Below, piece by piece: positions 1 to 64,000 of a stretch of DNA of 64,000 nucleotides (positions are counted from its first letter, which is position 1; each line of letters starts with the position of its first letter). The stretch lies in the NCBI GenBank assembly GCA_963402885.1, contig OY727098.1, positions 28,062,417 through 28,126,416 on the forward strand, in the 5' to 3' direction. Origin of the DNA: Antedon bifida (Eukaryota > Echinodermata > Crinoidea > Comatulida > Antedonidae). The position numbers were made by a program, and so were the translations under genes. The notes beneath the pieces were generated by a model. The model saw nothing but the letters and a program-made list of their open reading frames with translations, had not been told where the DNA came from and did not search any database.

Positions 1-201
1 ACGTAACTATGCTTTGAAAATGATATAACTATAATTAATATTTACACAAAAATAATTTTTAACCTCGCCCTATCTTTGACGTATCCAGCGCCTGCAAGGT
101 CATCTGTTTACAGCGCCCCCAAGTTGTTTGTTATTGTTTTTTGTATAAATGTGAAGATCAGAACCTATCAGTAGGAGAGGGGTGAAAGTCAAGAAAAATA
201 A

Positions 202-2071
202 ATGTTTTCTTCTAAACAGAATATAAAAGATAAAGGTTTAAGCAGTGGAGTTGGAAGACTACAATATCTTCAACAGCTTGTTACTGAGTTTCAAAAGACA
301 ACAGACGATAGTAAATTATCTGGTTTTCCAATTTTTTTGCCCACTTCTTAATCTTTGTGCTTCCTCATGTCATCTTTATATCTGTTATTAGAGCAGATAG
401 GCCATCCTCATTATTATTATTATTGAATAATATATCATCTTGATTGTGTAGTGAGTGTAAACATCACTATACAGTTATGTTAGAAGAAAAAGTAAAGAAA
501 AATATTACTTATTTATAGACTGATTATACTTTAATTTAAGTCTGGAAATCCAGGTGAGTAAGTAGAAGATCCAGTAGATAATATTTAATAAAAGAAAAGC
601 ATATTTATTAAACATTCATTCATCTGCAGGAGCTCCAATGATTTCTTTATTATATGTTTAAACTGTCCTTTGTTTCTCTAGACTCTGTCCCTGCCTAAAT
701 AATTCAATAAAAGCAATGTTTGATTTTTTTTACAGTTTACAAACGACAAGTGATTGCAAATTTGGCAAATTTTTCATATGATCCCGTCAACTATGTGTAT
801 CTACAGCAACTAAATGTCATTGACCTTTTTTTTGGTAAGAATAATATTAACGTATACATTGCAGCAACGCTTTAGAGTGACTTACCCTGAAATATTCAAA
901 TTTAAAAAGTACCACACATATTTGGTGTTATTCTACCAAATTTTAACAAATCTATTTTGTTTTCAACAGATTCATTATCAGATGATAACCTTGTAGAACT
1001 TGCAGTTGGTGGCTTATGCAACATTGCACTTGGTTTGTACAATTAAAAACATTTTGATTTGCAGTAAAAAATGAATTACATAAATCCAAATATATAAACA
1101 AGTTAAAAAAGTAAATATTATTTAGCATTAAAATATAAAAGATAATGATCGCCAAATGCTACAGGGAATTGATTAAAGATGGTATTATATTATGAGACTG
1201 TCTAGTAGTAATTGTACAATTAACTAAAAAGATTAATTTAACTTAAAGAATTAAAAAGCTCTATTAAATAAATGTTTTGATTGATTAATATTTCATGTTT
1301 TATTACATTCCACCCTCAATTGGAAACATCCAGATGCCGACACAATTGTGGATGTTGTGTATATACTGCAAGTTAAAACATAATTGCAATCATTTTTCAG
1401 ATAAACAGTGCAAAGAATACATATTACAAAATGATGGAGTACGAATGTTAAAAGAATGCCTATCTAAGTGAGTCAAAATCTATTGTGTACTATCGGGAAA
1501 ACATGCTAATATTGTAAAATAATAGTGATCAATAAGCATAAACACTTTCTTTTTTATTTCAGTCAAAATGAGGAAGTGGTTCTTTCTGCTGTAACAACAT
1601 TAATGTTTTTGATAACACCAGCATCAAAATTAGGTAATTAATCCTGTAATTGATCAAATAATATAGTAGTACAAGCAGGCCTAATTGAATTGGGTTTTTT
1701 TTCATATTGTATATAGTATTGTGATATACATTGATTATTGATTGGCATTTCACACAATGGATAAAACAATGCTATAGCGACTCATGTTTTTGTGTTTAGT
1801 TATAGGTTGGCCTATTGTGATTTTATTTAAATGAGTCATTGAGCAAATTGCTATATTTTTCAATATTATAGAAATAACTGCCCCAGAGACAATAGCATGT
1901 ATGCAGAGGTTTTCAACATCTTTAAGTACTCGTCTTAGTAACCTGGCAACGGTTTTTATGCAAGATTACTGCACCGAGAGTCAACTTAACAGCTGTTTAG
2001 CAACAACAAAACCGATAGGGATACCATTGCCAGCCAGCACACCACCAGAAACAATTCATGACAAGAAATGA
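202..2071 (+). CDS. ARMC7: Armadillo repeat-containing protein 7 (ARMC7-like), 6 coding exons
   Basis: Coding exons read as 202-310, 736-834, 970-1032, 1401-1467, 1563-1633 and 1872-2071, all with GT..AG introns and continuous frame, giving 202 residues (human ARMC7 is about 198). The N-terminus contains [15 protein letters not shown], followed by [24 protein letters not shown] and [11 protein letters not shown]-type segments, which are the armadillo helices and order of ARMC7. The last exon keeps the family's RFS..RL.NLA.VF..D.C ending. ARMC7 is a small ARM-fold protein associated with spliceosomal particles; that role is family knowledge. The start is the first ATG in frame, in a short exon 201 bases into the window. 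The gene is tail-to-tail with RPL37. Confidence 0.9.
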
Positions 2072-2819
2072 ACTAATTGACCCATTACCTTATAGCATGG
2101 AGTTAGTTCCTAACTTATTTCTCCCTGCTTATAGTAAGCCAACAAAAAAAGTACAGTACTCAACTTGGACGTGCTACAACAATTTTAAAGATCTGAATCC
2201 GATATATTTTAAGAATTTCAATTTACTACCATATACTTACACATGTTTGATGCTGCTGGTAAAACTATTTTGTTCCTGGTATACAAAATACACAATGCCA
2301 CTGTCAGAACGTATACTTACTTATACCATCGCTTACCACTCAAAGAGGTACGGTCTGTCAAAACTGACAGCGACTTCAAAGTGGTATTATTTACATAATG
2401 TGTATACATAGAAGCATAATATCCATGATCGATAGTTCTCACCGGCAAAAAGTTAAACTTGTGATACTATTCATTTTCTTCTGTTAATATACATATTTTC
2501 ATAGTTTAATTTTTAAACTGCACTCTAAGTTTATAATCTGTTGCATTGTATAGAAGAGTAGGTCAAACTGGGTGCATAGACCTGGTGTTGATAACAATTT
2601 ACCAAAATCATGGCAAGAACCATAGGACTAACCAAATTTATAGTAATGTATTTACTGTTGTCAATAAAAGCATTTGAATGTGTAAAACAGATTTCTCATT
2701 GAATTTGTTAAAATTGGATTTTTTAGACAATATGGGAACATTCTACCACCGATTTTTCTGGCATACAAAACTACAAAACAAACAAAAACATTATGAGAGT
2801 AAGAGATAGTTGCCAAAAC
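2072..2819 (+). other. 3' UTR and downstream DNA of ARMC7
   Basis: This stretch follows the ARMC7 stop. An AATAAA signal lies at 2663-2668, so most of it is probably ARMC7 3' UTR. A 117-codon open frame at 2058-2411 lies here, overlaps the ARMC7 stop and resembles no family. Nothing else is recognised. Confidence 0.5.
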
Positions 2820-2867
2820 TTTATTTTTTAATACAGTAAGATGTTCTCTATGCTGCTATCATCTTGC

Positions 2868-4201
2868 TTATTTTGCTTGTGATGCTGCTCCACGTTGTCT
2901 TGGTGTGGGTGTTGTGCCCTCTCTGAAACCATTACTATAATATGAATATATATAAACATTAATGTCATTAGTTTAGTGTAAAATGTCCACCAACCCTGTA
3001 ACATAATTTATCTTTTCTATGTATTTGATTGGAATTTAAGAGGGGCCCTGAATATCAACTGCCATTAATCAGCTGGAAGGGTTACCCTCTATAAATAAAG
3101 TTAAAATAAAAAATGATTTTAAGTTGTTGAATAGATCATCTTGTACACCCAAAAATTTGTTTTTATTAATTGTAATTTGAAGAATACAAACTTACGTGAA
3201 TCTTCTGTGCACATCCTTAAGATGTCTGATTCTACCAGTTCCTGTAGTACGTCGCCTTTTAGCTTTAATACTCCAGTTATCTATCAAAAATTACGTTTGA
3301 GCAATTTAATACACACAAAATAGTTACAGTTTTGAAATGAATTTAGAGCTTCAAAAATGTTATAAAACCTTAGAATATACAAGCCTTACATGTCCTTATT
3401 CTTTTAGAAGGATAGCCACATGCTGCACACGTCTTCTTTTGAATGTGGTAACTTCGCCGACCACACCTTCTACAGAAAGTGTGCGACTTGTTATGCCGCT
3501 TCCCAAAACTGGATGTACCCTTGGTCTGGTAAAAATTTAAAAATAATGTTAACACATCTTAAAATCAAGTAAATCTTAACCAGTGTTTTAGTAAGTAATA
3601 CGGCGACACCAGAAGAGAGAAGAGGGGAAGATGACGCATACCATTACCAGTTGACATTTTTGTTATGAAATGTCAAGTGTAAATACAGTAATTAATAAGG
3701 CCCCACACCACGACCAATCGCACTGTTACTGTGTTTAGTGCGAGTGGCCTCCTAGCCTTTCCTCCGGCCGGCTCAGACAGTACTTTATCAATATCAGCCA
3801 AACAAAACCAATATAGCCTAACCTAATAATAATAATATAGGCCTAGGCCTAGCTAGTTGGGACATAGCATTGGGACATCTTTGTAATGTTCCCTCAGCAA
3901 TATTACATGACCATAATTATAGTCTACAGGACTACGACATTAATTTGTCACGAAGCCTAGCCCATAATTATGGACAGTGTAACAAGAGGAACGAATGACC
4001 TCTGGTGGTTCTAGCTAGGCATAATGGTTATGGCATTTCAATCAAGCATTTCTACAAAACAAACACAAATTAACCATTTTTAACGATTAAAAGATAAGTA
4101 TTATTTATTATTATTACATTTTCGAACTAAAAAAGTATCGATGTTTAATAATAACCGTGATTGTTATAGATTACTTTACCATTACAAATTATGCTTACCA
4201 T
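2868..4201 (-). CDS. RPL37: 60S ribosomal protein L37 (eL37), 4 coding exons
   Basis: Exons in transcription order: 4199-4201 (only the start codon), 3390-3525, 3196-3280, 2868-2934, giving 96 residues, the family length. The protein begins [16 protein letters not shown] and has the zinc-ribbon cysteines in FCRRCG and CAACGYP, then YNWS and [10 protein letters not shown], all hallmarks of eL37, a component of the large ribosomal subunit. An intron directly after the ATG is typical of this gene in animals. An AATAAA signal on the minus strand lies at 2820-2825. The tail ends [12 protein letters not shown]. The 5' end faces FBXO4 with 343 bases between start codons. Confidence 0.97.
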
Positions 4202-4544
4202 TTCGGCTTATGGGAATTTCGAAAAGGCTGACCTCTCTCGGTTGTAATACGAGGTAGACAATTAGACGTCATTATACAGTACAGCCAATGGGTGGACAGC
4301 TAGAGAGCGAATGTAAAAAGAGTCTAATCGACAAGATTATAATAACGTAATATCCGAAGGGGAATTCCATTTAAAGACAATGACGTAATGTTATGCTTCC
4401 ACGTTGTCACTGCCACGACCTCTACTTTATGTTGGAAGTACAGTCAATAAAAGCGTAAGACACAATGTTTTTTCCTGTATTCACTGGTTAGGTCTTGTTC
4501 AGTTCTGCAACGTAGGCTACTAATTAAACATTTAACAACTCAAT
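4202..4544. promoter_or_regulatory. Bidirectional promoter region RPL37/FBXO4
   Basis: Only 343 bases separate the divergent start codons of RPL37 (-) and FBXO4 (+), so both promoters must lie here or overlap. On the minus strand the tract CCTTTTC (4227-4221) sits about 20 bases before the RPL37 ATG and could be the 5' terminal oligopyrimidine (TOP) start expected of ribosomal-protein mRNAs. The TSS is inferred, not seen. Confidence 0.55.
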
Positions 4545-7026
4545 ATGTTTGGTAATGAGGAAACTCTTGCGAATGTCAACCAATTGCTAATTTTACAACA
4601 AAAACAAGAAAATGCAATGGGATTTGATTTTGATTCCGTCTTTCAGTCATCTTATAAATTATTCGCAAGCATGTACAGTGAAAGTGGCATTGAAGGGAAC
4701 ACTACTACTGAGGGACAATCCACCACTAGCCATCAGATGTCAGAGAACCAGTACAATGATGATATTGTAATCATGGTTGAACCAAGTAAAACTGAAACAA
4801 GTTTTAATACATTTGGTGTTCTGGACCTTCCTGTAAGTATAAAAGTCACTGAAACAACAGGATTTCAAAACCTATAACATGTCTAGGCCTAGTTTAGTAT
4901 ACACTATAATTAAATTGTTTTAGATAAATTTAGTTCATCATGTAAAAATAATAATTGTCTTATAATTGATTTACCTGGTCTATGTTTTTGCTTTTTTAAT
5001 GTATCTCAGACTCAGTAGCAATTACTAATAGTGTACAGTATATATTTTACCTAGAATGCTTTACTATTAATTCGTCTCTATAAAATTTCCTTTAGATTTG
5101 TTGAATATAGTTTAAACATTAAATTTCAGGTACAGGTGCAACTGCACATATTTTCATTTTTGACTGCCCAAGATTTAAGTCAAGCTAGTCAGAGTTGTCG
5201 TACATGGAATGATTTGTGTTCAGATCATCTTCTTTGGAAACGGTTACTGAACATAGACCAACATCAATGGAACACCGTTAGTCATAGTACCAACCCTGCC
5301 GTTTACAGAGCTGTTAATTCTGACCTTTCACAAAAAGAAATGTAAGAATTTGACCAAACAGTGTAAACCTCTGTCTATCTATCAAACTTTGTGTGACAAC
5401 AAATGTGATGTTCACATATATGGACATGTCATATCACTACCATATTTGGGCATATCACTACCATATTTGGACAAATCACACTTTTTTGTCAAAATAGTTT
5501 GATAGTGTAGACCGAGCTTTAGTGTATTAAATTACTCAAATATTTTAATCATAGTTACCAGTATTTATTTTAATCAAGAAAAATCCTTTTTATTTGCAGC
5601 TATTCAAGATGTTGTCCACATGCCCAGTCTGTCACTGGTCTTCGTTTTTCAATTCCAAGACTTTTTCGATCCTTAGTTTTGAAAAAACCACCAAAAATTG
5701 TGATGTTTGGTCCTGGTTTAGAATGTGATGACACTTCATCCATTGTTCGCAAGTTTCTTGGAGAAAGACCAGAAATCTTCAAAACTTGTGGTGGTTTCCC
5801 AGGAGAATTCCCAGGAAGTAAGTTAATTATTAACCAAGTTAATTAAATGTAAATGTTTAAAAAATAAAATTTTTTTTTTTGTAATGAGAATATTATATAA
5901 TAGTAATGTGAATATTAGTGCAATATAGAATGCCATTTTTACTGTGACCTACTTTCACTTTCAGGTATAGGTACTGGTTTCTATGTTCAAGTGGAAAATA
6001 CATTTCAGATTCGTTTGATTACACTTTACTCAGGAACAAGGTAAGCAATTATGTAATGGAAAAAAAACCAATTTGGATATCATGTAGGCCAATCTATCTA
6101 TTTAACCTACTGAGCCATAATAGTATGAAAATATTGCATATTAAATATGTGTAATTTAACGTTAATCATAATTTTTATTTCCATAAAAGGAAAGAACGAG
6201 AGAACCAAAATGTAAGCCAACGAGCAAGTCGAAATAAGCTGTTAGTAGCTGCAGCAGCAAGAGACGAACAAGACATTGAAATTGATAACCAAGAAAATAA
6301 TGGCGAGAATCCATTTGATGCAAGTCATTCAGTGAGGGCGCTGTGTAGAACGGTTGATGCGTTTATATTTGTACTGAATGCTTCTACTTCTGCTACAACA
6401 TCTGGTTTGTTTGATTTTTATTTATTAAAATATTTTATCGAATCAGGATGATAAAAAGCATCCATTGTAATATTACGTGCAAATTATATTTTACTATTGA
6501 AGATGTTTAACTATGATTTGTATTGCTTGTTGCAGTTTCTGAAGGAAAACCAGAGTTATTGACAATAATGAATGAGAGATGGACACATCCTTCAATACCA
6601 TTACTTATTTTATCATGCGTTAAAAATGATGATGTTACAAGAGTATCTTGCATAACTGTTGCTGACCAATTACAACTTCACAATATGAACAGAGTTTGGA
6701 AAGTAAGTTTTTATTTTTTATAACTTTTGTGAAAGACTATAAAAGTTCACTATCACAACATTTTTGTGCCCATTGTAGTTTTTATCTAAAAGTAGTTTTC
6801 CAGAAGCTTTATAAAATAAGCGATGGAAATAAACTAAAAGTAAGGTTAATATAGACGTTATAGCAACCAGGTTAATACTGGAGATCATATTGTACACTGT
6901 TCCAAGTCAACAGATTAATTAATTACCGTTTCATTTCTGTTACAGATGTACAACTGTAATATACAAACACTAGATGGAGTTACTGATGGTATAAAATGGG
7001 TTAAAGGTGCTGTAGACAGCAGGTGA
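4545..7026 (+). CDS. FBXO4: F-box only protein 4 (FBXO4), 7 coding exons
   Basis: Exons 4545-4832, 5130-5341, 5600-5817, 5965-6040, 6190-6404, 6536-6702, 6946-7026, giving 418 residues (human about 387). The F-box begins at about residue 94 (LDLPVQVQLHIFSFL..DL, then WNDLC..LLWKRLL). The C-terminal half is the inactive small-GTPase-like domain diagnostic of FBXO4: VMFGPGLE, LYSGTRKERE, VDAFIFVLNA, PLLILSC and a final WVKGAVDSR. FBXO4 is the substrate receptor of an SCF (SKP1-CUL1) ubiquitin ligase; in mammals TRF1 and cyclin D1 are reported targets. The N-terminal 90 residues are acidic and low in similarity. Intron 2 contains a MITE (about 5363-5519). An AATAAA signal lies at 7155-7160. Confidence 0.93.
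5363..5519. mobile_element. MITE family M1, copy in FBXO4 intron 2
   Basis: The ends are diverged inverted copies: TCTATCTATCAAACTTTGTG on the left and, on the right, TTTGATAGTGTAGACCGAGC. The centre contains repeated CATATCACTACCATATTTGG words. It matches the complete copy at 27296-27438, so it belongs to the same miniature inverted-repeat family. Confidence 0.75.
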
Positions 7027-7481
7027 TAAACCAGTGCATGCAACATATGCTGCTTTAACTCAATTAGGCTGTAGGTTTTATAACAAAGTATTTCAAAGTC
7101 TTGATTGCAACTACATTTGTAAATTATTTATAAAAGAACTATTCTATTTTGTATAATAAAAATGTGCAATACCTATGTAAAGATATCAATGTATTTACAT
7201 ACACGTGTTGATAAATAAATACTTTACCTTTTATAAACAGTTGGTCAATTTTGTTAATAAATATTTGTTTTAATGCTTCCGACCTTTGCAATAAAAATGA
7301 TTTCTATCAAATATGAATAATACACAATATTCATCATTAGCATTAGTGTTTTGCAGACCACTAGTGTAACTCTTATGTACACACAGTGAGTGTGCATGGT
7401 GTTTCTGCTACAAAATGACAATGTCTACTATAAAAGGATGTCTGCTGTATAAAATCAATATACCCATCTTTAGAATCATTG
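7027..7481. other. Convergent intergenic region FBXO4/SPTLC1
   Basis: 455 bases between the two stop codons, containing the FBXO4 polyadenylation signal (7155-7160) and presumably the SPTLC1 3' UTR on the other strand. No further gene or repeat seen. Confidence 0.5.
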
Positions 7482-10400
7482 TTATTGTGCCAGGACCTCT
7501 TGTACAGCCGTCTTAATTGCATCAACACAAGTTGTCATCATTTCCTCAGTTAAAGTGCAATTTATAGCGACACGAATACTGAAAAACAAATATAACTTTG
7601 ATATTTAACTGTTTCAATACTGTAAGGAAAAACAATAAATTGACTAATATGTAAAGTTCAAATACCTTGGTTCCGGTGGGTTGTATTCTTCATCATTAAG
7701 ATATCGTGCTACTGTTAAGACAGCTCCATGATCAAGTGCCTACAATAGTAAGTTTATAATGTATCACATTCTTATTTTTGTAGATCCAATTAAATAGAAA
7801 AAGTAAATATTTGAATCAAAATGAAATTATTTCAAAATCTAAGTCTGTACAGTATTTATAATAAAATATGAAGTTGTATAAACTATTCATAATAAAACTG
7901 ACCTTATCTACAATACTCTGTAGAAGTCGGAGGTCATCGTCGTGGCTTCCTACAGATTTTGTTAGGTATAAATGTTGTACTGGTGACACATCTTCACCAA
8001 CCCTCTTCAGACCTGGAATGCTGAAAATAATAATAAAATAAATACATGTTTACTCCCAAGGCCAATTGAGTATAACTCAACAGTTCTTTTCAGAACTGAA
8101 TACAACTTTATATCAACATATTGATTTCGCCACGCAAACAATAAGATATAAACAACATCAACAATTCCTGGAACTTTATAACTCAGTGGCATTCTAAAAA
8201 TCTATGCTGAGAAATTCTTGTGATGGCAACAGCAATATACCAGTCAAAAAACCATTATATTGGAAATGAATATGATCAACAATATTTAATCGTGATATTT
8301 TATTTCCCATATTCTTAGATCCCAAAATCCCCTTAATAGGGTTCTACTGTAATTGGAAAAAGGAAATAACTCGGTTTCCAAGCTATGGCTTTAATTTTGT
8401 GTGTGGTGTAAATATTAAAATCAAACATTACTTGTTTAATTGTTCATGCATTAACTTTGTATTTCGACGTAAAGTCTTGAACATTCCCGGCTCGTTTTTC
8501 ATAATTTCCAATGCAGTAAGAGAAGATGATGCCAACAACGGCGGAAGAGATGCAGAAAAACAATAACCACTGCCAGATAACACCTGGAAAGAAAGACAAA
8601 CAACTTGGATGGTTTGTAAACAAATAAATCTTGAGATTGAACTATCATCAGTTTCTATAAATTTGAATCAAAACACAGTGTAATAATTAATGTAATATCT
8701 GACCTCTCTTTCTATCATGATCTAAGCTACTTCAACAATTACACTTATTTAGTCTTTGTAAAAAGACTGAAAGATAAAAAATAATTGTTGACAACGTACC
8801 TGGTGATCTACGACATATTGTGTACCTGCACAGAATCCTCCAGTTGTACCAAAGGAATTCTCTAAAGATGCACATATCAGGTCAACATTGCTAACCTTAG
8901 AAAACACACACAACAAATAAGATAAAAAACTGCATTTGGATAAAACATAGATCTCATCCTTATTTATAGAATTTATGCTATTTTCATATGTATCTGAATT
9001 TTTAACAGATAATTATTTGAAATCTAAAATCTTAACCAAATGGTTTTATGTAATTAACATGCTTATAATTTATAAAAGAAATAATCAGTATAAGAACATT
9101 AATGAAATGAGCTAGATATGATTCACAACTGGGATGTAACTTACGGGAATGTTGTAATGTTCAGTTAGGCCTTTTCCTGAATCTCCAAGAACTCCAAGAG
9201 ACAAACTTTCTTCTAAGAAAATACGAACCTTGTACTTGAACTTGAATTCAACCTTCATGCAAATACAATTAAATCAATCAATTAATTAATCTATATACAG
9301 TCAGTCACTTAACTAATGTTAAACCTTCATACAGTCAGTCGGTCACTTAACTAATGTTAAACCTTCATACAGTCAGTTGGTCACTTAACTAATGTTAAAC
9401 CTTCATACAGTCAGTTGGTCACTTAACTAATGTTAAACCTTCATACAGTCAGTTGGTCACTTAACTAATGTTAAACCTTCATACAGTCAGTTGGTCACTT
9501 AACTAATGTTAAACCTTCATACAGTCAGTTGGTAACTTAACTAATGTTAAACCTTCATACAGTCAGTTGGTAACTTAACTAATGCTAAACCTTCATACAG
9601 TCAGTTGGTCACTTAACTAATGCTAAACCTTCATACAGTCAGTTGGTCACTTAACTAATGTTAACCCTTCATACAGTCAGTTGGTCACTTAACTAATGTT
9701 AACCCTTCATACAGTCAGTTGGTCACTTAACTAATGTTAAACCTTCATAAAGTCAGTTGGTCACTTAACTAATGTTAAACCTTCATACAGTCAGTTGGTA
9801 ACTTAACTAATGTTAAACCTTCATACAGTCAGTTGGTAACTTAACTAATGTTAACCCTTCATAAAGTCAGTTGGTCACTTAACTAATGTTAAACCTTCAT
9901 ACAGTCAGTTGGTCACTTAACTAATGTTAACCCTTCATAAAGTCAGTTGGTCACTTAACTAATGTTAACCCTTCATAAAGTCAGTTGGTCACTTAACTAA
10001 TGTTAACCCTTCATACAGTCAGTTGGTCACTTAACTAATGTTAACCCTTCATATAGTCAGTTGGTCACTTAACTAATGTTAACCCTTCATACAGTCAGTT
10101 GGTCACTTAACTAATGTTAAACCTTCATAGAGTCAGTTGGTCACTTAACTAATGTTAAGCCATCATACATTCATTTGGTCATCCTTAAAGAATTAATAAC
10201 TCAAAAATATAGAAACTTTCTAAAATATAGAAACTTTCTAAAATATAGAAACTTTCTAAAATATAGAAACTTACTAATTTAGGCAAAGGAGCAATATCGC
10301 CATAATTGATAAACAAGGCTTCTGTGACTATAAAACGTCTTGTAACTTTAGCTTTCTTTGGGTTCTGAATAAAAAAACATAACAATTATTAATTCTACAA

Positions 10401-13195
10401 AATTAAATAAACTATATATTGTTACACAATATGCTAAATGTTGATATTCGTTTAAAAAAAATTGATTAAAAAAAATTACCTTCTTGTCTTCTTCGGCTTG
10501 TTCCTGAAGAAGACGTTCAAGATCTTCCATGTCATTATGTTTATAAAATCGTAATGCACTTCTAGATGCCAACAATCCCATCTGTATTGAAAAGTTCACG
10601 CCTTTATCACTACAAAAACAATAGAAATATCAAACTAAAACAACAACACATTATTTTACAACTGAATGATGATTACAGTATATGCCTTTCAATATAAATT
10701 CTATTAATATAATAAATATAATACAAACATATCTATATATAATTTCTCTATTGTATAACATATGAAATGTAGAACTATTTACAGTACAACATTGTTCATA
10801 CAAACAATTATAATACATACCAAAAAATGACATCACCACGTTTTGAGTATGATGGTATAGCACTAGCGATTGTTGAAAAGCCATACGAGTACAGAACAGC
10901 TGCTTGTACACCAAGAAAACTGGCTAACTCTTTCTCCAAGTTTAAGTGAACATCTAAAATGGCATAAACAAGAAAGTTTCATAAACAAAATGATATCTAG
11001 TAAATATTGTGGATTAATAATGAAGGTTGGTAAACACAGACTGAGTACAAATATTGACCATACAACACAATGTAAACTCACCCATAGTACCAAAGAATCC
11101 ACGGGGTCCACACGATCCAACACCATACTTACTCAGTGCTGTTATAGCAGTTTTCTAAATTAAAAAAAAAAAGGTTAAAATATTTTCAAATCATGCAGCT
11201 AACCACCTGAAGACTCGTCTGTGTTATATTACTATACCAGATGATATTCATATAAAATAATTAAGTATAACACTTATTCTGAGACTTACCACTGGTTCAT
11301 CTCTGCCAACCATTCCAAGGAAATTGAATGTTGCTAAGTTAACACCTTCTTTCCCATCCACGGTTACCAAGCAACCAGATTGTCTGCAAGAATAAGGAGC
11401 GACATTAATAATAATAATAGGATATTATCTAAAGCTCAAATATAGTAGTGATATGCACAAATATGGTATGTAGTGATATGACATCAAGTCTACATCACAT
11501 TTTGTTGTCACATAAAGTTTGATAGTGTGGACAGGGCTTTATTCAAAGTGAATGAAAATATATTTGTATTGATATAAACATTAATAGCGTATTAAATACA
11601 ATTATTAATTCATAGTTAAAAAAAGTACATACTTTGTTACTGTTCTATATTGTAGAGCAGGGTGATCTTGTGGTGTATCTGGAACTAAAGGCTCTGGCTT
11701 CCACTCCAAAACCAAATTGTCTTCCTCCTTTAGTAGAAATATTTTATTTGTATAAATTGATAAAAGTGACAGTGTGTTTTTTAATTTGGTGATATACTTT
11801 TCTTTTTATAGGCTAGGGATTGGAAACAATATTACTTCCAAAATTCATTATAGGCATAATTTACAAATTCTAAAATCATTCAATCATAAATCAAGAAAAT
11901 TCAAGAGTCGATTCTTTGGTAAAAGCTTTGTATATTTTCTATAACATACCTCTTTGGTAAGACCCTGTACATTTTCTATAACATACCTCTTTGGTAAGAC
12001 CTTGTACATTTTCTATAACATAGCTTTTTGATAAGAGTAGCCATATAATAAGCATGATTAGTATGACCTCAAAGGCAACATGGTAGTTTGGTGCCTGCAA
12101 TGAAAGATACAAGACAAATAAAAAATAATTAATGAATTTAAGATTTGACTCCCTTTCTGAATTATCATGCATTATCTATCATGGCAATAAATTACATTTT
12201 GTTGTGGATGTTTTTCATCAGACAGTCAATATTAAAGTAACACTAACAGGGAAATACAGTAATACCTGTATATCTAAATCAAATCTCTTGGTCTAATTTA
12301 AAAAGTAATAACTACAGACACCATTAGAGGAAAAATGGCAAAATCAGCACTGTGGTCATGCTACAAAGTTGTCAAAACAATATAGATTATATGATAAAAA
12401 TCCTAGAAAGTAGAAAACCTTTTTGCCATTTTCCCCTGGTCTATGTTTATTGTAAAATATAATAGGTGGTGGCATGCATGCGAAGCTAGCATCCATTGGA
12501 TGGGACCGTCAAGATCACGATGTTAGATATTTAATTAAGGGTAGTTTTTATTAATCACTTACAGATGGAAATCCTTGATTGGGCATGTTATCCGCAATTT
12601 GAACTATTGCGCAAATTGAAATCAATTTGAATCAAAATACTCAACTCAAATTGCGCATTTATTCTCAATCAATCTCTCAGATTCATTAACGTACACATTT
12701 CTAGCAAACAATTAAAAATCAACAAATACTAATCTACTGCATTATTAATTCTAAAATATATCAAAATATTATTTTTCTTTCCAAAAAATGTTGCTGTATT
12801 TCATCATAAAATCTTACAGACTGTCTGTAAGACTGTAGGCCTAGTAGTGAGAAAAAAAAACAAAAACAATAGGGAAAAGAAATTATCGTAATACTGTAGT
12901 ACTAGTAAAAGCAACACTGGTCGTTGTATTAGCGAACGTCGCTTCATACTGTACTAGCCTAGGCTATTAGCCAATTTACATACAAACTCAAGTACTGCAG
13001 CGACCTAAATGCATAACACCGCGACCGAAATGATTGGTTACAACGAAAAATAGCCGGTCATCTTTTAAGATTCATCCTGCCCTCTCTCTAGAGTCTAGCC
13101 TAGCTTATTTTACGTACATCAAAAAATGCTTGAAAAAGCTCACGAAAATCCCATGGCTCGGGACCAAAGTATGGCCACCACGCTGTAGTAGACAT
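7482..13195 (-). CDS. SPTLC1: Serine palmitoyltransferase long-chain base subunit 1 (SPTLC1), 14 coding exons
   Basis: Exons in transcription order: 13118-13195, 11987-12094, 11633-11727, 11290-11383, 11082-11154, 10821-10953, 10480-10609, 10275-10364, 9145-9252, 8800-8895, 8432-8583, 7903-8020, 7666-7739, 7482-7578; 481 residues (human 473). SPTLC1 pairs with SPTLC2 in the ER to condense serine with palmitoyl-CoA, the first step of sphingolipid synthesis. A membrane helix lies at about residues 34-48 ([12 protein letters not shown]). The aminotransferase-fold motifs [41 protein letters not shown] and [12 protein letters not shown] match the family. The Cys in GSCGPRG is the position mutated in human HSAN1. 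As in all LCB1 subunits the PLP lysine is absent, so catalysis needs the partner. Three introns carry tandem repeats, two of which touch splice donors. Confidence 0.96.
9297..10180. repeat. 38-bp tandem repeat, about 23 copies, in SPTLC1 intron 8
   Basis: Unit CAGTCAGTTGGTCACTTAAC followed by TAATGTTAAACCTTCATA, repeated head-to-tail with few substitutions and no spacers. It fills most of the intron between exons 10275-10364 and 9145-9252. The word AACCTTCAT in the unit also occurs at the exon 9 splice acceptor (about 9250-9258). Confidence 0.97.
10203..10273. repeat. 18-bp tandem repeat, about 4 copies, reaching the exon 8 donor
   Basis: Unit AAAATATAGAAACTTTCT repeated four times. The last copy runs into the splice donor of SPTLC1 exon 10275-10364; read on the minus strand, the donor GTAAGTTTCTATATTTT is the first, slightly changed, repeat unit. 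Confidence 0.9.
11431..11541. mobile_element. MITE family M1, copy in SPTLC1 intron 3
   Basis: Starts TAAAGCTC and ends with AAGTTTGATAGTGTGGACAG then GGCTTTA. The inner words TAGTGATATGACATCA and TTGTTGTCACATAAAG match the complete copy at 27296-27438. The left arm is partly deleted. Confidence 0.75.
11941..12019. repeat. 37-bp duplication of the SPTLC1 exon 2 donor
   Basis: A 37-base segment containing the end of exon 2 (VQGLTKE) and its GTATGT donor is repeated in tandem, giving donor-like sites ending at 11986 and 11949. Exon 3 reads on in frame (EEDNLVLEW) from the first donor only. Confidence 0.85.
12095..13117 (-). other. SPTLC1 intron 1
   Basis: About 1 kb of AT-rich intron between the first and second coding exons. 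No repeat family, ORF or RNA gene recognised. Confidence 0.6.
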
Positions 13196-13294
13196 TACTA
13201 ATATTACTACTTCCTATATTTGTGGAAACAAATCTTTATGTATATTTTTTTTGGCCAAATAAAAAACTTAACTACACAGCCAAGCCTATCAGCA

Positions 13295-13495
13295 ATGCGA
13301 GGTATATTCAGAGCGTCATTCTGACGACTGGAGCATTCTCTACTTCTCTACGGAGCGCCATTTATGCCTTTATTAACTTCAATAATAGAAATAGTACTAC
13401 GGTAACTGCTCAAGTGGACCCAATTTAGCACCAGGGTAGCACAGTGATATAAATATAAATAAAAGTCACTACTTTTAATATCGTTTCGTATATAC
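13295..13495 (+). repeat. Left terminal inverted repeat of the 5.4-kb element
   Basis: Begins TGCGAGGTATATTCAGAGCG and matches the inverted sequence ending at 18664, with scattered substitutions and small indels over about 190 bases. Confidence 0.88.
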
Positions 13496-13844
13496 CCATA
13501 TTACAAACTGATTAACAGAAACATCTTGGCATTCACATTGATTCAAATTTATCTTTTTCTTTTCTTGTAAATAAACTCCGTTCCAGAGAGAGCACTTCGC
13601 ATTATCTTTAAAGACAATTTGGTACCAGGGGAGCAGTGATATAAAATAGAAATAAAGTCTTTTCGTATGTTAATACACTGTGCTCAAGTGGACCCAATTT
13701 GGCACCATTAATGGAAAATAATGAATATTGTTTTTCTTTTATTTTGAAAGAGAGATATTTTGAGGCTAGATTGTAAATGTCAAGTGGAACTTTTTTTAAA
13801 TCAGAAACAAAGTTGCATGGCATTATTTTCCATTTTCCAAACTG

Positions 13845-13935
13845 CCATAAAACCTCGAAAAGAAGCCCATGTGCTCCTTCATTTTTAGTACTCTTGAGTG
13901 GGCTTCTTTTCCACATGGAGTTCTTTTCGAGATTA
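13845..13935. repeat. Hairpin-forming inverted repeat inside the 5.4-kb element
   Basis: CTCGAAAAGAAGCCCATGTG near 13855 faces an inverted, rearranged copy (GTGGGCTTCTTTTCCACATG then GAGTTCTTTTCGAG) near 13900-13933, giving a potential long hairpin. Confidence 0.7.
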
Positions 13936-15968
13936 TTGCTAGCTTCCCGCCCGGAAAATATTTTATTTACATGATTTGAAACATCTTCTAATGTAAATAA
14001 TTAACAGCATCAAAATTTAACAGTGTGGCGTGTTGACCGCGAATGACTAAAAATACCATCTTTACCATACACCTGCACAGACTCATTTGCATAACAACGC
14101 ACGCACATACCAAACTGTTTAAAATACCCGAAAATGACATCTATTATGTTTTCAAACAACAAGCATAAGAATCTTCAGTACCCCACCATGCTTGGGGCTG
14201 AGCAAAGACAATTTTGAAAAAAAGAGCTGTATACAGTAGGTTCCCGCCCGAAAAAATGGCGTTACATGATTTGAATGAAACAAACTATATAAGACTCACC
14301 AGGACAATATATGAGCTTGTCCCCGTAAAGTGCACCTATTCATTGAAATATAAAATTAAATATTAAGTCTCCAGTACTAGCCCATCCATAGTTGAGGCAG
14401 AGCAATGAAAATAGAGACCAGAAATGCACTTACTTATACTTATTACTATACATAGTCACCTATGATAATTATGATAATGTTAAAATTTCAATATCCAGAT
14501 GCGACTTCAGCATTTTCGGTGGGGTTTTCTACTTCTATGGCCTAGCCCGGCGGCGGAATTAGTCTAAGCTTCGAAATTGGTCTGGAAATAGGCATCTTTG
14601 CAAATGTTCTATATTTGATCTTATTTCACTCTCCATTAACCTCATATAAAAACCATCGGAGACTATCTGTTTAAAACATGTTTATTCTGGGACGGCGCGG
14701 CCATACACACCAACTACTATGAAGAATCGGACATTTCGCTACCAATGTTGCAACATTGATTAACAAAATCAACATTTAACGGTGGGGCGCGTTGACCGCG
14801 AATGACTAACAATACCATCTTTCCTACTACACCTGCACAAACTCATTTGTATAAAAACGAACGGCATACCAAACTATGATGAGAGATACATTCTCTTCTC
14901 AACACGTAACTCGTAACGAAGATAATTAATTCATTTTTTACATTAAAATTGAAGCCGCTAAACATAAAATTTACGAGATCAAATACATGTAGCGAAAGCC
15001 AAAAAAAAAGAGTAAAAATTCAAAAACACATTTGCATAACAACGCAGGGCTTACCAAACTGTTTAAAATAGCTACAAGGTCCCTAGAAATGACACCTATA
15101 GTATTTTGAAACATGATATATAAGAGTCTTCACTACCCCACCATGATTGGGGCTGAGCAAAGACAATTTTGAAAAAAATATTTATTGAAATATGAAATTA
15201 AAATATTAAGTCTCCAGTTAAGCTCACCATGGTTGGGGCAGAGCTAAGAATGAAAGCTTAGTCCTCGGAAATTATGAAACGAAATATAAAAGTCTTCAGG
15301 ACCAGCCATACAATGGTGATTGTTTCCCAAGTGTGAGACATGCAATGCACGCGGCCGTGACGGTAATTCAACAAAACAAAATTATGAAATACAAACAGAG
15401 CTAGCACACAGAAACCTACTTACTAATTTTAATATTTCTATAATTTAGAAAACAATTAGAATTATCATATCATCTTTGATAATTATAATGTTAAATTTCA
15501 ACTATCCAGATGCGAATTTTAGGTTGGGTTTTAAAAAACTCGACTTCATAATTATGCTTCAATTTCGAAGATTTGCTTAAAACATATTTATTTATTTATT
15601 CTACCATAAACTTTTATTCACAACATATTAGTAGGCCTACAATACAATATCTTGCATGAAACGGATATTTAAAAGTACACTATAATGTGTAACGGTAGAA
15701 TTACAATTCTAATGTAAAAGATTAACAAAATAAAAATTGAACAGTGTTGTGTGTTGATCGCGAATGACTAACAATACCATCTTTCCCACAGCACATGTGC
15801 ACATGCACTCATTTGCATAACAAACGCACGGCATACCAAACTACGATGAGATAAAATTAATTCTCTTCTAAACACGTAAGGAAGAGAATTAATTCCCTTT
15901 TTTTACATTAAAATAAATTGAGGGGGCTAAACATAAAATTTAAACCACCAAAGCAGTTTGCGAGAGCC

Positions 15969-16235
15969 AAAAAAAAAAAAAAAAAGATGGTAAATGTGCT
16001 CTCCCTGCCTCAGCACTAAGGCCCTGCCACAGCCTTTTGGGGTCGTTTCCACCACATCACCAGATGCATTGATGTTGTCGCCTCATGATGTGTGGTGGAA
16101 AGGGGGACGTATGATCTGTGAACCCCAAACACAGTGGCCGCATGCCTTTAACTCTATTCCACCGACCAGCGTGGGAATCGAACCCACGACATACGTGTTG
16201 TTAACACGACGCTCAGACGACTGAGCTAACTGATC
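15969..16235 (-). mobile_element. tRNA-headed SINE, copy 1
   Basis: Read on the minus strand, 16235-16164 is a 72-base cloverleaf. The 7-bp acceptor stem is GATCAGT/GCTGGTC, the D stem GCTC/GAGC, the anticodon arm has loop TTAACAA (anticodon AAC, Val-like), and the T arm is GTGGG TTCGATT CCCAC. A-box TAGCTCAGTCG and B-box GGTTCGATTCC are intact. About 180 bases of unrelated body follow, ending ACCATC and a T-run (15985-15969). The tRNA head plus body plus homopolymer tail is SINE structure. An ORF of 76 codons read on the plus strand is not considered coding. Confidence 0.82.
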
Positions 16236-16324
16236 ATTTTGGTTTTAGCAAGTTTAATAGGATATTTATGACGTAATGATCAATTACGTAATACATGTAT
16301 AAATAGACTATTATCAGCTTTTCA

Positions 16325-16410
16325 GTCATGTACTTGGTGGCGTAACGGGTAATGCTCAGTTTTGAGTGCTATCGGCTGAGGTTCGAACCTCGACGGATAT
16401 TTTTTTTTTT
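16325..16410 (+). other. Degenerate tRNA-like Pol III unit, copy 1
   Basis: A-box-like TGGCGTAACGG (16338-16348), B-box-like GGTTCGAACCT (16380-16390) in a GAGGTTCGAACCTC T-arm, then T-runs that would stop Pol III. TATAAATA lies about 35 bases upstream. The acceptor stem does not pair well, so this is tRNA-derived rather than a working tRNA. It diverges from the neighbouring SINE. Confidence 0.55.
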
Positions 16411-17742
16411 TTTTAATATTGTTTTTTTTTTTTAATAGAGATATGTGACACTGTATTGTCGAACATGTATGGTACCATACCGGTAGGTATTCAAATATGC
16501 TTAATACGAAAAGATATTAAAATTCAGTGACTTATTTCTATTTTATATCACTGTGCTCCCCTGGCTCCAAATTGAATCCACTTGAGCACAGTGTGTATTA
16601 ACATACGAAAAGATATTAAAATTCAGTGACTTATTTCTATTTTATATCACTAAACTAAAGGAGGGGAGTTTCTAGATTCCCGCCCGGAAAATTGTATCTT
16701 TACATGATTTGAATTTCTAATAAAGTTTAACAAAATCAAAATTTAATATTTAAATTTTATTTTGTGGCGTGTTCACCGCGTAGGACTAACAATACTATCT
16801 TTCCCATTACACCTGCACAAACTCATTTGCATAACAACGCAGGGCTTACCAAACTGTTTAAAATAGCTACAAGGTCCCCAGAAATGACACCTATAGTATT
16901 TTGAAACATGATATATAAGAGTCTTCACTTCCCCACCATGATTGGGGCTGAAAAAATATTTATTGAAATATGAAATTAAATATTAAGTCTCCAGTTAAGC
17001 TCACCATGGTTGGGGCAGAGCTAAGAATGAAAGCTTAGTCCCCGGAAATTATGAAACGAAATATACAAGTTTTCAGAACCAGCCATACAATGGTGATTGT
17101 TTCCCAAGTGTGAGACATGCAATGCACGCGGCCGTGACGGTAATTCAACAAAACAAAATTATGAAATACAAACAGAGCTAGCACACAGAAACCTACTTAC
17201 TAATTTTAATATTTCTATAATTTAGAAAACAATTAGAATTATCATATCATCTTTGATAATTATAATGTTAAATTTCAACTATCCAGATGCGAATTTTAGG
17301 TTGGGTTTTAAAAAACTCGACTTCATAATTATGCTTCAATTTCGAAGATTTGCTTAAAACATATTTATTTATTTATTCTACCATAAACTTTTATTCACAA
17401 CATATTAGTAGGCCTACAATACAATATCTTGCATGAAACGGATATTTAAAAGTACACTATAATGTGTAACGGTAGAATTACAATTCTAATGTAAAAGATT
17501 AACAAAATAAAAATTGAACAGTGTTGTGTGTTGATCGCGAATGACTAACAATACCATCTTTCCCACAGCACATGTGCACACTCATTTGCATAACAAACGC
17601 ACGGCATACCAAACTACGATGAGATAAAATTAATTCTCACGTAAACACGTAAGGAAGAGAATTAATTCCCTTTTTTTTACATTAAAATAAATTGAGGGGG
17701 CTAAACATAAAATTTAAACCACCAAAGCAGTTTGCGAGAGCC

Positions 17743-18009
17743 AAAAAAAAAAAAAAAAAGATGGTAAATGTGCTCTCCCTGCCTCAGCACTAAGGCCCTG
17801 CCACAGCCTTTTGGGGTCGTTTCCACCACATCACCAGATGCATTGATGTTGTCGCCTCATGATGTGTGGTGGAAAGGGGGACGTATGATCTGTGAACCCC
17901 AAACACAGTGGCCGCATGCCTTTAACTCTATTCCACCGACCAGCGTGGGAATCGAACCCACGACATACGTGTTGTTAACACGACGCTCAGACGACTGAGC
18001 TAACTGATC
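17743..18009 (-). mobile_element. tRNA-headed SINE, copy 2
   Basis: Same SINE as 15969-16235, carried in the duplicated block. The cloverleaf is 18009-17938 with identical A and B boxes and AAC anticodon loop. Confidence 0.82.
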
Positions 18010-18098
18010 ATTTTGGTTTTAGCAAGTTTAATAGGATATTTATGACGTAATGATCAATTACATTATACACGTATAAATAGACTATTATCAGCTTTTCA

Positions 18099-18185
18099 GT
18101 CATGTACTTGGTGGCGTAACGGGTAATGCTCAGTTTTGAGTGCTATCGGCTGAGGTTCGAACCTCGACGGATATTTTTTTTTTTT
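18099..18185 (+). other. Degenerate tRNA-like Pol III unit, copy 2
   Basis: Duplicate of 16325-16410: A-box-like segment at 18112-18122, B-box-like at 18154-18164, followed by T-runs. Confidence 0.55.
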
Positions 18186-18469
18186 TTTAATATTGTTTTT
18201 TTTTTTAAATAGAGATATGTGACACTGTATTGTCGAACATGTATGGTACCATACCGGTAGGTATTCAAATATGCTTAATACGAAAAGATATTAAATTTCA
18301 GTGACTTATTTCTATTTTATATCACTGTGCTCCACTGGCTCCAAGTTGGGTCCACTTGAGCACAGTGTATTAGCATACGAAAAGATATTAACATTCAATG
18401 ACTTGTTTCTATTTATATATCACTGTGCTCCACTGGCTCCAAATTGGGTCCACTTGAGCACAGTGTTTT

Positions 18470-18664
18470 AACATACGAAAAGATATTAAAATTAGTGACT
18501 TATTTCTATTTTATATCACTGTGCTCCACTGGTGCTAAATTTGGTCCACTTAACCAGTTACCGTAGTACTATTTCTATTTCGGAAGTAAATAAAGGCATA
18601 AATGGCGTTCCGTAGAAGTAGAGAATGCTCGATCGTCGAAATGACGCTCTGAATATACCTCGCA
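18470..18664 (-). repeat. Right terminal inverted repeat of the 5.4-kb element
   Basis: Inverted match to 13295-13495. It is preceded by tandem subterminal units (about 18290, 18380, 18480) around the word CTGTGCTCCACTGG. Confidence 0.88.
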
Positions 18665-19308
18665 ATGCACAATAAAACAATTTGTAATGGCGCCCTCTGG
18701 TGACTCAAAGAAATCATAAAATACTATGTACATCACAATCCATGATCACATGTACCACCCAGTACATTAATATGAAAATTAGAAGTACGAAAGCAAGATT
18801 GTCACGAGATGACCCTTATAAATAAAACATATATAAATACAGAAATGTAATAAAAAAAAACCAAGGTATTTTATATTACGTAATTTATAATAAGACAAGT
18901 ATAACGGAGACACACAGCCTATCATATTCTTTTTTTCGTAATCAATCATCATATTTATATAAAGAAATATATTTATTTATTATTTAAGTGGTCATCAATG
19001 CTGTTCCATAAATGTTGGCTGGAGACAGAAAAGAAATGGTCAGAAGTCAGACAAAGGGATCAAGTTCCGTTTATTTCGTCTTTTTATCATTATTTTTGTA
19101 CATTTTTTTTTCTATTAAAGGAACAAATTAATTATATTATTATACTTTTTATTTAATGTAAATAGTAAAATATGACACAAAAGTTACAGTGGTTTTTTTT
19201 TCTTTATTAACAAAATTTGCATAATGCATACAATATAAAAATAATGATAATATATTATTTGAGTTTAATAGCACCTTGATTAAAAATCTTTGTTCTTTCG
19301 AAATATCA
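18665..19308. other. Spacer between TIR element and GPX gene
   Basis: AT-rich DNA with no recognised gene. Its right end includes the GPX 3' UTR, with a minus-strand AATAAA at 19203-19208. Confidence 0.5.
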
Positions 19309-21215
19309 TTAAAGATCCTCATGAGAAACACGCCTTGTTGCTATAGAAACAAGGTCATTCCATAGGTCATGTACGTCTGTTTGTGGACCCCATACATTTA
19401 CAACTTGTCCATCTCTATTGACGAGGTACTTCCAAAAGTTCCAATTAGGTGAAACTCCACTACTTTCTGTAAATTTAAAATGATAGGAATGTAACTGGTA
19501 CAGTACAGAGTTTAACTGGTACAGTACAGAGTTTAACTGGTACAGTACAGAGTTTAACTGACTAGTATATTTTTTTTATCAAGATAAAAAGTTTTTAAAA
19601 AGTAGTAACTTTTCATTTAATCTTTTACTATTTTATAATTTTGATATTCCATGTTATTAATAACGAAGTCTCTGTATAATGTTGCATGCAGGGCCCCAAA
19701 AAATGTGCATTAAATTTGCGAAATAAAAAGTTTATACTGTACAACCAACTTACCAGCCAAGTACTTATATACAGGGTGTGCGTTGTCCCCAATAACATCA
19801 ATTTTTGAGAATAGTGGAAAGTTACAGTTGTAAGTTTGTTTGGCAAATTGACTGATTTGAGCATTACTTCCAGGTTCTTGGGATCCAAATTGATTACATG
19901 GAAAAGCTAGGATATTAAGGTGATCTTTTATTTCTCTAGCTTGACTCAACTGAGAAAGAGCTTCATAATGGTTATGTGTATAGCCACATTCACTTGCAAC
20001 ATTTACTACCAAAGATGGCTGAAAAGAAATACAGAAATGATATTTATTTCACACAATATACATACACAATAATTAACAATATCAAGAAAATATTTGAAGT
20101 AGATCCTAGTCTAGAATTGGTTCGCAAAATTTGCTAACAGTGTGCGAGAAACACATCATCATCAATTGAAAGGATTTATGTGTTATTTTTTATATGATTC
20201 TCCTTCATAAAAGTACCTATGAGGCCTAGCCTAAAATTCTAAGGTGTGGTATTCACAATAAAGTTAGTTAACAAATTAAAAATAAAGTAGTCAAAATACG
20301 AGACAAAAAAAGTGCGAAATAGAACTAGGCTAATACTTAGCACCCATTCCAACTACAAAATACAAGGCAGTGCGAAATAGAACTAGGCTAATACTTAGCA
20401 CCCATTCCAACTACAAAATACAAGGCAGTGCGAAATAGAACTAGGCTAATACTTAGCACCCATTCCAACTACAAAATACAAGGCAGTGCGAAATAGAACT
20501 AGGCTAATACTTAGCACCCATTCCAACTACAAAATACAAGGCAGTGCGAAATAGAACTAGGCTAATACTTAGCACCCATTCCAACTACAAAATACAAGGC
20601 AGGTACGCACAAAACTACAGTTCAGTTTTATTTCACACAACATTATACACTATTATCATGGAGGATACCTCCATGCTATTATTATCTACCTCCATGCTAT
20701 TATTATCTATCTTTCATATACTTATTATAATAAATACATGAATACAGTAATACATTTGATTTTGTGTGGTGATTCAGCCATATTCAAAGTCTGAAGAACC
20801 TCCAGATTAAACAAACAAAACAATAAATATTTAATATCCACTTTATTATTAAATAAGTCACACACACATAACACTAACAAACAGTCACATTTATTATGCG
20901 CAATTTGTGGCGGGCCATCCGATAGAGGGCCCACTAGCTAAAGCCTTAGCAGCCAGCTCACTAGGTAGGCCTCAGTCAGGCTCAGGCGCTCAGCTAGGCC
21001 CTAGAAGCTATATGTATGGATAGCTCTAAGTAGGCTAGCTAGCCTACCACGAAATTAACACACAAACAGTATACCTTTCCCCGATATTGTTCTAACGATA
21101 CCATTTCCCCTTCAATATCTGTAACTTTAAATGAATAAAAGTCTACAGCTTGGACTCCTATCGATAAAAAGTAATAAAGCAATACGTTAACCGAAGAAAA
21201 CATGTTTACCGCCAT
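19309..21215 (-). CDS. GPX7: ER-resident glutathione peroxidase, GPX7/GPX8 type, 3 coding exons
   Basis: Exons in transcription order 21075-21215, 19754-20018, 19309-19466; 187 residues, the same length as human GPX7. An N-terminal signal-like segment (about residues 4-22) precedes VDFYSFKVTDIEGE. The active site is a cysteine, encoded TGT, in VVNVASECGYT, so no selenocysteine insertion is required. Gln in AFPCNQFGSQEPG and Trp-Asn in PNWNFWKYLV complete the peroxidase tetrad. The protein ends HEDL, a KDEL-type ER-retention signal, as in vertebrate GPX7 and GPX8, which oxidise protein disulfide isomerase using peroxide. It cannot be assigned to GPX7 or GPX8 specifically and may represent their ancestor. 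Intron 1 holds a 58-bp tandem repeat. Head-to-head with CDC20. Confidence 0.93.
19494..19560. repeat. 21-bp tandem repeat, 3 copies, GPX intron 2
   Basis: Unit ACTGGTACAGTACAGAGTTTA repeated three times. Confidence 0.9.
20312..20603. repeat. 58-bp tandem repeat, 5 copies, GPX intron 1
   Basis: Unit starts GTGCGAAATAGAACTAGGCT and ends CTACAAAATACAAGGCA. The five copies are essentially identical, which points to recent expansion. Confidence 0.95.
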
Positions 21216-22723
21216 CTTTGCTTATTAGTTTCTTTGTAAATCTATTTCTATACTTTTATTTTATAAGCGCAAATTAGGTTTTATTAAAAAATACTAAATT
21301 ATTTAAATTACATTGTAACAGATATAATATTTAGATGAATTAAATGTATTTCAAAGAGTATTTATACTAGTAAATTATTATTTTTAAATTAATTATTATT
21401 ACACATAGACTTAAACCAACCGTAACTGTTGTGTGTGCTTGCGCGACATTTGAAATTGACCAATAAAAAATAACGAGAGCGGCTTATTTAAAATACACAA
21501 AGCAAGTTTGTGAATAATTTATAATACAGTAACACTACAGGGTATTTAAAGACACGTTTAATTGTAATTATAAACTGCTTGAACATTGTTTTTTCATTTT
21601 GAAAGGTAGGTAGGCCTATGTAATATTTCCTAGAGTGTAAATTAACCGTTTTTATTCAATAGGGTTTTTATATTAGGCCTAGGCCTAGAGGCTAGGCCTA
21701 TTATGACTTTTCGAATGTGGATTGTGAGTGACGGCGGTGTGGACTCTCAGTCACTCGAGAGTCAGGCTACGCATATATAGAGGCTAGGCTAGTAGGGGCC
21801 TAGGCCTACTACTTAGGCCTACCTAGTAGGCCCTAGGCCTATATAGTAGTAGGCATAGGCTAGTAGCTAAGAAGCCTATCTCAGTCAGTCAGTGTCATGA
21901 TGTCAATTGTCAGACCCCACTCATCGGTTACATTTATACTGTTCAGTGTTATATAACTTAAATAGATCAGGTATTAGGCTACGACCTCCAAGAGCAAATC
22001 TTTGTAGAACTAGAAAATCCTTCGTTGTAAATAGCATTCATATTTTTAATTCTAATGTAAGATGATAATGCAATTTTTAAATAGGCCTAGTTTCACATTT
22101 TTAACAGTATTTTTAACTTTTTATCTTGTATTTTTAATCTGTTATAATACTGCACGTTTTAAATTGTTGCAATATTGTTGTTTTAATTTACCAAGCAAAG
22201 TGAATTTCCATTTTTATGGACAAATAAAATTTCTTGAATCTTGATGGCATTCACATGGTCAACCATAAATAAATTTGCCTAATGTTTATCAAAAATCACC
22301 ATGATGGCATCACATCACAGTAGAACATAATTTAATATTGAATAAAGCCCCCCCCCCCCCTTATTTATTTCCTTGAAAAAACTCAATGCCACACATGCAT
22401 ATTAATAATTATTGTATTACAATCCATTTCTTCAATTTGTAGTAGAATTCATTGATTGACATGATCTACAATTTACCAAGCATTTTGATACAATTTTTAC
22501 TGAATTTTGATCACTTCTTGATATCAATTGTGTTGTATTTTTTCATATCTAGGGGTATTTATTTGATTTATACATGTTATTGTTACCATATTACACCCAA
22601 AAAAATAAACGGCTCCCCAAAATAAATTCCTCCATCGAATAAACGATCCACCCATCCCTAAAAACCCCACCTGAACAATAAATGAATAGTTGATTAATTT
22701 GATTACAGAGACCAGTAATCAGA
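21216..22723. other. Divergent intergenic region GPX/CDC20 including CDC20 5' UTR intron
   Basis: 1.5 kb between start codons. 21605-21880 is low-complexity DNA built from TAGGCCTAGGCCT words. An acceptor (GATTACAG, ending 22708) begins the CDC20 exon, so most of 21.6-22.7 kb is likely a 5' UTR intron. Confidence 0.55.
21441..21464. promoter_or_regulatory. CDE/CHR-like plus CCAAT motif between GPX and CDC20
   Basis: GCGCG (21441-21445) is followed three bases later by TTTGAA (21449-21454), and CCAAT lies at 21460-21464. A CDE/CHR pair with a nearby CCAAT box is the known arrangement in G2/M-expressed genes, including mammalian CDC20, bound by DREAM/MuvB and NF-Y. In this gene the first exon would be non-coding, since an acceptor lies at 22708 just before the CDC20 ATG. 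TSS not determined. Confidence 0.5.
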
Positions 22724-25700
22724 ATGTCAAACTTTGAGGCAGATGTGAATAGTTTGTTAAAATTAGATAGACCAACTTCCAGTGTTCCCACAAGAAAAAG
22801 AAAAACAGAAGAAGTGAACTGCAATGTTTCATTAAACAAAAGTATAAATGCAAGCTATAATAAAACACCTATGAAAATGAGTAATCGTTCTTACACTTCA
22901 AAAACACCTGGAAAGACACCAAAAACACCACGAACTCAAGGTAAATCAATTGTAAGAATGGTATGTGCATAATAAGGAGTTTTGTCACTTACATACGTAA
23001 AGCCCAATGTATGTAATAATTGTGTACGCAATATATGCATTTAACTAGAACTTGTTTTACGCGCCGCGGCATTAGCCATATATTCCCAGAGGACATTAAG
23101 CATTCAGAAACAGTTATCACATGCAAAACTTTTACTTACTACAGCTGACAGAAATGAGAATTTGTAAACTCAACTAATTTATAGGTCCATGCTCAACGAC
23201 CCAAAGCATGTCTGGGAAATGAGAGTCTATGAGATTTATAATCAAGATTCCCTATTAACTGAGGATATTACCCATGACTAATAACATGTGTATTTGTCTT
23301 TTTTTAAAAATCTAAGGTCGTTCAAAAACACCATCCAAAACACCTGTAGGCGACCGATTCATACCAAACCGCACAGCTACTAACTTTGATGTTGCAAACT
23401 ATAAAGTATTACAACAAACTACAGCTGTACAGGATGATTGTAATAGTGAACAATATATGAGTCCATCTAAGGTTGCTTTTAGAAAATCTATGAATGAAAA
23501 TTTAAATGGTGACACATTGAATTCCAAGATCTTATCCTATAAAAGCAAACCCCCAACTGCACCTGAAGGTAAGAATATATACTTAATATAATAACATACC
23601 AAAAACTAATATGATAAGTTGGAGCCAAGATGATACATTGGCGTCTAATTGTAAATAGGCAAAAATGATATGGAGTATCTTGAACATTGATCACATTTAA
23701 GTTTTGAACACTTGACATGACATGACTTTTTTTTATACTAACAGGGTTTCAGAATAACTTAAAAGTCTTGTACAGTCAAAATAAGACACCAGGATCTACA
23801 CGTAAAACTGTTCGCCATATTCCACAGGTGGCAGAGAGAATATTAGATGCTCCAGACATTCTAGATGATTATTGTAAGTTAAAATAAGTTTGTAGAAAGC
23901 TCAAATGTATTTCCTGCACATAGCTTCACTTCTGTGTTCTCATTTCATATAACTGGCACTACCAAATCTCTGTCCACACTATAACATTTTATGTGACAAC
24001 AAAATGCCTTTTATATATATAGATATGGACATGATGTCATATCTATATACATACTATTTTGTTTTTTTTTAAAGATTTAAATCTTATTGACTGGAGTTGC
24101 AATAATCAGCTTGCTGTGTCACTAGCTAACAGCGTGTACATGTGGAGTGCTACAACTGGTGACATTCAACAACTTGTACAATTGCAAAATGCAGATGAAT
24201 ATGTTTCATCAGTCTCATGGATAGCTGAAGGAAATTATTTAGCTGTAGGTACAAGCAATGGTGATGTACAGGTAAGCTATCAACTAAAAAGACAGAAAGT
24301 TGCTTGTAGTAGGTTGTGAATAAAAGGAAAACATGTCATATTAATTGACACATCAATATGGCCTCACGGTACACACATGTGTTTGTATATTCCAGCTTTG
24401 GGATGTTGAACAACAGAAAAGACTAAGAAATATGTCGGGTCATGCAGCACGTGTTGGGGCTTTAAGCTGGAACAATCACATATTATCAAGGTTAGTAACC
24501 AATTACATTCGTCATGGTCATTAATGTTTCAGTATTAATGTACTAAGAATTCATTATTATTCGTCCATTTTATCCATATACATACAGTGGTTTTCAATTA
24601 TCCATTTTATCCATTATGCATAGATGTTGTCAATTATCATCCATTATTTATCTCATCTCATCTCATAGACTATTTCACCCACTGCTGTGTGAAGGCCTCC
24701 TCCAGCTGTTTCCATTTAGTTCTGTTCCTTGCCGATCTTTCCCATGTTGCTGTTATTTATAGATGTTGTCAATTATCATCTTTTTTATCTATTATTTACA
24801 GTGGTTCTCGCAGTGGCAAGATTCATCATCATGATGTACGAGTTGCATCTCATCATGTTGGAACATTAGAAAACCACATGCAAGAAATATGCGGACTAAA
24901 ATGGTCATTGGATGGCAAAGTTTTGGCTAGTGGTGGGAATGATAACCTTTTAAATATTTGGTCAATGGCTTCACCAACTAGTCCTTTGCATACATTTACA
25001 CAACATGAAGCAGCAGTTAAAGCTTTAGCATGGTGTCCATGGCAAACAGGTCTACTTGCTAGTGGTGGGGGAACTGCTGATAGACACATAAGATTCTGGA
25101 ATGTGAATACTGGATCATGTATTAATAGTGTTGATACAAAATCACAGGTAATTGCCATTGAATTTAGTTTGTCTTTAAATCTGATTTACTTACATGGGTG
25201 TTACTTGATATATTGTAGTCACTGCTCATAACTTGAAGTGTTTATATGAAATAACAGTTCTTGACCAACCTATTTACTTCAAGGCTTTAATTAATTTGTT
25301 TTTCTTTGTAAAACTTGTTAGGTTTGTTCAATTCTGTGGTCAAAAGAACACAAAGAACTTATATCAGCACATGGATTTGCACAGAACCAACTCATTATCT
25401 GGAAATATCCCACCATGCATCGTATTGCAGAACTTCTAGGTATGTTTTCATTCACCTTAATAACAGTTCCTAAAGAAAAGGTTTTACTGTGCATTATAAC
25501 AATTTATGATAACATTCAGGCTTAATAAGAAAATACATGTTGTTTAAAAGTACATTCACATTTTGTTTGTGAAGACGGTGTCGTTATACGTTTTCCATTA
25601 TTCAACAAAGACTCCCGTCTTCCATTTCGTCAAGTGTGAATGTAGAATATTGCATCCTATTAAAACAAAATTATGTAATAAAATATTTATTTGTCTATAC

Positions 25701-25885
25701 TTACAGGACATACACAAAGAATTTTACACATGTCTATGAGTCCAGATGGTTCAACAGTCATAACGGCTGCTGCTGATGAAACCTTGCGTTTATGGAAATG
25801 TTTTGAAATACCACAAAAAATGAAGAAATCATCGGCGTCTGCCAAGAAGCTTGGTGCTCTGAGTATGAGACAGAGCATCAGATGA
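22724..25885 (+). CDS. CDC20: Cell division cycle protein 20 (APC/C co-activator), 8 coding exons
   Basis: Exons 22724-22940, 23317-23568, 23745-23873, 24075-24271, 24396-24490, 24802-25147, 25322-25439, 25707-25885; 510 residues (human 499). CDC20 binds and activates the anaphase-promoting complex and presents mitotic substrates. Visible motifs: C-box [11 protein letters not shown]2-interaction segment [15 protein letters not shown], then seven WD40 blades starting YYLNLIDWS, including [42 protein letters not shown] and [14 protein letters not shown], and the C-terminal Ile-Arg tail (SIR). The N-terminus is rich in [11 protein letters not shown], likely CDK sites. No KEN box is seen after the C-box, where human CDC20 has one. 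AATAAA at 26265-26270. Confidence 0.96.
23965..24055. mobile_element. MITE family M1 fragment in CDC20 intron 3
   Basis: CTGTCCACACTATAACATTT then TATGTGACAACAAAATG and GGACATGATGTCATATC match one arm and the centre of family M1. The other arm is missing. Confidence 0.6.
24648..24744 (-). mobile_element. 3' end fragment of a non-LTR retrotransposon in CDC20 intron 5
   Basis: On the minus strand 24744-24670 encodes [18 protein letters not shown] then TQQWVK and a stop. This resembles the conserved C-terminus of RTE/CR1-like LINE polyproteins (R..WK.L.EA..QQW). It is followed at once by a short (ATGAG)n tail (24669-24650), like the microsatellite tails of such LINEs. Only about 25 codons remain. 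Confidence 0.65.
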
Positions 25886-26602
25886 CCACACTACTTTTAA
25901 ATTTACAATAACAAAGAGTGTGTATCTAAAGTATGTAGATATGGACAGATGTACAAAGGCAGAACATGTACAGGAATCACATTTTTAAAGAAATATTTTA
26001 TTATTTTAAAAGATTAACCAGCTGTTAATTACTATAAACATACTGTGATATATTACAGTTTTTATTTATAATTTACCTAAGAATGGTAAGACAGGTTTAT
26101 ATACAGTATTTTAATCAGTTATTGTGATTATTGTTTTAACAGTTTAACAATTATGTATTTTTAAATGATTGCTTACGAATCAAAGTATCGTATACAAATT
26201 GTATTTAGAATTACTGATACAGTATTGTTATGCACCATTCCATCCATGCTTTTATCTATAAACAAATAAAACAGTATACACTGTGGAAAAGGACCTATTG
26301 TGGTATATCTAAAGTTGAGTTGTAGACAGTGAGTATACAGGCTTATCCTATACATCAAGACAACAATCTATCACTACACTATTTGTACAGAAATAAAAAA
26401 ATGGCATATACATTTTATTCTAGCACTCTAAAACAATTACTATGGCCAGCCACTAAACAATCGTATGTACAATAATTGTATGTACTACAATAATTGGTCA
26501 TTACTTTCTTAAATATTATAAAAAGTGGAATAACTGTAACACTACAGATACAGTATTTAACAAAAACTACATACTTTGTTTGAAAAGTACATTATAAACA
26601 AC
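25886..26602. other. Convergent intergenic region CDC20/FREM1-like
   Basis: Contains the CDC20 poly(A) signal (26265-26270) and a minus-strand AATAAA for the FREM1-like gene (26414-26419). No other feature seen. Confidence 0.55.
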
Positions 26603-29600
26603 TTATTTTTCACAAACAAATTGTGATTTTAATTTACTGCATGATCTTGTTACCCATCTCATACGAGTTGAAAGACTTGCACAGTTTTTCTTTTGAGTTA
26701 ATTGAGGTTCATTATTCTTCCATCTTGTAAACATTTTTGGCTCTTGTGATACCCATTCCCAGTCACCATCTACAAACTTGTCATTGATACCTAAAACATT
26801 GGTTATGTCAATAAATAATTCTTGTATTCTTTAAAATCAAACAAAAAACTGAATAGCATTAAAATCAAATCGAATATCAATGTTTTGTTTTCACATGGCT
26901 ACGCTCGTATCGATTGACGCATAGCCATGTTGACCTTTGTGAAATGAAAAAATTGGCGTTTGATTTGATTACCAGCATCAGACCTGTGCAGGAACAGGTG
27001 TGAAAGACCCTTTAAACATTAACAGTATAAACAAACTGATCTGAAAAATACTCGATTAATTTACACTACTCTAACTACTACTCTAATGTTTTAACCTACT
27101 GAAAAATTGAAGTTATTACCTATCCATATTTCTTGTCCACTGATTAAATTTTGAATCCATTTCTGATGATATTTTGAAGTGATTGTAACCAAGTTGCCAC
27201 CATATCTTAAATTAAATTTGAAATTGTCAATTCTATGCAACACATAATAAAAAAATAAATAATCTAAAACAAGTCTGTTACCGTAACTTACCGTAAAGCT
27301 CTATCTACACTATCAAACTTTATGTGACAAAAAAAGTGTGATGTACCCAAATATGGTAGTGATATGACATCATCATATCCATATATAGGCACATCACATT
27401 TTTTTGTCACATAAAGTTTGATAGTGTAGACAGAGCTTAACAAGATGTAGTTCAGTTAATTAAAATAAATGTTGATTTGATATTACTATAAAACTTACTG
27501 TTCCCTGCAGGTTCTTTGAGCATCATTCCATGTTTTTAAGTCCGACGACAAGTAGTAACATTTTCCATTGTAATTTGACCAACCTTCATTATTACAAATA
27601 AAACTGATTTAGAATCATTCTAATGTGTTAAATAAATTCTAATACTGTAATACTTTTATTAAAATAAGTTTATTAGTTGAGCTACATCACCCACTAACCT
27701 GTAAATAATTTACACAGTAGGGGTAGTCAGGGGTCTCCATTAAATTTTAACTAGAAAAGAGGACCAGTAAAATTACATTTTACTATTTAACTGGTCCGGC
27801 CACACATTTAACTGGCCATTGACCGGCGGACCAGTGTTATTGCGAACGCTGGTAGTACTCAATTCAACAACCAGTTACATTTTCTATTAAAAATGTAGGT
27901 TCATCATCCAACCTATCTATCTAATGTAGCTCCAACCACTTTGGTGAAATTTATGCCAGCAGTGAAGTGCAGTAACTATAGAAGCCCACCAATACAATTT
28001 ATATACAGTATTGCAGCAGTCTGCTGGATTGTAACCAATATTATGTTTACTACTATACACCATGTGTACAAATACCTTGTTCACAAGGGCTATTATGACT
28101 ACCAGCATCATCATCATCTTGTGATATCTGCCATTCCTTCCAAGTTTGTCCATTACATTCATACACAGCAGTGGTTGAGCTATCAACATACAATTCACCA
28201 ATGTTGTTTTGTGAACAAGCTTTTTTAACAAATGGCTACAAAATATAAACATGTGTTAAAACAGCCTTGTGTTTTGAGTTCAACAAATATACAAAGCTTA
28301 TAATAGAAAAGATTGTTATATGAAATATCATTTATACCTGTGAAGATGGCGATATATCTGACCTATCTTGTTGGAGTTGCTGAAGAAGTCCCAAAAATGA
28401 ACTTGATTTTCCATCTTGATTGTGTGTGTCAGTTATCCCAGAATTCACAGCAGCATCTTCTTGTGCAACTCCTCCTGTTAGCCCATGAAACTAAGAGAAA
28501 AAGATTTTATTTATCATTTAAATATCTATTTACCTACTAAACTACTCACATTCTAGACAGTTTGACCTACTAAACCACTCACATTCTAGACAGTTTGACC
28601 TACTAAACCACTCACTGTCTAGACAGTTTGACCTACTAAACCACTCACAGTATGTTGCTACTATTTTATGTGATCAGTTTGACTACTTAAAACTACTCAC
28701 TGTCCAGACAGTTTGTGTATTGCTACTACTGTTGACAGGCACTGCATAGCTTCTGAAAGCTTTATGTTCTTCAGACACTTGCTCTGGTTCATCATCTTCA
28801 TTATTAGTGGCAGGGTTTAGAGATGTGAATACTGTCTTCCATGCAGTTTCTTCTCTATTCTTCTTTTTACCCTTTTTCTTTTTCCTTCTTTGTTGCTGAT
28901 TTACTGGTTGTGTTCCCTGTTCTGTATTTATAGGGTTAGTTTTCCTTTCTGCTGATGAATATAGTAAAGGAATTTCAATTGGACCAGATGATTGGCCAGT
29001 AATAAATGTTGGATCCTTGGGTGCATCTCCACAGTTACAACCAGTGCATGCAACAGTATCCTCAAGGCAGTCAGTACAGCCTCCACACCTATGATTCTGA
29101 TGACCAGTACCTTCAGGTAAATATTCCTGTGGGATTACTCCTGTACCACCAGATGGCAACTGACCCTTTCTTGAAACTTGATATCCTGGTATCTGTATCT
29201 TTGATGCAAGAGATTGCCCATGCGGTCCTTCAAATCTTAAAGACCCTTGATCAGTATTAGGTGGAATGTCTTCAGGGTTAAGACAACCTGAGAGACAGCC
29301 TTCAGGTAAAGGTTGTTCTATACAACCTTCAGTGCACCCGGCAGGACCATCACAGCTGTTAAGACATCCAGGTTGTCTATCGCAATTGTCATCAATACAG
29401 TCAGGTATTCCAGATGGACTGAATGGTCTTACGTGTTGATTACTAGTCACAATAGCACCATCAGTCTCTCCATTACAGACACCTACAATAAAAATTATAC
29501 ACAATTTATTTGAATTAATGAATTCTATAGTTACTGACACATTAATCCAGCAGGATAGGTAGAATGAGTGATGTTGTACAGTGATTATGAAGTAAAATAT

Positions 29601-32600
29601 ATAAAAAAAAGAGTATAAATTCATACCATTATTGGCATCTTTAATGATAATTGTTATCCTGTTATTTTGTCCAAGGATTGCGTTAACTGGTTCACGCAGG
29701 ATCAAGCGCACACGCTCACGGTTTTCCTCAATATTATCCTGAATTACCTCAACAGAAAATGTTGCTAAAGTAACACCTGGATCAAACTGAAGCATTTTTG
29801 ATGGACTTGTTATGAAATCTAATCCTACATTGGCTCCTAACTCATGTACAGAAATTTGAACAAATGAAGACGGTAAGATGTAACCACTGCGTGTGACATG
29901 GATTGGTAACACACCAATAGTTTCGCATACCAGAACATCGGGCTGTGCAAATTGAATAATGGACCACTTGAATTCAAACCTGTTAACAGTAAGAAACAAA
30001 GCACTTTATGGTAAATGGAATGAAATGTGATAATATTGGTTTTATAATAGTTTGTTTTTCTAATTACAAGTGAAGTTTTAAAACGTTATTACCTCTGCTT
30101 ACCCAACTTGTTACCACTTTGATCTTGAACTTCAAATGTAAAACTATCATTTGTTGCTTTTGAGTTTTCTTTCAATACAAACACAACACTGAGTTCATTG
30201 ATATCTTGTTGTGTAAAGCCAGTGGAAATTCTTCGTCTTGTCTTGGTATTTTCTAAATGACCATAGAGCGGTTCTAAAACAATTTTATATGAAATATTGC
30301 TTGGTCCAGAACGTTCATCAACCACTTCAAGATTACCTCTATTTAATACATAACCATAAAATCCATTCTTTCGCTCAAGGTTTGTGGGTACTTGCATTGT
30401 GGTTATATGAGGTGCAACATTATCAATCATGATAATGTTGATTGTAAATCTTTGCGGTTGATACAAAATAGTATCATCAATTTTATACCCAATGTTGGTG
30501 CCATCAGATACTACAAAATAAAACTCATCCATATCTGGTTCCCCACGTATATGCCTGTAAGATATTTTAAGATTATCAATATCTGCCTGTGTAAATATCT
30601 TTCTCACAGGCGTGTCTCCAATCAGAAGTTGTCCGTACAATGGTGGTTGAGCTATAGTGTAAATAACATGATCACTTGGTGTGTCATCATCAACTGATCT
30701 TAGATAATTTGCACCAATTATTACAGTGCCTTGTTCAGGTGTTGTTACATGTTGTAACAGAACTAACTTTGGAAGTTCATTGTCTATATCTTCAACTATG
30801 ATGTAAAATGTATCATTCCTTGATTCTTGACCATTACTAACCATAAAGCTAAAATGATCATTTTCAACTTGGTGTGTTTGTTTGTGTATGTATATAATTT
30901 GACCTGCTGTTAAATCCAGTTGTGTAAATGTCAATACTGGTGTCCCTGGTTGAGATAGCATCTCAATTTGGCCTTTAGACGGAGGTCCAATAACAGTATA
31001 TACAATTTCATTCATCATATTACTTCTATCGTCAGCTGAAAGTAAATTACTTGAAATTACTACAAAATCGCCTTCCTGAACTAAAGCTCCATTGTTAACA
31101 ATCTCAAGATTTTCTTTTTTAGTGTTGGTGATTTCAATTCTAAAACTTTCTTTTTCAGTTGATAATTCACCATCTGTAACAAAAAAGCGAATACGATCAA
31201 ATCCTTTAGATCCTAAAGCACCAACATGCTGATATCTGACATGATTCAGGTTTAAATCTTGTTGAGTAAAATTTTCATTTTGTTGAATAACTTTCCAGAT
31301 ATCTTTATCTATATCATAGAGCTCTAGATATCCACGTCTTGGTTCTGAAGTAATGATGTAATACAAGTTATAATCTGGTGTGTCTGCATCATATGCAAGT
31401 AGGACAACACTGGATAAGGTTCGAGATGTATGCATATCTAAAATAATTCCAGTATTTTTCATTATCGCTGGATACTGATCATTTACTGGATGAATATTTA
31501 TGTAACTGGTCTTTTTTACAACATGCTTTCCATCAGTAACTCGCAAGATGAACTCATCACTTGTACTCTCTGAATCATCATGAACATAAGTTAGTTTTAG
31601 TGTGTTTAAAAGTTGGTTTAAATTGAAGTCATAGATAGGAGAACCTTCTTCAACAGCTGTTCTTAAATCAGTTACTTCTCGATCAATTATTATACCATGA
31701 CGAGGGGCTTTAATGATAGAGAACATCAACATTTCCATTGGAATATCAACATCCGTAGCAAAAAAGAAAGAAGAACTAAGTTTATAAAATGATCCTTCAT
31801 ACAATGTGAAATTAGTAATGCTTAAGGTTGGAACTTCATCATTTTGAGGAACGATTGTCACCGGAAATGAGACATTAGCAGAAATGTGCTGACCATCAGT
31901 AGCATAGACCATAAAGAAATCTGCAATTGGTTCAACACCTTGATGATCAGCTTGAACATAGTTAATGTTACCTATTGAAATATCATGCATTGTAAATGAT
32001 GTGATTGCTTTCCCAGCATTGCTCTTTTCTGAGCCAATATCTGGCTGAATATTTTCTAGGAATCCCCAACTAGGATTTTGGGTAACAATAAAAATAATGT
32101 CTTGTGGTTGAGTATCTCTGTCTATGGCACTCAAACTGTTGGAGTTAATAGTTGTCCTTTGACCTTCATCTACAAAATATGGATTACCAACAACTATAGC
32201 TGGTGGTTGGTTATTTACTGGAGTAATACTGAAGTGAACATCAAGAAGAGGCAAGGTATCAACAGACGGAACTACTTTGTCAGAAACAACAAATGTAACA
32301 GTGTCTTCAAGAGTGTTTCTACCAATTTCACCACTGGTATGTTTGTATTTAATTAGGTCATCTCGTACATCCATCTGTGTGAACGTAGATACAGCATTGC
32401 CATTTTTCAAGATGACCCCAGAAGATGGAGGACGTATAATAATGTATTTGAGCAGAAGGTCATGTGTGTCGACATCAGTTGCGGACAGCACATTTGTTGA
32501 AAGCAAAATTTCTCCTCTTTCAGGAAGTGAAAGTTCATTAATTAAACCAGGTAGAATCTGAGGTACACCATCATTTACAGGTGTAATAATGATTGACAGA

Positions 32601-35517
32601 TCTTGTGTTGTGGTGTGAATTCCATCAATTGCAGTAAGTGTAAAAGAATCTCTCAATGTTTCTGAACCATCATGGACATATCTGAAATACATAAAACCAG
32701 AAGTGAGTTTGTTATTGGAAAAAACAAGCGTTTCTGGAAAAAGGTAGTTTTATCTATGGTAGAAAATCAGTGCTCATCCCAAACATGTATAATAACAAAC
32801 ATCTTATAATTGTTTATGTTTATTGTATAATTGATCTATGTTGTATAATCAGTATATATTCTAGTTTTAGTAAGTAATATGATTTCATACCAATAATCAA
32901 TGGGTCATTTGACATAAATGTACGAAAATATTGTTGATATTATACAATTTACATACAAATTACATACATGAATTGTATAATTATCCTCACCGTAGCTTTT
33001 GATGTTTAATATCTTGCATTATAAATGATTTAGTGTTGTCTAAATTAACACCATTTAGTTGTAGAGTGCCATGATTTGGAAATTCTTCTACTCGAAGTTT
33101 CACATATTCAAGTGTTGTATCCATATCAGTTACTGCCAACATCAGGTGCGTAATAATCGTTGTGTCGCCTTCTCTCACCATAATGTCATTGGACAGGATT
33201 TGAGGTGGTTGGTTGTCAACTGGAAGGATAGTAATATTAAAAAGTTGACCAAGAACAGAATTACCATGCTTATCACTAACAGAATAAATAAATTGTACTG
33301 ATCGTGTCTGTGATCCAATTTCCTTAAATGGTGGCATGTAGGCAATCCTAAGATGGTCAATCTCTTGCTGTGTAAATGAAATAATAGGCTGGTGATCAGG
33401 ATCTTTTGTTGGCATTGCCATTTCTGATGTTGATATAATTCGTCCTGCATCTGTGAGACTGTAAGTATCTGTGAAATGTGGTGACGTTGTGATGACATAG
33501 ACAAGTTCATCATCTGGTGATTCATCATCACTATACTGTAGATTTTGCTGAGTAAAAACACCTATTTCAGTTTCCAAAACAGTAATACCTAGACTTGTAC
33601 CCAACACCAAATATGGTGGTAGATCATCTACTGGTTCAATCTTAATTGTCACAAATTGCCTTGGTGACATGTTTGGGGGAATTTGGTTGTCGAGAAGAAC
33701 AAAATCAAAAGAATCTTCAAAGATTTCTTCTCCAAGGTGACTATAATAAATACGGCCATGTTGTAAATCTCTTTGAGTGAATTCAGTCACTGGATATCCA
33801 AATGATTTTGGTGAATACTTCTTAAGAATTTCACCAGCAGTCGGTGAAACCATAATTTTGTACAAGATGAAATCATTAGGAGAATCTACATCAGATGCTA
33901 GAAGGAGGTCTTTAGTAATTCGTAAAACAGCGCCCTCTTGCACATTAAATTGTACATTACGAATCAAGTATGGCGGTGTATCATCCTTTGGCAGAATATT
34001 TATTGGGAATGTAGCATGTACACTATGGTGTATATCGCTAACTCTAAGTTCAATATTATCACTTTCAGAGTCAGAATTATCATGTTGATATGTAATCAAA
34101 CCATTAGCAACATCTGCTGGAGTAAACATGACTGCAATATTGTCTCCATTATACAGCTTACCATGCATCAACCCACCCATTACTTTTATACGTACTCTGT
34201 CAATGTTGTCATTATCAACAATCTGTAAATGATCAGATGATATGATTCGGGATTGTCCTTCAAGTAGCGATAAACCTTTGTTAATCATGACTCGTGGCGC
34301 ATTAGTAATAGAGTTACGTACTGAAAACATCAGATTTATAGGCTTACTAGAAGCAAAGTAGCTATCATATACAACAAAATTCACTTTAAAATTTCTCCGT
34401 TCATGAAAACTTGTATTTGGTGGTTTGTAAGCAATGTTCAACATCTGTACATCATATTGTGTGAATGACATGATGGGCTGTGATTGATCATTCAGGTGTA
34501 CAATACAGCCTTCACTTATGTTGAACTCACTGACGACCTCAAATACCAGTTCACCTTTAGGTGTCTCATCATCCTTGGAAGAAAGAATGGATGGAGCGAT
34601 AGTTGTAAGAATAAATTGGTCTACTTCTAGTAAGTACATACTCATATGCAATGCAGTGGGTGGTTGGTTAGGGAATGCTGCTTCAATATCCACAGGTAAA
34701 TAATAAGTTTCTTCCTTTAAGCCAGTGTTTGGATCATTTACTTCAGCAGTTAATGCAATAAAGTCAACATTTGGAGTTGGAGGAACTAGATGCTCATACT
34801 GAATACCAAGTAATACAAAATCATCACATTCAACACTGAGCGTACGAATTCTTTCTGGATTTCCTGATTGTTGGCTGATTAATTGCCCAAAGGCTGGTAG
34901 CTGTTTTGTCATAGTTCTTAAATGTATCATACAAACTGACCCAATACTCTCAGAGTAATTAAACCCCAGTACATTTGCATCAATTACATTGGATTGGCCG
35001 TTAAAATCAGACACTGATAAACGTTGTTTGGGTTGGAAGATTTCATAAGGATCATTTCTTATTGTTATATTCATCACAAATGTTTCTTGAAATGTTGATG
35101 TTGAAGTAAGATGAAAAACACGCAATTTCACATAATCTGTGGTAAGGAACGGTGATCCTGAGTGAGTGTAGAGTAATGAACCAGCAAAATAGTCACAGTC
35201 AAACACCTATCAAATAAAAAAACAAACATATCAACAAATAATAGAACTTACTTACAGCAAGTCTGGTTTGTAAAATGTCCACTTACCTGTGGTTCAAACT
35301 GTCCAACTCTCTGTGTCATTGGTTCATTGTTGATCAGTTCAACCTTACAAGTGTCCATCATGTTAACTCGGCTAAATGACAACATTGTCTTGTCTATTTT
35401 CACACTCCGACCAATAGAAACACTGACACCATTATTGATTCTGACCAAGTTTCCATTTACAATCTGGATTACAAGTAAAACCATGAATGCTGTGAACATA
35501 CTGTCAATAGCGGCCAT
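26603..35517 (-). CDS. FREM1: FRAS1-related extracellular matrix protein, FREM1 type, 10 coding exons
   Basis: Exons in transcription order: 35287-35517, 32991-35206, 30093-32681, 29627-29979, 28701-29482, 28338-28490, 28076-28235, 27499-27583, 27120-27205, 26603-26790; 2,280 residues (human FREM1 about 2,180). Signal peptide about 1-22; N-terminal FREM region; 12 CSPG repeats counted by their FTQ.D(I/L)..G.I.Y.H signature up to residue about 1,678; Calx-beta about 1,690-1,795; a Cys-rich linker with a basic RRKKKKGKKK tract; and a C-terminal C-type lectin domain (GWSNYNGKCYY, GGNLVTI, DGDWEWV, FVCEK end). This domain order, especially a lectin after one Calx-beta, is specific to FREM1. The family forms a secreted FRAS/FREM complex at epithelial basement membranes. 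Two giant exons (2.2 and 2.6 kb) carry the CSPG array. Confidence 0.95.
27296..27438. mobile_element. MITE family M1, complete copy, in FREM1-like intron 9
   Basis: 143 bases with nearly perfect 48-base inverted ends: AAGCTCTATCTACACTATCA on the left and its inverse GATAGTGTAGACAGAGCTT on the right. Both continue through AACTTTATGTGACAAAAAAA. The flanking TA and the TAAAGCTC..GAGCTTTA ends of other copies fit a TA target duplication, as in Tc1/mariner-type MITEs. Confidence 0.88.
28532..28715. repeat. 33-bp tandem repeat next to and including the FREM1-like exon 5 donor
   Basis: Unit around CTACTAAACCACTCACATTC then TAGACAGTTTGAC, three to four copies. The same sequence spans the real exon/intron junction at 28700/28701 (CAAACTGTCTGGACA then GTGAGT on the minus strand), so the copies carry extra donor-like GTGAGT sites. 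Confidence 0.85.
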
Positions 35518-36622
35518 ACTGGTGGTGGTCTTTCAATATTCCTACAAACAAACAATACATCATTCATATTATTAACACACTCTATGCGCTTATGATGATG
35601 TATTTATTCATTAAGAAATTATATTTTTTACTTAACTAATTAAAACTTGTCTTGGCATTTTTGGCACAAGATTTTACCTTTTTTGTGATTTTATTTTATA
35701 CCTTTTTTATACATCCATATTTTACATTTCCCTTTTTACATATGCAGTATTTGGGCATCAAATTCATACAATGTATAACCAATACAGATTGTTTTACATT
35801 TTCTATTTTAGGGTAGTTTATCATATACATGGCAATGTGTATAACCATACACATTGTTTTTTACATTTTCTATTAGTTTATCATATACATGGCAATGTGT
35901 ATATTACCATACACATTGTTTTTTACATTTTCTATTAGGGTAAAATACATGACAAACATATTGTTTGTTAACCACTTCCACATTAAATTATGCTAGAGTG
36001 GATTAACACTATAAATGACAGGAAATCGAGGACACGTTTTGTAAAAACCAACTACCGGTACCCATATTATTTTGTGATTAGCTTGAAAAGTTTCTGTTTT
36101 TTAATCATTCATTCAAAAGACAGGGATTTAACAACACATTCAAGGGTTCAGGGGCATGATGTGGTTAGGGGAGGTGAATATGGTAATTGTTATTTTCAGT
36201 TGAAATTAACAAACTGTATTATCGTAGGCAGTTTGGCATGTGTTTATCTTAAGACTAAACAACTGGCAACTGTTTAAACATAAACATGACCTCAAGGTCA
36301 TTGTGAATACTACATCATTCTATATTTTCTTAATTTTAACAATTCATTACATTAAATCCATATACTGTACTGTATAAATAAAAGGATTTATTTGGGTTTG
36401 TGAGTTACAATGGTATTTAAATAATTAAGGAAATTCTTAAAACAAAATAATTTGTATTCTAAATTCCTTTTAATTTAATCCATACCCAAATTCAATTTAG
36501 GATGCATATTTACATGCCAGGTGTACAGTAAGCAGAACAACGTTTTCATCAGACTAGATTTAGTTTAACAGATTAATTTATCCTAAAAAATGATTACCTC
36601 CCCCAAAATATAATATTCTAAT
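35518..36622. other. Upstream region of the FREM1-like gene
   Basis: Presumed 5' UTR and promoter of the FREM1-like gene. 35755-35950 holds a roughly 65-bp unit repeated three times (ACATTTTCTATTAG, TTATCATATACATGGCAATG, CATACACATTG). No gene seen. Confidence 0.55.
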
Positions 36623-36677
36623 TAGGTGATCATTTAGAATAAAATGATCACCTATTGTTATTGTATAAAATCTTTAT

Positions 36678-38248
36678 TAGGTGATCATTTAGAATAAAAT
36701 GATCACCTATTGTTATTGTATCAAATCTTTATTGTTATTATTGTTTCTGGGCACTATTTTGTGTAACAAATATCTAAAAAAGTTTAATGTCAATGATTAC
36801 CAAAATTTCACAATGTCTTTCAAATAATACAACTTAATCCTAATAAGCTTTCCAGCGTGATCACTCATCCGTGATGACATTTATACGCCATTTTGCGAAA
36901 TCACATTATCAATCATATCTCCATAATTCATTATCACATATTAATGAAATTCACTACACGTAAACTTCAGATCAAGGGTAAAAATATTAGCAAATAAAAA
37001 CGCACGCGCACGTAGGTTCATGCGCGTGATATCGCGCGTTAAAAATTTAAAACGCTCAAAATTAAGTTTTGATCAATTTAGAGCATGAATTAGGCCATTT
37101 GCGTGTTTCAAAAAATTACTGCGCAAAAATGCGTTTTTGCGCGCGCGATACTTAAAAAGCGTAAAAAATATGAATTTTTTTTTACAAATCTCATTCTACT
37201 CACCATCCTTAGTACATTCACCAAATTTGAGTCAGTTCCGACTTAAAATAACGCTATACGAGCACGTTAAAAATGACAAAATGCGCACATTTATTTTACA
37301 AAAGTTCTGAAAATTGTGAAAAATAGGTCTTTTTTAAAATGAAAATAATTCTTCAGAATGCAAGATGACCCCCGATTTTTTTAACTTATTCTGGAAGCCA
37401 TTGAGTTGTAGATATGAATTCATGTACACATTTTACGTACAAAATGTTTTGACGTCATCAAATGGCCACTTGAATTTAAAAATTAGGATTTGTTATCTTT
37501 TTGTGTAGATTATCACATTCAACAGAGCGCATCTTGGTTATGTGTGCTCGAATTTCGCACAACTTTCAGTATGTGCTTGCTTAATTAATTATCTTTATCA
37601 TGAGTTGACACTATCTTCATTTTAATGACGTCATCACGCGTAAAAACTTGAATAACGTAGGCCGTGTAATTTCACCTTCACAGTAAATTTGAATATCTTA
37701 CAGCTCTTCAGAATTGAAGGTTACCTTGATGATTATAATTTATTATGAAAGCTGATGAAATGTAGATATTAATTCATATAAAAATTAAGCCTATCGGATG
37801 TTGTGATGTTATCATATGGCCAGTTGAAGTTAAAACGTAGTTTTTAGATTTCTTTAGTCGAAGTTATACAAATTTCAATGAGCGCGCATTGCGCTTCTAC
37901 GTATCAAATTCTCTTCCAATCCTTATATTTATTTGCTCAATTCATTATCTTTCGAAATTGTCATCTTCGAGTTTATTTTGATAATTCCATCATACCAACA
38001 AATTTGAACATGATGTGGGTCCCATAATTTTACCTATGCTACACTGTATATAGATATACAGTATATACTGTATATATTTTATATGGCATATAGGCACAAC
38101 TCAGCACTATAAGCATATAATAGGATGGCATACATCAACATTTTCCGATCGTATGTTAACGTACGTGCATGTTTAAAAAAAAGTTAATTTCAGTAAAATG
38201 ATAAAAATGATCACCTATAATTCGTCAAAGTGACGAATTAAATTCTAG
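36678..38248 (+). mobile_element. Helentron family A, element 2 (uninterrupted)
   Basis: Complete copy, 1,571 bases, from TAGGTGATC to CTAG. It sits in the T-rich tract of element 1, whose 5' end is 36623-36677 and whose body resumes at 44773. Confidence 0.78.
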
Positions 38249-38263
38249 TTATTATTTTTTTTT

Positions 38264-38410
38264 TAGGTGATCATTTAGAATAAAATGATCACCTATTGTT
38301 ATTGTATAAAATCTTTATTATTATTTTTTTTCTTTTTTTTAGGTGATCATTTAGAATAAAATGATCACCTATTGTTATTGTATAAAATCTTTATTATTAT
38401 TTTTTTTTTT
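38264..38410 (+). mobile_element. 5' ends of Helentron A elements 3 and 4
   Basis: Two successive 5' ends (38264 and 38340), each with the GGTGATCATT..AATGATCACC hairpin and the TTGTTATTGTATAAAATC segment, stop in poly-T. Their bodies appear downstream at 41694-43213 (element 3) and 40174-41693 (element 4). Confidence 0.75.
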
Positions 38411-40173
38411 ATTGGTTATCCGCAACGAAGTTGCTGATAACCTCTTGTGATTGTACGAAATCATCAACATCAACATCATCTTTTTATTTCTCTTCTTTCT
38501 TTCTGTATGATTTTTGTGTAACGCTTTTCTCTGAAACTTGCAAACATAACATTTTGTGAACTATGTTAACATTTTGACATTTATGTAACGTCGTCAAGCG
38601 AAGCTTTTCATGATGTTTACAATTGCGCAATGTGACGTACGCGCGATTTAACGATTTTCTCGTATTTAACATAGGTCAAAAACCAAATAACATTTTAAAT
38701 TGAAACTTTGCACAAATTTAATTTATATCATGCGCTAACTTTCTGTTGAACAAAAATTGCGTGTTTTACACAAAGTTACGCGCGCACGCGCATTTAAAAT
38801 TTCAAAATGCGCTAAATTATTTTCTAATCAACTTTCTACGCGTTTCATGTCATTTTAAGCATGTCAAAAATTCCCACGCGTGCGCAAATTTTTACGTGTG
38901 CGGTGCGCACGTAGCATTGAAAACATATATTTTCCGCGTGATTTATGTTTTTCCAGCCTCTTCTAGTAATTTTACCAACTTTTAAACAATTTGGGCTTAA
39001 GGTTACGTCATACGAGCACGTCGAATTGGTCAATTTGCGCGCGTTTTTGATGAAAAAGTTCAGAAAATCGTCAAAATTATGCCTTTTTTTAAACAGACGT
39101 AGTTTCTAAACTGCACGGTCAACTTTTTGTGGATGACATATTCTGGAAGTTGATGAGTTGTAGATATAGGATCATGTATCAATATGGCTAACCGGACATT
39201 GTGACGTCATCGTATGGCCACGCGAATATAAAATTTAGGATTTTTGTATCTTTCATCATAGCTCATCACATTTAATAGAGCGCATCTCCACTTATCCGTT
39301 TTCCATTTTCACCCCGATTTTGATATTGTCTAGGTCAATCAACTATCTTTCGCATGAGTTAAAAATATTTTAATTTTTTTGACGTCATCATGCCTAAAAA
39401 TTTAAATTACGTGTGGCATTAATTTCATCTGTACAGTAAATTTTAATCTGTTATAGCTCGTAAGAATAAAATGTGATAATCACGATTAAAACGTTTTCTG
39501 GAAGCTATTGGATTGTAGATACGAAATCATGTGAAAATTTTGCCAATCTGATGATGTGACGTCATCATATGGCCACTTAACTAAAAAAAGTCGTATTTTC
39601 ATTTTTTGCGTAATAGTTCATTACATTTAAAAGAGCGCGCATCAATATTTCACGTATTCAAATTTCTTCTGCACGTTAATATGTTGTTGCTGAGATAATA
39701 TCCTTCCGAAATTGCTATCTTTGTATTTCATTTTGATGCCGCCGCCATGTTAAAATTTGGAATAAATGGCGGCTCCCGTAATTTCACCTAATCTACACTG
39801 TATGTAATATGTAAACAGATTTTACTGTTTATACCGACTGTAATGGAATAGCCCAAATCGTTTATTTCCTACCTATTTCTATAATGTAGCAGGCCAAATA
39901 AGACGTTATTTTTACAGGATAGAGAGAGGCAAACAATATTTTTCTCGTATCAGAGCCGTTCATCGTTGTTAGGAGATATGTGATTTCTATTACATTTTCT
40001 GGTTTTGTTTGTCAGTTGCTTGTCCGGCCTGTAGGTCATAATGCCAACGTGAACGCTTCCTTTTGGCCTCAACCTATCCCCTTAATGTTAAAAGGTACGT
40101 CGTTAAACGTCCATGTTTCACCACTTGCGCAGCGGATAACCAAACTCGTCAAAGTGACGAGTTTCATGTCTAG
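38411..40173 (+). mobile_element. Helentron family B, complete element inserted in element 4
   Basis: Starts with GGTTATCCGC (38414-38423) in a hairpin with GATAACC and ends with the inverse GCGGATAACC (40132-40141), a hairpin ACTCGTCA/TGACGAGT and CTAG. The body resembles family A (TGACGTCATC, ATGGCCAC, TTCACCTA..CTACACTGTA words) but is clearly a separate family. It lies in the poly-T of element 4. Confidence 0.78.
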
Positions 40174-41693
40174 TTATTTTTTTTCTTTTTATTGTTTCTG
40201 TACACTATTTTGTGTAACAATTATCTCAAAAAGTTTAATGTCAATGATTACAAAAATTTCAGAATATCTTTCAAATAATACAACTTAATCCTAATAAGCT
40301 TTCCAGCGTGATCACTCATCCGTGACGACATTTATACGCCATTTTGCGAAATCACATTATCAATCATATCTCCATAATTCATTATCACATATTAATGAAA
40401 TTCACTACACGTAAACTTCAGATCAAGGGTAAAAATATTAGCAAATAAAAACGCACGCGCACGTAGGTTCATGCGCGTGATATCGCGCGTTAAAAATTTA
40501 AAAAGCTCAAAATTAAGTTTTGATCAATTTAGAGCATGAATTAGGCCATTTGCGTGTTTCAAAAAATTACTGCGCAAAAATGCGTTTTTGCGCGCGCGAT
40601 ACTTAAAAAGCGTAAAAAATATGAATTGTTTTTACAAATCTCATTCTACTCACCATCCTTAGTACATTCACCAAATTTGAGTCAGTTCCGACTTAAAATA
40701 ACGCTATACGAGCACGTTAAAAATGACAAAATGCGCACATTTATTTTACAAAAGTTCTGAAAATGGTGAAAAATAGGTCTTTTTTAAAATGAAAATAATT
40801 CTTCAGAATGCAAGATGACCCCCGATTTTTTTAACTTATTCTGGAAGCCATTGAGTTGTAGATATGAATTCATGTACACATTTTACGTACAAAATGTTTT
40901 GACGTCATCAAATGGCCACTTGAATTTAAAAATTAGGATTTGTTATCTTTTTGTGTAGATTATCACATTCAACAGAGCGCATCTTGGTTATGTGTGCTCG
41001 AATTTCGCACAACTTTCAGTATGTGCTTGCTTAATTAATTATCTTTATCATGAGTTGACACTATCTTCATTTTAATGACGTCATCACGCGTAAAAACTTG
41101 AATAACGTAGGCCGTGTAATTTCACCTTCGCAGTAAATTTGAATATCTTACAGCTCTTCAGAATTGAAGGTTACCTTGATGATTATAATTTATTATGAAA
41201 GCTGATGAAATGTAGATATTTATTCATATAAAAATTAAGCCTATCGGATGTTGTGACGTTAACATATGGCCAGTTGAAGTGAAAAAGTAGTTTTTTCATA
41301 TTTTTCGTCAAAGTTATACACAATTCAAAGAGCGCGCACAGCGCTTCTACGTGCCAAATTGTTTTCCAAATCTTATATTTTTTTGCTCAATTAATTATCT
41401 TTCGAAATTGTCATCTTAAAGTTTAGTTTGATAACGTCATCATGCCAAAAAATTAGAACATGTGTCCCGCAATTTCACCTATGCTACACTGTATATAGAT
41501 ATACAGTATATACTGTACATATTGTATATGGCATATAGGCACAACTCAGCACTATAAGCATATAATAGGATGGCATACATCAACATTTTCCGATCGTATG
41601 TTAACGTACGTGCATGTTTAAAAAAAAATTAATTTCAGTAAAATGATAAAAATGATCACCTATAATTCGTCAAAGTGACGAATTAAATTCTAG
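40174..41693 (+). mobile_element. Body and 3' end of Helentron A element 4
   Basis: Begins in the T tract after the family B CTAG, runs 1,520 bases and ends with the 3' hairpin and CTAG. Closely similar to the other A bodies. Confidence 0.75.
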
Positions 41694-43213
41694 TTTTTCT
41701 TTTTATTGTTTCTGTACACTATTTTGTGTAACAATTATCTCAAAAAGTTTAATGTCAATGATTACAAAAATTTCAGAATATCTTTCAAATAATATAACTT
41801 AATCCTAATAAGCTTTCCAGCGTGATCACTCATCCGTGACGACATTTATACGCCATTTTGCGAAATCACATCATCAATCATATCTCCATAATTCATTATC
41901 ACATATTAATGAAATTCACTACACGTAAACTTCAGATCAAGGGTAAAAATATTAGCAAATAAAAACGCACGCGCACGTAGGTTCATGTGGTGATATCGCG
42001 CGTTAAAAATTTAAAACGCTCAAAATTAAGTTTTGATCAATTTAGAGCATGAATTAGGCCATTTGCGTGTTTCAAAAAATTACTGCGCAAAAATGCGTTT
42101 TTGCGCGCGCGATACTTAAAAATCGTAAAAAATATGAATTTTTTTTACAAATCTCATTCTACTCACCATCCTTAGTACATTCACCAAATTTGAGTCAGTT
42201 CCGACTTAAAATAACGCTATACGAGCACGTTAAAAATGACAAAATGCGCACATTAATTTTACAAAAGTTCTGAAAATGGTGAAAAATAGGTCTTTTTTAA
42301 AATGAAAATAATTCTTCAGAATGCAAGATGACCCCCGATTTTTTTAACTTATTCTGGAAGCCATTGAGTTGTAGATATGAATTCATGTACACATTTTACG
42401 TACAAAATGTTTTGACGTCATCAAATGGCCACTTGAATTTAAAAATTAGGATTTGTTATCTTTTTGTGTAGATTATCACATTCAACAGAGCGCATCTTGG
42501 TTATGTGTGCTCGAATTTCGCACAACTTTCAGTATGTGCTTGCTTAATTAATTATCTTTATCATGAGTTGATACTATCTTCATTTTAATGACGTCATCAC
42601 GCGTAAAAACTTGAATAACGTAGGCCGTGTAATTTCACCTTCGCAGTAAATTTGAATATCTTACAGCTCTTCAGAATTGAAGGTTACCTTGATGATTATA
42701 ATTTATTATGAAAGCTGATGAAATTGAAATGTAGATATTAATTCATATAAAAATTAAGCCTATCGGATGTTGTGACGTTAACATATGGCCAGTTGAAGTG
42801 AAAAAGTAGTTTTTTCATATTTTTCGTCAAAGTTATACACAATTCAAAGAGCGCGCACAGCGCTTCTACGTGCCAAATTTTTTTCCAAATCTTATATTTT
42901 TTTGCTCAATTAATTATCTTTCGAAATTGTCATCTTAAAGTTTAGTTTGATAACGTCATCATGCCAAAAAATTAGAACATGTGTGTCCCGTAATTTCACC
43001 TATGCTACACTGTATATAGATATACAGTATATACTGTACATATTGTATATGGCATATAGGCACAACTCAGCACTATAAGCATATAATAGGATGGCATACA
43101 TCAACATTTTCCAATCGTATGTTAACGTACGTGCATGTTTAAAAAAAATTAATTTCAGTAAAATGATAAAAATGATCACCTATAATTCGTCAAAGTGACG
43201 AATTAAATTCTAG
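41694..43213 (+). mobile_element. Body and 3' end of Helentron A element 3
   Basis: Follows the previous CTAG directly with a poly-T and the TTATTGTTTCTGTACACTA start of the body. 1,520 bases, ending in CTAG, with no 5' hairpin of its own at this place. Confidence 0.75.
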
Positions 43214-43214
43214 T

Positions 43215-44772
43215 TAGGTGATCATTTAGAATGCTAAATGATCACCTATTGTTATTGTATGAAATCTTTATTTTTTTTCTTTTTATTGTTTCTGTACACT
43301 ATTTTGTGTAACAATTATCTCAAAAAGTTTAATGTCAATGATTACCAAAATTTCAGAATATCTTTCAAATAATATAACTTAATCCTAATAAGCTTTCCAG
43401 CATGATCACTTATCCGTGACGACATTTATACGCCATTTTGCGAAATCACATTATCAATCATATCTCCATAATTCATTATCACATATTAATGAAATTCACT
43501 ACACGTAAACTTCAGGTCAAGGGTAAAAATATTAGCAAATAAAAACGCACGCGCACGTAGGTTCATGCGCGTGATATCGCGCGTTAAAAATTTAAAACGC
43601 TCAAAATTAAGTTTTGATCAATTTAGAGCATGAATTAGGCCATTTGCGTGTTTCAAAAAATTACTGCGCAAAAATGCGTTTTTGCGCGCGCGATACTTAA
43701 AAAGCGTAAAAAATATGAATTTTTTTTACAAATCTCATTCTACTCACCATCCTTAGTACATTCACCAAATTTGAGTCAGTTCCGACTTAAAATAACGCTA
43801 TACGAGCACGTTAAAAATGACAAAATGCGCATATTAATTTTACAAAAGTTCTGAAAATGGTGAAAAATAGGTCTTTTTTAAAATTAAAATAATTCTTCAG
43901 AATGCAAGATGACCCCCGATTTTTTTAACTTATTCTGGAAACCATTGAGTTGTAGATATGAATTCATGTACACACTTTACGTACAAAATGTTTTGACGTC
44001 ATCAAATGGCCACTTGAATTTAAAAATTAGGATTTGTTATCTTTTTGTGTAGATTATCACATTCAACAGAGCGCATCTTGGTTATGTGTGCTCGAATTTC
44101 GCAAAACTTTCAGTATGTGCTTGCTTAATTAATTATCTTTATCATGAGTTGACACTATCTTCATTTTAATGACGTCATCACGCGTAAAAACTTGAATAAC
44201 GTAGGCCGTGTAATTTCACCTTCGCAGTAAATTTGAATATCTTACAGCTCTTCAGAATTGAAGGTTACCTTGATGATTATAATTTATTATGAAAGCTGAT
44301 GAAATGTAGATATTAATTCATATAAAAATTAAGCCTATCGGATGTTGTGACGTTAACATATGGCCAGTTGAATTGAAAAAGTAGTTTTTTCAAATTTTTC
44401 GTCAAAGTTATACACAATTCAAAGAGCGCACACAGCGCTTCTACGTGCCAACTTTTTTTCAAAATCTTATATTTTTTTGCTCAATTAATTATCTTTCGAA
44501 ATTGTCATCTTAAAGTTTAGTTTGATAACGTCATCATGCCAAAAAATTAGAACATGTGTGTCCCGTAATTTCACCTATGCTACACTGTATATAGTGTACA
44601 TATTGTATATGGCATATAGGCACAACTCAGCACTATAAGCATATAATAGGATGGCATACATCAACATTTTCCGATCGTATGTTAACGTACGTGCATGTTT
44701 AAAAAAATTAATTTCAGTAAAATGATAAAAATGATCACCTATAATTCGTCAAAGTGACGAATTAAATTCTAG
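43215..44772 (+). mobile_element. Helentron family A, element 5 (complete)
   Basis: Complete copy from TAGGTGATC to CTAG, 1,558 bases. Its 5' hairpin is changed (AGAATGCTAAATGATC) from the other copies, and the AT palindrome near 44590 is shortened. Confidence 0.78.
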
Positions 44773-46299
44773 TTTTTTATTATTTTTTTTCTTTTTATTG
44801 TTTCTGTACACTATTTTGTGTAACAATTATCTCAAAAAGTTTAATGTCAATGATTACAAAAATTTCAGAATATCTTTCAAATAATACAACTTAATCCTAA
44901 TAAGCTTTCCAGCGTGATCACTCATCCGTGACGACATTTATACGCCATTTTGCGAAATCACATTATCAATCATATCTCCATAATTCATTATCACATATTA
45001 ATGAAATTCACTACACGTAAACTTCAGATCAAGGGTAAAAATATTAGCAAATAAAAACGCACGCGCACGTAGGTTCATGCGCGTGATATCGCGCGTTAAA
45101 AATTTAAAACGCTCAAAATTAAGTTTTGATCAATTTAGAGCATGAATTAGGCCATTTGCGTGTTTCAAAAAATTACTGCGCAAAAATGCGTTTTTGCGCG
45201 CGCGATACTTAAAAAGCGTAAAAAATATGAATTTTTTTTACAAATCTCATTCTACTCACCATCCTTAGTACATTCACCAAATTTGAGTCAGTTCCGACTT
45301 AAAATAACGCTATACGAGCACGTTAAAAATGACAAAATGCGCACATTTATTTTACAAAAGTTCTGAAAATGGTAAAAAATAAGTCTTTTTTAAAATGAAA
45401 ATAATTCTTCAGAATGCAAGATGACCCCCGATTTTTTTAACTTATTCTGGAAGCCATTGAGTTGTAGATATGAATTCATGTACACATTTTACGTACAAAA
45501 TGTTTTGACGTCATCAAATGGCCACTTGAATTTAAAAATTAGGATTTGTTATCTTTTTGTGTAGATTATCACATTCAACAGAGCGCATCTTGGTTATGTG
45601 TGCTCGAATTTCACACAACTTTCAGTATGTGCTTGCTTAATTAATTATCTTTATCATGAGTTGACACTACCTTCATTTTAATGACGTCATCACGCGTAAA
45701 AACTTAAATAACGTAGGCCGTGTAATTTCACCTTCGCAGTAAATTTGAATATCTTACAGCTCTTCAGAATTGAAGGTTACCTTGATGATTATAATTTATT
45801 ATGAAAGCTGATAAAATGTAGATATTAATTCATATAAAAATTAAGCCTATCGGATGTTGTGACGTTAACATATGGCCAGTTGAAGTGAAAAAGTAGTTTT
45901 TTCATATTTTTCGTCAAAGTTATACACAATTCAAAGAGCGCGCACAGCGCTTCTACGTGCCAAATTTTTTTCCAAATCTTATATTTTTTTGCTCAATTAA
46001 TTATCTTTCGAAATTGTTATCTTAAAGTTTAGTTTGATAACGTCATCATGCCAAAAAATTAGAACATGTGTCCCGTAATTTCACCTATGCTACACTGTAT
46101 ATAGATATACAGTATATACTGTACATATTGTATATGGCATATAGGCACAACTCAGCACTATAAGCATATAATAGGATGGCATACATCAACATTTTCCGAT
46201 CGTATGTTAACGTACGTGCATGTTTAAAAAAAAATTAATTTCAGTAAAATGATAAAAATGATCACCTATAATTCGTCAAAGTGACGAATTAAATTCTAG
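44773..46299 (+). mobile_element. Body and 3' end of outermost Helentron A element 1
   Basis: Starts in poly-T without a 5' hairpin and ends in the 3' hairpin and CTAG at 46296-46299. Matches the unpaired 5' end at 36623-36677, so this is read as the outer shell of the nest. Confidence 0.75.
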
Positions 46300-49200
46300 T
46301 TTAGTTTAGAACTTTCCTCAAATTTTTGTTCATTCTATACAGCAACATCAGTGATGTAGTATATTCAGCTCAGTCATTCATTGTCAATTGTCAAATTGTG
46401 GAGCTATAAAATTTAATCTAGTGGTACATACAGTACTACAGCCTTAGGGAGTAACACAGCTACCACAAAATATGTACAGTAACTAATAGTTCAGGACTTT
46501 TAAAACTTTCAGACTATATTTACGTACACAAAATGCTTACTGATCGTTAAACAAAAATATTTGATAATAAATCATTATTTATTAAATTATTAAATAGAAT
46601 ATCAATAAAAAAAATCATCATTTTAATGAAGAAAGAACAATAGTTAAAACTGTTATGTCAAAAAGTCAAGTGGTGTTTTTGTAATAAATATTTCTTGTTA
46701 TTGATATAATCTGAGATAAAAGTATTGGTAGAATTATTTAACTTGGAATTTGGCAAACAATACTAGATTATGCTATTTTAAGTACTTATAAAGTCTAATC
46801 TTACTTTTTGTAAAAGGTTTATACAATGCAGATTTACAGACAACAAAAGTTAAGTCCAGGAAACTTGATTGTCACCATACTTAATTCTTTATCCAACCAG
46901 TCAGAGAGTTATTTGTTAGTTATATAACAACCAATTCACTCAGTCCTTGCTCTATGCTCAAATAATTCATCAAAAGTTGCTAATAATATTATTGTACAGA
47001 TATATAGATACAAAAAATTAAAACTATGCCAGGAAAGTCGTCAAGTATGGTAAAAGTATTGTGTAGTCTAAAACAAGACCTTGGGGAGTCAACAGTGCAT
47101 TCATGGGCCGAACCATGAAGACAGAAGGAGAGCCTCTTGTGCTAATAAATACTCACTCAAAAATCAATCTGATGTTAACTTTCATTAAATTAATACTTAC
47201 AAATTTAAAAGCATGATAATTTAGATTACTTACCTTGGTAAAATACACTTAATTCATGTTCTTGTACCTTTGAATACTACACCACAAACGACAATCAACT
47301 GTAGTACACTGAAGCTACACACTCACTGAAGCTTAAGATTGAAGTGTGGAAGTATCGTCACACTTCAGTGACCTGAAATTAAAGGCCGAAATTAGAGTAC
47401 TAAAAAGCCTGATAAAATTGAAAGATTAAATAGAATCCAAATGTTGTAACCCACAGGGTTTCAAATAACAATGATTACATAAACAAAAAAGGAAAAGAAT
47501 AAATAGAAAGTGCAAAAATACAATAAGCAGGAGGTATAAACTTATTTTTATACCTCCCTGCAATAAGTAAACTTTCGTTTTCCCATGGCCCAGCTACATA
47601 TTGTACAAACTGTCAATTGTCAAGTTATTTTTATCAAATCTCAGTCTTGTCACAGAAGTTCTTTTACATTTATTTCTCTTTATACTGGGTCATCTCTTCA
47701 GTACAAGACTGGGTCGGCCGTGGACTGTGCCCGTAGCACCCTTTGCCATTAAAACACCGCCTCTATCATCATTCTTCTGTACCTGGTGTGAAGTAACATG
47801 CAGAGAGCCAGACCTTTCTCTTTAATTAAAGCCTTGACAAAAACATATGATGTGCCCATATATGGACATGATGATGTCATATCATACTATATCTGGGCAT
47901 ATCACTACCATTTTTTGTGTCAAACTAGTTTGATAGTGTAGACAGATAAACAATTTTCAACCTTAAAAAAAAAAGGATACATCATTTTTGCTTCTTAATC
48001 TTTTAATCAGTTCCAGCTGAAACATTGTAAAAATAAACATGTAAAAACAATGCAAATTATCTTTTTAAAAATAGTACAATTATTTGTTTATGATTTTCAC
48101 AATCTAGTAAAAATAAAGTGGAAACACAACTTTGGCTAAATGTTTAAATTATTTTCCTGTAACAACATTATGATGAATATACTACAAAAATACTAACAAT
48201 TACTAGAATTACTAGACATTAACTAAAATTCTTTTCATTGGGCTATTCTCTATAACAGCATTTCACAAAAAGTGCATGGTCTGCATTACTCCACAATCTG
48301 TGTAGATTATTACAATGCCTTATTTAAATGATGCATGAACTATTCAACTGTATTCAAAATATCTACTGTAGTTTAGGTAAAATCACAGCATTTTGAATGA
48401 TTGTAAAAACATATATCTTCAGTAAATGAATATGTGGAGATATGTTTTTTGTAATTTACTAGGTAGGGCATACTTTTTCCTCAATCAGGGACTCTATTAC
48501 AATTCAGCTGTTTTATCAACTTGCACAATATATTACTTTCTTTTGTATTGCACATTTAAAACTGGATAGACTTTATTCAATCAATACAAACTAAAATATA
48601 ATCACTACACAAAACAAATGAATGTAATAATAATAAATACTAAATATTTATTCGGTCACTCGAGTGAGTAAAGGTGAAAGTAAAACATGTTTTGCACTAA
48701 ACTCCATTGATACATCTATTACTGCAAAGACAAATGCCTTTGAACAACATTGTACAACAACTATGTACCAAATAAACATATTATTAATAAACCATGTTAT
48801 GACCTAATATGTGAATTTGTGTTGTGTACTCTATAAGTAGGCAATGAATAGAAAGATCAATGGAAGAGTATGAGCATTATTATGTTATATTGGTTAGATT
48901 TAAAAAAACCCTAATAGGGAGAAGACGTTTTTCTTTATTTTTACACTGGTTGCTGCTTATATGTGCTACAAATATTAAAATTGTATTTGAAAACTAAGTC
49001 TAATGAAATTTCAATATGAAAATGACAGATTTCACTCTATGGTCACAGAGATTTCTGAGAGCAATAATGAATGAAAAGAAATTATACCAAATACATTAAT
49101 AGAAGACTATAATATTATATCAATTTGTGTATGTATACATTTCTAATACTTATGTACAAATTAAAATACATTATACTTTGCTTACTTTTTAAGTTAATTA

Positions 49201-49566
49201 GGAATATAACAAGTAATTTATTATCATCACAAAATACAATAATACAGTTACATATTTATATCCACTATCATTCAATTATTGTAAACTATCTAATGCAATT
49301 TATTATGTCTAGGTTGATGATGTGTAAAAGTAACTTTTTGTACGTAGTCCAAAAGAAACTTATATGGTACAACAGCTTAGATGTATCAAAGTACATGATT
49401 GGTTGCTAAGTTGGTACACCATTTTAGATGTATCAAAGTACATGATTGGTTGCCAAGTACAACAGCTTACAGTAAGTAAGTACACCTATTAGATGTAGCC
49501 AAGACAACAGCCGATTTGATACCGATTTGGTACAGTAGTTTCTCCATCAGTAATTACCATTTCTTT
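46300..49566. other. Region between the Helentron block and the RICTOR stop codon
   Basis: AT-rich. The right part is probably RICTOR 3' UTR on the minus strand. 47530-47558 is a short perfect palindrome (GGAGGTATAAA / TTTATACCTCC) bounded by CAATAAG repeats. 47845-47944 is a fragment of MITE family M1 (TATATGGACATGATGATGTC.. AGTTTGATAGTGTAGACAG). No coding exon recognised. Confidence 0.5.
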
Positions 49567-52500
49567 TTATTCCAGATTGCTTACTTTATTACTGTCAGCT
49601 AATATTGCTTGTGGGATATCAATAATCTAAAATAAACAATGAAAGTGATTTTAAAAGAAGTTCTGATAAGAAGGAGAAATAACTGGAAAACTTATGGAGA
49701 ATAAAAGGTGAATCTAAAGAGATAGGTGTCAGTACAGTAGTTAGTAAGAAGATAATTAGAATTGGGTATAGTATTAATGGTAATATTCTGTAAACTTACG
49801 GAATCAAATTTTACTTCTTGAAAGAGTTCTTGAATGAATCTTCTGGCAGAGAGACGGAAAGTATGGGTTGCTAATGTGTGGCAGACATCCGAATAAAGGC
49901 AAATGTCTTCAAAAATATGTGGAAACTTCTCTTTTAAACTAAAAAATATATATATAGAATAACTTGTCAGTTACCAAATCAAATAAGGAAAATACACTTG
50001 TAATATTTAGTTATTGTTATAATAAATAAATAATAATTACTTTAATAGACCCTGTTCTTGGGCTTTCCTTCTTACTGAGCTGCACATATTGCTAATAAAC
50101 TGCATTAGTTCCTTTCTTAATAGTTGATAACCATGATTTGAATTGTATGACATGAACTTAGATGAGCTAAGACGAGAAAAGTTACTGACATCGCTTGATG
50201 GACTCATAGAAAATTCTCCCTTTTCCATTGAATTCTCAACTGGAAGATTGTCTAATGGTTCACATTCACTAACAGATCGTAATCGTCCATAATCTGAAAT
50301 AATATAGCAATAGTATTACTGATGTTTTGCAAATGTTTTTTACATCAGCTTTCAAATAAAAATACTTATTTAGTCCTATTTGAACAATAAATCTAAAAAT
50401 TACAAATTTAAGAAAAATAGATAATTTTGTAATTAGTAATAATGATGGAATATTTGTTTAGTCAATACACCACAATAACACAAGGATTGGCTACTTCAAA
50501 TTGCACATCATTTTTTGGTAACATTCGATACAAATTTAGTTTTAAATATTTGATATAATAAACTTTTAAAACGTTATATTTTAAAAAAGCCATGCATTCA
50601 AAGACTTTAAAGACTATTTACCATTTTCATCATCTGTAACATCATCTTTAGAGCAACGGAAACAATACTGTCTTAAATGAATATCATCATCTGCCTGCTG
50701 CGAGTTATATTTGTCTCTTTGTAAACTGTTTCGTGTAACGTGACCAATGGATTGATAAGACTCTGGTAAACTAGATTCTTGTGGTGATAATGGTAACAAG
50801 GTTGGGAATGAAGTACTTAGGTTCTTGTGTTTTGTAAAGCGTACATTATCAACACAGGTCACTTGAAGCTGCTGGGACTGGCAGTTTTCAGCTAATGTAA
50901 AGCAATTTTGACGGTATAACGTTTCATCATCCTGAAAACAAATTATCTAATGGTGAGAATAGTTATTTTCCATACATTGTTATCTTAATGATGGAAGACA
51001 TGTTTATGTCCAATGCATTTATTATGCGTTATTAATCATATATTGTCATTGAAATTCCTACACGTAGGTTTGTATATAATTGAGAAACACATAAATGTTT
51101 GCTCATTTAAATGCACCCTCCAAACCCACACATGTAGTAAAGGCATTAACATGTTAACATACTTACATGAAAAATAAGATGGACATCTACAGGTAAGCAG
51201 AGACCCATGTACCCACCAACAGCAGATGTAATTCTTTGATTAGCTTTGGGCGATGGTATACATGGCATGCTATTGCTAATGAAACCAGTTAAAGATCCAG
51301 AACTTCTGCTTCTAAAATAGATGAATTGATATTAGCATTATTCATAAATAAGACTGCAAGAATTTATGTTTTTTCTTCAACTCTGTTATTGTCACTGTTG
51401 AGTGGTGGTGAAATAAAATGTGAAAATATTGGCTGCAACGGTACAGTATTTTGAAATAGTTCTTTGGCAACTTCTTTCTTATTTATTTTGTTTATTTAAA
51501 TGGTACAAAATTCTTTATATTAGGAAATATTACAACTACATACTATAACATAATAACCACATGCAGGAATATAATGTATTGTATACTAAACTTACAAAGG
51601 AAATTTAGAATTGGTTAAATGATCATCTTGGAAAGTGTTTATAAGGCCACAATCATCCACAGACAGTCTTCTGTGTAACTGAAGAGCACGCAAGGCTGCA
51701 TACCCATTAGCATCCCGCCTACTTGTAAATACTGCATTAGTTTCAAACGTTCCACCAGAGTTCTTTCCAAAACTTCTTGGAAGAGTCCTTGAAACTCTTT
51801 GTGTAAAGCTAGGAGTTCGATGTAAGTTATATTGTCTCCTTGTAGCATCCGAAGAATGTACAGTTTTAACAGTTTGTCCACTCATGACTGTACTTAGACT
51901 AGTCATGGATGAGTCGTGGTGTGGACTTGATGGGTGTGATAACATTGAACTTACTCCACTTGTTTGTGTTGTGTCAGTTGTAAAGCTTTCACTTCTACTT
52001 TTGGAACCAGCACTTCCACGACCAGAACTTTCATTACTATTGCTTCTAAATTTGAGACTTTGACTGCGATCTCTGGCAGTATTTGTTGGAGGTGGATAAG
52101 CAGAGTCTGTGTGGGCTCTTGGTTTGGTTTGTATGCTATGTTGGGAATGTGAATTAGTTATTACGTTCCTTGACCTGGCTTTACTGTCACTATTACTTCG
52201 TATCTTTTGCAACGGACTCTTTAATAAAGAGTCATCATTTCCTTCCATTGAAGGCATTGTTTTAACTCGTCTCAAATCATTTGTCCTTGGAATACGTCTG
52301 TCTTGATTAGCTGCAATTTCTCTGCGAATACCAGAATTACATTTGCTATAACCATCTGTGTCCGCTGCTTGATAAAGTGGAAATCCAATCTTATCTTTGT
52401 TTTTTGACCTTACTGAACTTTCAAGATGAGGAGCTTTTTGTGCTCCAGTAGCCAGTTTATGTTCTCCTTTATCATCAATGCTTAAAAAGAAGGTAGACTT

Positions 52501-55500
52501 TGGACTAACAGCAACATTGTCACCAGTAACAAAAAACAAGCTTTCAGGCTCTTGGTTAACAATTGATTCATCAAATTGATATGGAGAAGGACTGTTAGTT
52601 CTTGTACTGACACTATCAAAACTTGACATTGATGTACTCTCTACAAGTTCTTTTTCACTGAAGATACCTTCTTGCTCTTCTACCACAGGCCACTGCTCAT
52701 TTCTACTATGTCGAATGCTTTCCCATCCCAATTTACTGAGTATGCCAGAACCTTGCTTAGTCTTTGCTAAAAGGCCCAGCACATTGAAACATGTCCTAAA
52801 AATAAATGTGTTTTTAAAATAAAGTTCAATCAATACGGTAAACATTTGACAACAAGCACATAACTTGGCAATTAGCTGTTTTATACACCTGTATGGTAGG
52901 AACAATGTCACATTTGACACTGTAATGTAATGTATATACACCATGATGTTGATACCCATATTTATTTGCAAATTGTACAAGGAAATCTTTTGAATATCTT
53001 GGTGATGAGAATGGCCAAACTGAAAATAATGTATAACCAGATTGTGATATTCAATGTTGTTTAACTGTTTTTTTAACATTGTGTTTATTGTTTTTCGTAT
53101 CATATCGTGTATGACACTGTATCACAAAAATTGCCTATAATACTGCATAAATTATGTTATATACTGTAGCATGAGAATTATGTGAACTGAAAAAAAGAAA
53201 ACAATTTGCTATTACAGTAATTCCTTGGTATAAGGTATCATTTGAAAGTTTTGAAAAATTAAAAACGTGACAAAGAAAATCTTTGTCTATTTTACTTACC
53301 CCCTGACTGAAAAAACCTCACACTCTTCAGCAAGGCGGATGATGTCTGGAATGATTTCTTCTCTTTCAAGTAGTTTTAACCCCCAATTGCTACTTCCAAT
53401 ATGACCCTGTAAAATACCAATCTCAAATCATTTAATCAAAGACCAATGACAACTGTTTTATCATTTTAACTTATTTTAAAAGTTTATTCCTTTTCAAAAA
53501 AAAAAAAACGGTCTACAATAAAAATGTTAAAAAACTTACCACGGCCCAGAGGGCAGCCTTCAAGGTAAGAACTCCATCACACGTCACCATGTCAGGACAG
53601 TGAATTGTGCGACAAAATTGACTTAGATAATCCTAAGAAAAAAACACCCCCAAATGAGTGAATATTGAATTAATATGATGGAATTATATCAAGATTATCA
53701 CAAAAAGAAAACTGTGATTATGAAATAAAATAAAACTATTGAACAGAAAATGATCACATCAAATCAAATAAAGCACAAACCTCTTCATCTATAAGGTCAG
53801 CTCCACCTTTGTGTTGAACAAGCTGTCCATATAAATGTGCAGGAACAAACACATCTTTGTTCTTTCGGTCATCACGACTTCTTCTAACAAATGCTCCTTC
53901 ATACATTGGTTTAATATAACTTGTAAAAGCTTCATTCATTTGTGTTTCAACAAGAACTACATAACGTTTGTTGAAACTGTTGAACCACTTTTGAAGCTCA
54001 TGGTTAACAAAGTTAACTTCAGATAGGTATCTAAAACCTGTTGTTGTAGATAAGAACCTAGAAAACAGTATTTAACAATTAATAACGCATTTACATGCCA
54101 CAATAAGTAGTAGAATATATTCTTACATTTTTGTGCTCTATACAGTTTGTGTTTTGTTTTATTGAATAAAGTAGTTGAAATAAAAATAACCAAAGAATTT
54201 GGATAACAGGTATTTATTCTTTTGTATAGGTTTGCTACATCTTTGTAAAAGTTATATTTTAATTTACATTTACATATAAGTTTGTTGAATTCAAGAAATA
54301 ACAAAATGGATAAAATCCAATTAAAAGTATAATGAAATACCTTGTTAGTAATATAGCTCCTCTATCTCCCATATGCAATACAGTTGGTCTTATTTGTACA
54401 AGACTATGCAAATTAGCTTCATCCTCACACGCTTCATCAATTATATCCACTGATTCCAAAGCTATTGCTTTGTTTTTATCATACAATTGCATGACTAGTA
54501 ACTCCATACCCCAGTTGTGAAAATATGGTATTCTTGCTCTTAAAAGGACACGCAGGTGGCTTGTTGTGTACAACCTCACAGCCTAATTAAAATAATTTAT
54601 TAACAAATGTTTACAGTGTGTTGGTTAGTCAGATGTTCATTTTTCTGCAAATAAAAACTTCTGAAACTTTTATCTAAAAAATAGATTAAGTTAATTTCAA
54701 TATTACTCATACATTAAATATACATCTTATGTAATAATAAAATACATACATCTACAGATGAAGAGAGCATTTTTGTGAGGATCACTCTAGCCAGGCCATC
54801 TCTCTTGTAATCCAAACATGTTATAATAAGCCGCAACAAACTGTCATGATGTGACAATGTACACAAATCTAAAAAGCTAAATTTTGAAGAAATTACCAAT
54901 TTGGTGAATTAATTGAATATACTCTAATTGTTAGTAGATAACAACATAATAAAATTTGTGTATAAAAAAATCATATTACATAATAAATATTTGAAATATA
55001 AATATATTACTAAAAAGAACAAATGCATACATACTATTGGAATGCACCATGTTTTTCAAGGATTTTCTCTCCTTGCAAACTGCCAGAAAGCGTTCCAAGA
55101 AAAAGCATATAATCCTGACTTAACGTTGTGTGTAGACTATGAGGACTAAAAACAGCCTGACCCGATACACTGTTAGCAGGAGATAAAAGTATCTCCCCAA
55201 TACAATCCACAATGTCTTCTACTAGTTCTGATAAAATACGCTGGCATTCAGGCTACAGATATTGAAAAACAAAATTACATTACGATTATTACAGAATAAA
55301 ATCAATACAAATGTTTTTATTAGCAACTTCTGTTCAATAATAATGAAGTAAAAATATTTGAAAATTATTATAATATAGCATTGTTTTCTTTACAAGTATT
55401 ACAGTACAATCTCCCAATATCAAACTCTTTGAAAACCGGAACATTTTTACAAAACCAGATTTTTCTTGAGATCCAAAAGGTCCCAAAGGTGTCAGGTATT

Positions 55501-58500
55501 GGGTTGACTGTATCATTATTATTATTATTTAAATCTTATAAATATTACCTCTATAGAGCAAACAAGGAACTGGACGAATTGAATGCCAACTACAGTATAC
55601 TGTTGCAATTCTTGTGACCTCACTTTTAATTTGTCTAAATGTTTACGACAGAACAAACTACTTTGGGGTCTGTAGAAGTAAGCAATATTCCTGAGAAATC
55701 TGAAACAGAAATACAGGGAAATAAAAACAAATTGGTTTCAGCAAACTATCCAACAATTAGGCCAATTTAACAAAGAATTTACAATTAAACCAAATATGTA
55801 GATTTTTGTCATCAAAAACAAAAGTATTGGCTGACCATATGGCTTGCACAAAGTCTGCCTTATTTAATGTGTTTCAGACCAAATTGATATAAAAAGAGCA
55901 TGAATCAATGACTTTTAGTTGCTAAAAAACTTACTTAACAACATTTGCATCTTCTGACTTTGAAAGAACAAGACTTGACCACTGAAAGAAAGATGACAAA
56001 ATGAAGATATCAGCATTTAATAAAAAAGTGCTGTTGGTGCAAATAATTGTTAAACCGTAAAACTATAATGTATCTGTATAGTGTTAATATAGATGTTGAT
56101 GATTACCTTAAATATTGTGCTCAATAAATCCCAATTCCACTTAATAGGCTCATCTGTCAACACATTGGAATTCTTAATAGCTTCTTCTAAATCCTAAATA
56201 CAATATGAAAAGATGATGACTTCACCTTGCATTATTTGTTCACAGGTTTTGGAGTAAAGTGTGAAATGCACGTATGAAGGAAGACATAAGACATACAAAA
56301 CAGAAGAAATTACAGGAGCTTGCAAAACAACAAGATGCATATAAAAATATAAAAGAACAAAACAAAAAATCAGACCCACCCCCACAAGTTACCTTTAATA
56401 AACCCTTATGAAGTAATGGGAATTGCATACTTAATATAATATTTATTCTTTTACCTTGTTGAGGAATTGTTTTAAATCTTCTTTAGCTGCCTTGTCGGAC
56501 TTTCTTTCATTTGCTAAGTCTCGTTGATGTGACATGATGTTATCCAAGAACAAACTTCTTGGAACATTTCCAGTCTTTTTAACTTCATGTAGCGTGTTAA
56601 GATGATTTACTGCTGCATTTGCACGACTGTTAAAATATGTATACCTAATATTCAGTATATTTCTTAACTAAAAACAGACTACTGGTCAGACTATGAAATC
56701 TTGGTTACAATATATTTAAAAAAATCAAATAACTGATTGTTGCAATACTGTATGCATTACTTACTTTCTTTGGAGTGGTGGTATATTAAAGGCAGCTGCT
56801 ATTGACATCAATGTTGGAAGGCAATGATAATGATGACTGCACTCTGGGGGTAACAATCTATTTGCCTAGTAATACAATTAAAAATAACTAATTATATATT
56901 TTATACAATTTAATTAGAATATTGAGAAGGCTATTAGCTTGACACAAAATTAGGCAAGACATGAGTTGTATAAGTATTAGGCAAGACATGAGTTGTATAA
57001 GTATTAGGCAAGACATGATTGTATAAGTATTAGGCAAGACATGAGTTGTATAAGTATTTAAAAAGCTATCCTACGTGGTGTGGGGTTTTAATCTTCAAAT
57101 AATATATTTTCCATAGTAAAAGATTTGACATTTTGTACAGTAATTGAATAAAATAAAGTAATGTTCAAGTATGTTTAGTACTTAATGTTGAAAAAAAAAT
57201 GTTACCAGATGAAGCAGTTCTCCAAGAAGAACAGTTGCCATGGTAGCAAGGTGGTCACTTCCAGATGTGATGACTTCCACTAGGCTCTAAGATACAGAAA
57301 CAATACAATATTTAATATAACATCATTATCTATGCAATTAGTGATAAACAAACACATAAATTATCAATGATTCTAAATTGCATTCAACAGACATACCTCA
57401 AGTAACCCCGCATTGATAAATGCTGATAACAACAGTGCATTGTGATTTTCTACTAGATTTGTTCTGGATGATGCAAGATGTGGTAAAATAACTTTAGCTT
57501 CTTCAACTACAAAACCTTCTGATAATGACCAACTACTCTGCCAATGAGATGCATCTGTCAACAAATTTTATAGTTTAAATAATACTGCATTTTTAGAAAT
57601 ATTATCTGAAGCTTAGTAACACAAAGCTATAAACACTCTACAACTGTTAAAGATGACAGCACATGCCCATAGCATTTTAAATATCTAATGTATATATAAA
57701 ATTAAAGAACACTAGTGTTTTCAGATATGGTGTTGAAAATGTATAAAATGACAAAACATTTGATGTTTAGTTTAATTTAGTTAGCATTGCCAGCTGGAGA
57801 TATTCAATATAATGCCAGGAAAATCTTATATATTTTTTATAGTTTTTATTACCTGATGTGATAATAGCTACAAAAAAATCATCAGTCCAGTCCGGAACAT
57901 GTAAATGGAATAGGTGGAATATCAAGGTCATAATATGCTTCTAAAAGTTAAATTGAAAGCAAGAAAGAATATAATAAATAAATGTGGAATTGATGTATGA
58001 AAAGCAATCCCAATTTGTGATAATAAATAGCTACATAGACAGGCTGGTGTATGTAAGTTCTGTATCAAATACGCTACGTTTTTGCACTGTATAATTTCTT
58101 TTTTTTTCAATTCAATAATTAGAAATAAAATCTAAATACATTATAGGTGAAAGTAAGAGCAAAACAGTTTAAAGTACAGTAGTAGTCTCACCCTAGTTTC
58201 CTCATTTGGGATACACAAAATGTTTATCAATGAGTGAAGACCTCCAGATTCTGGCTTACAAAGTCTTATCATACCTGTAAACAAATCACAAATCAGTCAC
58301 AAGTTTGTAAATGCCAATTCACAGAGATAATGTATTTATCATAAAAATCAGACCCTTAACGGGGAACGACATATAGCTAATACCTAGTTCATAACTACTT
58401 AATTGTTAGTTATAACAGTAATTATAGTAGATTGCAGGTTCTATCTTGTGCATAATTGGTCATATTACTAATTTTTACTTGTCAAATTCTGAGTAAACAG

Positions 58501-61500
58501 CAAAGAAATTCAGCCATTTTGGCTGGTCTACTTGGGGCAGAAGTGGTTTATTTCTTTGTGTGAAATTTAGAATCTATGTATATGACAACATATAATTGTT
58601 TACACCTTACCAGGCCAAGAGCGAAGCATTGAAATAATGGCTATTCTGCTGGATCTGAACATAATCTCTCTCTCCTCACTTAAAAAAATAATAGACAAAA
58701 TTATTACAATATTCATTTTAAAAAACACAATAAAATTATAATACTCCACTGAGTCATTTCAGATAAAATAAGGGTAACTTCAAAACAACAGGCAGTGTTT
58801 GCGATCTATTTGATCGTATTCAAGAATCAAATCATTTTTATAATTTTAATAGAGCTAATTTTGTAGTATTTAGTATATAGTAATTGTTTACCTTTGGTGT
58901 TGGTCTGAAACTTCTCCTGTATGCTTGTAATTCAAATCTGTAAATGGAGCTAAAATTTGCTGGAAGAAAACAATATAATTTATTTTTTACTACTATGTTT
59001 GTCTTCTACAATTACTGTATCTCAATATGATTGAGATTTATGGTGCAAAAGAACTGAATATGATTAGTTACAAACGCATTCATGACAAGAACATTCCAAA
59101 TGTGTTTACCAATAGGCTAAGTAATGTAAAATAGTTATAATATAATAACTATTATGTAACATTAACATGGCAATGGCGTCCAAGGGGACAATTTAATGAT
59201 AAAGATAAATATTAACCTCAAGATCAAGACTGGAGCGTAGATGACACCTGGTGTGTGGATAGTTTAAAAGGTGCATAATAGTCATAATAACAGACTCATT
59301 AATCCTATCAACTTGTGAACCCAAGATGTTCCGTATCAATGTTGCAATTCCACCAGCTTGGGCAAATACATCTGTGTTTTTAATTGCTGATGATAAATAT
59401 AAAATAATAAATACAATTGACACTGAGATAATAAATACAATTGACACTGAGATAATAAATACTCTCTAGAAAAAGAGATGAGCAAGAGCAAACATGGATA
59501 TAGTGAATTTAAAATATACAATTTCATTATTACAAGATATTTGAGATGTATGAAAAAGATGTATGAAAAAGATGTATGAAAAAGATGTATGAAAAAGATG
59601 TATGAAAAAGATGTATTTGAAGTATTTAAATAAAGCTTGGTTTCCACTAGGACGCAACGCAAGGACGCAACGCAAAGTGATTTTACCAATCTCGATGGAT
59701 TATTCGAACAGTCGCGTGTGATTGGTCAACTCGCTTGCGTTGCGTCTACGTCCTTGCGTTACGTCCTAGTGGGAACTAGGCTTAAGAGTAAAACAATAAT
59801 TCGGTGATCTGAGTCCATGTGTAAATAATTGTAGGCCTTTAGAGTATTTACAATAAACGGCTTTTACAAATGAACTATGAATGTACATTACCCAATTCAC
59901 ACAAAGTTGCTAGACAAGCCCTTTGTAGTCGATCTCTCTCACTGTCACCATCATTTGCTATAGCAACTAAAACATTTGCCAGTGATTGGGGAAACAGTTG
60001 TGGTGCTACAGTAAGAATCTATAAAATTGTAAACATTTTACAATTTCAACTTCAATTCATAAAACAGAGCATAATAAAATCTGTTCCCTTGGTTAACCAG
60101 GTGGATTTGATCTGATGTCTTTAACAGTAAACATATTAAAACTAGCAGCTATTGGGACTTGTTAAGGAAATTAATAATTTCCACAAATTAACATGTCTAG
60201 TTAGAAGTCTTGTTGATACAAGATAATTTGACAGTGTTTTTATAGGCTAACCAATTCCATGTGAATTAATTATATTTGAGTACAACATTTCATAAGATGT
60301 ATTTATTATGGCTATGAGGAAGTTCAAAAGTGACTCATTGTTATTGACGTATGTCTACTTGGATATGAATACAAATACAACAGAAAGGACAATGACCTAC
60401 AAACAAGACACAAAACAACATGTATTACAAAAAAAAAATCAAAATCCAATTAAATACCTGATTTGTTTATCACATTACAAATATAACAGCTTCTGTATAT
60501 AACAGCTACTGTATATAACAGCTTTTGTATATAACAGCTACTGTATATAACAGCTACTGTATATAACAGCTACTGTATATAACAGCTACTGTATATATTA
60601 TTTAAAATAACTTACACGTCTTATGAAACGCATAGATTGAATTCTTTCAACATCATTGTCTTGACAAAAATCTAAACATCTACCAACAAGAATATCAATT
60701 TGTAAATCTAACATGGTTTGTAATATTGTAGAATTCCTTAAAAGATAACGTAATGCTCTCAAACATCCTGCCCGCACCTCCTTTGAGTTATCAACAAGAG
60801 CTACTCTAAGGCAGTACACAATTTCTGATATTGTAAAGCCAAGTTTATCATCATCTGATACAGAATCAAGGAGCTGAAAAAAAATTACATTAAAAGTAAT
60901 CACATTGACATTGAAAACTGATGTTTTTCCATTCTGTCAATTTTGTGTCATATAGTATATACAGTATATACAGTATAAACAGTATAATCTGTATATATAT
61001 TACATACAGTGTAGAATAGGTGAAATTACAAGACGTCTTTCAAAAATAGGAGGTGCACAACTTCAGGTAAATGTCCACATGTTGTCAAAGTTAGGAAATG
61101 TTATGTTTACACATTTTAGAGAAACGCGACTCAGAAATAAGGAAGAAAGAAGAATAATACAGAAAAAAAATATTGATTCAATACAACAAGGAGTTATCCG
61201 CATATTGCAGATAACTAATAACATTGACATTAAACTGATGATTTTCCAAAAGTAATCACATTGACATTGATAAGTGATGTGTTTCCACCAGAAAGGGGAA
61301 TGCGTTGATTGGACTGTTGTGGCACCTACACTCTAGCATTTCCTTGTCCAATCACAAACATCTGCTTTCCAAGTCTCTATAACTAAACCCTAACTGGTGG
61401 ATCTCTTTTACTTTCACAAACATTCTTACCTTCACAAAGTTGTTTAGATAACTCAATCTTCTTCCGTACAATACTTCACTACTGTTTGTGACATTCAAAA

Positions 61501-61702
61501 GAATATCTCTTAAATTTTCAGGTGGCGCTGTGAAAATCAATACAACAACATTAATAATAAAAGAAAAGTAAACACATTGATTATATTTTTTACAAAATGT
61601 ATACAACTTACTTGTTAGGCCATTAAGATGGCCAGTCAGCTTAACATTGTCAACTGTTTTCATATCAGATTGATTTATCACTTCATTTCTCGACACAACC
61701 AT
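49567..61702 (-). CDS. RICTOR: Rapamycin-insensitive companion of mTOR (RICTOR), 28 coding exons
   Basis: Exons: 61612-61702, 61430-61527, 60616-60873, 59892-60018, 59217-59386, 58892-58959, 58611-58678, 58192-58274, 57853-57940, 57397-57554, 57206-57286, 56765-56865, 56455-56626, 56107-56193, 55935-55981, 55549-55699, 55035-55252, 54750-54876, 54341-54582, 53781-54057, 53540-53632, 53300-53406, 51596-52795, 51167-51311, 50622-50931, 50041-50293, 49800-49938, 49567-49626; 1,672 residues (human 1,708). RICTOR is the defining scaffold of mTORC2, which phosphorylates AKT, SGK and PKC. Conserved helical-repeat segments include CLRALRYLLRNS, DYKRDGLARVIL, NWGMELLV, IDEACEDEANLHSL, HLYGQLVQHKGG, GSSNWGLKLL and CFNVLGLLAKTKQG. 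The large exon 23 is Ser-rich and disordered, with RRVKTMPS near residue 1,150, close to the human T1135 AGC-kinase site. HLRQYCFRC plus a later Cys fit the C-terminal zinc site. RRFIQELFQEVKF ends the conserved region. Confidence 0.97.
56942..57060. repeat. 27-bp tandem repeat, 4 copies, RICTOR intron 11
   Basis: Unit ATTAGGCAAGACATGAGTTG then TATAAGT, four copies with small indels. Confidence 0.9.
59398..59617. repeat. Short tandem repeats in RICTOR intron 4
   Basis: A 24-bp unit (GATAATAAATACAATTGACA then CTGA), about 2.5 copies, lies at 59398-59462 just inside the exon 5 acceptor. A 13-bp unit (GATGTATGAAAAA), about five copies, lies at 59545-59617. Confidence 0.9.
59633..59783. mobile_element. 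Palindromic MITE (family M2) in RICTOR intron 4
   Basis: 151 bases with long inverted arms: GGTTTCCACTAGGACGCAAC on the left and GTTACGTCCTAGTGGGAACT on the right, with further GCAACGCAAGGACG / CGTCCTTGCG pairing. Nothing coding. Ends AAGC..GCTT. Confidence 0.85.
60482..60600. repeat. 16-bp tandem repeat, about 7 copies, beside the RICTOR exon 3 donor
   Basis: Unit TATATAACAGCTACTG repeated up to about 15 bases from the splice donor at 60615. Confidence 0.92.
60950..61240 (-). mobile_element. Fragment related to Helentron family B in RICTOR intron 2
   Basis: TACAGTGTAGAATAGGTGAA then ATTACAAGACG is the inverse of the family B internal segment ending in TAATTTCACCTA..CTACACTGTA. A GTTATCCGCA..TTGC.GATAAC hairpin near 61194-61220 resembles the B 5' end. 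A diverged or deleted copy in opposite orientation is the best reading. Confidence 0.5.
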
Positions 61703-64000
61703 TTTAAAATGCTTACATGTACATGCTACAGCTGCAATACATTTATGGTATTTGTAACAGTGTTGTATTTAAACAAAATACAAACGGTACTAAGGTGGCA
61801 AATCGTCAGACTGACTCTAATCGTTAACGTTATAGTGGTGTCCTCTCTGGCTACACTCCACTTTTACAAAAATGCCGACAGAAGGTAGAGTCACAGACAG
61901 CAATGTGATTACTAGGTAATGAATTTTCCTTGATGCAACCTGCCAAGTTGTTCTGGTTTGTGCTAATCCATCCAGCTGCTTTGCAAGGGCTTTCTTTACT
62001 AGTTCCTATATTTATAAACCCACTGGATAATACTAAATACTAGACCATGACTAAACTAATGAGATATCAATCTTGTCAGAGTAACTCTATTTAATGAACT
62101 TTGTACTGGGATGGGACAACTATAAATCTATTCTTTCTAAACTACATAATAATCATTGTCAATATTTGTCAATCTTAAAATATCCTGAACTCTGAATATC
62201 AGTAAGATCATGAAAATGGAGGGCATTGCTGCATTGATCAGATAATCATTCTTAGGTCATATAACAGCAAAAGTTATAACACCTATAAATGTACAGACGT
62301 ATCTTTGCAATTTGATAGGTTGAATTTCTATTTTGGATTACTTTCTCCAAATTGCAATTGTTTTTTGAGATTTTTGTGTGACAAGCTAGGCTTGATGCGT
62401 GGCAGAAAATCAATCTATAGAGTGCACTATCTATAACAAGCTAGGCTTGATGCGTGGTGGAAAACCAATCTATAGAGTGCGCTATCTATAACAAGCTAGG
62501 CTTGATGCGTGGTGGAAAACCAATCTATAGAGTGCGCTATCTATAACAAGCTAGGCTTGATGCGTGGTGGAAAACCAACCTATAGAGTGCGCTATCTATA
62601 ACAAGCTAGGCTTGATGCGTGGTGGAAAACCAACCTATAGAGTGCGCTATCTATAACAAGCTAGGCTTGATGCGTGGTGGAAAACCAACCTATAGTATGC
62701 GCTATCTATAACTGCTATGCCACACAGCCAAATTCTTATTGGCAATCCTATTCAATAGATGAAATTCAATCTACTTAAATTAAATTTAAAAAAAAAATTA
62801 TAATTTTTAATTTAGCTTTTATTCTTAGAGATTGAATGAATTACTTTGTATCCACTACTAAACGAATTGCTGGGAATACCTGAACCAAATCATCTGATTT
62901 CCTGTTTTTATACAAATAAAGGTGCTTCACTCTTCCTGTTATTAGGCGGCTCTGGTGGGAATCCTGATAGTCACTTCATTAGCACACAAATTATATTGGT
63001 TAAAGATTTACTAAAATTATGCTTTGTAATTACACACAAAATAGTAAACTAATAGCTTTGCAATTTAATATAGGTGTATAAATAAACTAATCAAATACAG
63101 AAAATCCCACTACTACTCTATCAATTCCATTGGTTGTTTATTGGGTAATACAAAGTAAATAAAGTAATTATTAAACTAAATATAATGTAAATGTGCACTA
63201 TTATATGAGCTAAAAAACATGACGCCAAAGCTATGGAAGAAAATCTCTAAAATATCCGTCTTTGGTAAAATGTTGATTGAAATTTGGGTTTTAAAACTAA
63301 ACACCATGCCAGCAGCGAAAGTAAAGTTTTGTCCTTTTTGTGGAAAACAAATCAATTTTTGCACATACAATTGTCAATGGTTCAAATAAATTCTTACAAT
63401 TTCATTTAATGATTTTTATCATGCAACTCATTCCAAATATCTCTACAAAAAAAATCCCTCTTGGCAAATGCTGAGTAAAAATGATGGTTAGTAAAGTTGG
63501 CCTAACCCTTGTACTTAACAAAGTCAACGACTGAAATAAGTCGGCAGTCCAAATGATCAGAAACCGATAAAATTGTGCAGTGATTTTGTTGGCAGATATA
63601 CAAACAATGAAATAGAAGGGTAGAAGATTGCAAAGCCGTTTTTTTAAATCAAGAACCATTTTGCAAATCAGTAGTAGGCAAACTATATAGGCATAAGTAC
63701 ATTTATATTAGTATTTAAATTGTGTATTTCTGTTCATAAATGAAACAATAAATATATGCCGTACTACCATATGAATGAGTATACACAATCTGTTAATTAG
63801 GAGTGTGTTGTTGAAATGAAGGAAACTGGACAATCGATATAATAAATAATTAATATCATTCAAATATAAAACTCACAAAAAAATTATTAAATGTAGGCCG
63901 TAGTTCTACAAAAATAAGGAGTACCGAGCAAGATATAGCTAAGCACCGCCCTTGTTTTTTAGGTTAGGACCAAAGTCAAAAGCCTCATTTAACTGGTCGC
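61703..64000. other. Upstream region of RICTOR
   Basis: Holds the RICTOR promoter (not localised) and the 55-bp tandem repeat below. Apart from a 27-codon Cys-containing frame at 63306-63389, nothing gene-like is seen to the window end. Confidence 0.5.
62382..62712. repeat. 55-bp tandem repeat, 6 copies
   Basis: Unit begins CAAGCTAGGCTTGATGCGTG and ends GAGTGCGCTATCTATAA. Six copies with 0-3 substitutions each. Confidence 0.97.

Follow-up and report, generated by a model that had tools for sequence, protein, structure and literature searches.

Introduction

Canonical Helitrons (Helitron1) begin with TC, end with CTRR, and insert between A and T. The non-autonomous Helentron-like elements (HINEs) are described as carrying a subTIR, a 12–15 bp palindrome located 2–4 nt from the 5′ end and repeated ∼38–60 nt from the 3′ end, along with a palindrome ∼8–35 nt from the 3′ end (PMC4067079). 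The class is further marked by T-flanked insertion without target duplication, by the absence of coding capacity, and by an autonomous partner that encodes Rep/helicase and endonuclease functions and has the same ends. For FoHeli (Helitron2 of Fusarium oxysporum), doubled 5′ termini of 31–85 nt are reported and attributed to a proposed self-insertion, the target of FoHeli1/2 is placed between TNAT and A, and one Metarhizium case is read either as two insertions into the 5′ end or as rolling-circle output (PMC5148889). Doubled 5′ ends in Helitron-like elements have, in short, had two readings, self-insertion and rolling-circle by-products. The Cg_HINE elements of the Pacific oyster resemble the family described here in being HINEs with short repeats, a TT target, and no target duplication, but their arrays are internal satellite-like repeats, and the word “nested” is absent from the main text of that report (PMC7492417).

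Here, we analyze a 64,000-nt stretch of the Antedon bifida genome (the window), in which one locus is, with a probability that we put at about 0.9, a nest of six HINEs built by repeated self-insertion at a tract that the elements themselves carry. Self-insertion leading to multiple 5′ ends has already been proposed for fungal Helitrons (PMC5148889); the nest in this window is a clear and deep one.

Structure of the Nest

Five family A 5′ ends (at 36623, 36678, 38264, 38340, and 43215) and five family A 3′ ends (CTAG finishing at 38248, 41693, 43213, 44772, and 46299) are present, all on the + strand and all where a preliminary description of this DNA had placed them. The 3′ 30-mer is exact in 5/5 copies and the 5′ 30-mer in 4/5, with a variant loop in the copy at 43215; no further family A copy turned up in the window when both strands were scanned with these 30-mers at a tolerance of 6 and 7 mismatches. 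The ends close as balanced brackets, as that description had also claimed, but this order is weak evidence by itself, because 42 of the 252 orders of five opening and five closing ends are balanced anyway.

The outermost element, E1, starts with its palindromic subTIR and the beginning of its tract (36623..36677, +), and is cut after CTTTAT. This site (TTTAT^T) is occupied by E2 (36678..38248, +), a complete inner copy from a divergent subfamily, whose short tract is identical to the tracts at three other loci. A residue of the E1 tract (TTATTATTTTTTTTT; 38249..38263, +) separates E2 from E3, of which the 5′ end and left tract part (38264..38339, +) are cut 76 bases in; the 5′ end and left tract part of E4 follow (38340..38412, +), with a cut read as TTTAT^TATT. 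Within the tract of this fourth copy lies a complete family B element (38413..40174, +; ends uncertain by 1–2 bases and placed by the E4 join), which was absent from the preliminary description and which has the subTIR TTGGTTATCCGC, a 3′ hairpin, and CTAG. The remaining tract and body then resume, each to its 3′ CTAG, for E4 (40175..41693, +) and for E3 (41694..43213, +). Directly after E3 (CTAG-T-TAGG) comes E5 (43215..44772, +), an inner copy that is complete and has a longer palindrome at its 5′ end, and the remaining tract and body of E1 run to the last 3′ CTAG (44773..46299, +). The six elements reach a maximum depth of four levels (E1 > E3 > E4 > B), and the inner starts are located 55, 70–71, and 76 bases inside the enclosing 5′ end, within the T-rich tract.

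The members of the nest are non-autonomous Helentron-like elements. In family A, a 12–13 bp palindrome lies 0–1 nt inside the 5′ terminus, with a 3′ copy ∼32–43 nt from the end (slightly closer than the published ranges), and a 3′ hairpin of 9–10 bp ends ∼9 nt before the terminus; family B has TTGGTTATCCGC at both ends and a similar hairpin. Insertions are flanked by T, without target duplication (T in 38/38 left flanks, TT in 12/12 right flanks). The longest open frame in the nest has 121 aa, stop to stop, and this frame, the one scanned among 26 of at least 50 aa, has no Pfam match. These properties are shared with the HINE/DINE-1-like Helentrons, including a 5′ palindromic subTIR repeated 30–45 bases before the 3′ end, a hairpin just before that end, the lack of detected coding capacity, and T-flanked insertion without target duplication; the Antedon family differs in that its target resolves to TWAT^TT inside the element, leading to multi-level nests (PMC4067079). 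Canonical Helitrons are a poor match, given the 5′ TAGG, the presence of subTIRs, and insertion at TWAT^TT. The 3′ CTAG, taken alone, is compatible with the Helitron CTRR. An exact-pattern search of bacterial and viral collections found no relatives.

Target Site and Rejoined Tracts

We looked for the same pattern in the window's own genome (315.6 Mb); all loci were picked by a doubled-5′ query and 40 of 1031 candidates were scored, and the resulting counts are not a measure of nest prevalence. The outermost left flanks (n = 38) have T in 37, W in 36, A in 31, and T in 38 (TWAT), and all 12 right flanks have TT. The insertion target is TWAT^TT, with poly-T sites a minority; the earlier claim of a TT-rich target carried by the element holds for the self-carried tract, but the motif itself is a different one. 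The ATT repeats of the tract supply this target in 3-bp steps (55, 58, 61, and so on, from the 5′ end). Gaps between stacked 5′ ends (n = 68) are 55 in 42 cases, 58 in 8, 60–61 in 8, and 64 in 2, with rarer values of 67 (2), 70 (1), 73 (2), and 75–77 (3), and TWAT directly precedes 61 of these 68 ends. Exceptions in the window are the E3-in-E1 and E4-in-E3 cuts, which lie in poly-T and not in TWAT^T, and the CTAG-T-TAGG abutment of E3 and E5, which is likewise off the motif and is one of 13 such junctions seen. The position of the tract is common to families A, B, and C.

Rejoining the halves of E4 around B, with one surplus T dropped, yields a 53-nt tract that is letter-identical to an uninterrupted copy at locus L035. 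This is the one exact match among the three window joins (E3 and E1 have none); the join of 36623–36677 with 44773–46299, which had been predicted to restore a full-length E1, is colinear, although no known tract matches it exactly. Bracket pairing gives 28 junctions with split tracts, of which 24 are joinable by a single rule (drop one base), and 13/24 of these joins reproduce, letter for letter, an uninterrupted tract found elsewhere, compared with 0/24 when no base is dropped and 1/24 when two are dropped. Uninterrupted tracts were recognized in 33 of 47 cases, with lengths from 17 to 65 nt. Because 11/24 joins are without a match among these 33, and 93/358 crossed left/right combinations (26%) are also identical to an uninterrupted tract, such low-complexity tracts discriminate only partly. 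The window tracts alone favor the nested pairing by a slight margin (0.808 vs. 0.794 for the next best of six pairings). The remainder starts with TT[AG]TTATT in 13/16 first-site left cuts vs. 2/12 other cuts (Fisher p = 0.0016).

A target duplication of 10–20 bp at the window junctions was suspected from the length of the joined tracts (52–60 nt, vs. 33 in the intact E5 and 27 in E2). It was rejected because long uninterrupted tracts exist elsewhere and more than half of the joins are exact.

Other Loci and Alternative Explanations

At L047+L049, six 5′ ends stand in a row with cuts at 75, 67, 55, 55, and 55, and the resumed tracts mirror these cuts in reverse order, including a TTCTTC subfamily with matching halves. 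Across the scored loci, 62/69 followable A bodies are of normal length. Doubled 5′ termini and the idea of self-insertion are common to FoHeli and this family; however, FoHeli is described with multiple 5′ termini and a single 3′ terminus, its mechanism being offered as a proposal, whereas the bodies here resume, the tract halves pair, and the nests are up to six deep (PMC5148889). The cut positions, the subfamily-specific tract halves, and the uninterrupted copies separate the two readings of doubled 5′ ends at the base level. The preliminary description had put forward nested self-insertion as the mechanism, and the base-level joins, the mirrored six-deep nest, the 28 paired junctions, and the nearest-neighbor relations given below support it.

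Nests may also move as composites, because several loci are unbalanced: in L030, a pair of 5′ ends and a single 3′ end are followed by apparently unrelated DNA; L046 has a stack of ten 5′ ends (nine A, one B), and the next 13 kb contain a single A 3′ end; and L035 perhaps belongs here, since it resembles L030 in its surplus 5′ ends. Movement of this kind is the proposal made for those fungal Helitrons in which 5′ ends are doubled (31–85 nt; PMC5148889). If nests formed once and then transposed as units, either whole or as larger pieces with at least two 5′ ends and one 3′ end, part of the window nest could have arrived pre-formed; this is compatible with nesting and may act beside it, and we regard it as a possible contribution, though at less than even odds. 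The CTAG-TGAGAA body variant, which recurs in one arrangement at three loci, fits composite movement, as do the 55-bp dimers at L016, L018, L022, and L025, which are alike across loci (inner bodies 0.47–0.80%, outer 0.33–0.73%) and may be of shared descent, but the tract types differ among these four. The dimers do not all go back to a single one: by their outer bodies, L012 and L034 fall within this group (0.47–0.67% from those four dimers and from each other), but their inner copies are 1.46–1.73% and 5.67–6.0% away, and the outer bodies of L015, L032, and L033 are different ones. On the basis of these inner copies, the derivation of every 55-bp doubled end from one transposed dimer was rejected for L012 and L034. 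Also against composite movement, the B element of L017 is not that of the window (94% identity across 1.5 kb), and both are inserted at one and the same nucleotide.

Tandem arrangements invite other accounts. The 13 head-to-tail CTAG-T-TAGG junctions, E3/E5 among them, are what units in a row from one circle with skipped termination might leave, and tandem Helitrons elsewhere have been explained in this way (PMC4067079); yet the bodies flanking a junction differ by 0.87–14.2% (6 measurable of 13), and rolling-circle concatemers predict neither doubled 5′ ends nor 5′-less bodies that resume at the tract, which makes this origin very improbable. An origin of the bodies and the 55/76-bp 5′ ends by local tandem duplication or by unequal crossing-over seems just as unlikely. 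The window 5′ ends are indeed tandem with periods of 55 and 76, the E4 and E3 bodies are adjacent 1.5-kb repeats, and the inner and outer bodies of L018 are identical, but each window body has its nearest relative at another locus (5/5), same-locus nearest neighbors number 5/53 (shuffled mean 2.2, a value of 5 being reached in 41/500 shuffles), and duplication does not predict the mirrored cut order or the exact joins with one T removed. E3 and E5, which abut, do pair in a five-copy tree (bootstrap 75%; 62% without the mosaic part of E2), and to this extent they resemble the tandem sisters that the preliminary description named as a contrary outcome, but each has closer relatives at other loci, and the two are unlike in 5′ end and in tract. 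Least probable of all is an assembly artifact: near-identical repeats are hard to assemble and the order given here is that of the assembly, but any two A bodies of the window differ at 12 or more positions by substitution, and other loci are built in the same way.

Divergence had been expected to decrease inward, which is not seen in the private substitutions (E1 7, E3 5, E4 4, E5 13; E1 vs. E5 not significant, p = 0.26). As a guide to age order, these counts have no power.

Proposed Mechanism and Implications

In the nested self-insertion that we favor, each copy carries a T/ATT-rich tract 50–75 bases inside its 5′ end, and new copies, presumably produced by the rolling-circle protein of an autonomous Helentron, insert at TWAT^TT. 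The ATT repeats present this motif several times, and copies therefore land, in the same orientation, at the tract of resident copies. One insertion adds the element and one T, and removes nothing. In the window, E1 would have received E2, then E3 and E5, in what is a presumed order; E3 would have received E4, and E4 the family B element.

The preference for the tract over the same motif in the body may stem from this repetition. The body has other TWATT sites as well (14 of 21 on the + strand in L035). Among + strand motif sites, 40 tract interruptions compare with 3 after body landmarks (p = 8e-19, with one 55-pair per locus set aside in 38/40 loci); since it was a doubled-5′ query that supplied the loci, we take this as no more than an indication. 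Of the three latter cases, two lie ∼1.9–2.1 kb past the landmark and may be outside a body. More speculatively, the 5′ tract could be a landing pad, with resident 5′ ends drawing new copies to a fixed ladder of sites, perhaps via palindrome-bound transposase, such that nests and excised multi-5′ composites would be a regular step in the spread of the family; we consider this rather doubtful.

How insertion sites are chosen (TWAT^TT, 3-bp ladder) is naturally recorded in this family and could be counted genome-wide. Repeat annotators should be aware that a stacked 5′ end and a 5′-less body may be the two parts of one copy. A structure scan for other Helentron ends in the window returned 15 rows, of which the six of the nest are convincing. 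Similarity revealed a third family, in truncated form.

Element structure and genomic context

The window (C11:28,062,417–28,126,416 of the 315.6-Mb assembly) has Pfam matches above cut-off to the Frem N-terminal domain, cadherin-like repeats, Calx-beta, and WD40, and below cut-off to CDC20/Fizzy WD40 and Rictor, a gene content that suggests an animal genome. Positions 36623–46299 contain five copies of element A and one of the related element B (~1.76 kb), with a longest open frame of 121 aa, and the A 5′ and 3′ ends lie where the preliminary description had placed them. Two A copies in the window are uninterrupted (1558 and 1571 bases). Element A starts with TAGGTGATCATTT, which has a hairpin (z −8.0 and −10.2), and has a T-rich tract 50–75 bases in from the 5′ end; its body includes two diverged repeats (~330 bases each, 67% identical), and its 3′ side a second copy of the 12–13 bp palindrome arm, a 9–10 bp hairpin, and CTAG. 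The B palindrome, TTGGTTATCCGC, is present at both B ends, and the B body is 64% identical to A across 1.38 kb. A truncated copy of a third HINE-like family, C (61217–60962, − strand), has the 5′ palindrome GTTATCTGCAATATGCGGATAAC and a T-rich tract at the same place as A and B, and is 67–87% identical to parts of B; no 3′ end was seen for this copy, and the coding sequence adjoining it was read as Rictor.

Such ends have been described for HINEs, which insert at T-flanked targets with a varying number of T and do not duplicate the target (PMC4067079); A and B share the end structure, and insertion here is likewise T-flanked and without target duplication. HINEs are also described in oyster (PMC7492417) and DINE-1-like elements in a blowfly (PMC3630058).

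Target motif and probable nested insertion

Nested self-insertion at a ladder of TWAT^TT sites (^, insertion point) that the element carries in its own tract is our preferred reading, with a probability of roughly 0.9. Self-insertion had been proposed for the five A copies, and joined tracts and other loci bear this out in large part; they also narrow down the target and extend the pattern beyond the window. In this nest E1 is outermost and contains E2, E3, and E5, with E4 in E3 and B in E4. The bracket order alone is weak evidence, because 42 of the 252 ways of ordering five 5′ and five 3′ ends are balanced, and among six possible pairings of the three split window copies the nested one was best, barely (0.808 vs. 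0.794 for the next, from window tracts only); the case therefore rests on the junctions and on other loci.

Querying the genome for doubled 5′ ends, with 40 of 1031 candidates scored, yielded 62 matches at 40 loci including the window; the other 39 were examined mostly as 6-kb stretches, so that many nests run off the stretch end. The next landmark after an A 5′ end (n = 131) was another A 5′ end in 68 cases, its own body in 47, a B 5′ end in 10, and other in 6. Gaps between stacked 5′ ends (n = 68) were commonly 55 (42, an excess partly due to the query), 58 (8), 60 (4), or 61 (4) bases, and more rarely 64 (2), 67 (2), 70 (1), 73 (2), 75, 76, or 77 (1 each). The ATT repeats at the tract start offer TWAT^TT every 3 bases, which explains the series 55, 58, 61, 64, 67, 70, 73.

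The insertion target is TWAT^TT, as given by the flanks: the last four bases of the 38 outermost left flanks are T (37), A/T (36), A (31), and T (38), with L036 counted twice with the same flank and the L015 flank including a piece of another 5′ end, and TT comes first in 12/12 right flanks. TWAT also directly precedes 61/68 nested 5′ ends. Of the TT-rich target originally suggested, the T-rich tract is indeed hit and poly-T cuts occur (e.g., E3 in E1, E4 in E3), but the preferred target is more specific. At locus L035, 7/21 + strand TWATT sites lie within the first 130 bases, one of the seven before the tract. In this sample, further interruptions number 40 in the tract vs. at most three in bodies, which exceeds motif density, but sampling favors tract events. 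That the tract is a landing pad attracting insertions beyond its motif is an unlikely reading. Among 69 A bodies followed, 62 had normal length, four differed in length, and three had another order; a 5′ end lay behind the body landmark in three cases (L036, L045, L046), two of them ~1.9–2.1 kb behind it and perhaps outside the body.

Junction joins

Where an A 5′ end runs into its own body (n = 47), the tract was recognizable in 33 cases, and these uninterrupted tracts comprise 18 kinds of 17 to 65 nt. Joining left and right halves minus one base, a rule applicable to 24 of 28 bracket-paired split tracts (with AT assigned by hand to the outer tract in the three joins around B), gave 13/24 tracts letter-identical to an uninterrupted tract elsewhere, vs. 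0/24 with no base dropped and 1/24 with two. Crossed combinations of different halves matched in 93/358, so the tracts discriminate only partly (54% for bracket pairs vs. 26%). By these joins, an insertion adds the element plus one T and removes nothing. In the window, the E4 halves around B join exactly (53 nt, identical to L035), whereas E3 and E1 yield no exact match; the E1 tract is cut three times (by E2, E3, and E5), and by an inexact hand count its pieces and linkers make up the L035 type with a few extra T. A cut at the first site is paired with a remainder starting TT[AG]TTATT in 13/16 pairs, vs. 2/12 for other cuts (Fisher p 0.0016; 28 pairs, those from one locus partly dependent, and the parser revised once before the final count).

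The clearest nest (C1:19,278,001–19,294,000; L047+L049) starts with a stack of six A 5′ ends, followed by seven bodies. Its left cuts are 75, 67, 55, 55, and 55, the sixth 5′ end being uncut, and its resumed tracts mirror them, from inner to outer: TTATTATT three times, TTCTTATTATT, and TTTTTTC. Both halves of the fourth pair are of a TTCTTC-type tract also found at L042. The seventh body begins CTAG-TGAGAAATTG; L010 and L022 have this variant too, and it was read as a separate start. The arrangement of an A-type body starting TGAGAAATTGTTTTTGTAAAA right behind an A 3′ end is shared by L010, L022, and L047 (+L049); such bodies may be composites or carry a different type of 5′ end.

Fungal Helitron2 elements have doubled 5′ termini of 31–85 nt, insert between TNAT and A, and have been proposed to insert into themselves (PMC5148889). 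Among the titles and abstract openings listed in searches of mostly non-subscription journals, none concerned multi-level nests parsed by tract halves.

Relationships among copies and departures from simple nesting

Across 62 aligned bodies, the closest relative of each window body (5/5) is at another locus (E2 3.32%, E4 0.20%, E3 0.53%, E5 0.40%, E1 0.60%) rather than within the window (3.46, 0.80, 0.80, 1.28, and 0.80%, respectively), which speaks against local tandem duplication. The expected inward decrease in divergence was not seen, private substitutions numbering 7 in E1, 5 in E3, 4 in E4, and 13 in E5. E2 (36740–38248) is a mosaic, with 34/46 private substitutions confined to 227/1515 columns, where it differs from other copies by ~16–18% (~1.2–1.7% elsewhere), as if that segment had derived from another subfamily. 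Over all loci, the nearest neighbor is in the same locus in 5/53 cases (shuffled mean 2.2; at least 5 in 41/500 shuffles). Close inner/outer pairs do occur, since the inner and outer A bodies of L018 (2092–5217) show 0 differences over 1.5 kb, which we would read as a very recent or gene-converted nest.

Common descent may also account for some doubled ends: among nine 55-bp dimers, four (L016, L018, L022, L025) are alike in both inner and outer bodies and may share an origin, the outer bodies of L012 and L034 fall in one group but their inner copies differ clearly, and the outer bodies of L015, L032, and L033 are of other kinds. L017 has a B copy that is 94% identical to the window B over 1.5 kb; both interrupt one tract type at an identical position, suggesting that two insertions hit this site independently.

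Surplus 5′ ends depart from simple nesting. L030 has two 5′ ends, one 3′ end, and then apparently unrelated DNA; L035 resembles it, with an ambiguous upstream side; and at L046 (+L050) a stack of ten 5′ ends (nine A, one B) lies within 600 bases, and the next 13 kb behind it contain a single A 3′ end. These surplus ends are compatible with composites excised from nests, an idea put forward for Fusarium (PMC5148889), or with later deletions. Head-to-tail CTAG-T-TAGG junctions (13, E3/E5 included) do not match the TWAT motif. At the six with both bodies measurable, flanking bodies differ by 0.87–14.2%, which rules out fresh concatemers of one template there.

Other repeats in the window

A tandem duplication of ~1.6 kb (15021–18424; 96.9% identical, offset ~1.77–1.8 kb) carries one tRNA-Val (AAC) per copy (16162–16236 and 17936–18010, − strand). 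Minisatellites occur at 9304–10181 (38 bp × 23), 20311–20602 (58 bp × 5, 100% identical), and 62381–62712 (55 bp × 6).
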